Assembly (NCBI RefSeq): GCF_011058165.1
Contig: NZ_JAALEG010000030.1
Coordinates: forward strand, 1 to 58,150
Reading direction: 5' to 3'
DNA from: Rhodococcus aetherivorans
GTDB taxonomy: Bacteria > Actinomycetota > Actinomycetes > Mycobacteriales > Mycobacteriaceae
Length of the DNA stretch: 58,150 nucleotides
Part shown: positions 1 to 58,150 of the stretch, in pieces
Layout: each line of letters begins with the position of its first letter
Position numbering within the stretch: the first letter of the stretch is position 1
The notes under the pieces: model-generated
The model's input: the letters and a program-made list of their open reading frames with translations, nothing else
Told to the model about the DNA's origin: nothing
Database searches by the model: none
Made by a program: the position numbers and the translations under genes

Positions 1-399
1 GCGGGTGGGGCCGGGGGCGAAGTAGCCGAACTCGGTCGTCACGGTCTTGCCCTGGACGATCGCACCGAGGGAACGCAGACGGGTCACGCAGGCAGCATCG
101 GTGCCGACGGCATCCGGAGAGGTGACTGCGGAGCCGGCACGCGTGGGCATCCCGGCTACGTCGATGAGGTCCTTGACTCCGACGGACACACCGGCCAGAG
201 GCGCAGAGCCGGGGTCCCGGTCGACGGCACGAGCCTCTGCCGCAATCGTCGACGACAGGCAGACCCAGGCGTCGAGTTCCGGTTCGCGCAGCTCGATCGC
301 TCGTCTGACCTGCGTGGCGAGGTCCTCGGCCGGCACCGACCCGGTCCGGACCACCCCGACCTGCTCCCGCAGAGACAGCTCCGACGCGCGCGTGCTCAT
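1..399 (-). CDS. Amidase signature-family enzyme, N-terminal part
   Basis: Only the first 133 codons lie in the window; the gene runs off the left edge. The ATG at 397-399 follows a strong GGAGGAG ribosome-binding site. Residues 70-90 (GVSVGVKDLIDVAGMPTRAG) are the conserved start of the amidase signature fold, with the expected catalytic lysine at K76. KTVTTEFGYFAPGPTR at the window edge is also typical. The Ser-Ser part of the catalytic triad lies outside. The family hydrolyses amide bonds in the cytoplasm; the substrate cannot be told from this fragment. The gene is divergent from an MFS transporter and a flavin reductase fusion, which suggests a small uptake and catabolism locus. Confidence 0.85.
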   Translation of the reverse strand, partial: MSTRASELSLREQVGVVRTGSVPAEDLATQVRRAIELREPELDAWVCLSSTIAAEARAVDRDPGSAPLAGVSVGVKDLIDVAGMPTRAGSAVTSPDAVGTDAACVTRLRSLGAIVQGKTVTTEFGYFAPGPTR

Positions 400-564
400 A
401 CTCCTCCTCCGGTCTCGACTCCTCCATTCTGGGCGAACAAGCCGAGGGCCGACAGTAAAGGTTTCCCTCCTACCGCAGTAAGGACGCATGGAAATAGCTT
501 CTGAACCACTGTCGACCCGCTGGCGGATTCCGCATCCGCAGCTCGCTAGGAAAGGTGGCTGCTC

Positions 565-1995
565 ATGGCTTCGACCGTGGCGCCCGAAGTCTCTGTCTCC
601 CCGGAACCCGGGGAGAAGAGGATCGACTTCCACAGGATGAACCGCAAAGCGTGGATAATCACGGCTCTGCTCATCCTCTTCCAGATCGTGGCCTTCGCCG
701 ACAAGGCCGTACTCGGCCTGGTGGCCTCGAAGGCCATGCCCGATCTCGGAATCTCCGCCGTACAGTTCGGTTTCATCGGCAGCGCGTTCTTCTTCCTCTA
801 CGCGGTGGTCTCCGTGGTCACGGGTTTCCTCGCCGCCAGGTTCTCGGTCAAGTGGATCATCCTCACCATGGGCGTCGTCTGGGCGGTCATGCAGTTCCCG
901 ATGCTCCTCGGTGGCGGTGCCGCGGTGCTGCTGGTGACCCGCATCGTCCTGGGCGGCGCGGAAGGTCCCGCCACGGCGATGTCCCTCACCGCGGCCCATT
1001 CGTGGTTCGAACCGCGCCGTCGCGCCCTGCCGTCCAACCTGGTGGCCGCCGGCTCGACGCTGGGCCCGGTCATCGCCGCGCCTGCCCTCGCCTGGGTCAT
1101 CGTCGCCTGGGGATGGCGCTGGGCCTTCGGCGTCCTCGGCATCGTCGGGCTCGTGTGGGTCGTCGCCTGGCTCCTGATCGCCGGTGACGGACCGTTTGCC
1201 GGGCACGGCAAGCAGAACCCCGCCGCCGCCCGCACCGCCGATCGGAAGCCGGCCGATGCCGCCGACGAGGTGGCCACGAACGATGTGGACGAACAGAAGC
1301 CTGTCGTCGTATGGCGTGCCCTGCTCAGCATGACCTTCCTCGCCGCGGTGATCGGCGGCGCCTCGAACTTCTGGGTCCAGGGGTTCGTCACGACATGGTT
1401 GCCCCAGTACCTCGGCACCGTCGTCGGCCTGTCGCTTCCTCAGGTCGGCACCGTCACCACCTTTCCCTGGATCCTCGGAGCCGCCGTGTTGCTGCTGCTC
1501 GGTTTCCTCGGCCACCGGTTGATGAAGCGCGGCCACAACGCGCATCGCGCGATCGCTGTCCCGTTCGGCATCGCGGCTCTGGTGGCCGGAGTCTGCTTCA
1601 TCCTGGTCCAGGCGACCTCCGGTGTGCTGGCCGTCGCCCTCCTGTGCCTCGCCGCGGGCTGCAGCCTCGCGTACCCGATGACCGCCTCTGCGATCGCCTA
1701 TGCCGTCGGCGCCAAGCAGCGACCGATTCTCATGGCCACGCTCGGCGGCGTGGCGTCGATCGGTGCCATCGTCTCCCCCACGCTCGTGGGCTGGCTGATG
1801 GCCCGCGCCGGTTACGTCTCTCCCGCTGCAGGAAGCGAACTGACCACCGAAATGGCGACGAACATGGCGATCGGTGTGCACCAGGCATTCACCATCACCG
1901 GCATCATCCTTCTCGTCGGCGGTCTCCTCTGCATCCTCTTCCTGCGGCCCGAGAGCCTCGGCCGGAAACTGCAGTCCAAGTACGTCAAGCACTGA
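565..1995 (+). CDS. MFS transporter, probably organic anion:cation symporter type
   Basis: This 476-residue protein has about twelve hydrophobic segments and a charged, poorly conserved central loop (about residues 205-250), as in the two six-helix halves of major facilitator proteins. The N-terminal 30 residues are cytoplasmic. The overall pattern resembles the anion:cation symporter (ACS) branch that imports organic acids. The ATG at 565 follows AGGAAAGG at suitable spacing. It is divergent from the amidase and lies 60 bp upstream of the flavin reductase fusion on the same strand, so the two are probably co-transcribed. The substrate is unknown. Confidence 0.85.
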   Translation: MASTVAPEVSVSPEPGEKRIDFHRMNRKAWIITALLILFQIVAFADKAVLGLVASKAMPDLGISAVQFGFIGSAFFFLYAVVSVVTGFLAARFSVKWIILTMGVVWAVMQFPMLLGGGAAVLLVTRIVLGGAEGPATAMSLTAAHSWFEPRRRALPSNLVAAGSTLGPVIAAPALAWVIVAWGWRWAFGVLGIVGLVWVVAWLLIAGDGPFAGHGKQNPAAARTADRKPADAADEVATNDVDEQKPVVVWRALLSMTFLAAVIGGASNFWVQGFVTTWLPQYLGTVVGLSLPQVGTVTTFPWILGAAVLLLLGFLGHRLMKRGHNAHRAIAVPFGIAALVAGVCFILVQATSGVLAVALLCLAAGCSLAYPMTASAIAYAVGAKQRPILMATLGGVASIGAIVSPTLVGWLMARAGYVSPAAGSELTTEMATNMAIGVHQAFTITGIILLVGGLLCILFLRPESLGRKLQSKYVKH

Positions 1996-2055
1996 ACCCG
2001 GCATCTCGATGCATGCCGGCACCATCCCACCGTCCCCGAGATCAGGAGGACCTCC

Positions 2056-3243
2056 ATGACAGGTTTCGCGACCCCGGTCGACCAGGGGCTCTTCCGGGAA
2101 GTGATGGGGCACTACCCGACCGGTGTGGCTGTCGTGACCGGCCGCGCGGACGACGGGGAACTGCTCGCCCTGGTGGTCGGAACCTTCGGTTCGGTGTCTC
2201 TCGATCCGCCCCTCGTCTCCTTCATGCCGATGAAGACGTCGAGGACGTTCGCCAAGATGCGGGAGTGTACTTCGCTGTGCGTCAACATCGTCGGCGGCGA
2301 GCAGGAGGAACTGGTCGCCACCGTCGCACGACGCTGGGAGAACAAGTTCGACGGGATCGACTGGTTCCCGTCCCCGTCGGGGGACCCCGTACTGGCGGAA
2401 TCGGTGGCGTGGATCGACACCCGCATCACCGACACGGTGGAGGCGGGCGACCATTGGATCGTCCTGTGCGCTGTGGCGGACATGGCCGTCACCAACCCGG
2501 TGGCCCCGCTGATCTTCTTTCAGGGCGGTTACGGAAGTTTCGTCGGCACGTCGCTGATGGCCCGGATGGAGCACCGGATTCTGTCGGCGATTCAGGATGC
2601 GGACTGCGCGCGGCCGGCCGTGAGGGACCTCGCGAACGAAATAGGTTGCGAAGTCACGCTCTACACGGCCGTCGGCCATGACGAGATGGCGACCGTTCTC
2701 TCCGCGTCGGCTCCCGGAATCGACCCGGAGAACGGACTGGCGCAGCGAGTTCCGATCGTGCCACCCATCGGCGATTCACTCGTCTTCGATCTGCCTCCCG
2801 AGGATCAGGAGCGGTGGATCGCCAAGGCTCGCGGCGTCGAGGAGTCCGGCAGACAGCTCTACCGGGACCGTCTCGACTTCGTCCGCGAACACGGGTTCCT
2901 GCTGTCGTTCCTGCCCCGGGAGGGCGGTGCCGCATACGAGGAGATGCGCGCCGCCACCCGCCGGTACGAGAGCGGAAGGCTGACACCGGCACAGGAACGG
3001 AGCATCCGGGAATGCGTCGTAAGGTCGACGGTCGACTACCGGTTGCACGACCTCGACGGTGCGGAAACGTACGACCTCGGTTCGGTCGTACTACCGGTTC
3101 GCGACCGAAAAGGTGACTACACGCTCACGCTGCGATTGGCGCAACTTCCTCGCCGGGTGTCCGGGACGCGGGTACGAGAGTGGATCGCTCGGGCCAAGGC
3201 GGTCGTCGGCGTCCTCGAGAGCGGTACCGATTTCGACCGGTAA
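2056..3243 (+). CDS. Flavin reductase domain fused to IclR-type effector-binding domain
   Basis: Residues 1 to about 170 form a flavin reductase-like FMN-binding split-barrel (opening EVMGHYPTGVAVVTG, then VVGTFGSVSLDPPLVSFMP), the family that supplies reduced flavin to two-component monooxygenases. Residues from about 190 to 395 resemble the ligand-binding half of IclR regulators (YRDRLDFVREHGF, then GSVVLPVRDRKGDYTLTLRL) but no helix-turn-helix precedes them. The protein may therefore be a flavin reductase gated by a small molecule. AGGAGG lies upstream of the ATG. It probably shares an operon with the MFS transporter. No oxygenase partner is present nearby. Confidence 0.8.
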   Translation: MTGFATPVDQGLFREVMGHYPTGVAVVTGRADDGELLALVVGTFGSVSLDPPLVSFMPMKTSRTFAKMRECTSLCVNIVGGEQEELVATVARRWENKFDGIDWFPSPSGDPVLAESVAWIDTRITDTVEAGDHWIVLCAVADMAVTNPVAPLIFFQGGYGSFVGTSLMARMEHRILSAIQDADCARPAVRDLANEIGCEVTLYTAVGHDEMATVLSASAPGIDPENGLAQRVPIVPPIGDSLVFDLPPEDQERWIAKARGVEESGRQLYRDRLDFVREHGFLLSFLPREGGAAYEEMRAATRRYESGRLTPAQERSIRECVVRSTVDYRLHDLDGAETYDLGSVVLPVRDRKGDYTLTLRLAQLPRRVSGTRVREWIARAKAVVGVLESGTDFDR

Positions 3244-3750
3244 CCCGTTCCCGCGGAACGCGGTACACCGCGACATCCGGTGCCATGAGGGGTACCGGTC
3301 GGTCTTCGCCAGCTTGCATGTCGACCGGGTCGGTCACGGCTCGCCGGGCCGTGGGACGTGCGCCTGCCCCGTGCGTGTGTTCCACGGCTCCCGGATCCTG
3401 GCTGTGCGCGTCAGGCCGAGGGCGCTACCCGCACAGCCGCCGATCAAACTCGAGACGCTCCCCCGGCAGTGCGACGATCCCGTCCGCCGGATCGAGGCAC
3501 GCGTGCGTCCGAGACGATTCCGCCTCCTCGGTTTTACCCGCCGCAGAATCGGTAACCCTGTGCCCATGGCGCACCCACCGAACGTGCTTCCGTGGCAGAT
3601 CCACGGCTCGTGGACGCCCTCACACGTTCAGGGGTCCCAGGACCCGTTGCCGTCCCTCCTCGACGGCGGGCCGTGGGCGCGGGGCTGCTGCGGGCGGTAC
3701 GCGCTGATCGACGAGGTGACGAGCGCGGCAACCCGCAGGAGGGAAGGGCC
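3244..3750. other. Intergenic region, no supported gene
   Basis: I see no convincing gene in these 507 bases on either strand; the short open frames are arginine- and proline-rich GC artefacts. A 6-bp stem (CGTTCC/GGAACG, 3246-3260) follows the flavin reductase stop and could be a weak terminator. The right end must hold the promoter of the glycosyltransferase. Confidence 0.5.
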
Positions 3751-4977
3751 ATGAAGATTGCGATGGTGTCCGAGCACGCACGCCTCCTCGCGGCCCCGAG
3801 CGACGCAGACTCCGGCGGCCGGGACGTGCACGTCGCCGAACTGTCGGCGGCGCTGGTACGGGCGGGACACGACGTCACCGTCTACACCCGTCGCGACGAC
3901 CCCGATCTTCCCGAACGAGCCCGGACCGAGGAGGGGTACGAGGTGGTCCACGTCCCCGCCGGGCCACCCACCCGCCTGCCGGCGGACGAACTCCTCCCGC
4001 GGATGGGCGAGTTCGGCACCTTCCTCGAACGCGCATGGACGAAGGACCGGCCCGACGTCGCCCACGCCCACTTCTGGATGTCGGGCATCGCGACCCAGCT
4101 CGCCGCCCGCAACGCCCGGGTGCCCACGGTGCAGACCTTCCACACCCTGGGCGTGGTCGAGCGCCGGCACCAGGGCAGCGCGGACGCCGGCTCGTCGAGC
4201 CGGATCCGCGTCGAGCGGCTCCTGGCCCTGGGCGCGAGCCGGGTGGCCGCCACCTGCTCGGAAGAGGTGTTCGAGCTCGCCACGCTGGGTCTGCCCCGCA
4301 CCCGCACGTCCGTCGTGCCCTGCGGCGTGAACCTCGAGCTCTTCACGCCCACCGGCCCCGGGGATCGGGCGCGCGGGGCCGGGCACCGCATCGTCACCGT
4401 GGGCCCGCTCGTGCCGCGCATGGGCTTCGACGTCGCGATCCGGGCCCTGGCCCTGCTCCCCGACACGGAACTGGTGATCGCCGGCGGACCGGTGGACTGC
4501 GACCTTGCCTGCGATGCCGAGGCCGCCCGCCTGCGCGCCGTCGCCGAACAGCACGGTGTGCGGGACCGGGTGCGGATGACCGGGCCCGTGCCCCGGAAGG
4601 ACATGCCCGCGCTGCTGCGGTCGGCGGACGTCGTGGTGTGCACTCCCTGGTACGAACCGCTCGGCATCGTGCCGCTGGAGGCGATGGCCTGCGGGCGGCC
4701 CGTCGTCGCGACCGCCGTCGGCGGCCTGCTCGACACGGTCGTCGACGGGGTGACGGGCACGCTGGTGCCCCCGCACGCATCCGAGGCCGTCGCTGCGGCC
4801 CTGCACGGCCTGCTCACCGACGACGTCCAGCGCACCGCCTTCGGTCTCGCCGGCCACGACCGGGCGAGTACCCGCTACTCGTGGGACCGGTCCGCCGCCG
4901 ACGCCGCGCGCACCTATGAGCGGTGCGTGCCGGAACCGCGGCAGGCGGTGCGGTCCACGCGCTCCGGAGCGCGCTGA
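3751..4977 (+). CDS. GT4-family retaining glycosyltransferase
   Basis: This 408-residue protein has the two Rossmann-like lobes of GT-B glycosyltransferases. The N-terminal SGGRDVHVAELSAALVRAGH is the acceptor-lobe start, DVAHAHFWMSG and PTVQTFHTLG follow, and the C-terminal lobe carries the E-x7-E nucleotide-sugar signature EPLGIVPLE followed by AMACGRPVVATAVGG. It should transfer a sugar from a nucleotide donor in the cytoplasm. The substrate is unknown; the family includes MshA-like and cell-wall glycosyltransferases. The ATG at 3751 is preceded by GGAGGGAAGGG; the frame is open further upstream but that part does not look coding. Confidence 0.85.
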   Translation: MKIAMVSEHARLLAAPSDADSGGRDVHVAELSAALVRAGHDVTVYTRRDDPDLPERARTEEGYEVVHVPAGPPTRLPADELLPRMGEFGTFLERAWTKDRPDVAHAHFWMSGIATQLAARNARVPTVQTFHTLGVVERRHQGSADAGSSSRIRVERLLALGASRVAATCSEEVFELATLGLPRTRTSVVPCGVNLELFTPTGPGDRARGAGHRIVTVGPLVPRMGFDVAIRALALLPDTELVIAGGPVDCDLACDAEAARLRAVAEQHGVRDRVRMTGPVPRKDMPALLRSADVVVCTPWYEPLGIVPLEAMACGRPVVATAVGGLLDTVVDGVTGTLVPPHASEAVAAALHGLLTDDVQRTAFGLAGHDRASTRYSWDRSAADAARTYERCVPEPRQAVRSTRSGAR

Positions 4978-4993
4978 AGGAACTCCCGGGATC

Positions 4994-5011
4994 TTCACGG
5001 AAATTTCACAG
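4994..5011 (+). promoter_or_regulatory. Candidate OmpR-family binding site (TTCACRG direct repeat)
   Basis: TTCACGG and TTCACAG are spaced 11 bp apart, start to start. They lie 16 bp after the glycosyltransferase stop and about 150 bp before the STAS gene. Tandem heptamers with one helical turn spacing are typical of OmpR/PhoP-type regulators. Which regulator is unknown. Confidence 0.4.
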
Positions 5012-5159
5012 ATTCGGCCGCCGGGCACAGGGCCGAGACGTTACTGTTGCGAACAAGGTTGAGAAGCAGCCGGTTCTCGTCTCATGGAGGCGATTGCTGC
5101 GCTCCCCTGTCCCCCGACCGGGCGCTGCTCCAGCAGTCGGAATCATCGGAGGAACAGCC

Positions 5160-5633
5160 ATGGTCTATCTGCGCTCCATCCTGGACGCACCGCACCGGTA
5201 TTCGTCGTCGCTGCTCGACACCGCGCTGTTCGACGACTTCTCCGGCGACGGGACCCGGGTCTGCATCGACGTCGACGAACCGCCGGGCGGTCCCGTCGTG
5301 GTGCAGGTGTCAGGGAGCGTCGACGAGGGCGCCGCGCCGGTGCTGCACTCGTTCCTGCGCGAGGCCGTCGTGCGGGGTCGAGGCGTGGTACTGGACCTGT
5401 TGCAGGTCACCGCCGTCGAGTGCGACACCGCGGCACTGCTCGAGCGGGCCGAGTCGCTGCTCCGCGAGCGGGGCGCGAACATCACCGTCGCCGGCGGTGC
5501 GGCGGTGCGGCGCGCGGTACGGGACGCGGGATTCGAGGACCGGATCGCGTGCTTCGACACCTTCGGTCCGGCATTCGAGGCGGCACACCGCGGGTGCGAC
5601 CTCCGGACCGCGGCACGGCGGGTGCAGCCGTGA
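5160..5633 (+). CDS. STAS-domain protein (anti-sigma factor antagonist-like)
   Basis: The 157-residue protein has an N-terminal part of about 35 residues of unknown role, then a STAS domain at about residues 40-140: GPVVVQVSGSVDEGAAPVLH, then VVLDLLQVTAVECDTAALLE, then AVRRAVRDAGFEDRIACFD. STAS proteins of the SpoIIAA/RsbV type bind anti-sigma kinases and are switched by serine phosphorylation. Here the usual phospho-Ser position appears as part of ECDTAAL, with Thr rather than the common Ser. GGAGGAACAGCC precedes the ATG. The promoter region upstream carries an OmpR-like direct repeat. No sigma factor or anti-sigma gene is adjacent. Confidence 0.75.
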   Translation: MVYLRSILDAPHRYSSSLLDTALFDDFSGDGTRVCIDVDEPPGGPVVVQVSGSVDEGAAPVLHSFLREAVVRGRGVVLDLLQVTAVECDTAALLERAESLLRERGANITVAGGAAVRRAVRDAGFEDRIACFDTFGPAFEAAHRGCDLRTAARRVQP

Positions 5634-5722
5634 CCGCCAATGTCGTCCTGCTGCTGTTCGTGCTGGCAGCAGGCATCGGTGGCACCGCAGCGTTGCAGGG
5701 GGCGCTGCGGCGCCGCCGCTGA
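5630..5722 (+). CDS. Possible 30-residue membrane peptide
   Basis: A GTG start overlaps the STAS stop codon (GTGA), giving a peptide with one hydrophobic segment (VVLLLFVLAAGIGGTAALQG) and a basic tail (RRRR). The layout suggests translational coupling to the STAS gene, and a positive-inside single-pass membrane peptide is plausible. There is no independent ribosome-binding site and I cannot name a family, so it may be fortuitous. Confidence 0.4.
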   Translation: MTANVVLLLFVLAAGIGGTAALQGALRRRR

Positions 5723-5869
5723 CTTCACACCTTCCGGACGGCCGTGTGCGGTGCGTCGTGCGCGGGCGTGTGCTGTCCGCGCCGAGGCCGTTGGCCGATC
5801 GCCCGCCCGTTGATAGTGTTCTGCGTCACCTACCTCGGTCGCCGAGACCTCGGGGAACGGAGAAGCGCG

Positions 5870-7357
5870 ATGCACGACGAGCACGTCGACGTCCTGATCG
5901 TCGGCGCCGGACTCTCCGGGATCGGCGCGGCCTGCCATCTGCAGGACGAATGCCCGGACAAGAGCTACACCGTCCTCGAGGCGCGCGACGCCATCGGAGG
6001 CACCTGGGACCTGTTCCGCTACCCGGGCATCCGCTCCGACTCCGACATGTTCACCCTGGGGTACTCGTTCCAGCCCTGGACCGAACCAGAAACCTTCGCC
6101 GACGGCCCGTCCATCCGCGACTACGTCCGTCGCACCGCGCGGACCCGCGGCCTCGACGAGAAGGTCCGGTTCCACCATCGTGTGGTCCGCGCCGAGTGGT
6201 CCACGCCCGAGGCCCGCTGGACCGTGACGGCCGAGCGCACCGACACCGGCGAGCGCATTCGTCTCACGTGCGGCTTCCTGTTCGTCAACTCGGGCTACTA
6301 CCGCTACGACGAGGGATTCACCCCCGAACTGCCCGGCGTCGAACGGTTCACCGGCACGCTCGTGCATCCGCAGCACTGGCCCGAGGACCTGGACTGCACC
6401 GGCAAGCGCGTTGTCGTCATCGGCAGCGGCGCCACCGCGGTGACCCTCGTCCCGGCGCTCGCGGAGTCGGCCGCACACGTGACGATGCTGCAGCGCTCCC
6501 CGAGCTACGTCATGTCACGGCCTTCGATCGACCCCGTCGCCGGTGCGCTGCTCGGCCGGGTGCCGTCGAAGATCGCCTATCCGATCGTCCGCTGGGCCAA
6601 CGTGCTGGGCAGCATGGCCTTCTTCCAGTTGAGCCGGCGCCGGCCGGCTCTGGTCAAGAGGCTGCTGCGCAAGGGCGTGCTGAGCCACCTGCCCGCGGAC
6701 TACGAGGTGGATGTCCATTTCCGGCCGCGGTACGACCCGTGGGACCAGCGGGTGTGTTTCGTTCCCGACGGCGACCTGTTCAAGGCCCTGCGCGAGGGCC
6801 GGGCGACGGTCGTGACCGACACGATCGACACGTTCACGGAGAACGGAATCCGGCTCGCCTCGGGGCAGGAACTCGAGGCCGACGTGGTCGTCACCGCGAC
6901 GGGGCTGAACCTGCTCCTGCTCGGCGGGATGGCCGTACGCGTCGACGGTCGCGACGTGGAGATGGGAAAGACGCTGGCGTACAAGGGGATGATGCTCTCC
7001 GGTGTCCCCAACCTGGCGTTCACCGTGGGATACACCAACGCGTCCTGGACATTGAAGGCCGACCTCGTCGCCGGATACGTGTGCCGCCTGCTGCGGCACA
7101 TGGACGCGCGCGGGTACGCCTACTGCACCCCGACCGCTCCCGCCTCCACGACGGCCGCGTCACCGCTGGTCGATCTGGCGTCCGGGTACGTACTGCGCAG
7201 CATCGATTCGCTCCCCAAGCAGGGACCCGCGGCTCCGTGGCGACTGTTCCAGAACTACGTCCGTGACCTGGTGATGATGCGCCGCGGCGGGCTCGAGGAC
7301 GGCGCCATGCGCTTCTCGCGGGCAGCGGTCCCGACAGCGAAGCAGCCGGCCGCCTGA
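5870..7357 (+). CDS. ethA: EthA-like flavin-containing Baeyer-Villiger monooxygenase
   Basis: The 495-residue protein aligns by eye along its whole length with M. tuberculosis EthA (489 residues), the FAD- and NADPH-dependent monooxygenase that activates ethionamide and oxidises ketones. The FAD motif GAGLSG lies near residue 12, GGTWDLFRYPGIRSDSDM follows, the Baeyer-Villiger fingerprint FTGTLVHPQHWP is intact, and the NADPH site VVVIGSGATAV is present. The ATG at 5870 (MHDEHVDVLIVGAG) matches the family N-terminus; an upstream in-frame extension does not. Unlike in M. tuberculosis, no EthR-type TetR gene is adjacent. Confidence 0.93.
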   Translation: MHDEHVDVLIVGAGLSGIGAACHLQDECPDKSYTVLEARDAIGGTWDLFRYPGIRSDSDMFTLGYSFQPWTEPETFADGPSIRDYVRRTARTRGLDEKVRFHHRVVRAEWSTPEARWTVTAERTDTGERIRLTCGFLFVNSGYYRYDEGFTPELPGVERFTGTLVHPQHWPEDLDCTGKRVVVIGSGATAVTLVPALAESAAHVTMLQRSPSYVMSRPSIDPVAGALLGRVPSKIAYPIVRWANVLGSMAFFQLSRRRPALVKRLLRKGVLSHLPADYEVDVHFRPRYDPWDQRVCFVPDGDLFKALREGRATVVTDTIDTFTENGIRLASGQELEADVVVTATGLNLLLLGGMAVRVDGRDVEMGKTLAYKGMMLSGVPNLAFTVGYTNASWTLKADLVAGYVCRLLRHMDARGYAYCTPTAPASTTAASPLVDLASGYVLRSIDSLPKQGPAAPWRLFQNYVRDLVMMRRGGLEDGAMRFSRAAVPTAKQPAA

Positions 7358-7600
7358 GGTCCCCGTACGGAATCTCCGAGCATCCCGGGGCCCGCTTCCG
7401 CGGATGCGTATGTCCGCGTATCCGCGAGGAATCTCGCTGCCCGCCCGATCGAAAGTAGCAGCGTAGGTGGGCGGTTCCCAGCCGAGCGCGACACCATCCG
7501 GATCCGCCGCATAGACTGCCGGTGGAGGAGGCGGTCGACCCTCCCCTCCCCGGCGCACAGTTCCGCAACCGCGGCAATTTCCAGGGGCGGAGAGTGACAT

Positions 7601-8914
7601 ATGCAAGTTGGTGCCCTGTTCGGCAGGTATCGCCTGGACCGTCCACTGTCGGTGGATGCGACCGGCGAGGTGTGGGCCGCGTTCGACACGATCACGCATC
7701 GGCACGTCGCCGTGCGGGCGCTGCCGCCGGAGGCGACCGAGGACGACGACTACCGCGCTCGTTTCGAACGGGAAGCCGAGATCGCAGCGCGCATCCGGAA
7801 CCCGCATGTGGTCCCGATCCACGACTTCGGGCAGATCGGCAGCCGGCTCTTCCTCGCAACGCCGATCGTCCAGGGCACGAGCCTGCAGGCGATGCTCCGG
7901 GCCACCGGCGCAATGGAGGTGCCGCGCGCGGTCGACGTCGTCGAGCAGCTGGCGTCGGCCCTCGCGGCCGTGCACGCGGCCGGACTGGTCGAGCAGGAGG
8001 TGACGTCGGCGAACGTCCTCGTGCAGGACGATGGGCTGATCTGCCTCACCGATGTGGGGTTCCCCCCGCATCCCGGCGCGGCGTCGGGCGTCTACGGCCT
8101 GACCACCGTGCTGTACGAATGCCTCACCGGCCGACTCTTCCAGTCGTCGAGCGGACCGACGTTGCCACCGCAATCGTCGTCGGTGCTCTCGACCCTGCCC
8201 GCCGGTATGGTCGACGTGATCGCCCGCGGAACGGCAGCCGAACCCGCGCGGCGTTACGGATCGGTGGGCGAGCTGGCCGCTGCCGCGCGCACCGCGGCAA
8301 CATCGCAGCGACCCGCCCACAGGGCCTCGACCGCGATCGTTCCGGTCGACTGGAGCCGGCGCATCCTGGTCGCAGGCCTCGCGCTGGCGGCGATCATCGC
8401 CGTTTTCGTCGTCGGCAGCATGGCACTCGGCGCGATATCGCCCTCGTCCGAGGGCGCCGACCCCGCTCCGCTCCCGATCGCGGCGCGGCCGGCCGCGCCG
8501 ACACCGTCGCCACCGACCACCCCGACAGGTGCGGACGAGGTGCCGCCGGAACCAGCGACACCTCGGACGGAAGCTCCGGCCGCCGAGGCTCCTCCGCTTC
8601 GGGAGGCGGCCCCACCGGCACCCACACCCCGATCCGCACCGCAATCGCCACCTGCACCGGCACCGCCACCTGCACCGGCACCGCCACCGCCGGCGCCCGC
8701 GCCGCAGGTACTGCCCTGCTACCCCGGCTACGAGCACACCCCGCTACCGGACGGACCCTGCCTTCCGGCCGGCTCACCCCCCGCACCAGCCCCGGCACCG
8801 CCGGCGCCCGCGCCGCAGGTACTGCCCTGCTACCCCGGCTACGAGCACACCCCGCCACCGGACGGGCCGTGCTGGGCCCCCGCGAGCCTGCGGGGCCCGA
8901 CCGGCGACGGGTGA
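7601..8914 (+). CDS. Membrane-anchored Ser/Thr protein pseudokinase
   Basis: Residues 8-235 follow the bacterial Pkn kinase fold, but key residues are lost. The glycine loop is degenerate, the VAIK lysine is Arg (VAVRAL, R39), and the HRDxKxxN catalytic loop reads EQEVTSAN, so the catalytic Asp is Glu and the following Lys is Thr. DFG survives as DVG (151-153), and the activation segment and APE motif are almost absent before GVYGLTTVLYECLTG. A transmembrane helix spans about residues 254-276. The extracytoplasmic part is Pro/Ala-rich with two copies of a Cys-containing repeat (VLPCYPGYEHTP). It probably binds partners or nucleotide rather than phosphorylating. GGGGCGGAG precedes the ATG. Confidence 0.85.
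   Translation: MQVGALFGRYRLDRPLSVDATGEVWAAFDTITHRHVAVRALPPEATEDDDYRARFEREAEIAARIRNPHVVPIHDFGQIGSRLFLATPIVQGTSLQAMLRATGAMEVPRAVDVVEQLASALAAVHAAGLVEQEVTSANVLVQDDGLICLTDVGFPPHPGAASGVYGLTTVLYECLTGRLFQSSSGPTLPPQSSSVLSTLPAGMVDVIARGTAAEPARRYGSVGELAAAARTAATSQRPAHRASTAIVPVDWSRRILVAGLALAAIIAVFVVGSMALGAISPSSEGADPAPLPIAARPAAPTPSPPTTPTGADEVPPEPATPRTEAPAAEAPPLREAAPPAPTPRSAPQSPPAPAPPPAPAPPPPAPAPQVLPCYPGYEHTPLPDGPCLPAGSPPAPAPAPPAPAPQVLPCYPGYEHTPPPDGPCWAPASLRGPTGDG
8686..8872 (+). repeat. Intragenic duplication in the pseudokinase tail
   Basis: A segment of about 76 bp at 8686-8761 recurs at 8797-8872, offset by 111 bp (37 codons). Each copy encodes PAPAPQVLPCYPGYEHTP and ends with DGPC. The near-identity at DNA level points to a recent tandem duplication; two Cys per unit could form a disulfide outside the cell. 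Confidence 0.8.
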
Positions 8915-8941
8915 TCCCGGTGAACCGTCCGCTCGCCGTCG

Positions 8942-8992
8942 GGCCGAATGTCACACGCATTCAGTTCAATCGAATGCATGTGACATTCGGCC
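8942..8992. repeat. 51-bp palindromic repeat, copy A
   Basis: The 21-bp arms begin GGCCGAATGTCACACGCATT and pair with one G-T wobble across a 9-base loop. It lies between the convergent pseudokinase and ugpC genes, 28 bp and 14 bp from their stops. It aligns without gaps to copies at 12346-12396 and 23679-23729. It may act as a bidirectional terminator or be a REP-like mobile repeat. Confidence 0.85.
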
Positions 8993-9005
8993 GCCGAGGC
9001 GGGGG

Positions 9006-10088
9006 TCAGAGGCGGGCGCCCGTCGTCGCCGAGAAGAAGTAGACCTCGCCCGCCTGCGGGAGCAGGTGCACCCGCTCGCCCGGACCGATCGGGACGCGTC
9101 GATCCACCCGCACCACGACCTTGCCCGACGCGCTCGACCAGTCGGCCGGCTCGGCGGCCGTCGCGTGGACGAACGATTCCGCGCCGAGCTGCTCGACGAG
9201 GTCCACCGTCAACGACAGGGTTCCGGAACGCCACGCCCCGACGGGGGTCCACGCCTCGGGCCGCACCCCGACGACGATCCGCTCGGCATCGACGTCGGCC
9301 GGCACGGCGACCCGCAGACTGCCGAGCACGGCCGCGCCGTCGCGGACGGGCGCGTCGAGCAGGTTCATGCCGGGCGACCCGATGAATCCGGCGACGAAGG
9401 TGTTGACCGGGTTGTCGTACAGGTCGCGGGGCGCGGCGACCTGCTGCAGGCGGCCGCCGTCGAGGACGGCCACCCGATCCCCCATGGTCATCGCCTCCAC
9501 CTGATCGTGGGTGACGTACACGGTCGTGGTGCCCAGCCGACGTTGCAGTCCCGCGATCTGCGAGCGTGTGCTGACCCGCAACTTCGCGTCGAGGTTGCTC
9601 AGCAGTTCGTCCATGCAGAACACCGCGGGCCGTCGCACGATGGCCCGGCCCATCGCCACGCGCTGCCGCTGCCCGCCCGAGAGCTTGCCCGGTTTGCGGT
9701 CGAGCAGCGGCTCGAGCTCGAGCATCCGCGCGGCTTCGAGCACCCGCGCCGACCGTTCCGCCTTGCCGACGCCGGCGTTGCGCAACGCGAAACCCATGTT
9801 CTCCGCCACCGTCATGTTCGGATACAGCGCGTAGTTCTGGAACACCATCGCCACGTCGCGTGCCTTGGGCGGCAACCCCGTCACGTCGGCTCCGCCGATG
9901 TCGATGCGGCCGTCGTCGACTGCCTCGAGCCCGGCGAGCATCCGCAGGCTCGTGGATTTCCCGCAGCCCGACGGACCGACCAGGACCAGGAACTCCCCGT
10001 CCGCGACGTCGAGGTCGAGCCGGTCCACCGACGGCCGTTCGACGCCCGGGTAGCGGTGGGTGACGGTCCGGAAACCTATGCTTGCCAA
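9006..10088 (-). CDS. ugpC: ABC transporter ATPase UgpC (glycerophosphodiester uptake)
   Basis: This 360-residue protein powers the ugp importer. Walker A is GPSGCGKST, the Q-loop region is VAMVFQNYALYPNM, the signature is LSGGQRQRVAMGRAIVRRP, Walker B is VFCMDELLSNLD, and the switch His is in VYVTHDQVEA. Walker B has Leu where most MalK/UgpC proteins have Pro (DEPLSNLD). A C-terminal MalK-type TOBE region follows. The likely start is a TTG at 10088, with AGGAA overlapping the ugpB stop. The length equals the M. tuberculosis protein. It is the last gene of a four-gene operon. Confidence 0.92.
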   Translation of the reverse strand: MASIGFRTVTHRYPGVERPSVDRLDLDVADGEFLVLVGPSGCGKSTSLRMLAGLEAVDDGRIDIGGADVTGLPPKARDVAMVFQNYALYPNMTVAENMGFALRNAGVGKAERSARVLEAARMLELEPLLDRKPGKLSGGQRQRVAMGRAIVRRPAVFCMDELLSNLDAKLRVSTRSQIAGLQRRLGTTTVYVTHDQVEAMTMGDRVAVLDGGRLQQVAAPRDLYDNPVNTFVAGFIGSPGMNLLDAPVRDGAAVLGSLRVAVPADVDAERIVVGVRPEAWTPVGAWRSGTLSLTVDLVEQLGAESFVHATAAEPADWSSASGKVVVRVDRRVPIGPGERVHLLPQAGEVYFFSATTGARL

Positions 10089-10096
10089 GGCTGTTC

Positions 10097-11413
10097 CTAC
10101 AGGTACGGGGTGATCTGGCGATCGATGATCTGCTGCAGCTGACGGGTGACGTCGCCGAACGCCGTCGTCACGTCGGCGCCCTGGAGGGCGATCTGCTCGA
10201 GGCCGGTGCCGATGATCTGGTCGCCGCCGGGTACGAAGACGCGCGCGTAGTCCTGCGAGCGAGTGCGCGCGAGTTGGTCGACGGCGGTACGAGAGTTGGG
10301 GTTCTGCTCGAGGAACGCCTTCATGTCGGGGTTCTCGGTGGCGGACTTGCGCACCGGCATGTAGCCGATCCGCTGCGAGAAGTAGGCGGTGTTCTCCCCG
10401 TTGGTGACGAAGTCGATGAACTTCAGCGCGTTGCGCTTTCGCTCGTCGGAGATGTTCGCGGGGATCGCCAGTCCGGCGCCGCCGGTGGGACATCCCGGAG
10501 TACCGTCGGGGGCCGGCAGGAACGCGGTGCCGAAGTCGAACGCGGCGTTCTTCGTGATGCCGGACAGGTCGCCGGTGGAGGCGATCGTGGACGCGATGAT
10601 CCCGGCGGAGAAGTCGTTGGCGATGTCCGTGGAGACACCCGCGTACTTCCCGGTGTGGATCATGTCCTTCAGGAACTGTCCCGCGGCGATCGTCTCCGCG
10701 TCGCCGAAGCGCAGCCGCCAGCCGTCGGAGTAGGCACCGCCGAACGTCCAGATCGGTCCTTCGAAGGTCCAACCCAGGTAGTCCTTGGCGTTGCCCCAGC
10801 CGTGCGCCAGCTTGCCTGAGCCGACGGCGCGTTGCAGTTCGGGCCCCCACTCGGAGAACTCCTGCCAGGTGGCGGGCCCGCGGTCGGGCAGTCCCGCCTG
10901 CCGCCAGACGTCGCGGTTGTAGTAGAACAGCGGGGTCGAGCGGGCGTAGGGCAGCGCGAAGTGGCGGCCCTCGAAGAGGTAGTCGGCCAGCAGGGAATCG
11001 ACGTAGTCGCCGGTATCCACGCCGACCTCGGTGAACAGGTCGTCGAGCGGCGTGATCGCGCCGGCGAGCGCGTAGTTGAACCACCACACGTCCGACAGGA
11101 CCACAACGTCGGGCAGATCACCCCCGGACAGGGCTGCGTTGAACTTCTGTGACACCTCTTCGTAGTTCTTGCCGCCGTCGACGAGGTCGACGGTCAGATC
11201 CGGGTACTTCGCCTGGAACCGGGCGATGAGTTCCTTCTCCACGTCCTGGGACTTGCCCGGGTGGTTGGACCAGAACTTGATCGTGTTCGCGTCGGAGGCG
11301 GACCCCGAGGTGCCCGCCGACCCGGACGAGCCGGTGCCGGCGCACGCGGCCAGCGCTGCGCTCGCCGCGACCACCCCGGTCAGTCCCAGAAATCCACGCC
11401 TGTCGATGTTCAC
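10097..11413 (-). CDS. ugpB: Substrate-binding lipoprotein UgpB
   Basis: The 438-residue extracytoplasmic receptor has a Tat-type signal (DRRGFLGLTG) and a lipobox (LAAC), so it should be exported folded and lipid-anchored. Long blocks match M. tuberculosis UgpB, including LPYARSTPLFYYNRDVWRQA and QRIGYMPVRKSA. That protein binds glycerophosphocholine, so the substrate here is probably a glycerophosphodiester. The start is a GTG at 11413 with AGGAG upstream. It lies 20 bp after ugpE and 8 bp before ugpC. Confidence 0.93.
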   Translation of the reverse strand: MNIDRRGFLGLTGVVAASAALAACAGTGSSGSAGTSGSASDANTIKFWSNHPGKSQDVEKELIARFQAKYPDLTVDLVDGGKNYEEVSQKFNAALSGGDLPDVVVLSDVWWFNYALAGAITPLDDLFTEVGVDTGDYVDSLLADYLFEGRHFALPYARSTPLFYYNRDVWRQAGLPDRGPATWQEFSEWGPELQRAVGSGKLAHGWGNAKDYLGWTFEGPIWTFGGAYSDGWRLRFGDAETIAAGQFLKDMIHTGKYAGVSTDIANDFSAGIIASTIASTGDLSGITKNAAFDFGTAFLPAPDGTPGCPTGGAGLAIPANISDERKRNALKFIDFVTNGENTAYFSQRIGYMPVRKSATENPDMKAFLEQNPNSRTAVDQLARTRSQDYARVFVPGGDQIIGTGLEQIALQGADVTTAFGDVTRQLQQIIDRQITPYL

Positions 11414-11433
11414 GAAGTTGCTCCTGGAAGAGT

Positions 11434-12321
11434 TCAGCCCTTGACCGCACCGGAGGTGAGGCCCTTGATCATGTGTCGTTGCAGCGCAAGGAAGACCACG
11501 AGGATCGGCAGCATGGCCAGCACCGTGCCGGCCATCACCGGACCCCAGTTGGTGACGCCGTCGTTGTTCTGCAACTGGGTCAGTCCGATCGGCAGCGGGG
11601 CCACCGACGCGTCGTCGGCCATGAGGAACGGCCACAGGTATTCGTTCCACTCGTTGACCACGGTGATGAGCGCGAACGCGACCAGGGTCGGGCCGGACAC
11701 GGGCAGCACGACCCGCCACAGCAGACGGACGTGTCCGGCGCCGTCCATCCGTGCCGCCTCGATGATCTCGGCGGGGATGGACAGGAAGTGGTTGCGCAGC
11801 AGGAACGTTCCGAACGCGATGCCCGCGAGCGGCACGATGATCCCCTGGAAGGTGTTGCGCCATCCCCATTCCGCCACCAGCGCGTAGTTGGAGATGACCG
11901 TGATCTGGTTCGGCACCATCAGGGCGGCGACGATGCCGACGAACACGAGATTCTTGCCGGGGAACCGCAGGAACACCAGACCGTAGGCGCTCAGGATGCC
12001 GAGGACGAACTTCACGCTCGACAGCACCGTGGTGATGATCAGCGAGTTCCGCAGGAACGTGCCGAACGGCACCGAGGTGACGGCCTCCGTGTAGTTCTGG
12101 GGATGGAACATGCTGGGCCACCAGGTGACCGGCAGCGTGTAGATGTCGGGCCGCTGCTTGAACGACGTCACCACGATCCAGTACAGCGGCAGCGCCACGA
12201 CGAGCAGTGCGACGACCATCGCGGCGTAGGCGAGCACACGGATCGCGCGCTCCCGACGCCGGTACGGCTCTGCCGCCGCCGGCTCCGCACGTACGATCCG
12301 GCGGTCCAGAAGCGCCGTCAT
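11434..12321 (-). CDS. ugpE: ABC transporter permease UgpE
   Basis: The 295-residue inner-membrane permease has six predicted helices and the EAA loop EAARMDGAGHVRLLWRVVLP that docks on the ATPase. The MalG-like N-terminus (VVALPLYWIVVTSFK) is typical. Its ATG overlaps the ugpA stop (ATGA), implying translational coupling. The gene order A-E-B-C equals that of M. tuberculosis Rv2835c-Rv2832c. Confidence 0.92.
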   Translation of the reverse strand: MTALLDRRIVRAEPAAAEPYRRRERAIRVLAYAAMVVALLVVALPLYWIVVTSFKQRPDIYTLPVTWWPSMFHPQNYTEAVTSVPFGTFLRNSLIITTVLSSVKFVLGILSAYGLVFLRFPGKNLVFVGIVAALMVPNQITVISNYALVAEWGWRNTFQGIIVPLAGIAFGTFLLRNHFLSIPAEIIEAARMDGAGHVRLLWRVVLPVSGPTLVAFALITVVNEWNEYLWPFLMADDASVAPLPIGLTQLQNNDGVTNWGPVMAGTVLAMLPILVVFLALQRHMIKGLTSGAVKG

Positions 12322-13367
12322 CCCACGATCTCCTTGCGCGCCACCGGCCGGATGTCACATTCCGTCGATGGGACCGAACGCGTGTCACATTCGGCCCCGC
12401 GCCCGCGCCCGCGACGGCGAAGACGGGGGCCGCGGACGGGGCGCGGCCGGTCGTCGCGGTCCATGAGACGCACCTGGTACACCGTGACCGCCAGCAGTAC
12501 GAGGAACATGACGGTCGCGACGGTGGCGCCGTAGCCGGCCCGGAAGTTGCGGAAGGACTCGTTGTAGACCTGGTAGACCATCGTGGTGGTTCCGGTGCCG
12601 AGCGGTCCGCCCCGGGTCATCACGTTGATGATGTCGAAGACCTGGAACGAATTGAGCAGCACGGTGATCGACAAGAAGTAGGTGGTGGGCCGCAGCTGCG
12701 GCAGGAGTACGCGCCGGAAGGCGGTCCACGACGAGACGCCGTCGATCGCGGCGGCCTCGGAGAGTTCGGGGCGCAGGCCCTGCAGGGCGGCGAGATAGAT
12801 GACGAAGGTGTAGCCGAGGTTCTTCCACAGGTAGGTGAGGGTGACCATCACCAGCGCCCAGGCCGGATCCTGGTAGAAGTCCGGGGCGCCGATCCCGACC
12901 CTGTCCAGCAGGTCCTGGACGAGGCCGAAGTTCGGGTCGAACACGAACTGGAACGCCACGCCCACCGCGGCGCCGGAGATGACGAACGGCGCGAAGAGTG
13001 CGGAGCGGACGAGGTTGCGGCCCAGGAGTTTACGGTCCAGCAACAGCGCCAGCGCCAGACCGAGCAGCATGGATCCCGCGACGGTGGCGACGGTGAACAC
13101 GACGGTGTTGCCGACGATCTGCCAGGTGTCGGCGCGGCCGAACCACTCGCGGTAGTTGCCGAATCCGACGAACGTGGCGGTGGGGCTCGAGATGTTCCAC
13201 TCGAAGAACGAGAGGCGGATGTTGTCGACGAGCGGCCGGTACGTGAACAGGATCAGCAGCGCGAGATTCGGTCCGATCAGCGTGGCGAACAGCGCGTAGT
13301 CGCCCCATGGGCGTCGCGACAGCCCCCGATCGGGTTGGGGCAATACTCTTTCCGGACTCGAGCGCAC
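12318..13367 (-). CDS. ugpA: ABC transporter permease UgpA with unusual C-terminal extension
   Basis: This permease has about six helices and the EAA loop EAAAIDGVSSWTAFRRVLLP. The protein is 349 residues long, about 45 longer than the M. tuberculosis homologue. The family normally ends near QVRLMDRD; here a basic tail follows, part of which is encoded by copy B of the 51-bp palindromic repeat. The start is a GTG at 13367; a TTG at 13343 has GGAAAGAG closer to it. It heads the ugpAEBC operon. Confidence 0.9.
   Translation of the reverse strand: MRSSPERVLPQPDRGLSRRPWGDYALFATLIGPNLALLILFTYRPLVDNIRLSFFEWNISSPTATFVGFGNYREWFGRADTWQIVGNTVVFTVATVAGSMLLGLALALLLDRKLLGRNLVRSALFAPFVISGAAVGVAFQFVFDPNFGLVQDLLDRVGIGAPDFYQDPAWALVMVTLTYLWKNLGYTFVIYLAALQGLRPELSEAAAIDGVSSWTAFRRVLLPQLRPTTYFLSITVLLNSFQVFDIINVMTRGGPLGTGTTTMVYQVYNESFRNFRAGYGATVATVMFLVLLAVTVYQVRLMDRDDRPRPVRGPRLRRRGRGRGAECDTRSVPSTECDIRPVARKEIVG
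12346..12396. repeat. 51-bp palindromic repeat, copy B, inside ugpA
   Basis: Read on the minus strand, it starts GGCCGAATGTGACACGCGTT and ends in ACATCCGGCC, and it aligns gap-free with copies A and C. The arms are less perfect here. It lies within the 3' end of ugpA, 24 bp upstream of the ugpE start, and adds residues to UgpA rather than ending the frame. Confidence 0.8.
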
Positions 13368-13480
13368 TGCGGCAGTGTGCCTGCCGCGGGCGAACCGGAG
13401 GTTACGCCGGTCTGGCGCCGGCGAGTACTCTCGCCACCCGGAAGGTCACCAGGTGCTCGCCGGCGTCGACCGTTGTCCGG

Positions 13481-14401
13481 CTAGAGGTTCCAGTCGCCGA
13501 GGCCGTCCCAGCCGTTGAGGGTGCCGCCACCGGTGTTCTGCACGATCACCGGGTCGCCCTTCTGGGCGTTCTCGAAGAACCAGCGACCGTCCTCGGTGCT
13601 CACGTTCAGGCACCCGTGGCTGACGTTGGTGTTGCCCTGCGCCCACTCGGACCACGGCGCCGCATGCACGAAGATGCCGCTGTTGGAGATGCGGGTCGCG
13701 TACTCGACGTAGGTGCGGTATCCCTCGGGCGAGTCGACCGGAACGCCGTACGTGGACGAGTCCATGTACATGTCGCGGAACTTCTCGCCGACGATGTAGG
13801 TGCCGTTGGGCGTCTCGTAGCCGGGCTTGCCGAACGACGTCGGCATGGTCTTGACGACCTCGCCGTTGCGGGTGACGGTGATGGTCTTGGTGTTGTCGTC
13901 CGCGACGGTGATCAGCGCGTCGCCGACGGTGTACGACGACTGCGTGCCCCCGGCGTTCACGGTGACCTGGGTGTGGGCCGGCCAGAACTCGAACGGCCGC
14001 CACCGCACCTGCCGGTCCGAGGCCCAGTAGAAGTGCCCGGACACCGGCGGGTTCGACGTGACGGTGATGGCGCGCTCGGCGGCCGCGCGATCGGTGACGT
14101 TCTCGTCGAAGCGGATGATGATCGGCTGGGCCACGCCGACCGTCTCACCGTTCGACGGGTTGATCGACGGGGCCGAGAACGGCGGCGGCGTGGGTGCGAC
14201 GGAGTTCGAGCCGCCCGGAAGCCTCTCGACGAGTTCCTGCACGCTCGGCAGTTCGGGCCCGCCCGGCCACAGGGGTACCGCGGCGGCGGGTCCCGTCATG
14301 GTGAGCATGGCGGCGCCGGCCCCCACCAGCGCGGTGGCGACACGGCCGGACCAGCGACCGGCGCGGCCACGACTGCTCGGCCGACCCTTCTTCTCGAACA
14401 T
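13481..14401 (-). CDS. L,D-transpeptidase (YkuD), LdtMt2-like
   Basis: This enzyme makes 3-3 peptidoglycan cross-links outside the membrane. An N-terminal signal (VATALVGAGAAMLTMTGPAA) precedes one Ig-like domain (about residues 65-150). The YkuD domain holds HAAPW and the catalytic VSHGCLNVS with its nucleophilic Cys. The C-terminus GGTLNGWDGLGDWNL is typical of LdtMt2. There is no lipobox and only one Ig domain, so at 306 residues it is shorter than LdtMt2 (about 408). I chose the ATG at 14401 (MFEKKG); an ATG at 14413 is possible. The frame is open upstream but overlaps no clear domain. Confidence 0.9.
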   Translation of the reverse strand: MFEKKGRPSSRGRAGRWSGRVATALVGAGAAMLTMTGPAAAVPLWPGGPELPSVQELVERLPGGSNSVAPTPPPFSAPSINPSNGETVGVAQPIIIRFDENVTDRAAAERAITVTSNPPVSGHFYWASDRQVRWRPFEFWPAHTQVTVNAGGTQSSYTVGDALITVADDNTKTITVTRNGEVVKTMPTSFGKPGYETPNGTYIVGEKFRDMYMDSSTYGVPVDSPEGYRTYVEYATRISNSGIFVHAAPWSEWAQGNTNVSHGCLNVSTEDGRWFFENAQKGDPVIVQNTGGGTLNGWDGLGDWNL

Positions 14402-14546
14402 TCGACAACCCATCGTTCGTTCGTGCCGTCGCACCCACGTCCGCCCCGACAGCGACGACTTGGCGAACCCATTAGACACAGCTCCCCCGCAAGCGGGCAA
14501 TTCGACCATGCCCGCCCGGACCACCCCTCGCGGGCTCGCGCCCAGG

Positions 14547-16226
14547 TCAGGACTCGATTCGAGAGGCGGCAAGGAGATCGGCGACAGCGACGAACTTCAC
14601 GCGAGAGCGACCCGCGGCACCGCCCCGGGCGCGTTCCTGCTTGTCGATCTGCTGCCAGCCCCGGTAGTCGACGTACTCCGGCCGGCGCTCGGAGACCAGC
14701 GCCGCGAGCTTCTCCCGGTCGGCGACGGGTGCGACGAGCCGGCCGGCCACGAAATCCTGGACCAGGTGCTCGACGGTCTGGGCGGAGCACTGCTTGTTGG
14801 TGCCGATGACGCCGGTGGGTCCGCGCTTGATCCAGCCGGCGGTGTACACGCCGGGCAGCGGCTCGTTCGTCTCCGGGTCCACGACCCGGCCCTCCTCGTT
14901 GGGGAGGATGCCGCGCTGGTCGTCGAACGGCAGGTCGGCGACGGGGGCCCCGCGGTAGCCGACAGAACGCAGGACCAGGCCGGTGGCCAGGGTCTCGGTC
15001 TGCCCGGTGCGGTGCGCCTCGAGCCGGCCGTTCGCCTCGACCAGTTCGGTGCGTTCGAGGGTGATCGATTCGACCCGGCCGTCACCGCTCAGCTCGACGG
15101 GGGCGGCGAGGAAGCGCAGCACGATCCGCTTGTTGCCCTCGGTGGGGCGCCGCTGGGCGAAGGCCTGGACCTGTTCGACCTTCAGCACGATCCGCGGTTC
15201 GGCGGTGGGGTCGTCGACGAGGGCGCGGCCGGCCGGGTCGAGTTCGGCCTCGGCCGGGTCGACGACGATGTCGACGCCCGCGAGCTGACCGAGGGCCAGC
15301 AGTTCCGGGTTGGTGTAGGCGGCCTGGGCGGGTCCGCGGCGTCCCACGACGACGACCTCGCGGATGTTCGACTCGCGCAGGGCGGCGACGGCGTGGTCGG
15401 CCATGTCGGTCTTCGCCAGCTCGTCCGGGTCCATGACCAGCGCCCGCGCCACGTCGAGGGCGACGTTGCCGTTGCCGACGATCACCGCGCGTTCGCCGGA
15501 CAGGTCGAAGGTGCGGTCGGCGTAGTCGGGGTGTCCGTTGTACCAGGCGACGAACTCGGTGGCCGCGTGCGAACCGGGCAGGTCCTCGCCGGGCACGTCC
15601 AGGCGCCGGTCCCCGGCGGCGCCGACGGCGTAGAGCACCGCGTGGTGGTGCGCGAGCAGTTCCTCGTGGCTGATGTGGGTGCCCACCTCGACGTTGAACC
15701 AGCACTGGCTCTTCTTGTGGCCGAGGGCACTACGGAACAGCTCACCGACGGCCTTGGTGCTCTGATGGTCCGGGGCGACACCTGCGCGGACGAGGCCGTA
15801 CGGGGTGGGCAGGCGGTCGAAGATGTCGACCTCGACGCGGGCCCGGCCGGTCAGCTCCAGCGCGGCGTAGCAGGCCGCCGGCCCCGAGCCGACGATCGCC
15901 ACCCGCAGGGTGCCGAGCTCGGCGGGAATCTTGGTGCGGTCGCGTTCCTCGGGCCAGTCCGGTCCGATCGGGTATCGCCGGTAGTAGTCCTCGGCGATCT
16001 TCAGATAGGGCTCGTGCGCGGCGGGCAGCTCGTTGTCGGCGTAGATCGCGTCCACCGGGCATTCGTCCACGCACGCGCCGCAGTCGATGCAGGTGTCCGG
16101 GTCGATGTAGAGCATCTCGGTGGTGGCGAACGGCGCCTCGTCGGGCGTGGGATGGATGCAGTTGACGGGGCAGACCTCGACGCACGAGGCATCGTTACAA
16201 CACGCCTGGGTGATCACGTAAACCAC
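14547..16226 (-). CDS. fprB: Ferredoxin-fused NADPH:ferredoxin reductase FprB
   Basis: Residues 1-70 form a bacterial 7Fe-type ferredoxin domain, with Cys in CCNDASCVEVCPVNC and CIDCGACVDECP. Residues from about 105 form an adrenodoxin reductase-like flavoprotein with the FAD motif VAIVGSGPAACYAA and an NADPH site near VIVGNGNVALDVA. M. tuberculosis FprB has the same fused build (575 residues; 559 here). It passes electrons between NADPH and ferredoxins in the cytoplasm. The start is a GTG at 16226 giving MVYVITQACC; its ribosome-binding site is weak. Confidence 0.94.
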   Translation of the reverse strand: MVYVITQACCNDASCVEVCPVNCIHPTPDEAPFATTEMLYIDPDTCIDCGACVDECPVDAIYADNELPAAHEPYLKIAEDYYRRYPIGPDWPEERDRTKIPAELGTLRVAIVGSGPAACYAALELTGRARVEVDIFDRLPTPYGLVRAGVAPDHQSTKAVGELFRSALGHKKSQCWFNVEVGTHISHEELLAHHHAVLYAVGAAGDRRLDVPGEDLPGSHAATEFVAWYNGHPDYADRTFDLSGERAVIVGNGNVALDVARALVMDPDELAKTDMADHAVAALRESNIREVVVVGRRGPAQAAYTNPELLALGQLAGVDIVVDPAEAELDPAGRALVDDPTAEPRIVLKVEQVQAFAQRRPTEGNKRIVLRFLAAPVELSGDGRVESITLERTELVEANGRLEAHRTGQTETLATGLVLRSVGYRGAPVADLPFDDQRGILPNEEGRVVDPETNEPLPGVYTAGWIKRGPTGVIGTNKQCSAQTVEHLVQDFVAGRLVAPVADREKLAALVSERRPEYVDYRGWQQIDKQERARGGAAGRSRVKFVAVADLLAASRIES

Positions 16227-16355
16227 GGTGGATACCTGCCTGAAGTGCCGGGGGTTCGACGACCCACTCAGACTATAACGTGTTCCAATTCCGGTCGAGA
16301 TCCGGTTCGCCGCCCCTGCTCTCCCGGCGTGTCCCCCGCCACCGGACCGGACGCG

Positions 16356-16571
16356 TCAGCCGTCGGTCGGCTCGATGCGGAAGCCGATCTTCACGGTCAC
16401 CTGGATGTGCGCGACGGCCCCGTCGTCGATGTGGCCCCTGACGTTCATCACCTCGAACCACTCGAGGTGGCGCGTGGTCTCCGCCGCGCGCGCGACGGCC
16501 TGCTTGATCGCGTCGTCGACGCTGTCCGTCGACGAACCCACCACCTCGATCACCCGGTACACGTGGCTCAC
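16356..16571 (-). CDS. Dodecin (flavin-binding storage protein)
   Basis: The 71-residue protein matches the dodecin family in length and pattern: VYRVIEVVGSSTDSVDDAI, then the flavin-stacking Trp in HLEWFEV (W38), then the C-terminal VTVKIGFRIE. Dodecins form hollow dodecamers that bind FMN, riboflavin or CoA. The GTG at 16571 has GGAGGGAG upstream. It lies 65 bp after the serine hydrolase gene on the same strand. Confidence 0.92.
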   Translation of the reverse strand: MSHVYRVIEVVGSSTDSVDDAIKQAVARAAETTRHLEWFEVMNVRGHIDDGAVAHIQVTVKIGFRIEPTDG

Positions 16572-16636
16572 AGTGTCGCTCCCTCCGTTTCGAACTGCTT
16601 CGAACAATCGTGGGGGTAGGCGCCGCGGCACCTTCC

Positions 16637-17845
16637 TCAGGCGCGGCGGGCCAGGTCGCGCGCCAGCGCGCCGAGCCGCGCGAGGCGCAGATCGCCCAGC
16701 GCGATCGGACCGCTGCCCAGGCGGTTCGTCGTGAACGCGAGCGACAGTCCGGTGTCGAGGTCGGCGAAGGCGCCGGAACCGCCGACCCCGTAGTGGCCGA
16801 GCGCCCCGCGCGGCCGCTCCCGGCTGACGAACACCGGCTGGTGGTAGCCGAGCCGCCACGCCATCGGGACCCCGAGCACGTAGTCGCGGCCGCGCACCTG
16901 GACCTCGCTCATGGCCTCGATGGTTTCCGGGTGCAGGAACTGCACGCCGTCGATCGTGCCGCCCGCGGCGATCGCCCCGTACATCCGCGCCAGGGCGCGC
17001 GCCGAGAACACCCCGTTCCAGCCGGGCATCACCGCGTCGTGCACCGCGGGATCGCGCACCAGCTCGTCGAACTCCTCCGGCATCGCGGCCTCCGCGAGGC
17101 CCCGGGTGAGGCTCACCCGGGACAGCACCGAGGCGGTCATCCCCCAGTGCAGGCCGGCGGGATTGATCCGCGGGAACAGCTTGGCGATGCGGTGCCGCTG
17201 CTCCTCCGGCACCCGGAACCAGAATTCGGGGGTACCCAGGGGTTCGGCAATCTCCTGCCGGACGACGTCGACGAACGGCGACCCGGTCACGCGCTGCACG
17301 ATCTCCGCGACGAGCCAGCCGTACGTGACGGCGTGGTATCCCGGGCCTTCCAGCCGGCGCGGGTCGGGTGGGGCCGCGGCCAGCGCACGCACCGTGGCGT
17401 CGTAGTCGACGATGCCCATCCGGCCGGGCCGCAGGTTGCGCACCCGGTGCAGTCCGGCCCGGTGGGTGAGCACGTCCGCGACGGTGACGTCCTCCTTGCC
17501 GGCCGCCGCGAACTCCGGCCAGTACCGCGCGACGGGGGCGAAGTAGTCGATCAGGCCGCGGTCGGCGAGCCGGTGCACCACGGTGGACGCCACGCCCTTG
17601 CCGGTGGAGAAGGACAGCGAGACCGTGTCGCGGTTCCACCGCCGGTCGCGGGTGGCCCAGCCCGCCCAGATGTCGAGCACCTTCTCGCCGTCCAGGTAGG
17701 CGGCGAGGGCCCCGCCCCCGTGCCGGGGCAGCCGGTACAGGTCGAAGAAGCGATCCGCGAGCGGCAGGAATCGCCGGTCGACGTGCATCTCGGTCGGCGG
17801 CGGTTCCTGTACCGCTGCCGCGCCCCGCACCGGTCGGGCTGTCAT
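16637..17845 (-). CDS. Serine hydrolase of the beta-lactamase/EstB family
   Basis: The 402-residue protein has the class C beta-lactamase-like esterase pattern: the SxxK catalytic pair in SFSTGKG, a Tyr-containing second motif in GYHAVTYGW, and GHYGVGGSGAF near the C-terminus. Such actinobacterial proteins, such as the Lip esterases of mycobacteria, usually act as esterases or D-aminopeptidases. No signal peptide is seen, so it is probably cytoplasmic. The ATG at 17845 follows GGGAGGTACC. The true substrate is unknown. Confidence 0.87.
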   Translation of the reverse strand: MTARPVRGAAAVQEPPPTEMHVDRRFLPLADRFFDLYRLPRHGGGALAAYLDGEKVLDIWAGWATRDRRWNRDTVSLSFSTGKGVASTVVHRLADRGLIDYFAPVARYWPEFAAAGKEDVTVADVLTHRAGLHRVRNLRPGRMGIVDYDATVRALAAAPPDPRRLEGPGYHAVTYGWLVAEIVQRVTGSPFVDVVRQEIAEPLGTPEFWFRVPEEQRHRIAKLFPRINPAGLHWGMTASVLSRVSLTRGLAEAAMPEEFDELVRDPAVHDAVMPGWNGVFSARALARMYGAIAAGGTIDGVQFLHPETIEAMSEVQVRGRDYVLGVPMAWRLGYHQPVFVSRERPRGALGHYGVGGSGAFADLDTGLSLAFTTNRLGSGPIALGDLRLARLGALARDLARRA

Positions 17846-17927
17846 CCGTGGTACCTCCCAGTCGACATCGTGCCGCCAGGTTACGTCGCAGCGTCCGGTC
17901 CCGAACGGGTTTTCCGCAGGCTCCCGG

Positions 17928-18455
17928 TCAGGGCGTGACGTACCGGAACGTCCCCAGCACGACGCACCCACGGCCGGTGGTGAGGTTGACGGCGGTCGCG
18001 GCGGACCCCTCGCACAGCACCGGGTCGCGCAGGTCGCCGATGAAGGCCTGGGACTGCGGGCCGGCCACGACGAGCGCGGTCGCGGGCTCCTCGACGATGC
18101 CCAGGGCCAGCGCGTCCTCACCGAAACCGAGCGTGGCGAGAGAACCGCCGCGGGCCTCGCCCGCCCCGGCACCCCCCGAGAGCCCGGCCGCGAGCACCCG
18201 CGCCCCGGTGCGCGCGTCGGCGAAGCCGACTCCGCCGTCGCCGTGGGCCCACGCGCCGCTCGGTGCGTCCGCGACCGCGCCGCACGCGGTCCGCCCGTCG
18301 AGCTGGGTGACCGAGGCCGCCGAACCCGGGGGCGCCGCACACGTCACCGCCTGCGCGGACGGCGCCGCGACGAGTGCGGCCCCGACGGCCGCCGCCACCA
18401 CGGCCCCACCACCGAGAACCCGAACCGACTTCCGCGCATCCGCTACCACCGACAC
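17928..18455 (-). CDS. Secreted actinobacterial protein of unknown function
   Basis: The 175-residue protein has a Sec signal peptide (VRVLGGGAVVAAAVGAALVA, then APSAQA) and a mature part rich in Ala, Gly and Val with four Cys, which may pair outside the membrane. I recognise no catalytic motif. The likely start is a GTG at 18455 with GGAGGAG upstream; a longer in-frame start at 18488 lacks one. It is probably a cell-envelope protein restricted to this group. Confidence 0.7.
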   Translation of the reverse strand: MSVVADARKSVRVLGGGAVVAAAVGAALVAAPSAQAVTCAAPPGSAASVTQLDGRTACGAVADAPSGAWAHGDGGVGFADARTGARVLAAGLSGGAGAGEARGGSLATLGFGEDALALGIVEEPATALVVAGPQSQAFIGDLRDPVLCEGSAATAVNLTTGRGCVVLGTFRYVTP

Positions 18456-18585
18456 GGTGACTGCCTCCTCCGGCCTCGTCCCCCGCAAACCGAATCCCCC
18501 AGGGGGAGTCTACGGAGACGCGCACCGGTTCACCGGGTCGGCGGGCATCGATGCGGTCACGAGAGGTCACCGCCCCGGTGAATCC

Positions 18586-19638
18586 CTAGCCGGGCCGCTT
18601 GCGGTCGGTGTCGCGGGACGGCTGCACCCGCTTCGGCTCGCCCGGCATCTTCGGATGGGTCGGCGGGTAGGGCAGGTCGCCGAGGCCCGCGGCGGCGTCC
18701 CGCTCGGCCATCTCGAGCAGCACGTCGAGCGCCTGCGCGGTCTCGTCCATCGCGGCCATCGGATCGCCGCGGCGCTCGAGCAGGCCCGGCACGGTCGCGA
18801 TCGTGAGATCGTCCGGGTCGGCGTCGACGAGTTCGTCCCACGTCAGGGGTGTCGACACCGTCGCGATCGGGGTGCGCCGCACCGAATATGCCGACGCGAT
18901 CGTCTTGTCCCGGGCGTTCTGGTTGAAGTCGAGGAAGATGCGCTGCCCGCGCTCCTCCTTCCACCACGCGGTGGTGGCCCGGCCGCCGCTGCGGCGTTCC
19001 ACCTCCCGCATCAGGGCGATCCCGGCGCGGCGCACGCCGACGAAGTCCCACTCCGGGACGATGCGGACGTACACGTGCAGGCCGCGGCCGCCCGACGTCT
19101 TCGGGAAACCGACCAGACCCAGCTCGTCGAGCAGCGGTCGCAGCACCTCGAGCGCGACCGCGCGGGCGTCGTCGAACGCGGTCCCCGGCTGCGGGTCGAG
19201 ATCGATGCGCAACTCGTCCGGGCGGTCGACGTCCCCGCAGCGCACCGCCCACGGGTGGAACGTCACGGTGCCCAGGTTCGCCGCCCACACGACGTCCGCC
19301 GCGCTGCGCACCCGCAGCACGTCGGCGGTGCGGCCGGACGGAAACGTCACCTCGCACGTCGCGACGTGGTCGGGCCGGCGGGCAGGCACCCGCTTCTGGT
19401 AGATCTCCTCGCCCTCGATCCCGTCGGGGAACCGCTGCAGATGTGTCGGCCGCTCCCGCAGCGCCTGCAGCAGCGGCGCCGAGCCGGCCGTCGCGACGGT
19501 CCGGTAGTACTCGACGAGGCGGCGCTTGGTGCCGGCCTCTCCGAGCCGGGGGAAGTACACCTTGTCGGGGTTGGACAGGCGGACGGGCACGCCGCCGACG
19601 TCCAGTTCCACGGCGGGAGAACGCTTCGCATCGGGCAC
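18586..19638 (-). CDS. LigD-type primase-polymerase (PolDom)
   Basis: The 350-residue protein is the polymerase domain of bacterial LigD as a free-standing gene. It has LSNPDKVYFP near the N-terminus, the metal-binding DELRIDLDPQPG, and GFPKTSGGRGLHVYVRI. These enzymes add ribonucleotides or fill gaps during end joining and base-excision repair. Its start is 6 bp after the ligC stop, so the two are co-transcribed, as expected for a split LigD. No Ku gene is in the window. Confidence 0.93.
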   Translation of the reverse strand: MPDAKRSPAVELDVGGVPVRLSNPDKVYFPRLGEAGTKRRLVEYYRTVATAGSAPLLQALRERPTHLQRFPDGIEGEEIYQKRVPARRPDHVATCEVTFPSGRTADVLRVRSAADVVWAANLGTVTFHPWAVRCGDVDRPDELRIDLDPQPGTAFDDARAVALEVLRPLLDELGLVGFPKTSGGRGLHVYVRIVPEWDFVGVRRAGIALMREVERRSGGRATTAWWKEERGQRIFLDFNQNARDKTIASAYSVRRTPIATVSTPLTWDELVDADPDDLTIATVPGLLERRGDPMAAMDETAQALDVLLEMAERDAAAGLGDLPYPPTHPKMPGEPKRVQPSRDTDRKRPG

Positions 19639-19644
19639 CGGAGG

Positions 19645-20712
19645 TCACACTCCTGTCCGGTCGAGGACGTCGCCGAGGTCGTACCGCACCGGCACGTCCA
19701 ACTGCTCGAAGGTGCAGCTGCGCGGCTCGCGGTCCGGTCGCCACCGCAGGAACCGCGCCGCGTGCCGGAACCGCAGGCCGGTCTCGGCGTTGCCCTCCAT
19801 CTGGTCGTAGGCCACCTCCAGGACCCGCTCCGGCCGCAGCGGTATCCATCGGCGGTCCACCGCCGTCCGCCACCGGCTCGGCTCCCCCTCGGCGACGACG
19901 TCGGCGCCGACCCGCAGCGGTGCGAGTTCGGCGAGCAGCTCCTTGCGCTGTTCGACGGTGAACGCCGACGCACCGCCCACCATCACCGGTTCGTCGCCGC
20001 CGTCGTACAGGCCCAGCAGCAGGGACCCGACCCCGTCGATGCTCTTGTGCGGCCGGTAGCCGATGAGCACGCAGTCGGCGGTGCGGGCGTGCTTGACCTT
20101 GAGCATCTCCCGCTTGTCCGGCACATAGGGCCCGTCGAGACGCTTGGCGACGACCCCGTCGAGACCGGCACCCTCGAACTCGGCGAACCACCGGCCGGCG
20201 GTGTCCGCGTCGCGGGTGGCGGCCGTGACGTGGCAGCTGGGGCCGCCGCCGACCACCGCCCGCAGCCGCTCCCTGCGCCGCGCGAACGGCGCCTCCATCA
20301 GGTTCTCGTCACCGATCGCGAGCAGATCGAAGCCGACGAACTGCGCGGGGGTCTGCTCGGCGAGCAACGCGATGCGGCTCGCCGCCGGGTGGATTCGCTC
20401 GGACAGCGCCTGCCAGTCGAGCCGGATCCGGCCGTCGCGCGGGCGCGGCACCACGATCTCCCCGTCGACGACGCACCGGGCGGGCAACTCGGCCCGCACC
20501 GCCGCCGCCAGTTCCGGGAAGTACCGCACGAGGTCCTTGCCGCCGCGCGAGGCGAACACCACCTCGTCGCCGTCGCGGAACACGACGGCGCGGAAGCCGT
20601 CCCATTTCGGCTCGTACGACCACTCGGGGTCGCCGTCGGCGGGCTGAGCCGGGACCTCGGACACGGCCTTGGCGAGCATCGGTGCGATCGGCGGAGCGAC
20701 GGGCAGCTGCAC
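19645..20712 (-). CDS. ligC: ATP-dependent DNA ligase LigC
   Basis: The 355-residue protein has the nucleotidyltransferase motif I KxDG (YEPKWDGFRAV; the lysine is adenylated), motif III FVGFDLLAIG, motif IV LDGVVAKR and motif V MLKVKHARTADCVLIGY, followed by an OB-fold. Size and order match M. tuberculosis LigC (358 residues), a backup ligase for repair. It lies directly upstream of the PolDom gene. The ATG gives MQLPVAPPIAPMLAK, a typical start. Confidence 0.94.
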   Translation of the reverse strand: MQLPVAPPIAPMLAKAVSEVPAQPADGDPEWSYEPKWDGFRAVVFRDGDEVVFASRGGKDLVRYFPELAAAVRAELPARCVVDGEIVVPRPRDGRIRLDWQALSERIHPAASRIALLAEQTPAQFVGFDLLAIGDENLMEAPFARRRERLRAVVGGGPSCHVTAATRDADTAGRWFAEFEGAGLDGVVAKRLDGPYVPDKREMLKVKHARTADCVLIGYRPHKSIDGVGSLLLGLYDGGDEPVMVGGASAFTVEQRKELLAELAPLRVGADVVAEGEPSRWRTAVDRRWIPLRPERVLEVAYDQMEGNAETGLRFRHAARFLRWRPDREPRSCTFEQLDVPVRYDLGDVLDRTGV

Positions 20713-20813
20713 CGGCCCATGGTCGCACCCCGAGCCGACTCGTGCCCGCCGGATTTGCGAGAAATCACCCTACGTTTCCCGCCCGAGGCGGACATTCCGT
20801 ACGCTCTCCCCCC

Positions 20814-21422
20814 ATGAACTTCATTCGACGGGTGAGCGGCACCGCCGTCGCGCTGGCCGCGGCGGCTCTGGTACTCGGCGCGTGCGGATCGGACGTCGAG
20901 CCCCGGGCGGTGCCCGAGTCCGGGTCCGAGACCACGTCGGCGAGTGCATCGGATACCCGGACCACCACCGGCCGTCCGACCACTACCACGGCACCGACGT
21001 CCCCCGGCTCCTCCGGCCTGGACATCGACGTCGAGATCGGCGACTGCGTGCGCCTCGGCGGCACCGTCGACGACGCGACCATCGAGAACGCGACCTGCGG
21101 CAGCATGGACTCGAACTACAAGGTGATCGACATCGTCGACTCCAGCGAGCAGTGTGTCTCGGACGCCGACCAGACCTACTACGAATCCTCCGCCGGTGTC
21201 GAGGTGGGCGCCCTGTGCCTCGACGTCGACTGGGTGGTGGACAGCTGCATGGACATCTCCGGTGAGGACCCGCAACGCGTCGACTGCGCCGCGCCCGGCC
21301 CCGAGACGGAGAAGGTCACCGAGATCCTGCAGAACACCGACAACGTGAACGACTGCTCCGTCTCCGAAGGCGGATTCGTCTACAGCGAGCGTCGTTTCGT
21401 GGTCTGCACCGACACACTCTGA
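20814..21422 (+). CDS. lppU: LppU-family lipoprotein
   Basis: The 202-residue protein has a lipoprotein signal (MNFIRRVSGTAVALA, lipobox LGAC), a Ser/Thr/Pro-rich linker to about residue 65, and a Cys-rich C-terminal domain with paired blocks such as EIGDCVRLGGTVDD and ALCLDVDWVVDSCMDI. This layout fits the LppU family of mycolata, whose function is unknown. It is probably anchored on the outer face of the membrane. It is divergent from ligC and convergent with corA. Confidence 0.8.
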   Translation: MNFIRRVSGTAVALAAAALVLGACGSDVEPRAVPESGSETTSASASDTRTTTGRPTTTTAPTSPGSSGLDIDVEIGDCVRLGGTVDDATIENATCGSMDSNYKVIDIVDSSEQCVSDADQTYYESSAGVEVGALCLDVDWVVDSCMDISGEDPQRVDCAAPGPETEKVTEILQNTDNVNDCSVSEGGFVYSERRFVVCTDTL

Positions 21423-21431
21423 GGTCGCCGT

Positions 21432-21463
21432 CCGCCGCGGCCGGCTACAACCAGCCGCGGCGG
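21432..21463. terminator. GC-rich hairpin between lppU and corA
   Basis: A 10-bp stem, CCGCCGCGGC with GCCGCGGCGG, encloses a 12-base loop. The right arm lies within the last codons of corA. It could end transcription from both convergent genes. There is no T-run. Confidence 0.4.
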
Positions 21464-22599
21464 CGGAAGATCGCGTAGAGCCCCGCGCACGTCATGACCA
21501 TCATCAGTAGAGCCATGGGATATCCTGCGGCCCAATGCAATTCCGGCATGGTGTCGAAATTCATCCCGTAGACCGTGCCGATCAGCGTGGGCGCGAACAG
21601 AATCGCCGCCCACGCCGAGATCCGCTTGATCTCCTCGTTCTGCTCGATGCTCGCCCGGCTGAGATTGCGCATCTCCTCGTTCTGCATCTGTGAGACCAGC
21701 GTCGCGTTGACCGTGAGGATGTTGCCGAGCAGCTGACGGAAGCTGTCGACCTGCTCGACGACCGTCGTCGCGTGGTCGGTGACGTCCCGCAGGTAGCGCT
21801 GCAGTTCGTCGTCGGTGCGGTACTTGGCGAATCCCGACGACAGACCGGACAGCACGGTGAGCAGCGGCTTGGCCGCCCGCTGGAACTCGATGACCTCACG
21901 GGACAGTTCGTAGATGCGGCGCGAGACCCGCGGATCGCCGCTGAACACCTCGGTCTCGATCTCGTCGATGTCGTTCTGCAGGCCCGCGACGACCGGCGCG
22001 TACCCGTCGACGACGGCGTCGAGGATCGCGTAGAGCACCGCCTCGGGGCCGAGCCGCAGCAGATCCGGCTCGCTCTCCATCCGGTCCCGCACCGCCGACA
22101 GGTCGGGCGATTCGCTGTGCCGGACGGTCAGCACGAACGTCGGGCCGACGAAGACGTGCACCTCACCGAAGTCGACCCGCTCGGATTCGTCGACGTAGCG
22201 GGCGGCCCGCAGCACGACGAACAGCGTGTCGCCGTACCGCTCGAGCTTCGGGCGCTGATGCGCGACGATGGCATCCTCGACCGCGAGTTCGTGCAGCCCG
22301 AATTGCTCTGCGGCGGCGTTGAGTTGAGCGTCGGTGGGCCGGTACATCCCGATCCACGCCATCGAGCCGGGCTCGGGCAGGCAGTCGAGGGCTTGCGCGA
22401 GCGTCGCCGGCGACGCGACGCGGCGGCCGTCACGGTAGACCGCGCTGTCGACGATGCTGCTCTCCGCCCCCGCGGCGTCACGGCCGGGACTCGACGCGAC
22501 GGCGGGGTGCAGGGACGCACCGAACCCGGCGGACGGGTCGGCGGTCGCCGCCGCGGAGCGACGCGGCAGCAGGGCACGGACGGAACGGTTCGGCAGCAT
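21445..22599 (-). CDS. corA: CorA-family magnesium/cobalt transporter
   Basis: The 384-residue protein has the CorA build: a large cytoplasmic N-terminal domain with a long helix, then two C-terminal membrane helices with the invariant YGMNF motif (GTVYGMNFDTMPELHW). It imports Mg2+ as a pentamer. The ATG at 22599 follows GAAAGG. The frame is open upstream to 22893 but that part is arginine-rich noise. I did not recognise a Mg2+ riboswitch in the leader. Confidence 0.92.
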   Translation of the reverse strand: MLPNRSVRALLPRRSAAATADPSAGFGASLHPAVASSPGRDAAGAESSIVDSAVYRDGRRVASPATLAQALDCLPEPGSMAWIGMYRPTDAQLNAAAEQFGLHELAVEDAIVAHQRPKLERYGDTLFVVLRAARYVDESERVDFGEVHVFVGPTFVLTVRHSESPDLSAVRDRMESEPDLLRLGPEAVLYAILDAVVDGYAPVVAGLQNDIDEIETEVFSGDPRVSRRIYELSREVIEFQRAAKPLLTVLSGLSSGFAKYRTDDELQRYLRDVTDHATTVVEQVDSFRQLLGNILTVNATLVSQMQNEEMRNLSRASIEQNEEIKRISAWAAILFAPTLIGTVYGMNFDTMPELHWAAGYPMALLMMVMTCAGLYAIFRRRGWL

Positions 22600-22941
22600 G
22601 TCGGCACGGCCTTTCGGGGGGCACGGGGGACGACGGCGAGGGCATTCGCCGTGGGACGTACACGCGACGGCAACCGTCGCGCACCGAAAGGACGCGTACG
22701 GGCTGCCGTCAGCCGGTACTCGGAGGTCGACTGCGCATCGCGAGTCCCACCTCCTCCACATCACCCGGAACCGCTCCGGGGGCCTGACGAAACACCAGCA
22801 GCGTACGCCTTCGTGCCGCACGGAGCCATTTCGGCCGGTCCGGCGCACGACGTCGCGCCGCCCGGCGGACGGTGTCGGTGGCTGCGGCCACAATCGCCGT
22901 GACCGCCCTCACCGCCCGCACGACCGACGACAGGACCCCCG
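22600..22941. other. Divergent intergenic region, corA / exonuclease
   Basis: These 342 bases must hold the promoters of corA and of the exonuclease gene. I see no gene, no riboswitch-like fold and no clear operator. Confidence 0.5.
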
Positions 22942-23622
22942 ATGACGCACTGGCCCGATCGACCGATCTGCGCGTTCGACCTCGAGACCACCGACCGCGA
23001 TCCGCGGATCGCGCGCATCGTGACCGCGTCCGTCGTCGTCCTCGACGGTGACACCGTCGCGTCGCGGACGTGGCTGCTCGATCCGGGCATCGAGATCCCG
23101 GAGGAGACGTCGGCGATCCACGGCGTGACCACGGAGCGGGCGCGCGCCGAGGGCCTCGAGTACACGGCCGGCTACGCCCAGATCCGCGAGGCACTGTGCG
23201 AGGCCTGGGTCCGCGATCACATCGTCGTGGCGTTCAACGCCAGTTACGACCTGACGGTCATCGACGCCGAGGGCCGCCGGCTGGGCCTGCCGGGACTCGC
23301 CACGGGCCTGGTGTTCGACCCGTACGTCGTCGACCGCGAGATGGACCGCGGCCGCGAGGGCGGCCGCACCCTGCAGGCGGTCTGCGCTGCGTACGGCGTC
23401 ACGCTGACCGCCGCCCATCAGGCCGAGGCGGACGCACTCGCGGCCGGGCAACTGGCGCGGGCGCTGTGCACCCGCTTCCCGCAGCTCGCCGACCTGGACA
23501 TCATGACGGACCAGGCGGCCTGGCACGCGGAGCGGCAACGCAATTTCGCCGAGTACCTCTCGGGCCTCGGCCGCGACGCGTCGGACGTGGACCCGCAATG
23601 GCCCATCCGCGGTATCGCCTGA
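22942..23622 (+). CDS. DnaQ-family 3'-5' exonuclease
   Basis: The 226-residue protein has the DEDDh exonuclease motifs: ExoI FDLETT, ExoII FNASYDLTVID and ExoIII HQAEADALA. IHGVTTERA is typical of the DnaQ/PolC epsilon group. It would remove nucleotides from 3' ends of DNA or RNA using two metal ions. It is convergent with rtcB across a palindromic repeat, so a link with RNA repair is possible but not shown. Confidence 0.9.
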   Translation: MTHWPDRPICAFDLETTDRDPRIARIVTASVVVLDGDTVASRTWLLDPGIEIPEETSAIHGVTTERARAEGLEYTAGYAQIREALCEAWVRDHIVVAFNASYDLTVIDAEGRRLGLPGLATGLVFDPYVVDREMDRGREGGRTLQAVCAAYGVTLTAAHQAEADALAAGQLARALCTRFPQLADLDIMTDQAAWHAERQRNFAEYLSGLGRDASDVDPQWPIRGIA

Positions 23623-23678
23623 GAGAAGTTGCCGGGCAGCGGTTTCCAATGCAGAAACTCTCGACACCGTCCGTGGGC

Positions 23679-23729
23679 GACCGAATGTCACATGCGTTCG
23701 ATCGAATCGAACGCATGTGACATTCGGTC
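23679..23729. repeat. 51-bp palindromic repeat, copy C
   Basis: This copy has perfect 23-bp arms (23680-23702 and 23706-23728) around a CGA loop; the left arm begins ACCGAATGTCACATGCGTTC. It lies between the convergent exonuclease and rtcB genes, 14 bp from the rtcB stop. See copies at 8942-8992 and 12346-12396. Confidence 0.9.
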
Positions 23730-23743
23730 CGGCCGCTCGGCGC

Positions 23744-25165
23744 TCACCCCTTGACGACGCCGAGCGGCACGAGCCGGGCGATCCGGCGGGCCAGGCCCGC
23801 ACGTTCGCTCACCTCCGCCACCGCGTCGATGTCCTTGTACGCCTCCGGCTTCTCCTCGGCGAGTCCCCGCCACGAGCTTCCCCGCACGAGCACCCCGTGC
23901 GTCTCGAGTGCGTCGCGCACCGCCCGGCCGTCGGTGTGCCGGGCAGCACGGTGCCGGCTCTGCACCCGACCGGCCCCGTGCGCGGTGGAGTAGAACGCCG
24001 GGTTCCCGGCGACACCGGCCAGCACGTACGACGCGGTGCCCATCGTGCCGGGGATGAGCACGGGCTGCCCTGCATCGGTGAGGTCGGCGGGCACGTCGGG
24101 GTGGTCCGGCGGCAGGGACCGCGTCGCGCCCTTGCGGTGCACGCACAGCGCGCGGACCCGGCCGCCGACCTCGTGCCGCTCGATCTTCGCCAGGTTGTGC
24201 GAGATGTCGTAGAGGAGGTCGAGGGTCGTGCCGGCCGTTTCCTCGAAGACCCGGCGGGCCGCCTCGGTGAGCAACTGCCGGTTGGCCCGGCCGTAGTTGG
24301 CCGCCGCCACCATGGCCCCGAGATAGGCCTCCCCCTCCGGCGACCGGACCGGAACGCACGCCAGCTGCCGGTCGGGGACGTGAATCCCATAGCGGCCCAT
24401 TGCCTTACCCATCTCACGTACATGGTCGGTGCAAATCTGGTGGCCCAGGCCGCGGGATCCGCAGTGGATCATCACGCACACCGTGCCCACGTCGAGCCCC
24501 ATCAGCCGCGCGGTGTCCGGATCGAAGACCCGCTCGACGGCCTGGACCTCGAGGAAGTGGTTTCCCGACCCGAGGCTGCCGAGCTGACCGAGGCCCCGCT
24601 CGACGGCACGGTCGCTCACCGAGTCCGGGTCGGCGCCGTCCAACACGCCACGGTCCTCACACCGCTCGAGGTCGCGGGCGACGCCGTGCCCCTGCTCCAC
24701 CGCGAAGCGGGCGCCGCCCGCGAGCACCTGCCGCAGCACGGTACGGTCCGGGAGTTCCCACACGCCCCGGGTCTCCATGCCGCGCGGTACGACGCGACCG
24801 AGCCGGTCCATCAACACACCCAGGCGCGACGCGAGGGCGGACCGGTCCGCGTCGCGTGCGATCAGGAGCCGTACGCCGCACGAGATGTCGAAGCCCACGC
24901 CGCCGGGGGAGACGACGCCGCCGTCGTCGATGTCCGTCGCCGCGACCCCGCCGATGGGAAAGCCGTAACCCCAGTGCACGTCCGGCATGGCGAACGACGC
25001 GGTGACGATGCCGGGCAGCGTCGCGACGTTGGCGACCTGGGTGAGCGCCTCGTCCCCCTCCGCGACGGGGAGCAGGGACCGGGCGGCGAAGACGATCCCG
25101 GGTACGCGCATCGCGCCGGCCCGATCGATCCGGAACCGGTACGGGGTCTCCTCGACGATCCTCAT
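23744..25165 (-). CDS. rtcB: RtcB-family RNA ligase
   Basis: The 473-residue protein carries the RtcB signatures: [16 protein letters not shown], the metal-binding Cys in [14 protein letters not shown] (C96), [22 protein letters not shown], and the guanylylated His in [13 protein letters not shown]. RtcB joins 2',3'-cyclic phosphate or 3'-phosphate RNA ends to 5'-OH ends using GTP and Mn2+. The ATG at 25165 gives [11 protein letters not shown]. It is divergent from archease, its known activator, across 92 bp. Confidence 0.95.
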
Positions 25166-25257
25166 CACTGTCCGATCCGGGGGCGGGAACGCGACGTCGG
25201 CGGCCTCGTTCCACCATAAGATCTGCAGTGCCTGCTGCACAGGCCCGGGAGCGAATC

Positions 25258-25674
25258 ATGAACGGAAGCGGGTACCGGTCGGTGCCGCACACGGCGGATC
25301 TGCGCATCGAGGCGTGGGCACCGACCCGTGACGAGTGCATCGCGCAGGCGGTGCGCGGCGCCGTCGCGAGCTTCGCCGACATCTCGTCCGCGGGACCCGG
25401 CCGGGTCCGCAACCGCCCGTTGACGGCCGACGGCGACGAGGACCTGCTCGTCGCGGTGCTCGACGAGGTGATCTATCTGCTCGACACGGCCGGGGAGATC
25501 CCGATCGACGTGGTCGTCGAATCCGGCGGCGGCACAGCGGAGGCGCGGTTCTCGATGGTCGACGCCGCCGCGGTGCCCCAGATCGGTGCGGTCCCGAAGG
25601 CGGTGTCGCTCCACGAGCTGCGCCTCGACCGACGACCGGAAGGGTGGTCGTGCTCGGTGACGCTGGACGTGTGA
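25258..25674 (+). CDS. Archease (RtcB activator)
   Basis: The 138-residue protein has archease hallmarks: SVPHTADLRIEAWAPTRDEC near the N-terminus, DLLVAVLDEVIYLLDT in the middle and AVPKAVSLHELRLDR near the end. Archease speeds RtcB guanylylation and turnover. GGGAGCG precedes the ATG. The RtcB gene lies divergently next to it, which supports joint control of an RNA-repair system. No RtcR-type regulator is present. Confidence 0.93.
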   Translation: MNGSGYRSVPHTADLRIEAWAPTRDECIAQAVRGAVASFADISSAGPGRVRNRPLTADGDEDLLVAVLDEVIYLLDTAGEIPIDVVVESGGGTAEARFSMVDAAAVPQIGAVPKAVSLHELRLDRRPEGWSCSVTLDV

Positions 25675-25835
25675 ACCGGCGACGAGCGCCGCAGTACCGG
25701 TCGCGGCACGCCGAGCGCAGGCGACCGTGTGGGCGCCCTCGCCGTTGTGACTTTCCGCTGTAGATGGCCGGGATTGCCTGCCGGGCCGGTGCCCGTTGCC
25801 GGGGCCGAGACCCGGGTGGTCGGCGAGCGGCGGCG

Positions 25836-25940
25836 CTACATCGGCATGTTCATCATGGGCATCCCGCCCATCTGGTGGAGCCACATCATCAGCTGGTGCA
25901 GCAGGGTGTGCGCCTGGTCCATCATGCCCATCATGTTCAC
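25836..25940 (-). CDS. Met/His-rich 34-residue peptide, candidate copper-binding peptide
   Basis: A GTG start at 25938-25940, with AAAGG nine bases upstream, opens a 34-codon frame. It encodes 13 Met and 3 His plus one Trp, with motifs MNMMGMMDQAH, HQLMMWLHQMGGM and PMMNMPM. Met clusters with His are typical Cu(I) or Ag(I) ligands. The peptide is too short and too polar for a signal sequence. A TGAAGA copper-box doublet lies 103-119 bp upstream on the same strand, and the rest of the copper island follows. I know no named family that it matches. The composition is most unlike neighbouring proteins, and chance is possible because the frame is short. Confidence 0.6.
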   Translation of the reverse strand: MNMMGMMDQAHTLLHQLMMWLHQMGGMPMMNMPM

Positions 25941-26042
25941 GGCCGTGACCTTTCTGGAGCCGAGTAACCCTCGGGGGCGGGATCGTCCCACTATGGCGCT
26001 CTGTTGTTCCCCGATGTGCCACCTCGCCTGCGAGATCCGTCT

Positions 26043-26059
26043 TCTTCAACAGATCTTCA
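26043..26059 (-). promoter_or_regulatory. Copper box 1 (TGAAGA direct repeat)
   Basis: On the minus strand TGAAGATCTGTTGAAGAAG holds two TGAAGA half-sites 11 bp apart. It lies about 103 bp upstream of the Met-rich peptide start, in the same orientation. Confidence 0.7.
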
Positions 26060-26233
26060 CGAGATCTCGACTTTCGGTGTCCGGACACGGCAGGAGTGGG
26101 CCGCAGCACCCCCGCACTTCGGAACCTGCCGGCGCGCATGGCGTGGCACCGGTTCATTCGAGCTGTCGTGCGCCGCCCGGCGTGGGTGCGCTGCGGCTGT
26201 GCCAGTGGGGCGGTGCGGTTGCCCGCTCGGAGG

Positions 26234-26823
26234 TCAGTCCGCAGCGATGATGGGGGTGCCGCGGTCGGCCAGCCACTGCGCCGGGTCGGTCTTGGCGCCG
26301 GAGCGGTCTTCGACCTCGAAGTGCAAGTGGGGTCCGGTGGAGTTGCCGCGATCTCCGACGGTGGCGATCTTCTGCCCGGCTTCGACTCGTTGCCCGGCCG
26401 TCACCAGGTTGGTGTTGTTGTGGCCGTAGGTGGTCACCGTGCCGTCGTCGTGCCGGATGCGTACCCACAGCCCGTAGCCCTGTGCCGGTCCGGCGCTGAT
26501 GACCTCCCCGTCGGCGACGGCGACGATCGGTGCGCCCATGGTATTGGCGATGTCGATGCCTCCGTGTCCCCGCCCGTCCCCGAAGGTGGAGGTGATCACC
26601 CCGGCGGTCGGGGCGACGGACCGCCCGGTCCCGCCCCAGTGCCCGCCGTCGGCCGGGCGCGGCAGGGTGGGGCTTGCGGGTGCGGCGCCGGGGTCTTCCC
26701 CTCCGGTGGCGCTCTTGTTGCCGGGGCCGTATCGGGTGTGCCCGCAGCAGGCGCGTCGTCGCCGCCGGGCGGCGCCCCAGGCTCCGGTGCCGGGGGTTGC
26801 CCGAATCTCGCGTGCTCTCGACC
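26234..26823 (-). pseudogene. M23-family (LytM-type) peptidase domain, N-terminus degraded
   Basis: The last 121 codons encode a zinc endopeptidase domain of the M23 family: GVITSTFGDGRGHGGIDIAN with the HxxxD metal site, then YGHNN, then the HxH motif in GPHLHFEVE. Such enzymes cut peptidoglycan cross-bridges or activate amidases. The frame stays open to a stop at 26824, but the only usable start is a GTG at 26599, inside the domain edge, and no signal peptide is encoded. A Pro/Ala-rich reading in another frame upstream hints at a frameshifted linker. I judge it a decayed or frameshifted gene; a short cytoplasmic product from 26599 is the alternative. Confidence 0.55.
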
Positions 26824-26879
26824 GCTACCGTCCCCCTACACTGAGGGCACTCGGTCTGTCGAGTGTGAGAGGAGCGGAG

Positions 26880-26966
26880 ATGCGGAACCTGTCGCCGCTG
26901 ACGATCGTGCTGACCGAGCAGGAGCGCCTGCGGGTGCGCGAACAGCTCCGGCAGCGAGCTGCATGA
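26880..26966 (+). CDS. Short 28-residue open frame coupled to the next gene
   Basis: An ATG with a strong GAGGAGCGGAG site opens a 28-codon frame (MRNLSPLTIVLTEQERLRVR then EQLRQRAA) whose stop overlaps the start of the lipoprotein gene (ATGA). The product would be a charged helix. It may be a real small protein or a leader that couples translation of the lipoprotein. I know no family. Confidence 0.45.
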   Translation: MRNLSPLTIVLTEQERLRVREQLRQRAA

Positions 26967-27835
26967 ATCGCGACCAGTTCTCCATGGACCTCAAGGCGCG
27001 TGCGCGCACCTGGACGAGCCTGCCGGGCGCGGTGTCGGCGTTGGCCGCAGCTGCCCTGCTCGTGGCCGGATGCTCGTCCCCCGACACCCCTCGCGCGGCG
27101 ACCGTACCCTCCGGCGCCGCCACCGCACCGCGCGTTGCGTTGTCCCCGGCGCTCGATCACGTGCACGGGATGAGCGTCGATTCCGCCGGCACGATCCTGG
27201 CCGGCACCCACAGCGGACTGGTCGCGGTCGCGCCGTCCGGCGCCACCACCGAGGTCGGCACCTCCGACGACGATCTGATGGGGCTGGCCGGGGTGTCCGG
27301 CAGCGACGTGCTGGTCGCCTCGGGCCATCCGGGTCCGTCGAACCCCGGCCCCAACCCGCTGGGTTTGCGCCGCAGCGACGACGGCGGGCGCACCTGGACC
27401 GACCGGTCCCTGCTCGGAGAGGTGGATTTCCACGCCCTGGCCACGGACGGCACCGTGGTGGTCGGTTTCGACGGCACCCGCGGCATCCGGGTGTCCACCG
27501 ACGCCGGCGCCACCTGGAGCGCCGGTGCCACCGTGGCGGCCGCGGCCCTGGCCCTGACCCCGGGCGCGGTGTGGGCGATCACGCCGGCCGGGCTCGAGCG
27601 CAGCACCGACCTGGCACGCACCTTCACCCCGGTCGAGGACGCACCCGCCCTCGTGCTGCTGGCCGGCACCGGCGACGGGCTGTGGGGCATCGATGCCGAC
27701 GGCTACGCCTGGCGCAGCCGGGACGGCGCCGCCTGGGAGCAGCGGGCCTTCGTCGGGCAGGTGGAGGCGCTGACCGCCACCGGGTTCGACACCGCCTACG
27801 CCGCCACGGCCGAGGTCTTGTACACACTGAACTGA
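26963..27835 (+). CDS. Sialidase-like beta-propeller lipoprotein of a copper island
   Basis: The 290-residue protein has a lipoprotein signal (AVSALAAAALLVAGCSS) and repeated BNR/Asp-box-like units (SDDGGRTWTDRS, STDAGATWSAG, STDLARTFTPV, SRDGAAWEQRA) that form a beta-propeller. It opens with HVHGMSVDSAGTILAGTHSG. Similar proteins annotated as F510_1955-family glycosylhydrolases sit next to DUF305 genes in copper clusters of actinobacteria; I recall this from annotation only. A hydrolase activity is not shown by the sequence; a scaffold or metal-related envelope role is equally possible. An internal ATG at 26984 is an alternative start. Confidence 0.75.
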   Translation: MNRDQFSMDLKARARTWTSLPGAVSALAAAALLVAGCSSPDTPRAATVPSGAATAPRVALSPALDHVHGMSVDSAGTILAGTHSGLVAVAPSGATTEVGTSDDDLMGLAGVSGSDVLVASGHPGPSNPGPNPLGLRRSDDGGRTWTDRSLLGEVDFHALATDGTVVVGFDGTRGIRVSTDAGATWSAGATVAAAALALTPGAVWAITPAGLERSTDLARTFTPVEDAPALVLLAGTGDGLWGIDADGYAWRSRDGAAWEQRAFVGQVEALTATGFDTAYAATAEVLYTLN

Positions 27836-27868
27836 CGCGGTCGGACCGGGCGGTGCTCCCCGCTGACC

Positions 27869-27904
27869 GGTGGGGCCCGGCACGTCCGCGTGCCGGGCCC
27901 CACC
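27869..27904. terminator. Perfect 16-bp hairpin between convergent genes
   Basis: The arms GGTGGGGCCCGGCACG and CGTGCCGGGCCCCACC enclose a TCCG tetraloop. It lies between the sialidase-like lipoprotein and the DUF305 gene and probably ends transcription from both sides. There is no T-run, as is common in this group. Confidence 0.75.
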
Positions 27905-27939
27905 GTGTCGACCGCGCGAGCGCGGCGGCTTTCTCGCGG

Positions 27940-28653
27940 TCACAACGAGGACAAAATGTTCTCCATCGTGGTGATCTCCTGCTGCTGCGTCTCGGCGATG
28001 GTGCGCGCCATGGCCACCGCGTCGGAATTCTGCCCGGAGTCGACCTCGGTCTGCGCCATCGCGATCGCGCCGCGGTGATGTTCGATCATCTGGGTCAGGA
28101 ACAGGCGGGACGCGTCGACACCCTGTGCGTCGCGCAGGGCGGTCATGTCCTCGGCCGACATCATCCCGCTCATGCCGCCACCCATCTGTCCGCCGCCGGG
28201 CATCGTGGTGGACTGCATCGGCATGTCGTGTCCGGGCATCTCCATCCCGGGGGACGACATGGGCATGTTCGGAGTGGCCATCGGCATGCTGGTCGTGCCC
28301 ATGGGCATGGTGGGCTGCCCCCAGTCGGTGAGCCAGCTCTGCAGCTGCTCGATCTCCGGGCCCTGGGCGGCCTTGATCTGCTGGGCCAGTTCGGTGACCC
28401 GCGGGTCGATGCCCTCCTTGGCCAGGATGACGTCGCTCATCTCGATGGCCTGGCTGTGGTGCGGGATCATCTGCTGGGCGAAGGTCACATCCGCCTGGTT
28501 GTGGTCGGCGGCCGTCTCGGCGGAGGCGCTGGTGGTCGCCGTCGCCGACGGGCTCGCCTGCGAGGCCTGATCGTTGCCCGAGTCGCTGCAGGCGGCCAGG
28601 GTGAGCGCCGCAGCGACCGCCACTGCGCCGGTGGCCAGAGACTTCTTCCTCAC
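27940..28653 (-). CDS. DUF305 lipoprotein with Met-rich metal-binding segment
   Basis: The 237-residue protein has a lipoprotein signal (ending ALTLAAC) and two DUF305 halves, each with an HH pair: QQMIPHHSQAIEMSDVIL and QMIEHHRGAIAMAQTEV. Between them lies a segment of about 60 residues dominated by Met, Pro and Gly with repeated xMPM units (TSMPMATPNMPM, PGMEMPGHDMPM). Such a segment is a likely Cu(I) sponge on the outer face of the membrane. The GTG at 28653 follows GGAAAGGAATG. It lies in the copper island, with two copper boxes upstream. Confidence 0.88.
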   Translation of the reverse strand: MRKKSLATGAVAVAAALTLAACSDSGNDQASQASPSATATTSASAETAADHNQADVTFAQQMIPHHSQAIEMSDVILAKEGIDPRVTELAQQIKAAQGPEIEQLQSWLTDWGQPTMPMGTTSMPMATPNMPMSSPGMEMPGHDMPMQSTTMPGGGQMGGGMSGMMSAEDMTALRDAQGVDASRLFLTQMIEHHRGAIAMAQTEVDSGQNSDAVAMARTIAETQQQEITTMENILSSL

Positions 28654-28881
28654 AAGAACATTCCTTTCCGTCGTGTACACGCACCGGGCCGACACCACGG
28701 TCGCGATAGCGAAGGCATCCCCCACAGCGGCTGCGGCAAACCCGGCCCGCCTCACCCCTCGGCGGGGGACGCGGACCACTGCGGGTGTGATACGCCCTCT
28801 GCGGTGCGGCCGACCGGCCGGCCGCACCTCGTCCGGATCCGAGCCTGGCAGCCGCACCCGGCGACAACTCGGACCTTTCGG

Positions 28882-28898
28882 TGAAGATTTCCTGAAGA
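28882..28898 (+). promoter_or_regulatory. Copper box 2 (TGAAGA direct repeat)
   Basis: TGAAGATTTCCTGAAGAAC has two TGAAGA half-sites 11 bp apart. Of the six boxes it is the closest to the TGAAGATTT tandem repeat that I recall for the CopR regulator of Corynebacterium glutamicum. Confidence 0.75.
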
Positions 28899-29032
28899 AC
28901 CACCGCGCCGAGCCCGGAGCCGGGGTCACACGGCGCTCCGTGCCCGGACCGTGGACGCTGCGGCCCCTTCCCGCCCCGGCCCCTCCGGCAATCGGCGACC
29001 GACCCGGACGCCTGGGCGACCATCGCCGCTGT

Positions 29033-29049
29033 TCTTGAGCAGATCTTCA
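29033..29049 (-). promoter_or_regulatory. Copper box 3 (imperfect TGAAGA repeat)
   Basis: On the minus strand TGAAGATCTGCTCAAGAAC has TGAAGA followed 11 bp later by TCAAGA. It is one mismatch from consensus and points toward the DUF305 gene. Confidence 0.55.
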
Positions 29050-29210
29050 CGGAAACGACGGCGAAGAGCTCATCGAGGCCGGGCACCGTGGACAGCGAAC
29101 ACACCGGGACCGCGCACCGCTGCCCCACGCGGGGTGCCGGTGCTGCGGCCGACCGGGTCGGACAGCCGGTGTCCGGTAGCGCCGACCGAGGGCGAGGAAG
29201 GGTGGTTTCG

Positions 29211-29477
29211 ATGATGTTCTGGTACGGCAACGGCATGAACGGTTGGGGTTATGTGCTCATGACCGTCGGGATGGTGGCGTTCTGGGCGTTGGTGATCGTC
29301 GGCATCGTGATGCTGGTGCGCGCCGCGACTCCCCGGTCGACACCACCGCCGGCGCCCTATGCCCCGACGCCGGAAGAGATTGTGGCCATGCGCTTCGCCC
29401 GCGGCGAGATCGACGAGGACGAGTACCGGCGCCGTCTCGACGCCCTGCACACCCATCGGCCCGGCCCGGGGGCGTGA
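29211..29477 (+). CDS. SHOCT-domain small membrane protein
   Basis: The 88-residue protein begins with a Met/Trp/Gly-rich stretch (MMFWYGNGMNGWGY), has one membrane helix (VLMTVGMVAFWALVIVGIVM) and ends with a SHOCT motif (EIVAMRFARGEIDEDEYRRR). SHOCT domains are short C-terminal helices often found in oligomeric membrane proteins. AGGAAGGGTGG precedes the ATG. A paralogue of similar build lies at 34595-34831 beside the multicopper oxidase, so both probably serve copper handling. Confidence 0.83.
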   Translation: MMFWYGNGMNGWGYVLMTVGMVAFWALVIVGIVMLVRAATPRSTPPPAPYAPTPEEIVAMRFARGEIDEDEYRRRLDALHTHRPGPGA

Positions 29478-29540
29478 AGACCGCAGTCAGGTCGAATCGC
29501 CCTGCCCACCTCAGGTGCGCCGGGTTCAGGAGCGGCGGTG

Positions 29541-29660
29541 TCAGCGGCGGTAGTGGCGACCGTCGGAGTCGTCGGTGACCAGGCGGTACAGCACGTAGAC
29601 CGAGAACCAGACGATCAGCACGGACACCAGCACGAGCGCGATCTCGTACACGAGGACCAC
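29541..29660 (-). CDS. Possible 39-residue single-pass membrane protein
   Basis: A GTG at 29660 with AGGAT upstream opens a frame with one strong membrane helix (IALVLVSVLIVWFSVYVLY) and a charged tail (RLVTDDSDGRHYRR). It lies 79 bp downstream of the copper ATPase gene on the same strand and may be its last operon member. Family unknown. Confidence 0.45.
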   Translation of the reverse strand: MVLVYEIALVLVSVLIVWFSVYVLYRLVTDDSDGRHYRR

Positions 29661-29739
29661 ACCACCGATCCTACGGCCGCGCCGGCCACCCGATCCCACC
29701 CTGGCGTCGACCCCTGGATGCGCCGACACCGCGGTGAGG

Positions 29740-32130
29740 TCAGCGGTGCGGGCTGGTAGGGATCGGCTCCGGTGCCGGGCGCGGCGCCGGCTGCTCCTGC
29801 GGTGGGGACGGCAACCGCAGCCGCTTGAGCATCAGCGCATTGACCGCGACGATCAGGCTCGAGCCGGACATCGACAACGCCGCGATCTCCGGGCGCAGCA
29901 CCAGCCCGAAGGCGGGCTCGAACACGCCGGCGGCGATCGGCAGCGCGATGACGTTGTAGCCGACCGCCCAGCCGAGATTCTGCCGCATCTTGCGCAAGGT
30001 GCCCCGGCCGATGCGCAGCGCAATCGGCACATCCAGCGGGTCCGAGCGCATCAGCACCAGATCGGCGGTTTCGATCGCGACGTCGGTGCCGGCACCGATG
30101 GCGATCCCCAGATCCGCCTGCGCGAGGGCGGGTGCGTCGTTGACGCCGTCGCCGACCATGGCGACCTTCTTCCCGGCTCTTTGCAGTTCGGCGATCTTGT
30201 CGGCCTTGTCGCCGGGCAGCACCTCGGCGATGACGGTGCCGATGCCCAGTTGTCCGGCGATGCGGCGGGCTGTGGCCACGTTGTCGCCGGAGAGCATGAC
30301 CACCTCGATGCCGAGTTCGTGCAGCGACGCCACCGCCTCGGCCGAGGTCTCCCGGGCGGCGTCGGCCAGGGCAATCGCCCCGACGCCGCGGCCGTCGACA
30401 GCGACGAGGACCGCGGTGCGGCCGGTCGAAGCCAGCTCGTCGCGCCGGTCCATCAACGCGCCGAAGTCGACATTCTCGGCGACCATGAGTTTGCGGTTGC
30501 CGACGGCCACCCGCCGGCCCGCCACCTCGGCGACCGCACCGTGTCCGGGCACGTTGCGGAAGTTCTCCAACGACACCGCGGGAAGGCCGCGGGCGGCGGC
30601 ATAGCGCACGATCGCACCGGCGAGAGGATGTTCGGATTCGCGTTCGACCGCCGTCACCAGGGTCAGCAGCTCGTCCTCGGTGAGCCCGTCGACGACGACG
30701 TCGGTGACCTCCGGCTCGCCCTTGGTCAAGGTGCCGGTCTTGTCCATCACCACGGTGTCGATGCGGGCCGAGGTCTCGAGGGCGGTGGCGTTCTTGAACA
30801 GCACGCCGCGCTGGGCGCCGAGACCGGTGCCGACCATGATCGCGGTCGGGGTGGCCAACCCGAGCGCGTCGGGGCAGGTGATCACCACGACGGTGATGGC
30901 AAACAGCAGCGCCCGCTGCACATCCCCGTCGACCGCCCACCACACCACGAACGTGCCCAGCCCCCCGATCAGGGCGACGAGCACCAGCCAGAATGCGGCG
31001 CGATCGGCCAGGCGCTGGCCGGGTGCCTTGGAATTCTGGGCCTCCTGCACCAGCGCGACGATCTGCGCGAGCGCGGTGTCGGAGCCGACCTTGGTCGCCC
31101 GTACCCGCAGGGTGCCGGTGGTGTTGATCGACGCACCGATCACCTCGGACCCTTCGGCCTTGGTCACCGGCAGGGACTCCCCGGTGACCATGGATTCGTC
31201 GACCTCGGAACTGCCGGTCTCGACGGTGCCGTCGACCGGGATCTTCGCCCCCGGTCGGATCAGGAGCAGGTCCCCGACCACGACCTCGGCGGTGGGGATC
31301 TCCACCGGCTGCCCGTCGCGCAGTACCACCGCCATCGGCGGGGCGAGTTCGAGCAGGGTCCGGATGGCATCGTTGGCGCCGCCGCGGGCGCGCATCTCGA
31401 ACCAGTGCCCGAGCAGCACGAAGCTCGCCAGCACGGAGGCGGCCTCGTAGAACACCTCGCCGCCGCCCGTCAGTGTCACGCCCACGCTGTAGAGCCAGCC
31501 GGTGCCGATCGCGACGGCGACGAGCACCATCATGTCCAGGGTCCGCGCCTTCAAGGCCCGGTAGGCACCGTCGAAGAAGATCCACGACGAGTAGAAGATC
31601 ACCGGCAGGCTCAGCAACAGGGTGAACACGTCGTCGCGCAGGCCGAACGGCGCCGGGACGGTGAACCCGAACATCTCGCGACCCATCGGCGACCACAACA
31701 TGATCGGGATCGACAGCACCAGCGCCACCAGGAACCGATTGCGCATGTCGCGGACCATGGCGTCCATCGACATCCCGGCGTGACCGCCGTGACCCATCAG
31801 CTCCTGCGCGGTGTGCCCGCCGGGCATCTCGTGCGCCGCCGGCTGCGGGGGATGTGCGGGTGTGCCCGGGCCCGGAGCCGGTTCGCTCATCGGGTCGCAC
31901 ACGTGCTCGGGCACCGAGCGGCCGGCGCAGTGATAGCCGCAGTCCCGCACCCATTTCGACAGCTCCGCCACCGACGTGCGGTCCGGATCGTAGGTGACGG
32001 TGGCGGTCTGGTTCACCGCGTTGGCCTCCACCGCGGTCACTCCCGGTCGGCGCAGCAGGGCCGATTCGATGACCGGCGTCGACGTCGCCCAGTGCAGGCC
32101 GCCTACTTCGAGAACGGTGGTTCGGTTCAT
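29740..32130 (-). CDS. Copper-type P1B heavy-metal-translocating ATPase with CPD motif
   Basis: The 796-residue pump has a degenerate N-terminal HMA-like domain (residues 4-66) in which the CxxC loop is replaced by GGLHWATS. A Cys/His segment follows ([19 protein letters not shown]) and then a His/Met-rich stretch ([13 protein letters not shown]), as in CopB pumps. It has TGES (316-319), the phosphorylated Asp in DKTGT (D463), SEHPL and GDGVNDAP. The transmembrane metal site reads CPD (419-421, [12 protein letters not shown]) instead of CPC or CPH. It should export Cu or Ag. The ATG at 32130 follows AGGGAGGG. Two copper boxes lie in the 404 bp upstream. Confidence 0.9.
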
Positions 32131-32291
32131 TCGATCCGGTCCCTCCCTCTGATAGCGGGGACGCATTACTCGCCCCCGTACGCAGTGCGGTTCCGCCGAA
32201 CCGCAGTACCGGTAGCCGACACCGGTGAACGGTCATCGCTGATCGAGTCCGAGTCTGCCCCGCCCCGCCCCGGCGTCTTCTGGTGGTTGGA

Positions 32292-32308
32292 TGAAGATCC
32301 GTTGAAGA
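32292..32308 (+). promoter_or_regulatory. Copper box 4 (TGAAGA direct repeat)
   Basis: TGAAGATCCGTTGAAGAAG has two perfect TGAAGA half-sites 11 bp apart. It lies 162 bp upstream of the ATPase start, on the opposite strand. Confidence 0.7.
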
Positions 32309-32322
32309 AGTCCGGGTCTCGG

Positions 32323-32370
32323 TCAGGGTCCGTGCTCGTCGGTACCAGTGCCCCGGCGATGATCAGCCAT
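32323..32370 (-). CDS. Possible 15-codon leader frame upstream of the copper ATPase
   Basis: A GAGGAGG site six bases before an ATG opens a short frame (MADHRRGTGTDEHGP) between copper boxes 4 and 5. The ribosome-binding site is stronger than that of many genes here. It may be a leader peptide, or the start of a gene lost in this strain. Confidence 0.3.
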   Translation of the reverse strand: MADHRRGTGTDEHGP

Positions 32371-32468
32371 CTCGCCTCCTCGGATTCCGGATGTGCGGGT
32401 CGGTTGGTACCGGAGCCGTGCGCCGATGACTCTTCCCGCCGCGGTGGGGGTTTCGGCTGGTGGTTCGG

Positions 32469-32485
32469 TGAAGATCTGTTGAAGA
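32469..32485 (+). promoter_or_regulatory. Copper box 5 (TGAAGA direct repeat)
   Basis: TGAAGATCTGTTGAAGACT has two perfect TGAAGA half-sites 11 bp apart; its first 16 bases equal those of box 1 read on its own strand. It lies 49 bp past the end of the membrane-protein gene and 338 bp upstream of the ATPase start. Confidence 0.7.
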
Positions 32486-32534
32486 CTCTGCATCCCCCGA
32501 AACGGGTACCGCCGAGCCCTGCGGTGACAGTCCC

Positions 32535-32990
32535 TCAGCCGCTGTGGTGTTCGCCGTGGTCGGCCGGGACGGTGGTGGTCGGCACCGAGCTCGGTCCCGG
32601 CGCCGGCGCAGGGTTCGGGGCCGAGGGGCCGGTCAGAGCCGGTCCGAGCACGAACGCCGAGAGCGAGAACATCGCCGCGAACACCACCAGGGCGAACGCC
32701 GGGGCCTTCCAGGTGTGGAACCGCCGGAACAGCCGGCGCAGCAGCGGAATCGAGAACACCACCCCGAGGGCGAAGAACAACAGGTTGCCCCCGGCGCCGG
32801 TGACCAGCGCGGCCCCGGCGATCAGGCCGACGTGGTGCAGCACGTGCGGCGCCAGCCCCATCACCGCGCCGAGGGCCGCGGACACGGCGTTCCAGGTCGC
32901 GGCCGGCGGGCCCTTGCGGGCCGGCACGGCCGCCGGTGGGGTGCTCATGGCTTCGGCGGTGGCGGGGTGCTCGCCGGGAGGAGTCGTCAC
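32535..32990 (-). CDS. Copper-cluster membrane protein, His-rich C-terminus
   Basis: The 151-residue protein has about three membrane helices (GLAPHVLHHVGLIAGAALVT, NLLFFALGVVFSIPLL, APAFALVVFAAMFSLSAFVL), a Pro-rich tail and a terminal DHGEHHSG. A His pair at the start of the first helix and the His-rich tail could bind metal. The likely start is a GTG at 32990, 17 bp after the multicopper oxidase stop; an ATG at 32948 is an alternative. Function is unknown, but it is co-transcribed with the oxidase. Confidence 0.75.
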   Translation of the reverse strand: MTTPPGEHPATAEAMSTPPAAVPARKGPPAATWNAVSAALGAVMGLAPHVLHHVGLIAGAALVTGAGGNLLFFALGVVFSIPLLRRLFRRFHTWKAPAFALVVFAAMFSLSAFVLGPALTGPSAPNPAPAPGPSSVPTTTVPADHGEHHSG

Positions 32991-33007
32991 ACGCAGGCTC
33001 CGTCTTC

Positions 33008-34540
33008 TCAGGCGCGGTAGGACAGGGTCGTCATCATTCCGGCTTCCTGGTGGTAGGCGTTGTGGCAGTGCAGGGCCCACTGGCCCGGGTTGTCGGCGTC
33101 GAACTCGATTTCCACAGTCTGCATCGGACGCACCGTCACGGTGTCCTTGCGGGCTCCGCCGTCGACCAGGGCGAAGGTGTGTCCGTGCACGTGCATCGGG
33201 TGGAACATGGCCGACATGTTCCGCAGCCGCATCCGTACCCGTTGTCCCTGGGCGACGGTCAGCGGCGCGGTGTCGGGGAAGGTGGCGCCGTTGAGCATCC
33301 ACCGGTACGGGGCCATCGTGCCGCCCATGTCGACGCTCAGGTAGTTGTCGTGGGATCGTCGGGGCAACCGCACCTGCTCGGCCGGGGACAGGGCGGTGCC
33401 GAGCAGCACCCGCCGATCCAGCTCGCCGGGCCGGGTATCGGTGGTGGCCGTCCCGGCGGCGGTGCGCACGACGGCCACCGCGTGGCCGGGTTTGCCTTCG
33501 GCGGCGGCGTAGAGCGGGAACACCCCGTCGGCGAGGGTGACCAGCACATCGAACCGTTCGCCCATACCGATCAGCACCGCGTCGGTGTTCCGGGGGGACA
33601 CGGGGAAACCGTCACTGTGGGTGACCGTCATCGCATGTCCACCGAGCCCGACGCGGAAGGCGGTGTCCGAGGCGGCATTGACCAGCCGGATCCGCACCCG
33701 CTGCCCCGGGGCGGCGGTCAGGGTCACCGGGTCGACGGGGGTGCGGCCGTTGAGCAGGTAGTACGGGTAGTTCACGTCGCCGGCACCGCCGAGCAGGTCC
33801 GAGCGCATGCTCTCTGCACCCATCATCGAGCCCATGCCGCCCATCGCGCCGTGGTCCATCATCGAGCCCATCCCACCCGCGCGGGGGGCGAGCCGGCCGG
33901 GGGCCGGCATGCCGAGTTCGCGGGCGACATCGTCGGGGGTGCGGCCGGTGCCGTCGACCCAGTCGTCGAGCACGACGACCCATTCGTCGTCGTAGCCGCC
34001 GGGCTCGGCCGGGTCGTCGATCACCACCACCCCGTACAGGCCGCGGTCGAGCTGCAGCCCGGTATGCGAGTGGTAGAAGTAGGTGCCCGGATGCGGGGGC
34101 GTGAATTCGTAGGTGAACGACTCCCCGGCGACGATGGGCTCCTGCGTGAGCCCCGGTACCCCGTCCATGTCGTTGCTCATCGCGATGCCGTGGAAGTGGA
34201 TGCTGGTGTCGGCCTCGAGTCGGTTGTCGACCCGCACCTGCAGCAGATCCCCGGCCCGGGCCCGCAGCAGCGGACCGGGCAGCGTGTCACCATAGCCCCA
34301 GGTCGAGACCACCGTACCGCCGAGGTCGACCTGCACAGGCCGCGCCGTCACCTGCGCGGCGACCACCGCCTGCCCGGTGGTACGGCGTTGGGCCTCGAGC
34401 CGGCGCACCGCCTCGGCGCCCGGCCCGACCGGATTTCCCGCTACACCGGGGCGGGCGCAGCCGACCGGCCCACCGAGGGCCATCGCCCCGGCGGCCGCGG
34501 ACGCACCGAGCAGAAACATACGGCGGGACATCTGCACCAC
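33008..34540 (-). CDS. Multicopper oxidase (CueO/CopO/MmcO type)
   Basis: This Tat-exported (SRRMFLLGASAAAGAMALGG) oxidase of about 510 residues has three cupredoxin domains. The copper motifs are complete: SIHFHG, YFYHSHTG, HPMHVHGHTF and HCHNAYHQEAGMM. A Met-rich insert (GGMGSMMDHGAMGGMGSMM) recalls the CueO substrate-binding region. It should oxidise Cu(I) to the less toxic Cu(II) outside the membrane. AGGAG lies six bases before a GTG at 34540; an ATG at 34531 is the usual alternative. It is the middle gene of a SHOCT-oxidase-membrane protein operon. Confidence 0.93.
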   Translation of the reverse strand: MVQMSRRMFLLGASAAAGAMALGGPVGCARPGVAGNPVGPGAEAVRRLEAQRRTTGQAVVAAQVTARPVQVDLGGTVVSTWGYGDTLPGPLLRARAGDLLQVRVDNRLEADTSIHFHGIAMSNDMDGVPGLTQEPIVAGESFTYEFTPPHPGTYFYHSHTGLQLDRGLYGVVVIDDPAEPGGYDDEWVVVLDDWVDGTGRTPDDVARELGMPAPGRLAPRAGGMGSMMDHGAMGGMGSMMGAESMRSDLLGGAGDVNYPYYLLNGRTPVDPVTLTAAPGQRVRIRLVNAASDTAFRVGLGGHAMTVTHSDGFPVSPRNTDAVLIGMGERFDVLVTLADGVFPLYAAAEGKPGHAVAVVRTAAGTATTDTRPGELDRRVLLGTALSPAEQVRLPRRSHDNYLSVDMGGTMAPYRWMLNGATFPDTAPLTVAQGQRVRMRLRNMSAMFHPMHVHGHTFALVDGGARKDTVTVRPMQTVEIEFDADNPGQWALHCHNAYHQEAGMMTTLSYRA

Positions 34541-34594
34541 ACACATCTCCTGGAAACGTTGGGACGACAACGGACGACACGAGGTCGGCGCCGC

Positions 34595-34831
34595 TCACCG
34601 ATAGGGACGCAGCGCCCGCCGCCGGGCTTGGTACTCGTCGGCGTCGATCTCGCCCCGTGCGAAACGGTCGTCGAGGACGCGCAGCGGATCGGCCGGCGGT
34701 GGCGGGGTGCCGGTGCGGTGACCGGTGCGGAACAGCGCGGCGATGCCGAAGGCCACCAACGCCCAGAAACCGATCATCGTCAGCGCCATCACCATCCAGC
34801 CGGCCCAGCCCACTGCGCCCGATCCCCACAT
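34595..34831 (-). CDS. SHOCT-domain small membrane protein, paralogue
   Basis: The 78-residue protein has one membrane helix (MVMALTMIGFWALVAFGIAA) and a C-terminal SHOCT motif (RVLDDRFARGEIDADEYQAR). GAAAGGAGCGG precedes the ATG. It is the first gene of the oxidase operon and is divergent from the two-component system, with copper box 6 between them. It resembles the protein at 29211-29477. Confidence 0.83.
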   Translation of the reverse strand: MWGSGAVGWAGWMVMALTMIGFWALVAFGIAALFRTGHRTGTPPPPADPLRVLDDRFARGEIDADEYQARRRALRPYR

Positions 34832-34906
34832 CACGGCCGCTCCTTTCCTCGAAAGGCCCGGATCCGAGTCTGGGCCCGTTACCCGACGCCGCGGGTTGGC
34901 GTTCGA

Positions 34907-34923
34907 TGAAGGTTCGCTGAAGA
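34907..34923 (+). promoter_or_regulatory. Copper box 6 (TGAAGG/TGAAGA repeat)
   Basis: TGAAGGTTCGCTGAAGAAC has half-sites 11 bp apart, the first with one mismatch. It lies 39 bp before the response regulator start and 76 bp before the divergent SHOCT-oxidase operon, so it could control both and give autoregulation. Confidence 0.7.
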
Positions 34924-34961
34924 ACGTCGCCACCGGCCCGCCGCGGCGGTCACGATGGGAC

Positions 34962-35738
34962 ATGGCCTCCGGTTCCGATCAGCTCGTCCCCGCCTCTGCC
35001 TCGAGCGCAGCGGTCCCCCCGAGCGGCCTGCGGGCGCTGGTGGTCGAAGACGAAGTGGCGCTGGCCCGGGTGGTGGGCACCTACCTCGAACGCGCCGGCT
35101 GCGAGGTCACGCTCGTGCACGACGGGCTCGACGCCGTCGAGCGCGCCCGGCAGGTCGATCCGGATGTCGTGGTGCTCGATCTGGGGTTGCCGCACCTGGA
35201 CGGGATCGAGGTGTGCCGGCAGCTGCGCACGTTCTCCGACGCCTACGTCGTCATGCTCACCGCCCGCGCCGACGAGATCGACACCCTGGTCGGCCTGTCG
35301 GTCGGCGCCGACGACTACATGACCAAACCCTTCAGTCCGCGTGAACTCATCGCCCGCATCCAGGCCATGTTGCGGCGCCCCCGACCCTCGACCGGGGACG
35401 GCCGCACCCCCGCGCAGTCCGGCACCGATACCGGCCGCCGTACGTTCGGGTCGTTGACCCTCGATGCGGCCGGCCGCGAGGTGTGGGTCGACGGTACCCC
35501 GATCGCCTTGACCCGCACCGAATTCGACCTCCTCGCCGCGCTGTCCGCACACCCCAACATGGTGTTCACCCGGGCGCAGCTCATCACCGCGGTGTGGGGC
35601 CCGAGCTGGGTCGGCAACGAACACCTGGTCGACGTGCACATCGGGCACCTGCGCCGCAAACTCGGCGACGACGCCACCCGCGGGGTGTTCGTGCGCACCG
35701 TGCGCGGGGTCGGATACCGCATGGGAGCCGGGCAGTGA
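34962..35738 (+). CDS. OmpR-family response regulator of the copper island
   Basis: The 258-residue protein has a receiver domain (phospho-acceptor D73 in VVVLDLGLPHLDG, K122 in TKPFSPREL) and a C-terminal winged helix (LTRTEFDLLAALSAHPNMVF, then GNEHLVDVHIGHLRRKLG). OmpR-type regulators bind tandem half-sites one helical turn apart, which fits the six TGAAGA boxes in this island. It probably corresponds to CopR/CusR-type regulators. The kinase gene overlaps its stop codon. Confidence 0.92.
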   Translation: MASGSDQLVPASASSAAVPPSGLRALVVEDEVALARVVGTYLERAGCEVTLVHDGLDAVERARQVDPDVVVLDLGLPHLDGIEVCRQLRTFSDAYVVMLTARADEIDTLVGLSVGADDYMTKPFSPRELIARIQAMLRRPRPSTGDGRTPAQSGTDTGRRTFGSLTLDAAGREVWVDGTPIALTRTEFDLLAALSAHPNMVFTRAQLITAVWGPSWVGNEHLVDVHIGHLRRKLGDDATRGVFVRTVRGVGYRMGAGQ

Positions 35739-36949
35739 CCACACCACCCCCACCGGCGGCAGCAGGGCGGAGGCCCGGGCGCCGCAGTGTCGGATTCGGC
35801 AGCCGGCTACTGGCCGCGCAGGCGATCGTCGTCGTCGGCGGCGCGATCAGCGCCTGGCTGGTGGCCGCCGCCGTCGCCCCAGGACTGTTCCACAACCACC
35901 TCGAGCAGGCAGGTATCGAGCACGTCTCGACCGAGGCGGCGCATGTGGAGGAGGCGTTCACTTCGGCGATGATCATCTCGCTGGCCATCGCGCTGGTGGT
36001 CTCGGCGCTGATGGCGCTGGCGGTGAGCTGGTACTTCACCCGCAGGGTGCAGCGCTCGGTCACCGGCGTGGCCGCCTCGGCCACCGAGATCGCCGGCGGC
36101 CACTACGGCGTGCGGCTGCCCGGACCCGGTCTCGGGCACGAATTCGACCAGCTCGCCGAGACGTTCAACCAGCTCGCCGATCGGCTGGACTCGGTCGAAA
36201 CCACCCGGCGGCGCATGCTCTCGGATCTCGCGCACGAGATGCGCACCCCGCTGGCCACTCTCGATGCCCACCTCGAGGCCCTCGAAGACGGCATCCGGGT
36301 TTCCGACGCCGAGACCCTCGCGGTCCTGCGGTCGAGCACCGCCCGGCTCGGGCGGCTCGCCGAGGACATGGGCGCGGTCTCGCGCGCCGAAGAGGGCCGG
36401 CTGTCCGTCACGCCCGTGCCCACCGACACCCGCACCCTCGTCGACGCCGCGGTCCGCGTCGCCGCCGACCGCTACGCCGCCAAGGGCGTCGCCCTGGTCG
36501 AAGACGTCGAGCACCCCGCCGCGGTCACGGTCGACCCGGACCGGATCGGGCAGGTGCTGGGCAATCTGCTCGACAACGCCCTGCGGCACACCCCCGCCGG
36601 GGGCACGGTCACCGTCGCCACCACCGCCGTCGACGGAGAAGCCGGGATCACCGTCACCGACACCGGCGACGGCATCGCCGCCGAGCACCTGAGTCATCTG
36701 TTCGACCGGTTCTACCGTGCCGACCCCGCCCGCCGACGGCAAGAAGGCGGCAGCGGCATCGGATTGACCATCGCCCGCGCCCTGGTCGAAGCCCACGGCG
36801 GTACGCTGACCGCCTCCAGCGGCGGAGCCGGAACCGGCGCCCGATTCACCGTGCACCTGCCCACCGCCGCAGGCGCCCGCAACAGCGGGCGCACCACCCC
36901 TCCGCGGGGTGCCGTGCACGCCGGCACCGGTCCCCGGGAGCGGCGATGA
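35735..36949 (+). CDS. Sensor histidine kinase, putative copper sensor
   Basis: The 404-residue kinase has two membrane helices (about residues 26-48 and 76-100) flanking a short external loop of about 28 residues. The loop holds four His (H53, H55, H63, H70), a plausible metal site. HAMP follows, then the phosphorylated His in LAHEMRTPLATLDAH (H167), then the ATPase boxes LGNLLDNALRHTP, VTDTGDGIA and GGSGIGLTIA. The GTG start overlaps the response regulator stop (GTGA). Confidence 0.92.
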   Translation: MTTPPPPAAAGRRPGRRSVGFGSRLLAAQAIVVVGGAISAWLVAAAVAPGLFHNHLEQAGIEHVSTEAAHVEEAFTSAMIISLAIALVVSALMALAVSWYFTRRVQRSVTGVAASATEIAGGHYGVRLPGPGLGHEFDQLAETFNQLADRLDSVETTRRRMLSDLAHEMRTPLATLDAHLEALEDGIRVSDAETLAVLRSSTARLGRLAEDMGAVSRAEEGRLSVTPVPTDTRTLVDAAVRVAADRYAAKGVALVEDVEHPAAVTVDPDRIGQVLGNLLDNALRHTPAGGTVTVATTAVDGEAGITVTDTGDGIAAEHLSHLFDRFYRADPARRRQEGGSGIGLTIARALVEAHGGTLTASSGGAGTGARFTVHLPTAAGARNSGRTTPPRGAVHAGTGPRERR

Positions 36950-37275
36950 AGAAGCTTGCGCTCGATGCGCTCGCCCGGCACCTGGCCGCGCATGCCGCCG
37001 CCGCGCCCAGCGGCCGCAGCGCCGAGACCGTCTACGGCGGGCACGAACACGTGCTGCGGCAGACTCTCGTGGCGTTGCAGGCCGGACAGTCCATGGCCGA
37101 GCACGTCAGTCCCGGTGAGGCCACGGTGTACATCCTGCGCGGGCGCATCCGTGTCGTCGCCGACCGGACGAGCTGGGACGGACGCAGCGGCGACCTGATC
37201 GCCTTACCCCGCACCCGGCACCGGATCGACGCCGTCGCCGACACGGTCGCGCTGCTCACCGTCGCCAAGTACTGA
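36946..37275 (+). CDS. Small cupin-domain protein
   Basis: The 109-residue protein has the cupin beta-barrel pattern: HVSPGEATVYILRGRIRVV, then GDLIALPRTRHRIDAVADT. Its ATG overlaps the kinase stop (ATGA), so it is translated with the two-component system. Small cupins of this type are common third members of copper or stress operons. The metal ligands and role are not certain. Confidence 0.85.
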   Translation: MKKLALDALARHLAAHAAAAPSGRSAETVYGGHEHVLRQTLVALQAGQSMAEHVSPGEATVYILRGRIRVVADRTSWDGRSGDLIALPRTRHRIDAVADTVALLTVAKY

Positions 37276-37287
37276 CCTCCGGGTGGT

Positions 37288-37488
37288 TCAGAGCCCGTCG
37301 CCGGGGAGCGGCTGCGCCCACTGCGACGGCTCCGGCTGCAGCATCGGGCTCTGCCCGATCCCCAGATCCTCGAACGGCACCAAGAACGCGATGAACGTCC
37401 GATGTCGGCGCTGCCCACCGCTACCGACTGGCGCCGAGCCGGGAATCCGCCCCGGTCCGCTACGGAGGTGGGCTGCGACAAAGCCCTG
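37288..37488 (-). other. Coding-like remnant downstream of the LuxR gene
   Basis: After the TAG stop of the LuxR-type gene the same minus frame stays open to a TGA at 37288-37290. Its last part (RTFIAFLVPFEDLGIGQSPM, then LQPEPSQWAQPLPGDGL) has GC-rich third codon positions and protein-like composition. No suitable start is visible. It may be the 3' end of a lost gene or a readthrough extension of the regulator. Confidence 0.3.
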
Positions 37489-38439
37489 CTAGGGCAACAG
37501 GCCTTGCCGACGGGCCTCGACGACCGCCTCGTGCCGGCTGCCGACCTCGAGCTTGCCCATCAGATTGCGCATGTAGCTCTTGACGGTCTCCACGCTCAGC
37601 GACAGCCGCTCGGCGATCTCGGCGTTGCGGCACCCGAGCGCCACGTACGCCAGCACATCCCGTTCCCGCGCCGAGAGCCGCACCGTCGGTGTGGCCGCCC
37701 CGCCGGTCAGCGTCCGCAGCTTCTCCTCGACCTCCCGCAGGCGCGCTTCGATCCCCGGGTCGGACGTCTGTGCCGCGATCTCCCGCAGGGCCAGGTAGCT
37801 CTCGGTGATGCCCTCCGACACCGACGCGGACACGGCGGACGGGGCGGCGGCGCGGGCGTTGTCGATGAGGGCGACCCGCCGGTCCACCTCGTCCCGGATC
37901 TCGATCTCGCGGGCGAGCCTGCGGGCCGACCGCATCACCTGCTCGACGACCACGTCGCCGATCGGCAGGCTGGTCCGCAGGCCGCCGTACAGGGCGGCGC
38001 GGGTGCGGCGGCGCACCACCACCGGAACGGCGAGCAGCGACTCGATGCCCTCCCCCGCGACCTCCCGGTCGTACTCGTGGGAGATCTGGGGGGAGTTGAA
38101 GTAGTCCGACACCGCGCCGGGCCGTTGCTCGGCGACCACCTTGCCGCCGAGCCCGCACTCGGAGCTGATCACCAGGTCGCGGAGGATGCCGCTGCGGGTG
38201 CCGACGAAACCGGACAGCAGCATGTCCCCGCCGTGCACGGTGCCACCGAACAGCACGGGCATCCCGGTCGAGATCTGCAGCTGCCGCAACTCGGCGCGCA
38301 GGGCGTCCTCGTCGCTCGGCCGCAGGTGCGCGTGCGGGCCCTGGCGCGTCGCCGCAACATTCGGCGTCCCGACCCGTGTCGATGCCGGGTTCGTCGACGC
38401 CGTGCTCGTCGACGCTGGGTTCGTCGACACAGACCTCAC
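37489..38439 (-). CDS. GAF-LuxR-type transcriptional regulator
   Basis: The 316-residue protein has a GAF-like sensory domain (about residues 55-200: GGTVHGGDMLLSGFVGTRSG, then GIESLLAVPVVVRRRTRAAL), a linker helix, and a C-terminal LuxR helix-turn-helix (LSARERDVLAYVALGCRNAE, then LSLSVETVKSYMRNLMGKL). The build resembles RamA-like regulators of acetate and fatty-acid metabolism. It is divergent from an acyl-CoA synthetase. The GTG at 38439 has GGAGG at good spacing; a GTG at 38448 is possible. The N-terminus is encoded by tandem 15-bp repeats. Confidence 0.82.
   Translation of the reverse strand: MRSVSTNPASTSTASTNPASTRVGTPNVAATRQGPHAHLRPSDEDALRAELRQLQISTGMPVLFGGTVHGGDMLLSGFVGTRSGILRDLVISSECGLGGKVVAEQRPGAVSDYFNSPQISHEYDREVAGEGIESLLAVPVVVRRRTRAALYGGLRTSLPIGDVVVEQVMRSARRLAREIEIRDEVDRRVALIDNARAAAPSAVSASVSEGITESYLALREIAAQTSDPGIEARLREVEEKLRTLTGGAATPTVRLSARERDVLAYVALGCRNAEIAERLSLSVETVKSYMRNLMGKLEVGSRHEAVVEARRQGLLP
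38380..38427 (-). repeat. 15-bp tandem repeat in the LuxR-type gene
   Basis: Three 15-bp units encode STNPA, STSTA and STNPA, followed by ST. As the unit is a multiple of three, copy-number changes would alter only the N-terminal tail. Confidence 0.7.
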
Positions 38440-38579
38440 CGGAACCACCTCCGAGACCGCGAATACCCACTTCGGAGGGTAGCGGGGAATCTGTCGTGAC
38501 TCATAACCTCCACCCGTTCCGGTGTTGCAGCGATCACAATGGCGTACACCGACCGAGTGCCGAAGTCCCGGAGGTATCC

Positions 38580-40211
38580 GTGCCCACCCCCACGTCCGTC
38601 CCCACCGCCCGAACGGCGAACCACACCCCGCTCAGCCCCCTGCGGTTCCTCGAGCGTTCGTCGTCCGTGTTCCCCGACCGCACCGCGATCGTCCACGGCG
38701 ACCGCCGCTACACGTACGCGCAGTTCGCCGACGAGGCGCAGCGCCTGGCCCGCGTCCTGCGCAGCCGGATCCAGCCGGGTGACCGGGTGGCCTTCCTGGC
38801 GCCGAACGTGCCGGAACTGCTCATCGCGCACTTCGCGGTGCCGCTCGCCGGAGGCGTGCTGATCGCGCTGAACTCCCGGCTCGCCGGGCCCGAACTCGAG
38901 TACATCCTCGGGCACGCCGAGGCGTCGCTGCTGTTCGTCGACTCGGAGTTCGTGGGGTCGGTCGCCGGTGTCACGGCCGGCGTGCCGTCGCTGACGGCGG
39001 TCGTGGAGGTGCCGGATTCGACGGTCCCGTACCCCGACGTGCCGGCCGGGATCGTCACCACCCGGTACGACGAGTTCCTCGCCGCCGCCGACGACCTCGA
39101 CGACACCCCGCTGCACTGGGGCGTCGACGACGAGGAGCAGGTCATCACCCTGAACTACACGTCGGGCACCACCGGCAAGCCGAAGGGCGTGATGTACACG
39201 CACCGCGGCGCCTACCTCAATTCCTTCGGCGAGACGTTCCACAACGGGTTCGACGGGAAGACGCAGTACCTGTGGACCCTGCCGATGTTCCACTGCAACG
39301 GCTGGTGCACGCCGTGGGCCGTGACGGCGGCCGCCGGCACGCACATCTGCCTGCGGGCCGTGCGGGCGGACGCGATCTGGGACGCCATCGACAACCTGGG
39401 CGTGACCAACCTCTGCGGCGCCCCCGCGGTGTGCTCGACCATCGCCGAGGCCCCGCAGGCCCACCGGCTGGACCGGCCGCTACGGATCACCACGGCGGGC
39501 GCGCCCCCGTCGCCGACGGTGATCGCGCAGCTCGAGGCGATCGGCGTGACCGTCGTGCACGTGTACGGCCTCACCGAGGTCTACGGGCCGTACACGATCT
39601 GCGAATACCAGGACTCGTGGGACGACAAGCCCGCCGAGGAACGCGCGGCGCTCCTGTCGCGGCAGGGCGTGGGCATGCTGCAGGCGGAGAACGCACGGGT
39701 CGTCGACGCGAACATGAACGACGTGCCCGCGGACGGGCAGACGATGGGCGAGATCGTGCTGCGCGGCAACAACGTCATGGCCGGGTACTTCAAGGATCCG
39801 GAGGCCACGGCGGAGGCGTTCATGGGCGGCTGGTTCCACACCGGCGACCTGGGCGTGATGTACCCGGACGGATACATCCAGCTCAAGGACCGCGCCAAGG
39901 ACATCATCATCTCCGGCGGCGAGAACATCTCCACCGTGGAGGTCGAGCAGGCCATCGTCAGCCACCCGGCCGTGCTGGACGTCGCGGTGGTGGGCGTGCC
40001 CGACGAGAAGTGGGGCGAGCGTCCCAAGGCGTTCGTGATCCTGAAGAAGGGCGAGACCGTGACGGCCGAGGAGCTGATCTCCTACACGCGCACGTTGCTC
40101 GCCGGGTACAAGGTGCCGCGGGAGATCGTGTTCCCGCTGGATCTGCCGCGGACGCCGACCGGCAAGATCCTCAAGTTCGAGCTGCGGGCCGCGCACTCGG
40201 CGCAGGCCTGA
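38580..40211 (+). CDS. Acyl-CoA synthetase (AMP-binding, FadD/AlkK type)
   Basis: The 543-residue enzyme activates a carboxylic acid to its CoA thioester via an acyl-adenylate. It has the P-loop NYTSGTTGKPKGVMYTHRG, VYGLTEVYGP, the GGWFHTGDLGVMYPDG hinge region and the C-terminal catalytic Lys in PTGKILKFELR. It resembles medium-chain AlkK-like synthetases. The GTG at 38580 follows CGGAGGTATCC. It is divergent from a GAF-LuxR regulator and upstream of TetR and beta-oxidation genes, so a fatty-acid substrate is likely. Confidence 0.92.
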   Translation: MPTPTSVPTARTANHTPLSPLRFLERSSSVFPDRTAIVHGDRRYTYAQFADEAQRLARVLRSRIQPGDRVAFLAPNVPELLIAHFAVPLAGGVLIALNSRLAGPELEYILGHAEASLLFVDSEFVGSVAGVTAGVPSLTAVVEVPDSTVPYPDVPAGIVTTRYDEFLAAADDLDDTPLHWGVDDEEQVITLNYTSGTTGKPKGVMYTHRGAYLNSFGETFHNGFDGKTQYLWTLPMFHCNGWCTPWAVTAAAGTHICLRAVRADAIWDAIDNLGVTNLCGAPAVCSTIAEAPQAHRLDRPLRITTAGAPPSPTVIAQLEAIGVTVVHVYGLTEVYGPYTICEYQDSWDDKPAEERAALLSRQGVGMLQAENARVVDANMNDVPADGQTMGEIVLRGNNVMAGYFKDPEATAEAFMGGWFHTGDLGVMYPDGYIQLKDRAKDIIISGGENISTVEVEQAIVSHPAVLDVAVVGVPDEKWGERPKAFVILKKGETVTAEELISYTRTLLAGYKVPREIVFPLDLPRTPTGKILKFELRAAHSAQA

Positions 40212-40215
40212 CGCC

Positions 40216-40245
40216 GGCCGCGCCGCCGGGTCCGGCGGCGCGGCC
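40216..40245 (+). terminator. Hairpin after the acyl-CoA synthetase gene
   Basis: The 14-bp arms GGCCGCGCCGCCGG and CCGGCGGCGCGGCC nearly meet, and GTTTC follows. It starts 4 bp after the stop codon. Confidence 0.7.
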
Positions 40246-40283
40246 GTTTCGACTTCGATACCGCGGATTGGATACTGAGAACC

Positions 40284-41024
40284 ATGGCACTCGGTCCCGA
40301 CTCCGCCCGCCGCATCGACGCGACCGGCCCCGATCCCGCCCAGTTCCGGGTGCACGTGGTGACGCAGGCGATCCGCCTGTTCTCCGAGTACGGCTACGAG
40401 TCGACCACCGTCGAGCAGATCGCGTCGGCCGCGGGAGTGTCGCGACGGACCTTCTTCCGGCAGTTCCGCTCGAAGGAGGACGTGATCTTCGCCGATCACG
40501 AATCGCTGCTCGAGCAGGTCGGACACTATCTGTCGGGGAACTTCGACGATCCGTGGGCGGCCGCCGCCGAGGCCGCCGAGCTGGTGTTCGGGCACTTCCG
40601 GGACAAGCGGGAGCTTGCGGTGTGGCGGTATCGCGTGGTGCAGCGGGTGCCTGCGCTGCGCGAGCGGGAGCTGGTCACGACGTACCGCTACGAGCGCCTG
40701 TTCACCGACTACCTGCGCTCGGCGGTGCCGTCGGAGTCGGGGGTGCGGATCGTCAGCTTCGCGGCCGCGATGACCGCGACGCACAACTTCCTGCTGCGCG
40801 CGATGATCCGCGGCGACGAGTCCGCGACGGCTGAGGAACTGCGCCGCGCGCTGCTCGAGGTGCGGCGCTCGTTCGGTGTCGCACCGGGGCAGAGCGCCGC
40901 GCCGGCCGTCGGTCCGGCGCGGGACGCCGAGCGCGCGATCACGGTGGTGACCTATCCCCCGGGCACGTCGCCCGCGGAGGTCGCCCGCCAGGTGCAGGCG
41001 CAGCTCGAGGCGGCGTCGGACTGA
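40284..41024 (+). CDS. TetR-family transcriptional regulator
   Basis: The 246-residue protein has an N-terminal TetR helix-turn-helix (AIRLFSEYGYESTTVEQIAS, then AAGVSRRTFFRQFRSKEDVI) and an all-helical C-terminal ligand domain. An extra C-terminal tail from about residue 205 is rich in Ala and Pro. It lies between the acyl-CoA synthetase and fadE25 genes on the same strand. GGCACT inverted repeats near fadE25 are candidate operators. Confidence 0.9.
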   Translation: MALGPDSARRIDATGPDPAQFRVHVVTQAIRLFSEYGYESTTVEQIASAAGVSRRTFFRQFRSKEDVIFADHESLLEQVGHYLSGNFDDPWAAAAEAAELVFGHFRDKRELAVWRYRVVQRVPALRERELVTTYRYERLFTDYLRSAVPSESGVRIVSFAAAMTATHNFLLRAMIRGDESATAEELRRALLEVRRSFGVAPGQSAAPAVGPARDAERAITVVTYPPGTSPAEVARQVQAQLEAASD

Positions 41025-41064
41025 CGTCAATGGGGTGGCCGACGATCCACCACCCCATTGACGT
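41024..41064 (+). terminator. 15-bp hairpin after the TetR gene
   Basis: The arms ACGTCAATGGGGTGG and CCACCCCATTGACGT enclose an 11-base loop and begin at the last base of the stop codon. It directly abuts a GGCACT palindrome, so it could also be part of the control region of fadE25. Confidence 0.55.
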
Positions 41065-41077
41065 GGCACTGAGTGCC
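41065..41077. promoter_or_regulatory. GGCACT palindrome, candidate operator 1
   Basis: GGCACTGAGTGCC is a perfect 6-1-6 inverted repeat, 107 bp before the fadE25 start. A near-copy lies at 41155-41167. Confidence 0.5.
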
Positions 41078-41154
41078 GTGGTTCACTGGAACCGATTTCG
41101 TGACGTCGCGAGCCCTCCACTCAGTAGGATGGATGCGACACCCAAACAAGAACT

Positions 41155-41167
41155 GGCACTGCGTGCC
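41155..41167. promoter_or_regulatory. GGCACT palindrome, candidate operator 2
   Basis: GGCACTGCGTGCC matches operator 1 at 12 of 13 bases. It lies 17 bp before the fadE25 start codon, next to its ribosome-binding site, where a bound repressor would block expression. Confidence 0.5.
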
Positions 41168-41184
41168 GATAGGAGTCCGCCGTC

Positions 41185-42342
41185 ATGGCCTTCAACCCGG
41201 AGTTCGGTCTGTTCAAGCTGGGCGAGGAGCACGATGAGCTCCGCGCCGCCATCCGCGCGCTGGCCGAAAAGGAGATCGCGCCCTACGCCAAGGACGTCGA
41301 CGAGAACTCCCGCTTCCCGCAGGAGGCCCTCGACGCCCTCAACAAGTCCGGCCTGAACGCGATCCACGTCCCCACGGAGTACGGCGGCGACGGCGCCGAC
41401 TCGGTCGCCACCTGCATCGTCATCGAGGAGGTCGCCCGCGTCTGCGGTTCGTCCTCGCTGATCCCGGCCGTGAACAAGCTCGGCACCATGGGCCTGATCC
41501 TGTCCGGCTCCGAGGAGCTCAAGCAGAAGGTCCTGCCCGACCTGGTCAAGGGCGACATGGCGTCCTACGCGCTGTCCGAGCGGGAGGCCGGCTCCGACGC
41601 CGCGGGCATGCGTACCCGCGCCAAGGCCGACGGCGACGACTGGATCCTCAACGGCTCCAAGTGCTGGATCACCAACGGCGGCAAGTCCAGCTGGTACACC
41701 GTCATGGCCGTCACCGACCCCGACAAGGGTGCCAACGGCATCTCCGCGTTCATGGTCCACAAGGACGACGAGGGCTTCGTCGTCGGCCCCAAGGAGAAGA
41801 AGCTCGGCATCAAGGGCTCCCCGACCGCCGAGCTGTACTTCGAGAACTGCCGCATCCCCGGCGACCGCATCATCGGCGAGCCCGGCACCGGCTTCAAGAC
41901 CGCCCTCGCGACCCTCGACCACACCCGCCCCACCATCGGCGCGCAGGCGGTCGGCCTCGCGCAGGGTGCGCTCGACGCGGCGATCGCCTACACCAAGGAC
42001 CGCAAGCAGTTCGGCAAGCCGATCTCCGACTTCCAGGGTGTGCAGTTCATGCTGGCCGACATGGCCATGAAGGTCGAGGCGGCACGCCTGATGGTGTACA
42101 CCTCCGCGGCGCGCGCCGAGCGCGGGGAGCCGAACCTGGGCTTCATCTCCTCCGCCGCCAAGTGCTTCGCCTCCGACGTCGCGATGGAGGTCACCACGGA
42201 CGCCGTGCAGCTGTTCGGCGGTGCCGGCTACACCACCGACTTCCCGGTCGAGCGGATGATGCGCGACGCCAAGATCACCCAGATCTACGAGGGCACCAAC
42301 CAGATCCAGCGGGTCGTCATGTCCCGCGCGCTGCTCCGCTGA
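41185..42342 (+). CDS. fadE25: Acyl-CoA dehydrogenase FadE25
   Basis: The 385-residue flavoenzyme is very close to M. tuberculosis FadE25. It has YALSEREAGSDAAGMRTRAK (FAD and substrate binding), CWITNGGKSSWYTVMAVTDP, QLFGGAGYTTDFPVERMMRD and the C-terminal IYEGTNQIQRVVMSRALLR. The catalytic base is probably the Glu of IYEGTNQ. It forms a trans-2,3 double bond in acyl-CoA and passes electrons to ETF. TAGGAGTCC precedes the ATG. fadB2 follows after 54 bp. Confidence 0.95.
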   Translation: MAFNPEFGLFKLGEEHDELRAAIRALAEKEIAPYAKDVDENSRFPQEALDALNKSGLNAIHVPTEYGGDGADSVATCIVIEEVARVCGSSSLIPAVNKLGTMGLILSGSEELKQKVLPDLVKGDMASYALSEREAGSDAAGMRTRAKADGDDWILNGSKCWITNGGKSSWYTVMAVTDPDKGANGISAFMVHKDDEGFVVGPKEKKLGIKGSPTAELYFENCRIPGDRIIGEPGTGFKTALATLDHTRPTIGAQAVGLAQGALDAAIAYTKDRKQFGKPISDFQGVQFMLADMAMKVEAARLMVYTSAARAERGEPNLGFISSAAKCFASDVAMEVTTDAVQLFGGAGYTTDFPVERMMRDAKITQIYEGTNQIQRVVMSRALLR

Positions 42343-42396
42343 CGCGGCGGCAGTAAGTTCACCCTGGTCCAACCTTCGTATCGAGGAGAATCTCCC

Positions 42397-43251
42397 GTGG
42401 CAGTGGAATTGATCGGTGTAGTCGGTGGCGGCACGATGGGGGCCGGCATCGCCGAGGTGTGCGCCAAGGCCGGCAGCGACGTGATCGTGCTCGAGACCAG
42501 CGAGGAGTTCGCCGACGCGGCCCGCAAGCGCGTCTCCGGCTCGATCGGCAAGGGCGTCGCCCGCGGCAAGATCACGCAGGAGGAGGCCGACGCCGCGATC
42601 GCGCGGGTTCGGGTCACCACCGATGTCGCCGATCTCGCCGACCGTGATCTCGTCATCGAGGCGGCACCCGAGATCGAGTCGCTCAAGGTCGACATCTTCA
42701 CCAAGCTCGACGCGGTCGTGAAGCCCTCCGGCATCTTGGCGACCAACACGTCGTCGCTCCCGGTGATCAAGATGGCCCAGGCGACGTCGCGTCCGGGACA
42801 GGTGGTGGGTGTGCACTTCTTCAACCCGGTGCCGGTGATGCCGCTGGTGGAGATCATCTCGGCGCTGACCACCGAGGAGGAGACGGCGAACGCCGTCTTC
42901 GACTACGTCAAGAACACCCTCGGCAAGATGACGGTCCGCGCGGGCGACCGCGCCGGCTTCATCGTCAACGCGCTGCTGATCCCGTACCTGACGTCCGCCG
43001 TGCGGATGCTCGAGTCGGGCTACGCGACGAAGGAAGACATCGACGCCGCGATGAAGGGCGGCTGCGGCTACCCGATGGGCCCGCTCACCCTCATCGACAC
43101 CGTCGGTCTCGACGTCACCCTCAACGCCGCCCAGTCGCTGTACGACGAGTTCGCCGAGCCGCACTACGCGCCCCCGGCGCTGCTGCGCCGCATGGTCGAC
43201 GCCGGCCGCCTCGGCCGCAAGACCGGCCAGGGCTTCTACAGCTACAACTGA
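42397..43251 (+). CDS. fadB2: 3-hydroxyacyl/3-hydroxybutyryl-CoA dehydrogenase FadB2
   Basis: The 284-residue enzyme has the NAD site VGGGTMGAGIAEVCAKAG, the catalytic-region NTSSLPVIKMA and VGVHFFNPVPVMPLVEI (catalytic His), and the C-terminal helical domain ending KTGQGFYSYN. It oxidises 3-hydroxyacyl-CoA to 3-oxoacyl-CoA. The GTG start has GAGGAGAAT upstream. The pair with fadE25 fits two steps of beta-oxidation. Confidence 0.94.
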   Translation: MAVELIGVVGGGTMGAGIAEVCAKAGSDVIVLETSEEFADAARKRVSGSIGKGVARGKITQEEADAAIARVRVTTDVADLADRDLVIEAAPEIESLKVDIFTKLDAVVKPSGILATNTSSLPVIKMAQATSRPGQVVGVHFFNPVPVMPLVEIISALTTEEETANAVFDYVKNTLGKMTVRAGDRAGFIVNALLIPYLTSAVRMLESGYATKEDIDAAMKGGCGYPMGPLTLIDTVGLDVTLNAAQSLYDEFAEPHYAPPALLRRMVDAGRLGRKTGQGFYSYN

Positions 43252-43261
43252 GCCCCGCAGC

Positions 43262-43298
43262 ACGAACCCCGTCGCGACGCGCTCGCGGCGGGGTTCGT
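43262..43298. terminator. 16-bp hairpin between fadB2 and the RelA-like gene
   Basis: The arms ACGAACCCCGTCGCGA and TCGCGGCGGGGTTCGT pair with one G-T and a 5-base loop. It lies 10 bp after the fadB2 stop, between convergent genes. Confidence 0.75.
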
Positions 43299-43361
43299 CG
43301 TATCCGTGATCCCCCGCGCGCATCGGTGCCGTCCGCGCGCGGCCACGCCGGGCGAGCGGAC

Positions 43362-44006
43362 CTACGCCGGGGGTGCGTCCCGGTCCGCCTCGGACCGCTC
43401 CTCCACGTGCCGCTGCAACGCGCCGATCCGCAAGTCGAGATCCCGGGCGCTCTCCGCGGCGGCGCGCAGTTCGTCGAGCATCTCCCGCGGGACGTGACCG
43501 TCGAACTCGGTGCGCAGCCGCGTCGCCACGCTCTCCCACGACTCCATGACCCCGGTGCGGATCTGCACCTCCACGTACACGGTCCGCACCCGGCCGGTCG
43601 ACGCCACCGGCACCTCCACGACGAGGCACAGCCCGCGGTACCCGTCCGGGCCGGCGCGCTTGATGTAGTCCCTCGCCTCGATCACCCGCACGTCCCGCCG
43701 GGCGACGAGCAGGTCCCGTACGCGGTACACGTCGGCGGTGACGGCGCACGTGAGCCGGATCCCGGCGACGTCCCGCCCGAGGTCCTCGACCCGCAGCGGT
43801 GGATCGGCCTCGTCCAGGACCGAGTCGGGCGTGGTCAGCCACGTTTCGGCATGCTCGACGGGATCGTAACCGTGGGTGTCGGCGAACTCGCTGCGGACGA
43901 TGTCGATCTTCGTCCGCAACTCTTCGACACCGAACCCGCAGGTCTTCAGGAACCGAGCCAGATCCCGCCGGAGGATGTCAGTCCGCCCGGGTCCGCTCCC
44001 CGTCAT
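43362..44006 (-). CDS. RelA/SpoT-like protein, probably degenerate synthetase
   Basis: The 214-residue protein has part of the small alarmone synthetase fold: DVAGIRLTCAVTADVYRVRD, then EARDYIKRAGPDGYRGLCLV, then VYVEVQIRTGVMESWES. Yet the basic ATP-binding motif that normally precedes the first block (R-x-K-x-x-x-S) is missing; the region reads WLTTPDSVLDEADPPLRVED. The usual NGYRSLH is DGYRGLC, losing the His. It may not make (p)ppGpp and could bind nucleotides instead. Its first 29 bases overlap the end of the MFS gene, so the two are coupled. Confidence 0.75.
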   Translation of the reverse strand: MTGSGPGRTDILRRDLARFLKTCGFGVEELRTKIDIVRSEFADTHGYDPVEHAETWLTTPDSVLDEADPPLRVEDLGRDVAGIRLTCAVTADVYRVRDLLVARRDVRVIEARDYIKRAGPDGYRGLCLVVEVPVASTGRVRTVYVEVQIRTGVMESWESVATRLRTEFDGHVPREMLDELRAAAESARDLDLRIGALQRHVEERSEADRDAPPA

Positions 44007-45312
44007 CGCCAGCCTCCTCGATCCGCGTCTGCGAATTCGCCGGCCCCGCGCGACGACCGTCGCGCAGCACCTGCCGCAGCGTCCGCGGCGACACGCCCGC
44101 CTCGCGGCGGGCCTTGCCGCGGGTGACGAGCACCCCGATGATCGCCACGACCCACACGGGATACTGCGCCAGCCAGGCGACCCGGAACGCCTCGAAGGTG
44201 TAGCCGCCGAGACGCTGCAGGATCAACCCCATCGCCTGGATCACCAGCAGGGACGCCAGGAATCCGCCGATGTTGACCATGCCCTGGGCGGTGCCGAGCG
44301 CGGTGCTCGGGTTGAATGTCCGCGCATAGTCGAATCCGATCATAGACCCGGGTCCGCCCACCGAGATGGTCACGATCAGGAGGACGAGCAGCCACATCGG
44401 GGCCGGCGCCGGCAACAGCAGCACGACCGTCCACATCGCGGCGTTGCTCACCATGATCGACAGCACCAGCCACGAGCGGTGCAGCGGGAACCGGCCGCTG
44501 AGGATCCCGAGCACCGGGCCGGCCGCGATCGCCGAGACCACGGAGAGGGTGAGCAGCGAACCGGCGGCCGCCGCGGACAGGCCCTGCGCCGACTGGAGGT
44601 ACGGCACGCCCCACAGCAACGCGAACGTGGTGATGGAGAATTGGGTGCCCATGTGGGTGAAGAAGCCGAGCCGTGTGCCCGGTCTGCGCCACACCACCCC
44701 GATCTGCCCGAGCACCTGCCGCATCCCGGCAGCCTCGGTCCGCACGACCACCCCCGGCGGCGCGTCGCGCACCACTGCGACCGCGAGCACGCAGGCGAGC
44801 ACACCGAGCGCCGCGGCGCTCGCGAACGCCGCGCTCCACCCCGCTCCGCCCAGGATCAGCACGAAGGGCAGCGCCGAGAGCACCTGACCCAGCTGCCCCA
44901 GGATGCCGGTCAGCTGCGACACCAGCGGCACCCGCCGCGTGTCGAACCACACCGGCACCAGCCGCAGCACCGAGATGAAGGTCAGCGCGTCGCCCGCCCC
45001 GACGAAGACGCGGGCCGCATAGGCGGCGGGCAGGGACTCGGTGAACGCCAGCACCAGCTGCGCCACCGCCATGATCGCCGCACCCGAGGCGATCATCACC
45101 CGGGAACCGAACCGGTCGAGCAGCACCCCGGCCGGAATCTGCATGCTCGCGTACACCACGATCTGCAGGACCACGAAGCCCGACAGCACGGCCGGGGTGA
45201 TGTCGAAGCGTTCCGTCGCGGCGAGTCCGGATACGCCGAACGACGTGCGATGCATGACGGCCACGACATAGGCGAGGACACCCACGCCCCACACCCACCA
45301 AACCCGTTTCAT
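43978..45312 (-). CDS. MFS transporter
   Basis: The 444-residue protein has twelve predicted helices and the MFS loop motif GVLLDRFGSRVM between helices 2 and 3. The N-terminus MKRVWWVWGVGVLAYVVAVM is inserted without a cleavable signal. It resembles the nitrate/oxalate-like half of the family, but the substrate cannot be told. The 3' end overlaps the RelA-like gene, which hints at a shared role. Confidence 0.85.
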   Translation of the reverse strand: MKRVWWVWGVGVLAYVVAVMHRTSFGVSGLAATERFDITPAVLSGFVVLQIVVYASMQIPAGVLLDRFGSRVMIASGAAIMAVAQLVLAFTESLPAAYAARVFVGAGDALTFISVLRLVPVWFDTRRVPLVSQLTGILGQLGQVLSALPFVLILGGAGWSAAFASAAALGVLACVLAVAVVRDAPPGVVVRTEAAGMRQVLGQIGVVWRRPGTRLGFFTHMGTQFSITTFALLWGVPYLQSAQGLSAAAAGSLLTLSVVSAIAAGPVLGILSGRFPLHRSWLVLSIMVSNAAMWTVVLLLPAPAPMWLLVLLIVTISVGGPGSMIGFDYARTFNPSTALGTAQGMVNIGGFLASLLVIQAMGLILQRLGGYTFEAFRVAWLAQYPVWVVAIIGVLVTRGKARREAGVSPRTLRQVLRDGRRAGPANSQTRIEEAGDDGERTRAD

Positions 45313-45354
45313 GATGAAACGACCCTACGCGGCGACGCGACTACCCGCCGGTAG

Positions 45355-46350
45355 TCACTCCCGGCCCCACGACACCCAGGTCGGGTCCGCGGCCCGCCCA
45401 CCCACGACCGCGTCGGCGAGGGTGTCGAGCCTGGCGACGTGCTCGTCGGTGAGACGCACGTCGAGCGCGCCGGCATTCTCGGTGACCCGCGCGGCGGAGC
45501 GGCTGCCCGGGATCGCCACCGACGGCAGCCCGAACTGCCGCGCCTTGGCGTCGAGCCACGCCAGCGCCACCTGCGCGATCGTCGCGCCCACCTCGTCGGC
45601 CACCGCGCGCACCGCGGCACGCACCTGCAGGTTCGCGGGCAGCGCGTCGGCGTCGAATCGGGGGAAGCGCCGGCGCAGGTCCTTCTCCCCGATCCGGGCG
45701 GCATCGAACGCGTCGGTGAGCAGACCTCGGCTGACCGGCGAGTACGGCACGAAGCCGATGCCCAGCTCGACGGCGGTCGGCACGACGTTCTTCTCGACGT
45801 CCCGGGAGACGATGCTCCACTCGGACTGGATCGCGGCGATCGGGTGCACGGCGTGCGCGCGGCGCAGCTCGTCGCCGGTGGCCTCGGACAACCCGATGTG
45901 CCGGATCTTGCCGGCCTGCACCAGCTCGGCCAACGCGCCGACCGTGTCCTCGATGGGCACGTCCGGGTCCACGCGGTGCAGGTAGTACAGGTCGACGCGG
46001 TCCACCCCGAGCCGGTCGAGGGACTCGTCGAGGGCCTTCTTCGCGTACTCGGGACGGCCGTCGATGCCGCGATTACCGCTGCCCAGCGCGCCGACGAGCC
46101 CGAACTTCGTGGCCACCTGCACCTCGTCGCCGCGGTCATGCAGCAGCTTCCCGACGACCCGTTCGCTGGTGCCGTCGCCGTAGACGTTCGCGGTATCGAC
46201 GAACGTGACCCCCAGGTCGACGGCGTGATGCAGCGTCGCCAAGGCCTCGTCGAGATCGACGGGTCCGTAGGCGGGCGAGACCGACATCGCGCCGTATCCC
46301 TGTGCGCTGACGGTCAGGCCGGGGGCGAGGTCGACGGTGGGGACGGGCAT
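45355..46350 (-). CDS. Aldo/keto reductase
   Basis: The 331-residue TIM-barrel oxidoreductase has the catalytic tetrad Asp52 and Tyr57 (FVDTANVYGDG), Lys82 (VATKFG) and His (YYLHRVDPDV), and the NADPH-binding end VAIPGSRSAARVTENAGAL. It would reduce aldehydes or ketones with NADPH in the cytoplasm. The ATG at 46350 gives MPVPTVDLAPG. It is divergent from the DinB-like gene. Confidence 0.93.
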   Translation of the reverse strand: MPVPTVDLAPGLTVSAQGYGAMSVSPAYGPVDLDEALATLHHAVDLGVTFVDTANVYGDGTSERVVGKLLHDRGDEVQVATKFGLVGALGSGNRGIDGRPEYAKKALDESLDRLGVDRVDLYYLHRVDPDVPIEDTVGALAELVQAGKIRHIGLSEATGDELRRAHAVHPIAAIQSEWSIVSRDVEKNVVPTAVELGIGFVPYSPVSRGLLTDAFDAARIGEKDLRRRFPRFDADALPANLQVRAAVRAVADEVGATIAQVALAWLDAKARQFGLPSVAIPGSRSAARVTENAGALDVRLTDEHVARLDTLADAVVGGRAADPTWVSWGRE

Positions 46351-46481
46351 GACTTCTCCAGTACTGTCCGGACGATCGGGGGACCGCACCAGGTGCGGCG
46401 ACACCGATCCTTCCGAACATCGCGGGCCGCCGCACGCCGGGAAACCCGGTGCCGCCGCCACCGCCCGCCTAGGCTGAATCC

Positions 46482-47054
46482 ATGTCGTACGACTGGCTCG
46501 AACTGCAGCACATCGCCCGGCAAGGTTTCGAGAGCCGGCTCTCGGCGGTCACCGACTGGTCCGCCCCCACCCCCGACACCGAATGGGACGTCGCCACCCT
46601 GTTCCGGCACGTCGTGGACGAGCAACGGTGGGTGCCGCCGCTGCTCGCCGGCAGGACGATCGCCGAGGCGGAGGCCGAACTCGACCCGCTCGGCGACGAC
46701 CTGTCCGCCGAATGGGACCGGCACGCCGTCGACGCCTCCGTCGCGTGGGCGTCCACCGACCCGGACAAGCAGGTGCACCTGTCTTACGGGATGGTGCCCG
46801 TCCGCGACTATCTGCGGCAGCAGGTCGCGGACATCGCGATCCACACGTGGGACCTGGCCCGGGCCGTGGGGGCCGACGAGCGCCTCGATCCCGACCTGGT
46901 GGCGGCCGTGTGGGAGGACATACAACCGCAGCGGGACATGCTGGCCGCGAGCGGGCTGTTCGCGCCGCCCGTGCCGGTGCCCGACGACGCGGCCGTGCAG
47001 GACCGGTTGCTGGCGCTGACCGGGCGTGATCCCCGACCGGGAGGAACGCGATGA
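46482..47054 (+). CDS. DinB/maleylpyruvate isomerase-like protein (TIGR03086 type)
   Basis: The 190-residue protein has the mycothiol-dependent DinB four-helix pattern: [20 protein letters not shown] near the N-terminus and [20 protein letters not shown] in the middle, with His residues at the usual metal positions. Such proteins are metal-binding, often mycothiol-linked, transferases or isomerases in actinobacteria. The stop overlaps the ilvD start (ATGA), so it is coupled to ilvD, which is an unexpected partner. Confidence 0.85.
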
Positions 47055-48826
47055 GCACGCCGACCGAGCCGGAGGCGAGCCGCGCGACCGAGCCGGAGGC
47101 GAGCACGCCGATCGAGCCGGAGGCGAGCAGCGCGACCGAGCCGGACATCAAGCCCCGCAGCCGCGACGTCACCGACGGCCTCGAGAAGACCGCGGCGCGC
47201 GGCATGCTCCGCGCGGTCGGCATGGGCGACGACGACTGGGGCAAGCCGCAGATCGGGGTGGCCTCGTCGTGGAACGAGATCACCCCGTGCAACCTGTCGC
47301 TGGACCGGCTGGCGCAGGCGGTCAAGGACGGCGTGCACGCCGCCGGCGGGTATCCACTCGAGTTCGGCACGATCTCCGTCTCCGACGGCATCTCGATGGG
47401 CCACGAGGGGATGCACTTCTCGCTGGTGTCGCGGGAGGTGATCGCCGACAGCGTGGAGACGGTCATGCAGGCGGAGCGGCTCGACGGGTCGGTACTGCTC
47501 GCAGGATGCGACAAGTCCCTGCCCGGAATGCTGATGGCCGCCGCGCGTCTCGACCTGGCGGCCGTGTTCCTGTATGCGGGGTCGATCCTGCCGGGCGTCG
47601 CGAAGCTGTCCGACGGATCCGAACGCGACGTGACGATCATCGACGCCTTCGAGGCGGTCGGCGCCTGCGCCCGCGGGCTGATGAGCCGGGAGGACGTCGA
47701 CGCGATCGAGCGGGCCATCTGCCCCGGCGAGGGCGCGTGCGGCGGCATGTACACGGCGAACACGATGGCCAGCGCGGCCGAAGCGCTCGGCATGTCGCTG
47801 CCGGGAAGCGCGGCGCCGCCGGCGACGGACCGCCGCCGCGACGGGTACGCCCGCCGCAGCGGGCAGGCCGTGGTGAACCTGCTGCGCCGCGGCATCACCG
47901 CCTCCGACATCCTCACGAAGGAGGCGTTCGAGAACGCGATCGCCGTGGTGATGGCGTTCGGTGGGTCGACCAACGCGGTGCTGCATCTGCTCGCGATCGC
48001 GCACGAGACGCAGGTCGAGCTGAGCCTGGACGACTTCTCCCGCATCGGTGCGCGCGTCCCGCACCTGGCCGACGTCAAGCCGTTCGGCCGGCACGTGATG
48101 CAGGACGTCGACCGCATCGGCGGCGTGCCGGTGATCATGAAGACCCTGCTCGACGCGGGCCTGCTGCACGGCGACTGCCTCACCGTCACCGGGCGGACCG
48201 TCGCCGAGAACCTGGCCGAGATCGCCCCGCCCGACCCGGACGGGAAGGTGTTGCGCGCACTGAGCGAGCCCATCCATCCCACGGGGGGCATCACGATCCT
48301 GAAGGGCAGCCTCGCCCCGGGCGGCGCGGTGGTGAAGTCCGCCGGGTTCGACGAGTCGGTGTTCGAGGGCACCGCCCGGGTCTTCGAGCGCGAGCGTGCC
48401 GCGATGGACGCGCTCGAGGACGGCACGATCACCGCGGGAGACGTGGTGGTGATCCGGTACGAGGGCCCGAAGGGCGGGCCGGGAATGCGGGAGATGCTCG
48501 CCATCACCGGCGCGATCAAGGGTGCCGGCCTCGGTAAGGACGTGCTGCTGCTCACCGACGGGCGGTTCTCCGGCGGCACGACGGGCCTGTGCGTCGGGCA
48601 CGTGGCTCCCGAGGCGGTGGACGGTGGCCCGATCGCCTTCGTCCGCGACGGCGACCCGATCCGCCTCGACGTCGCGAACGGCACCCTCGACGTGCTGGTC
48701 GACGAGGAGGAACTCGCGTCCCGCCGGCAGGGGTGGGAGCCGCTGCCTCCCCGCTACACCCGCGGGGTGCTGGCCAAGTACACGAAGCTGGTCGGTTCGG
48801 CGTCGAGCGGCGCGGTCTGCGGCTGA
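47051..48826 (+). CDS. ilvD: Dihydroxy-acid dehydratase IlvD
   Basis: The 591-residue FeS enzyme dehydrates 2,3-dihydroxy acids in branched-chain amino acid synthesis. Cluster ligands lie in [18 protein letters not shown] and [16 protein letters not shown], and [15 protein letters not shown] lies near the C-terminus. A Thr/Glu/Pro/Ala/Ser-rich N-terminal tail of about 35 residues encoded by 24-bp repeats precedes the conserved start at [28 protein letters not shown] precedes the ATG. Sugar-acid dehydratases share this fold, but the overall match is to IlvD. Confidence 0.93.
47063..47146 (+). repeat. 24-bp tandem repeat in the ilvD 5' end
   Basis: Three and a half 24-bp units, beginning with ACCGAGCCGGAGGCGAGC, encode [24 protein letters not shown] and TEPD. 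They form an unstructured tail before the enzyme proper. Confidence 0.85.
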
Positions 48827-48879
48827 CCCGATTCGCGGATCCGTCGAGGCGGTGGAGAATCGGCCTGCGCGACGGCGCC

Positions 48880-49242
48880 CTACAGATCGAGGCCGAGGTC
48901 GACGTCCCGGCCGTCGAGGGCGCCCCGCAGGATCGCCTGGTCGGCCAGGTCCTCGGCCAGGAATTCCCGGAGCAGGTCCACCGCCTGCACGATCTTCCGG
49001 CTGCGCAGCGAATAGAAGACGTTGTTGCCGGAACGTCGCGCGTTCACGATGCCGCGCTCGCGGAGAACGGACAGATGCTGGCTGGCGTTGGACTGGCTGA
49101 AGCCCAGCGCCTCGCACAGGTCACCGACGCTGAGTTCGCCGTCCCGCAGCTCGTTGATGATGAGCAGTCGCTTGGGGTCGGCGATGGCCTTGCAGACTCG
49201 GGCGTGGAGTTCCTGCAACTGTGCCGCGATGTCCTGTTCCAT
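48880..49242 (-). CDS. ArsR-family regulator of the sulfur locus
   Basis: The 120-residue winged-helix protein has ADPKRLLIINELRDGELSVG, then DLCEALGFSQSNASQHLSVL, then RERGIVNARRSGNNVFYSLR. Cys17 and Cys43 are its only cysteines. Sulfane-sulfur sensors of this family (BigR, SqrR) use a Cys pair, but theirs lie elsewhere, so persulfide sensing here is only a guess. GGAGGGG precedes the ATG. It lies 115 bp downstream of the rhodanese-MBL gene on the same strand and probably controls the locus. Confidence 0.88.
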   Translation of the reverse strand: MEQDIAAQLQELHARVCKAIADPKRLLIINELRDGELSVGDLCEALGFSQSNASQHLSVLRERGIVNARRSGNNVFYSLRSRKIVQAVDLLREFLAEDLADQAILRGALDGRDVDLGLDL

Positions 49243-49357
49243 CACCCCTCCGAACCGAGCGTCGGGTGCCGATTATAGGTGCGCCGGCCGGGCGGCAGCG
49301 GATCGCGGCGGGGCGCCGGCCCGGCGAGCGCGACGGTGCCGTCGGTGGCCGCACCGC

Positions 49358-50503
49358 TCAGTGGGCGGTCTTCAGCGAGGTGGCTGCCGCGCATTGGTTG
49401 CGGCCGACGTCGAGGACCTCGAGCTCGTCGTCGGCGGGGGCGAGTTGTCCGGCGTTCACGCGGCGGATCGTCTCGTAGGTGTGCGGGGCTGCGGGCAGCG
49501 AGTTCACGATCTGCTCGACGAAGCGTTCGAGGGCGTGCTCGTTCAGCAGTGTGGCGGTGAAAACCTCCTCCAACGTGGTGACGACCAGTCCTTCGGCGTT
49601 GATCTCCTCGCTGCTCGACCAGTGGGCCGGGGCGATCATCGTTCGCGGGTCGAGGGGGCGCAGCCTGTCGTGCACGCTGCGGAACAGATCCCGCGCCAGC
49701 TCCTCGGCCCGGCCGGTCAGGTCGGGCCGGCCGAGTCCCCGGACGAAGACGGTGTCGCCGACGAGCAGGACCGAATCGCTGACCAGCAGCGCCGTCGTGC
49801 CGGGGGTGTGGCCCGGCAGGTGCATGGTCATGGCCCGGACGACGGTGGACCCCAGGTCGAGTGCGTCGCCCTCCTTCAGCGGCCGGTTGGGGAACGGGAC
49901 GATGCCGCCGGCGTCCTCCGGCGGCAGGTGATACTCCGCATCGAGCCGGGCGGCCAGTGCCGGGCCACCACTGACATGGTCCGCGTGCACGTGGGTGTCC
50001 ACGACGTGCACGATCGAAACATCTTGCATTCGAGCAAGTTCCAGGTATGCCTCGGTCGATCTGGCGGGGTCGACGACGATGCCGCGGCCGCCGGGCACGC
50101 CGACGAGGTACGACAGGCAGGCCTTCGCCGGGCGCTGGAACTGCCAGATGCGCACGTCGCCGGGGAGTCCGGTGATCTCGACGGGAACGAGGAGCCGGTT
50201 CCACGCGTCGGTACCGCCCTCGAGGGAGCGGGTGCGCAGGCCCAGCGTCTCGAACTCCTCGGCGACCAGTTCGGAGCCGTTGCCCTGTCCGCAGACGACG
50301 ACGGCGCCCGCCCGCGTGACGGCGGCCTGTTCCTCGAGTTCTTCCATCACCCGATAGACCGGGACGTGGCGAGTGGGAACGGGCCGGGGTCCTTCGATCC
50401 GGCCGGCCCGGAAATCCTCGGTGCTGCGGATGTCGAGGATCTCGGGAACGGTGCCCGCCTGGAGCTCGCGAAACAGTTCCAACGCTGTGACGGTATCGGC
50501 CAC
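49358..50503 (-). CDS. Rhodanese-persulfide dioxygenase fusion (MBL fold)
   Basis: Residues 5-105 form a rhodanese domain (ILDIRSTEDFRAGRIEGPR; catalytic Cys71 in VVVCGQGNGS). Residues 118-350 form a metallo-beta-lactamase domain of the ETHE1 type, with HVHADHVSGG (H171, H173, D175, H176), LPGHTPGTTALL and VGDTVFVRGLGRPD. ETHE1-like enzymes oxidise glutathione or low-molecular-weight persulfide to sulfite with O2. The rhodanese part comes first, the reverse of the MBL-rhodanese order in CstB. The GTG at 50503 follows GGGAGGACCC. It is divergent from dsrE2. Confidence 0.9.
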   Translation of the reverse strand: MADTVTALELFRELQAGTVPEILDIRSTEDFRAGRIEGPRPVPTRHVPVYRVMEELEEQAAVTRAGAVVVCGQGNGSELVAEEFETLGLRTRSLEGGTDAWNRLLVPVEITGLPGDVRIWQFQRPAKACLSYLVGVPGGRGIVVDPARSTEAYLELARMQDVSIVHVVDTHVHADHVSGGPALAARLDAEYHLPPEDAGGIVPFPNRPLKEGDALDLGSTVVRAMTMHLPGHTPGTTALLVSDSVLLVGDTVFVRGLGRPDLTGRAEELARDLFRSVHDRLRPLDPRTMIAPAHWSSSEEINAEGLVVTTLEEVFTATLLNEHALERFVEQIVNSLPAAPHTYETIRRVNAGQLAPADDELEVLDVGRNQCAAATSLKTAH

Positions 50504-50568
50504 GGGTCCTCCCAGGGACGAAACGGGCGGGTGGTCCGCACACCGGGAGGGCGACTTTCCGAACCATC

Positions 50569-50617
50569 TTGCGGTATGCGCATACACGAATGTAGTGTTC
50601 TGGATCACATATCGCAA
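50569..50617. promoter_or_regulatory. Inverted repeats in the divergent sulfur promoter
   Basis: TTGCGGTATG (50569-50578) and CATATCGCAA (50608-50617) form a 9-of-10 inverted repeat. The perfect palindrome GTATGCGCATAC (50574-50585) overlaps the left arm. The AT-rich spacer between them is unusual here. It lies between the rhodanese-MBL and dsrE2 genes and is a candidate ArsR operator. Confidence 0.5.
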
Positions 50618-50673
50618 CACTCCGCGCGAAGGCCGCACGAGGCCTCCCCGGCAACCACGAAAGGGGCCGGCGC

Positions 50674-51183
50674 ATGTCGGACAACCCGCAGCGTGACGTC
50701 GACGACGCCCCGGAGAGCATGACGATCGTGGCGTGGAGCGGCGATCTGGACAGAATGTGGCCGACCCTGATCCTCGGCTCCACCGGCGCCGCCTACGGCA
50801 TGTCCACGACGATCTTCTTCACCTTCTGGGGACTGTTCCCCCTGGTGCGCGACGACGTCCGGATCACCGGCACCGACGCGATGACCAAGGCGCTGGCCGG
50901 CATGAACCGGCCGGGCATGCGGCACATGAAGCTGTCGAAGCTCCACCTGGCCGGCGCCGGGCCCTGGATGATGAAAAGACTTGCGCGCCAGAAGAACGTG
51001 GCCCACCCGGCCGAGCTGGTCGAGATGTGCACCGAGCTGGGCGTGAACCTGTGGCCGTGCGAGATGACCATGGACCTGCTGGGCCTTCGCCGCGACCAGC
51101 TCCTCGAGGGAGTGGGCGAGCCCGTCGGTGCCGCCACCGCCCTGTCCGCGATGAGCAGGTCCCAGATCAGCCTCTTCATCTGA
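50674..51183 (+). CDS. DsrE2-type sulfur carrier protein
   Basis: The 169-residue protein fits the DsrE2 branch of DsrE/DsrF proteins: MTIVAWSGDLDRMWPTLILG, then STGAAYGMSTTIFFTFWGLF (a hydrophobic stretch typical of DsrE2), then the conserved Cys in LGVNLWPCEMTMDLLGL (C129) and a second at C119. These proteins carry sulfane sulfur and pass it to TusA. CACGAAAGGGG precedes the ATG. TusA follows after 24 bp, as in the rhd-tusA-dsrE2 clusters of sulfur oxidisers. Confidence 0.88.
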   Translation: MSDNPQRDVDDAPESMTIVAWSGDLDRMWPTLILGSTGAAYGMSTTIFFTFWGLFPLVRDDVRITGTDAMTKALAGMNRPGMRHMKLSKLHLAGAGPWMMKRLARQKNVAHPAELVEMCTELGVNLWPCEMTMDLLGLRRDQLLEGVGEPVGAATALSAMSRSQISLFI

Positions 51184-51207
51184 CCCTTCCGAACCCAGGA
51201 GCGGACC

Positions 51208-51441
51208 GTGGACTACCAGATCGACGTCGTCGTCGACGCCAAGGGACAGAAATGCCCGATGCCCGTGCTGCTCGCCTCGCGTGCGATCAAGAAGCTCGAG
51301 TCCGGGCAGATCCTGCTCGTCGAGGCCACCGACGGCGGATCGAAACGCGACATCCCGTCGTGGGCGACCGACACGGGAAACGAACTGCTGGACAACAACA
51401 GCGAGGACGGCGTCCACCGCTACCTCATCCGGAAGAAGTGA
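51208..51441 (+). CDS. TusA-family sulfur carrier
   Basis: The 77-residue protein carries the TusA motif CPMPV with the sulfur-binding Cys16 (KGQKCPMPVLLASRAIKKLE). It relays sulfane sulfur between rhodanese, DsrE2 and downstream enzymes. GGAGCGGACC precedes the GTG. It lies between dsrE2 and the FeS-NrfD gene in one operon. Confidence 0.92.
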   Translation: MDYQIDVVVDAKGQKCPMPVLLASRAIKKLESGQILLVEATDGGSKRDIPSWATDTGNELLDNNSEDGVHRYLIRKK

Positions 51442-51445
51442 GACG

Positions 51446-52966
51446 GTGCGCTACGGCTTCGCGATCGATCAGCGCACGTGCATCGGCTGCCACGCCTGCA
51501 CGGTCGCCTGCAAGACCGAGCACGAGGTGCCGCTCGGCCAGTTCCGCACGTGGGTGAAGTACGTCGACGCGGGTGAGTTTCCGAACACCACAAGATCTTT
51601 CGGTGTGATGCGCTGCAACCACTGCACCGACGCACCGTGCGTGAAGATCTGCCCCACCGGCGCGCTGTTCAAGCGCGACGACGGAATCGTCGACTTCGAC
51701 AACGAGCGCTGCATCGGCTGCAAGAGCTGCATGCAGGCGTGCCCCTACGACGCCATCTACATCGATCAGGACACCCACACCGCGGCGAAGTGCAACATGT
51801 GCGCGCACCGCGTCGACAACGACATGGAGCCTGCCTGCGTCGTGGTGTGCCCCACCCACTCGATCTGGGTCGGCGACCTCGACGACCCGACCAGCGGCAT
51901 CGCCACCCTGGTCAGCACGCAGCAGACCGCCGTGCGCTCGCCGGAACAGAACACCGGGCCGAACGTCTTCTATCTCGGTGCCGACCGGGCGGTCCTCGAT
52001 CCGCTGGTCGCCCCGGTCGCCGACACCTACATCTGGGCCGAGCCGGACGCGCACCGCCGCGAGACCGCGGCCGACCTGCCCGGGGATCGCACCACGAAGG
52101 CGCGCACCACGCTGAACACCGCGCATCCCCGGCCGTGGGGATGGCGCGTGACGACCTACCTGTGGACCAAGGCCGTCGCCGCCGGCGCCCTCGCCGTCGC
52201 GGGGCTGGCCCACATCCTGGGCATCGACCTGGGGTGGCTGGGTGACTACGCGGCGCCCGCAGTGGCCATGGCGGGCGCGGCCCTCACCGGAGTCCTGCTG
52301 ATCTGGGACCTGAAGCGGCCGGAGCGTTTTCTCTACATCTTCCTGAGATCCAACTGGTCCTCGTGGCTCGTGTGGGGCGCCTACGCGCTGGCCGCCTTCG
52401 GCGGGGTGGCCGCCCTGTGGGTCCTCGCCGCCTTCCTCGGATCGGCTTGGGGCGCAACCGTGCTCGCCTGGGCCGCCCTGGTCTCCGGCGCGCTGGTCGC
52501 CGGCTACACCGGATTCCTCTTCGGGCAGGCCGAGGGCCGCGACCTGTGGCAGTCACCGTTGTTGTTCTGGCACCTGCTGGTTCAGGCCGCCATGGTCGGG
52601 ACCGGGGCGCTGCTCGTCGTCGCGCCGTTCGCGGGTCTCTCCGACGGGGCGGTCGGCTTCCTCGTGCGCGTCTTCGTGCTCTCGACCGGACTGCACCTGC
52701 TGATGCTGCTCATCGAGTACTCCGGCCGGCACGCCAGCCGGCAGGCGACCCTGGCCGCGCACATCATCACCCGCGGCCGCTACGCCCGGCTGTTCTGGCT
52801 GGGGGCGATCGTCCCGGCAGTGGTGGCGGCCGCACTGGCCGCCCCGTCGTGGAACGGCTCCGCCGGGGCCGCCCTCCTCGTCGCGGCCGGCCTGCTGACG
52901 CAGATCTCACTGCTGGCCTACGAGACTGCGTTCGTCCGGGCGGGCCAGGACCCACCCCTGTCGTGA
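51446..52966 (+). CDS. Fused four-cluster ferredoxin and NrfD-type membrane subunit
   Basis: Residues 1-200 form an electron-transfer subunit of the DmsB/PsrB type with sixteen Cys for four [4Fe-4S] clusters (TCIGCHACTVACK, RCNHCTDAPCVKICP, CIGCKSCMQACP, KCNMCAHR with CVVVCP). Residues 230-506 form an NrfD/PsrC-like membrane domain with about eight helices that should exchange electrons with quinone. In most systems these are two genes; here they are one. The GTG lies 4 bp after the tusA stop. It has no Tat signal, so the FeS domain probably faces the cytoplasm. Confidence 0.9.
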   Translation: MRYGFAIDQRTCIGCHACTVACKTEHEVPLGQFRTWVKYVDAGEFPNTTRSFGVMRCNHCTDAPCVKICPTGALFKRDDGIVDFDNERCIGCKSCMQACPYDAIYIDQDTHTAAKCNMCAHRVDNDMEPACVVVCPTHSIWVGDLDDPTSGIATLVSTQQTAVRSPEQNTGPNVFYLGADRAVLDPLVAPVADTYIWAEPDAHRRETAADLPGDRTTKARTTLNTAHPRPWGWRVTTYLWTKAVAAGALAVAGLAHILGIDLGWLGDYAAPAVAMAGAALTGVLLIWDLKRPERFLYIFLRSNWSSWLVWGAYALAAFGGVAALWVLAAFLGSAWGATVLAWAALVSGALVAGYTGFLFGQAEGRDLWQSPLLFWHLLVQAAMVGTGALLVVAPFAGLSDGAVGFLVRVFVLSTGLHLLMLLIEYSGRHASRQATLAAHIITRGRYARLFWLGAIVPAVVAAALAAPSWNGSAGAALLVAAGLLTQISLLAYETAFVRAGQDPPLS

Positions 52967-53008
52967 GCGGCCCGACCGGCACCCGACCACCCACCCGAAG
53001 GGAACCCC

Positions 53009-55876
53009 ATGACTGCCGAGACGGAGCACACCCCGACCGGGTCGGCGCTGCCCGGTCAGCGCACGCACGAGCGGCTGCGGAACTTTCCTCCGGTCGAAAA
53101 CTGGGACCACCACGTCGAATACGACGCCAAGGCCCACCCTCGTAAGGTGCCGCACGAATACATGCTGGTGCCCACCACCTGCTTCAACTGCGAATCGGCG
53201 TGCGGCCTGCTCGCGTACGTGGACAAGTCCGACCTGTCCATCAAGCGGCTCGAGGGGAACCCGGCGCATCCGGGCTCACGCGGACGCAACTGCGCCAAAG
53301 GTCCCGCGACCATCAACCAGATCAAGGACCCCGAGCGCATCCTGTACCCGCTCAAGCGCGTCGGTGCCCGCGGCAGTGGGCAGTGGGAGCGCATCGGCTG
53401 GGACGAGGCCCTCGACGACATCGCCGCCCGGATCCGGGCCGCCATCGTCGAGGACCGCCGGGACGAGGTCGTCTACCACGTGGGCCGACCCGGCGAGGAC
53501 GGCTTCGCCGAGCGGTTCCTGCTGGCGTGGGGGGTGGACGGACACAACAGCCACACCAACATCTGCTCCGCCGGCGCCCGGCTGGGCTACGCCCTGTGGG
53601 GTGGCTACGACCGGCCCTCACCGGACTACGCGAACGCCAAGGTCATCCTGCTGATCTCGAGCCACCTCGAGACCGGGCACTACTTCAACCCGCACGCGCA
53701 GCGGATCATGGAGGGCAAGGTCGAGGGCGGCGCCAAGGTCGTCGTGCTCGATCCGCGGCTGTCGAACACCGCGTCCCACGCCGACCTGTGGATCGCCCCG
53801 TGGCCCGGCAGCGAGGCGGCGATCCTGCTGTCCGTCGCGTCGTACCTGCTGCGCACCGGCCACATCGACCGGGCATTCCTGCGCCGCTGGGTGAACTGGC
53901 CCACCTACATGAAGCACCGCCACCCCGACCTGCCCGCCGACGACTTCGACGTGTTCGTCGGCGCACTGACCGAGGACTACGCCTGCTTCACCTTCGCCTT
54001 CGCCGCGCAGGAGGCGCAGGTACCCGAGAAGCAGATCGCCGAACTCGCCCGGATCGTCGCCACCGCCGGCTCGGCCCTGTCGGCGCACGTGTGGCGGGCG
54101 GCGACCGCCGGCAACCTCGGCGGGTGGCAGGTCTCGCGGGCCCTGTTCTTCCTCAACGTCCTCACCGGCAGCGTCGGCACCAAGGGCGGCACCAGCCCCA
54201 ACGGCTGGGACAAGATCATCGCCCACGGCCCGAACCTGCCCCAGGGACACGAGTCCTGGAACGAGCTGCTCTGGCCCCCCGAGTTCCCCCTGTCGACCAA
54301 CGAGATGTCGATCCTGCTGCCGCATCTGCTCCAGGACGGCCGCGGCACGCTGTCGATGTACTTCTCGCGCGTCTACAACCCGGTGTGGACCAACCCCGAC
54401 GGCTTCAGCTGGCTGGAGGCCCTGACCGACGAATCGCTCGTGGGCTGCCACGTCGCACTCACCCCCACGTGGTCCGAGACGGCAACCTTCGCCGACTACG
54501 TCCTGCCCATGGGGCACAGCACCGAGCGGCACGACACCCAGTCCTACGAGCAGTACGCCGGCAAGTGGCTCGGATTCCGCCAGCCCGTCACCCGGGTGGC
54601 GCTCGAGCGCATGGGCCGGAGCGTGTCCGACTCCCGCGAGTCCAATCCCGGAGAGGTGTGGGAGGAGAACGAGTTCTGGTTCGAGCTGTCCTGGCGCATC
54701 GACCCCGACGGCAGCCTCGGCATCCGCAAGTTCTTCGAATCCCCCTACCGGCCCGGGCAGAAGGTCACCGTCGACGAGTACTACCGGTGGGTGTTCGAGA
54801 ACAGCGTGCCCGGCCTGCCGAAGGCCGCGGCCGACCAAGGGCTCACCCCACTGGAGTACATGCGCAGATACGGCGTCTTCGAGGTCGCCAAGGACACCTA
54901 CCGGCTCGACGAGCGGCCGCTGACGGCCGCCGAGACCGAGGGGGCGGACCCGGACGAGCACGGGGTGCTGCGCAAACCCGTCACCCTGGACTCGACCCCG
55001 CCGCTCGTCGGCGAGGCGGGTGCCGTCGGTGTCGTCCACGAGGACGGCAGCAGGACCGCCGGGTGGCTCACCCCGTCGCGCAAACTCGAGCTGTTCAGCG
55101 AGACCATGGTCGACTTCGGGTGGGAGGAGTACGCCACGCCCGGCTACATCGAGTCCCACGTCGGGCACCGCTCGATCGACCCGGCGAACAACGAGATCGT
55201 GCTCGTGCCGACCTTCCGCCTGCCGACCCTGGTCCATACTCGGTCCGCGAACGCGAAGTACCTCAACGAGATCAGCAACACGCATCCGCTGTGGACGAAT
55301 CCCTCGGACGCCGCGCGCTTCGGCGTCGGCACGGGTGACCTGGTCCGGGTCAACACCGAGATCGGGTACTTCGTGGCCCGTGTGTGGGCGACCGAGTCGA
55401 TCCGCCCCGGCGTCCTCGCGCTCTCGCACCACATGGGCCGCTGGCGCACGTCCGAGAACGCCGGATCCCGTTGGGCGATGGGCCTCGTCGATCTCGACAA
55501 CGACGGAGACGGGGTGTGGCGGTTGCGCTACAAGCAGGGCGTACAGCCGTTCCGCAGCGACGACCCGGACAGCGAGCGGATCTACTGGGAAGACCCCGGC
55601 GTGCATCAGAACCTCGCCTTCGCCGTGCACCCCGACCCGCTGTCGGGCATGCACTGCTGGCACCAGAAGGTGCGCGTGGAGAAGGCCCACGCCGACGACC
55701 GGTACGGCGACGTGGTGGTGGACACCCGGCGGTCCCGCGAGGTCTACCGCGCCTGGCTGGCGTACACCCGGCCCGGCCCCAGCCGGTCCGGGCTGCGCCG
55801 CCCGGAGTTCCTGATGCGCCCGGTCAAACCCCGCCGGCGTGCCTTCCGCGCGCCCGGGACGGAGGAGCGAACATGA
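53009..55876 (+). CDS. Molybdopterin oxidoreductase, catalytic subunit (Psr/Soe type)
   Basis: This 955-residue DMSO-reductase-family protein has an N-terminal [4Fe-4S] motif (CFNCESACGLL with NCAKGP; C58, C61, C65, C95). A candidate Mo ligand is Cys186 in HTNICSAGARLGYALWGG. Later blocks include VLDPRLSNTASHADLWIAPW, TLTGSVGTKGG-like LTGSVGTKGGTSPNGWDK and the C-terminal MGRWRTSENAGSRWAMG cap. No Tat signal is present, so it should be cytoplasmic, as SoeA sulfite dehydrogenases are, not periplasmic like PsrA. The substrate may be sulfite, polysulfide or thiosulfate. It lies 42 bp after the FeS-NrfD gene. Confidence 0.88.
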   Translation: MTAETEHTPTGSALPGQRTHERLRNFPPVENWDHHVEYDAKAHPRKVPHEYMLVPTTCFNCESACGLLAYVDKSDLSIKRLEGNPAHPGSRGRNCAKGPATINQIKDPERILYPLKRVGARGSGQWERIGWDEALDDIAARIRAAIVEDRRDEVVYHVGRPGEDGFAERFLLAWGVDGHNSHTNICSAGARLGYALWGGYDRPSPDYANAKVILLISSHLETGHYFNPHAQRIMEGKVEGGAKVVVLDPRLSNTASHADLWIAPWPGSEAAILLSVASYLLRTGHIDRAFLRRWVNWPTYMKHRHPDLPADDFDVFVGALTEDYACFTFAFAAQEAQVPEKQIAELARIVATAGSALSAHVWRAATAGNLGGWQVSRALFFLNVLTGSVGTKGGTSPNGWDKIIAHGPNLPQGHESWNELLWPPEFPLSTNEMSILLPHLLQDGRGTLSMYFSRVYNPVWTNPDGFSWLEALTDESLVGCHVALTPTWSETATFADYVLPMGHSTERHDTQSYEQYAGKWLGFRQPVTRVALERMGRSVSDSRESNPGEVWEENEFWFELSWRIDPDGSLGIRKFFESPYRPGQKVTVDEYYRWVFENSVPGLPKAAADQGLTPLEYMRRYGVFEVAKDTYRLDERPLTAAETEGADPDEHGVLRKPVTLDSTPPLVGEAGAVGVVHEDGSRTAGWLTPSRKLELFSETMVDFGWEEYATPGYIESHVGHRSIDPANNEIVLVPTFRLPTLVHTRSANAKYLNEISNTHPLWTNPSDAARFGVGTGDLVRVNTEIGYFVARVWATESIRPGVLALSHHMGRWRTSENAGSRWAMGLVDLDNDGDGVWRLRYKQGVQPFRSDDPDSERIYWEDPGVHQNLAFAVHPDPLSGMHCWHQKVRVEKAHADDRYGDVVVDTRRSREVYRAWLAYTRPGPSRSGLRRPEFLMRPVKPRRRAFRAPGTEERT

Positions 55877-57009
55877 GCCTGCTGTCGCGGAGGACGTCCG
55901 GCCCGGCGGTCTCCGCGGCTGCGGTGCGTGCCGCGCTGGCCCGGGTCGAGGATCCCGAGCTGCATCTGCCGCTCGAGCAGGCCGGCATGCTCGGCGAGGT
56001 GAGGATCGATCGCTCCGGACTCGTCCGGGTGACCGTCCGGCTCACCACCTCCTCGTGTCCGATGCAGGCCTCCCTCTCCGCCGACGTCACCGCGGCCGCC
56101 GGGGCAGTCGCCGGCGTGACCGGCGTCGAGGTCGTCTTCACGGCGATGAGCGAAGCCGAGCGGAGGCGGCTCGCCGCCCGCTTGCGCGGCACGAGACCAG
56201 AGGACGCTCCCCCCTTCGGTCCCGATTCGGCGACCCGGGTGTACGCCGTGGCCTCCGGCAAGGGCGGCGTCGGCAAGTCGACGCTCACGGCCAACCTCGC
56301 GGTGGCGCTGGCCCAGCAGGGCAAGCGGGTCGGCGTTCTCGACGCCGACGTCTGGGGTTACTCCGTTCCGCATCTGTTCGGGGTGCGCCGCGCACCGGTC
56401 GCCCTGCACGGAACGATGCTGCCGGTCGAGGCGTTCGGCGTCGCCCTCATGTCCGTCGGGTTCTTCGTCCGCGACGACGAGCCGGTCGTCTGGCGCGGCC
56501 CCATGCTGCACAAGGCGATCGAGCAGTTCCTGCGCGACGTGTACTGGGGTGAACTCGACGTCCTGCTCATCGACCTGCCACCGGGCACCGGAGATGTGAC
56601 ACTTTCGCTGCTCGAACTCGTGCCGGACGCGGCGCTCCTCGTCGTCACCACGCCCCAGCCGGCGGCCCAGACCGTCGCCCAGCGGGTGGGCCGCATGGCG
56701 CGTGACCTGCGGATGCCGGTCGCCGGCGTCGTGGAGAACATGTCGGCGCTGGTGTGCTCGTCGTGCCACGCGAGCACACCGTTGTTTGGTACCGGAGGCG
56801 GCGAGTGCCTCGCCCGGGCCATCGCGGCACCGCTCCTCGGGCAGGTGCCCCTCGACCTCGACCTGCGCGCGGCGGGCGACAGCGGCATCCCGGCCATGGT
56901 GGCGACGCCGCACGCCCATTCCGTCTCGCAGATCCGGCAGATCGCCGCGGCCCTGCCGGCCCCGAGACGAAGCCTCGTCGGCCGGCCGCTACCGCTGTCG
57001 GTCCCGTAG
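55873..57009 (+). CDS. Mrp/NBP35-type FeS-cluster carrier ATPase with MIP18 domain
   Basis: The 378-residue protein has an N-terminal MIP18-like domain (about residues 15-95, ARVEDPELHLPLEQAGMLGE, Cys in TTSSCPMQ) and a P-loop ATPase with the deviant Walker A VASGKGGVGKST, DLPPGTGDVTLS and the cluster-binding CSSCH. It can carry FeS clusters to target proteins. The ATG overlaps the molybdoenzyme stop (ATGA), so it probably matures the FeS clusters of this operon. Confidence 0.9.
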   Translation: MSLLSRRTSGPAVSAAAVRAALARVEDPELHLPLEQAGMLGEVRIDRSGLVRVTVRLTTSSCPMQASLSADVTAAAGAVAGVTGVEVVFTAMSEAERRRLAARLRGTRPEDAPPFGPDSATRVYAVASGKGGVGKSTLTANLAVALAQQGKRVGVLDADVWGYSVPHLFGVRRAPVALHGTMLPVEAFGVALMSVGFFVRDDEPVVWRGPMLHKAIEQFLRDVYWGELDVLLIDLPPGTGDVTLSLLELVPDAALLVVTTPQPAAQTVAQRVGRMARDLRMPVAGVVENMSALVCSSCHASTPLFGTGGGECLARAIAAPLLGQVPLDLDLRAAGDSGIPAMVATPHAHSVSQIRQIAAALPAPRRSLVGRPLPLSVP

Positions 57010-57035
57010 CCGGCCGACGAGCCCGCGCCTGTACG

Positions 57036-57698
57036 TCAGATGGGGCGGTAACCCGCGCCGACGCCGCCCCGGGCGTCGACGTCGCCGAGGATCGTGACGA
57101 AGTTGGTGCCCACCTCCGGGCCGATGCACGGTGTGAGCAGGTAGGCGTTGACCATCGCGACGAGCGTCGTGCCGACGACCAGCGGGGCGCCGGAGTCGCC
57201 CTCGACGACGCACACCTGCGTCCAGGTCTCCTGGGAGTTGAACACGTCGCCCCACACGACACCACAGGTGTTGCCGGTGGTGCGGCCTTCCTTGCACGCC
57301 ACGTTGGGGAACCCCACGGGGGTGCCGACGCCGGTGATGGTGACGTTGCCGACCCGGTTCACCGGCGCGACGCGGCCGCGGTCGAACTCGATCACCGAGT
57401 AGTCGAGCACCTCGTTGGTGCCGACGATGCGCCCGACGACCCCGGCCCCGGGGTCCGCCTCGGACTTCACGGTCGTCCCGGGACCGCCGCAGTGGCCGGC
57501 GGTGAAACCGACGAGCCGGCCGCCACGGTCGTTGCCGATCGTGGCGAGCGTGCAGTCGAACAGATCCTCGGATCCGTTGCCGAGCGTGATGCCCGACCCG
57601 CCCCCGAGCGGAACCGGCGGCGCCGCCACCGCGACCCCCGTCCCACCTGTCAGCAGTGCGACCCCCGCGACGATCGCCATCGCAACGCGCTTGAACAT
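57036..57698 (-). CDS. Secreted trypsin-like serine protease (S1)
   Basis: The 220-residue protein has a signal peptide (MFKRVAMAIVAGVALLTGG, cleavage near AVAAP) and a chymotrypsin-like triad: His in FTAGHCGGPG, Asp in VLDYSVIEFD and Ser in VCVVEGDSGAPLV. Paired Cys flank the His and Ser. Many actinobacterial S1 proteins of this short type have a basal fold without a pro-domain. It is convergent with the Mrp gene. Confidence 0.88.
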   Translation of the reverse strand: MFKRVAMAIVAGVALLTGGTGVAVAAPPVPLGGGSGITLGNGSEDLFDCTLATIGNDRGGRLVGFTAGHCGGPGTTVKSEADPGAGVVGRIVGTNEVLDYSVIEFDRGRVAPVNRVGNVTITGVGTPVGFPNVACKEGRTTGNTCGVVWGDVFNSQETWTQVCVVEGDSGAPLVVGTTLVAMVNAYLLTPCIGPEVGTNFVTILGDVDARGGVGAGYRPI

Positions 57699-57742
57699 GA
57701 GCCCTCCCGCCCGGCCGGTTCCGGCCGCATCAGCGGATCAGA

Positions 57743-58150
57743 CTACCCGGTCGGGCCCGATCCCAGGCTCTCCAACGCCTTTCTGGCCTCCTCGAGTTCG
57801 CGGCTGAGCTGCGCGACGCGTTCCTCCGCGGCCTGGCGCGCCGCGTCGATCACGGACCGGACCGCCTCGAGGGCCGCCTCGTCGCCGAGCTCGAGCACGG
57901 CGCGCTCCACGGCGTCGGGGCTGACGGGATTGGCCTTGCTCAGGCGCCGGGTGCCCTGCGCGACACCGACCGTCCACTCCTGCTCGGGGTCGATGGTGAT
58001 GGTGACGGTCACGCCGGGCTGCTTCTTGGGCCGACGCGACGCCGCCTTCGGCTTCGGGGTCGCGCCGGTCTGCGGTTCGGGTGCGGTCGGCGGCACGGTG
58101 GTGGTCTCCTTCGTGGCGGGGGTGGATACCCGGGACGAGCTCTTCGGGGC
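57743..58150 (-). CDS. Coiled-coil protein (DUF6319-like), N-terminus outside the window
   Basis: The frame is open to the right edge, so the gene may begin outside; a GTG at 58096 is an internal alternative. The visible part has a Thr/Pro/Lys/Arg-rich linker, a short beta-rich block (VTVTITIDPEQEWTVGVAQG, then TRRLSKANPVSPDAVERAVL) and a C-terminal coiled coil (EERVAQLSRELEEARKALES). It resembles DUF6319 proteins of mycolata, from memory. Function is unknown. Confidence 0.6.
   Translation of the reverse strand, partial: APKSSSRVSTPATKETTTVPPTAPEPQTGATPKPKAASRRPKKQPGVTVTITIDPEQEWTVGVAQGTRRLSKANPVSPDAVERAVLELGDEAALEAVRSVIDAARQAAEERVAQLSRELEEARKALESLGSGPTG

Follow-up and report, generated by a model that had tools for sequence, protein, structure and literature searches.

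A conserved methionine- and histidine-rich micropeptide gene behind a CopR-type box in Rhodococcus, with a probable role in copper handling

MymT, from a related genus, is tiny, stress-induced and rich in metal ligands; PcoE, like SilE, carries HXXM and HXXMM sites of histidine and methionine, and CusF is a folded periplasmic protein. In the part of PMC10080550 drawn on here, the histidine and methionine of the SilE HXXMM motif bind Ag+ and a helix forms in model peptides, while in CusF histidine, methionine and tryptophan hold Ag(I); SilE sites of histidine and methionine that bind Ag(I) and are helical once bound are also the subject of PMC5008109. For C. glutamicum, the section of PMC3140484 on the regulator has CopR binding the site TGAAGATTTnnTGAAGATTT. 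Here we describe, from a stretch of 58,150 nucleotides of Rhodococcus aetherivorans (the window), a short gene that lies beside a copper island. Judged by its sequence, the 34-codon frame is a real gene, and because it is conserved and stands behind a copper-response switch, it probably helps these bacteria handle copper. The gene and the elements before it are:

25836..25940, minus strand: micropeptide gene with a GTG start, 34 codons and a TAG stop (conserved frame, synonymous bias, methionine excess)
25949..25955, minus strand: Shine-Dalgarno-like AGAAAGG, 8 nt before the GTG
26043..26059, minus strand: CopR-type box TGAAGATCTGTTGAAGA, matched perfectly, between 103 and 119 nt upstream of the GTG
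26054..26070, minus strand: overlapping weaker repeat of the CopR-type box, 2 mismatches

The product of the minus strand from 25940 to 25836 is, in translation, VNMMGMMDQAHTLLHQLMMWLHQMGGMPMMNMPM, which has three histidines and, with the GTG start counted as Met, 13 methionines. An earlier note on the window had placed at these coordinates a 34-residue peptide of just this makeup, with a ribosome-binding site and with a copper box 103-119 bp upstream in the same orientation. All of this holds, provided that the GTG counts as Met; the strand, which the note left unstated, is minus, and the box is a perfect match of the CopR type. The composition is indeed as unusual as had been claimed: methionine makes up 38% of the 34-codon frame, the highest share among the 1,144 stretches from start to stop, 20-70 aa long, that the window contains, where the runner-up has 17%, and the binomial probability of at least 12 methionines per 33 codons at the window's ATG frequency is 5.5e-17. 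Across 20 generated windows (Markov, with dinucleotide frequencies as in the window), the share reached at most 15% among stretches of 28-70 aa. A simple consensus scan gave no promoter or terminator match. On the plus strand, an overlapping histidine-rich frame (25764-25967) is the shadow of the ATG codons, and we rejected it because a stop breaks it in R. coprophilus.

The earlier note had let its proposal hang on a frame conserved in relatives; such a frame is present, with synonymous bias, a near-fixed HxxMMWLH core and ribosome-binding sites. Between the window and R. zopfii (G017) there are 8 synonymous changes per 14.8 sites and 1 nonsynonymous change per 84.2 sites, and between the window and a plasmid copy of R. 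ruber there are 5 synonymous and 0 nonsynonymous changes. Pooled over four disjoint pairs of copies of our own choosing, the counts are 25 synonymous changes per 57.5 sites against 16 nonsynonymous changes per 338.5, the least constrained of the four being R. coprophilus with an R. pyridinivorans plasmid (8 synonymous, 11 nonsynonymous). Bias is weak or absent, with few changes to count, in some genome pairs from other groups: G395/G359 (0 synonymous, 3 nonsynonymous), G372/G264 (2 and 5) and G040/G207 (1 and 3). Of 31 family copies, 29 have a Shine-Dalgarno match of at least 4 nt ahead of the start and 19 have one of at least 6 nt; for 2,000 random ATG or GTG codons the shares are 31% and 1.8%.

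These 31 peptides, from 28 genomes of which three have two copies each (a broken copy in G014 being excluded), are 27-44 aa long and share the core H-x-x-M-M-W-L-H-x-M-G, which contains HXXMM. H15, M19 and G25 are invariant in all 31, M18 (Thr in G359) and H22 (Ala in G264) are each kept in 30, and W20 is kept in 26, counts that lean towards the core because members were selected by profile. The SilE-type site H15-x-x-M18-M19 is accordingly present in 30 of the 31, all except G359. When the peptide is drawn as an ideal helix, H11, H15, M18 and H22 fall on one face, within 60 degrees, and hydrophobic residues are retained at positions 17 and 21. By inspection, the length of the peptides leaves no room for a signal peptide. 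The window peptide has no cysteine and the 31 members have 0-2; a cysteine stands directly before the conserved H15 in 10 of 31, and the description 'Met-only' in the earlier note therefore fits the window's branch but not the whole family. One peptide of 44 aa (G237, L097) has the MMWLHGAG unit tandemly duplicated.

Within the genus, 6 of 18 genomes matched the peptide at E<=1, five of them real (E 1.2e-7 or better), and the later profile recovered the same five; carriers include R. ruber, R. zopfii, R. coprophilus and Rhodococcus sp. HM1. With the gene in 5 of 18 genomes, and its frame broken in one of these, we regard it as accessory. In Rhodococcus sp. HM1 (L017, around 8080-8250), an interrupted peptide frame adjoins CopRS-like and DUF305 genes. 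Of 401 genomes of the GTDB family, a profile built from nine copies matched 31 at E<=0.05; at the stricter E<=1e-4 it matched 26, of which nine were profile members and 17 independent of the profile. We prefer the E<=1e-4 set for counts, because about 20 false hits could be expected at 0.05 per genome. Matches at E<=1e-4 are spread over six genus groups, among them the window's own genus, Gordonia (G. amicalis) and Antrihabitans (A. stalactiti), and three weaker matches (G032, G264, G120) were retained because the core is present. Class-wide, a 29-peptide profile at E<=0.01 matched 1 of 345 genomes, which was the window's own, and no other. Several weak candidates were taken as chance or left uncounted: G191, G245 and G311 (genus group g29), each with an internal stop, G303, with an atypical core, G009, G290, G489 and G1026, and the second match of G017. 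A pattern search of named genomes gave 17 matches, 7 of which encode the peptide by eye (L024, L028, L030, L033, L035, L037, L040; the L037 copy is broken), and the other 10, like both viral-contig matches, look like chance.

Four peptides compared with Pfam and NCBIfam gave nothing at E<=1, and the window peptide gave nothing at E<=1 in PHROGs or at E<=10 among PDB sequences; an alignment of the peptide to DUF305 was likewise blank. Against plasmids (four peptides) and phages (one peptide) tBLASTn gave no match, probably owing to the low-complexity filter, since a DNA search later gave nine plasmid copies. Full-text searches of the open-access literature returned no such peptide in titles or abstract openings. 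The peptides would appear to form a new family, and a new variant of small metal-binding proteins.

The copper island next to the peptide gene is made up as follows:

27940..28644, minus strand: DUF305 Met-rich protein
28882..28898, plus strand: CopR-type box, 1 mismatch
29033..29049, minus strand: CopR-type box, 1 mismatch
29205..29477, plus strand: small protein with a SHOCT-like C-terminus (SHOCT E 4.6e-6, 26.6 bits, against a cut-off of 27)
29740..32166, minus strand: heavy-metal P-type ATPase with HMA domain and CPD motif
32292..32308, plus strand: CopR-type box, perfect match
32469..32485, plus strand: CopR-type box, perfect match
33008..34570, minus strand: multicopper oxidase
34595..34828, minus strand: second SHOCT protein
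34907..34923, plus strand: CopR-type box, 2 mismatches
34935..35738, plus strand: CopR-like response regulator (Response_reg, Trans_reg_C)
35750..36949, plus strand: CopS-like sensor kinase (HAMP, HisKA, HATPase_c)

Box matches at <=3 mismatches number 9 in the window against 1.13 expected. The 6.43-Mb genome holds 6 boxes at <=1 mismatch, and the pattern read backwards gives 0 matches at the same threshold; five of the six, the peptide's box among them, lie within the island, the sixth precedes a CopZ-like/CPC-type ATPase pair, and the five boxes besides the peptide's are all at copper genes. At L018 (4792-5230), the CopR-type box of the CopZ-like/CPC ATPase pair adjoins the palindrome ATACCCCTAGGGGGTAT, which we take to resemble a CsoR site. 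Copper pumps usually carry a CPC or CPH motif; CPD is found in the island ATPase and in three peptide-adjacent relatives (L089, L093, L104), and the genome's second copper-type ATPase carries CPC.

The 5' end of the box lies 119 nt before the start codon in the window and 118 nt before it in R. ruber. The DNA search placed copies of the peptide in nine Rhodococcus plasmid records, of which PLSDB classes five as conjugative, three as mobilizable and one as non-mobilizable; the gene table, which describes itself as incomplete, lists no feature beneath the peptide for any of the nine, and in one record a listed gene overlaps just the start of the longer DNA-search match. Six plasmid loci were inspected, five of them distinct, since L130 and L132 agree in peptide, box and neighbours. 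Each of the six has a CopR-type box, and from the 5' end of the box to the aligned start there are 114-124 nt; in L131, where the start codon is displaced, the distance is measured to the aligned position. This spacing lends the conserved frame further support; the box has 0 mismatches in four loci, 1 in one and 2 in one. Its overlapping weaker repeat also recurs, in R. ruber and in the plasmid loci L129, L130 and L132. The flanks of the five distinct loci differ (ArsR and DinB; cytochrome oxidase and antiporter; DUF305 and a two-component pair; cupin and IS110; universal stress protein and phosphoketolase), and box and peptide therefore appear to travel together as a unit.

Among nine other loci of the Rhodococcus branch, seven (R. 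ruber and the six plasmid loci) have the box at <=2 mismatches; for R. zopfii and R. coprophilus, neither the whole genome at <=1 mismatch nor the 1,200 nt upstream of the peptide at <=2 yielded a box. The box at <=1 mismatch is found in 13 of the 18 genomes of the genus, most of them without the peptide, and the backwards pattern in 3 of 18. Over the 31 loci of the family, a box at <=2 mismatches within 300 nt upstream occurs in five, namely the window, R. ruber, G179 and two Gordonia-group loci (2 mismatches each), and 360 kb of control regions contain 0 at <=2 mismatches and 11 at <=3. A weak CopR-like box with 2 mismatches lies 163-1152 nt upstream in the Gordonia-group loci L087, L088, L079 and L080.

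Copper genes adjoin some of the copies elsewhere. ATPases 68-82% identical to that of the window lie 59, 315 and 559 nt from the peptide in G340, G179 and G372b (3 of 30 loci), on its 3' side in G340 and G372b, and a multicopper oxidase lies 906 nt (G340) and 32 nt (G179) from it. In R. zopfii the neighbours of the copy include an ArsR-type regulator and a glyoxalase-fold protein, presumably CadI/ArsI-like, and in G360 (L086) the peptide adjoins a fused FTR1-cupredoxin-imelysin iron-uptake protein. A gene that resembles those of the window's SHOCT proteins (relatives of the protein at 29205..29477 are neighbours of the peptide elsewhere) shares the peptide's strand and is at most 120 nt away in 15 of 30 loci, 12 times upstream and 3 times downstream; 14 of the 15 are without a copper ATPase nearby, and the 12 upstream cases are not independent, because all come from genus group g24. 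The controls, 20 regions of 18 kb from arbitrary positions on contigs of these genomes, contained no SHOCT-type gene. By Pfam, the few neighbours scanned in three g24 loci include a universal stress protein, wax ester synthase (WS/DGAT), nitroreductase, flavodoxin, ferredoxin and trehalose genes, and those in G372, outside g24, include an M50-CBS protease and a phosphoribosyltransferase/erythromycin-esterase protein, which we take to be DosR-regulon types in M. tuberculosis.

The stringent DosR consensus GGGACTTNNGNCCCT, as given in the part of PMC6448022 used here, occurs at <=2 mismatches within 600 nt upstream of the peptide in 12 of 31 loci, against about 1 expected from 20 matches per 360 kb of controls. 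Seven of the 12 loci are from g24, the copper-ATPase loci G340 and G372b are also among the 12, and the 600 nt upstream of the window's own peptide contain no such box at <=2 mismatches. A looser DosR half-site pattern was uninformative, with about one match per kb everywhere. In 12 of 12 loci (L081-L085, L090, L092, L095-L097, L102, L103), the DNA ahead of the SHOCT-peptide pair contains, at <=2 mismatches and 368-428 nt before the peptide, an element that resembles a DosR site, GGCCGAAAGWCCCTG; because this element was derived from these same loci, the published consensus was used for the counts. The copper interpretation put forward in the earlier note is thus upheld in part: the conserved frame and the box at steady spacing support it, whereas R. 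zopfii and R. coprophilus have the peptide and no box at <=1 mismatch, and in the largest group of relatives the gene stands behind DosR-like boxes among SHOCT, universal-stress and wax-ester-synthase genes instead of copper genes.

The reading that we favour, with a probability of roughly 0.6, is that of a leaderless, stress-induced micropeptide that binds a soft metal, most likely Cu(I), is controlled by CopR, and buffers copper or passes it on. Copper stress would be relayed through CopS to CopR, which at the box would switch on the one-gene unit. The HxxMMWLH segment would then form a helix around the metal, with His11, His15, Met18 and His22 on one face, like the HXXMM site of SilE, and the Met/Pro tail would contribute thioether ligands. 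So loaded, the peptide may buffer Cu(I), or may hand it to neighbouring membrane machinery such as the P-type ATPase and the SHOCT protein. Against copper stand the methionine sites, which bind Cu(I) weakly in a cytosol rich in thiols, the apparent want of a signal peptide, the copies in R. zopfii and R. coprophilus, with no box within the limits given above, the genomes with a box and no peptide, the SHOCT-linked copies, most of which have no copper ATPase alongside, the DosR-like boxes and the patchy occurrence of the gene. The findings suit a peptide that would be made when stress raises Cu(I), under copper excess and possibly at low oxygen, at which multicopper oxidases fail; the link to low oxygen we infer from established bacterial copper control. 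Cu(I) stress is worse without oxygen, as work on E. coli Cus has it. For M. bovis, a hypoxia-specific copper response is described in the part of PMC9048740 considered here.

That the peptide is instead a small partner subunit of the SHOCT protein or of the P-type ATPase, its amphipathic Met/Trp helix docking on the membrane to tune or stabilise the partner while any metal is incidental, strikes us as rather unlikely. The close SHOCT gene in half of the loci and in none of the controls, the ATPase just downstream in G340 and the retained hydrophobic positions 17 and 21 would suit such a partner, but on plasmids, as in the window, the gene stands behind a box of its own and its flanks vary, metal better explains why H15, M18 and H22 share one helix face, and 12 of the 15 SHOCT loci come from one genus group. 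Mainly a hypoxia/NO stress peptide of the DosR type, recruited later to copper regulation and with a job other than copper, is in our view an unlikely identity for it. The 12 loci with DosR-type boxes and, for the few loci scanned, the Usp, WS/DGAT, nitroreductase and M50-CBS neighbours point that way; yet the 12 loci are not independent, with seven from a single genus group, the CopR-type box is kept at near-fixed spacing in the window's branch, and G340 and G372b combine a copper ATPase with a DosR-like box, so that the copper and DosR contexts overlap. The two contexts would join because Cu(I) stress is the worse without oxygen.

It is very improbable that the frame encodes a leader peptide that regulates a downstream gene through its translation: a pump gene does follow in G340 and G372b, but in the window the next same-strand gene is about 600 nt downstream, beyond a convergent gene, the peptide comes after the SHOCT gene in 12 of 30 loci, and what is conserved is the amino-acid sequence, not the codons. 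A chance or antisense frame, which its shortness, its GTG start and its want of annotation in nine plasmid records might suggest, is excluded in practice by conservation, given the profile matches, the synonymous bias, the Met excess and the Shine-Dalgarno matches. Taking the copper reading further, one may tentatively picture a new Cys-poor 'methionine metallothionein' family of ~30-residue Cu(I) micropeptides, common to CopR and DosR-type stress regulons, which would guard the cell against Cu(I) where copper oxidases that depend on oxygen fail, and would be spread by plasmids as a box-plus-peptide cassette; this wider picture is possible, though we hold it doubtful.

If confirmed, this would be a family of copper-handling micropeptides built on methionine and histidine instead of cysteine, in the bacterial family of the mycobacteria and of rhodococci with industrial uses. 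Because the peptide is absent from the nine plasmid gene tables, studies of the copper response and of dormancy may have missed it. It would also offer a compact system of 30 residues in which to study how Met/His/Trp sites bind Cu(I), and would tie copper stress to oxygen limitation in a way that can be tested.

Compared with the described systems, the peptide differs from metallothioneins of the MymT type, which are defined by clustered cysteines, in having none in the window and 0-2 among its relatives, and it shares with CusF just the ligand set. The island resembles the CopRS regulon of C. glutamicum in its direct-repeat box, multicopper oxidase, CopB-type ATPase and CopRS (PMC3140484); such a peptide is not mentioned in the part of that account used here, and the putative 9-kDa frame that it describes differs in size and place. 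SilE is a far longer, periplasmic Gram-negative protein, whereas the peptide has 27-44 aa with no apparent signal peptide, and the searches of Pfam, NCBIfam, PHROGs and PDB returned no family or structure match. What the family peptides do share with SilE and PcoE are the HXXM and HXXMM motifs.
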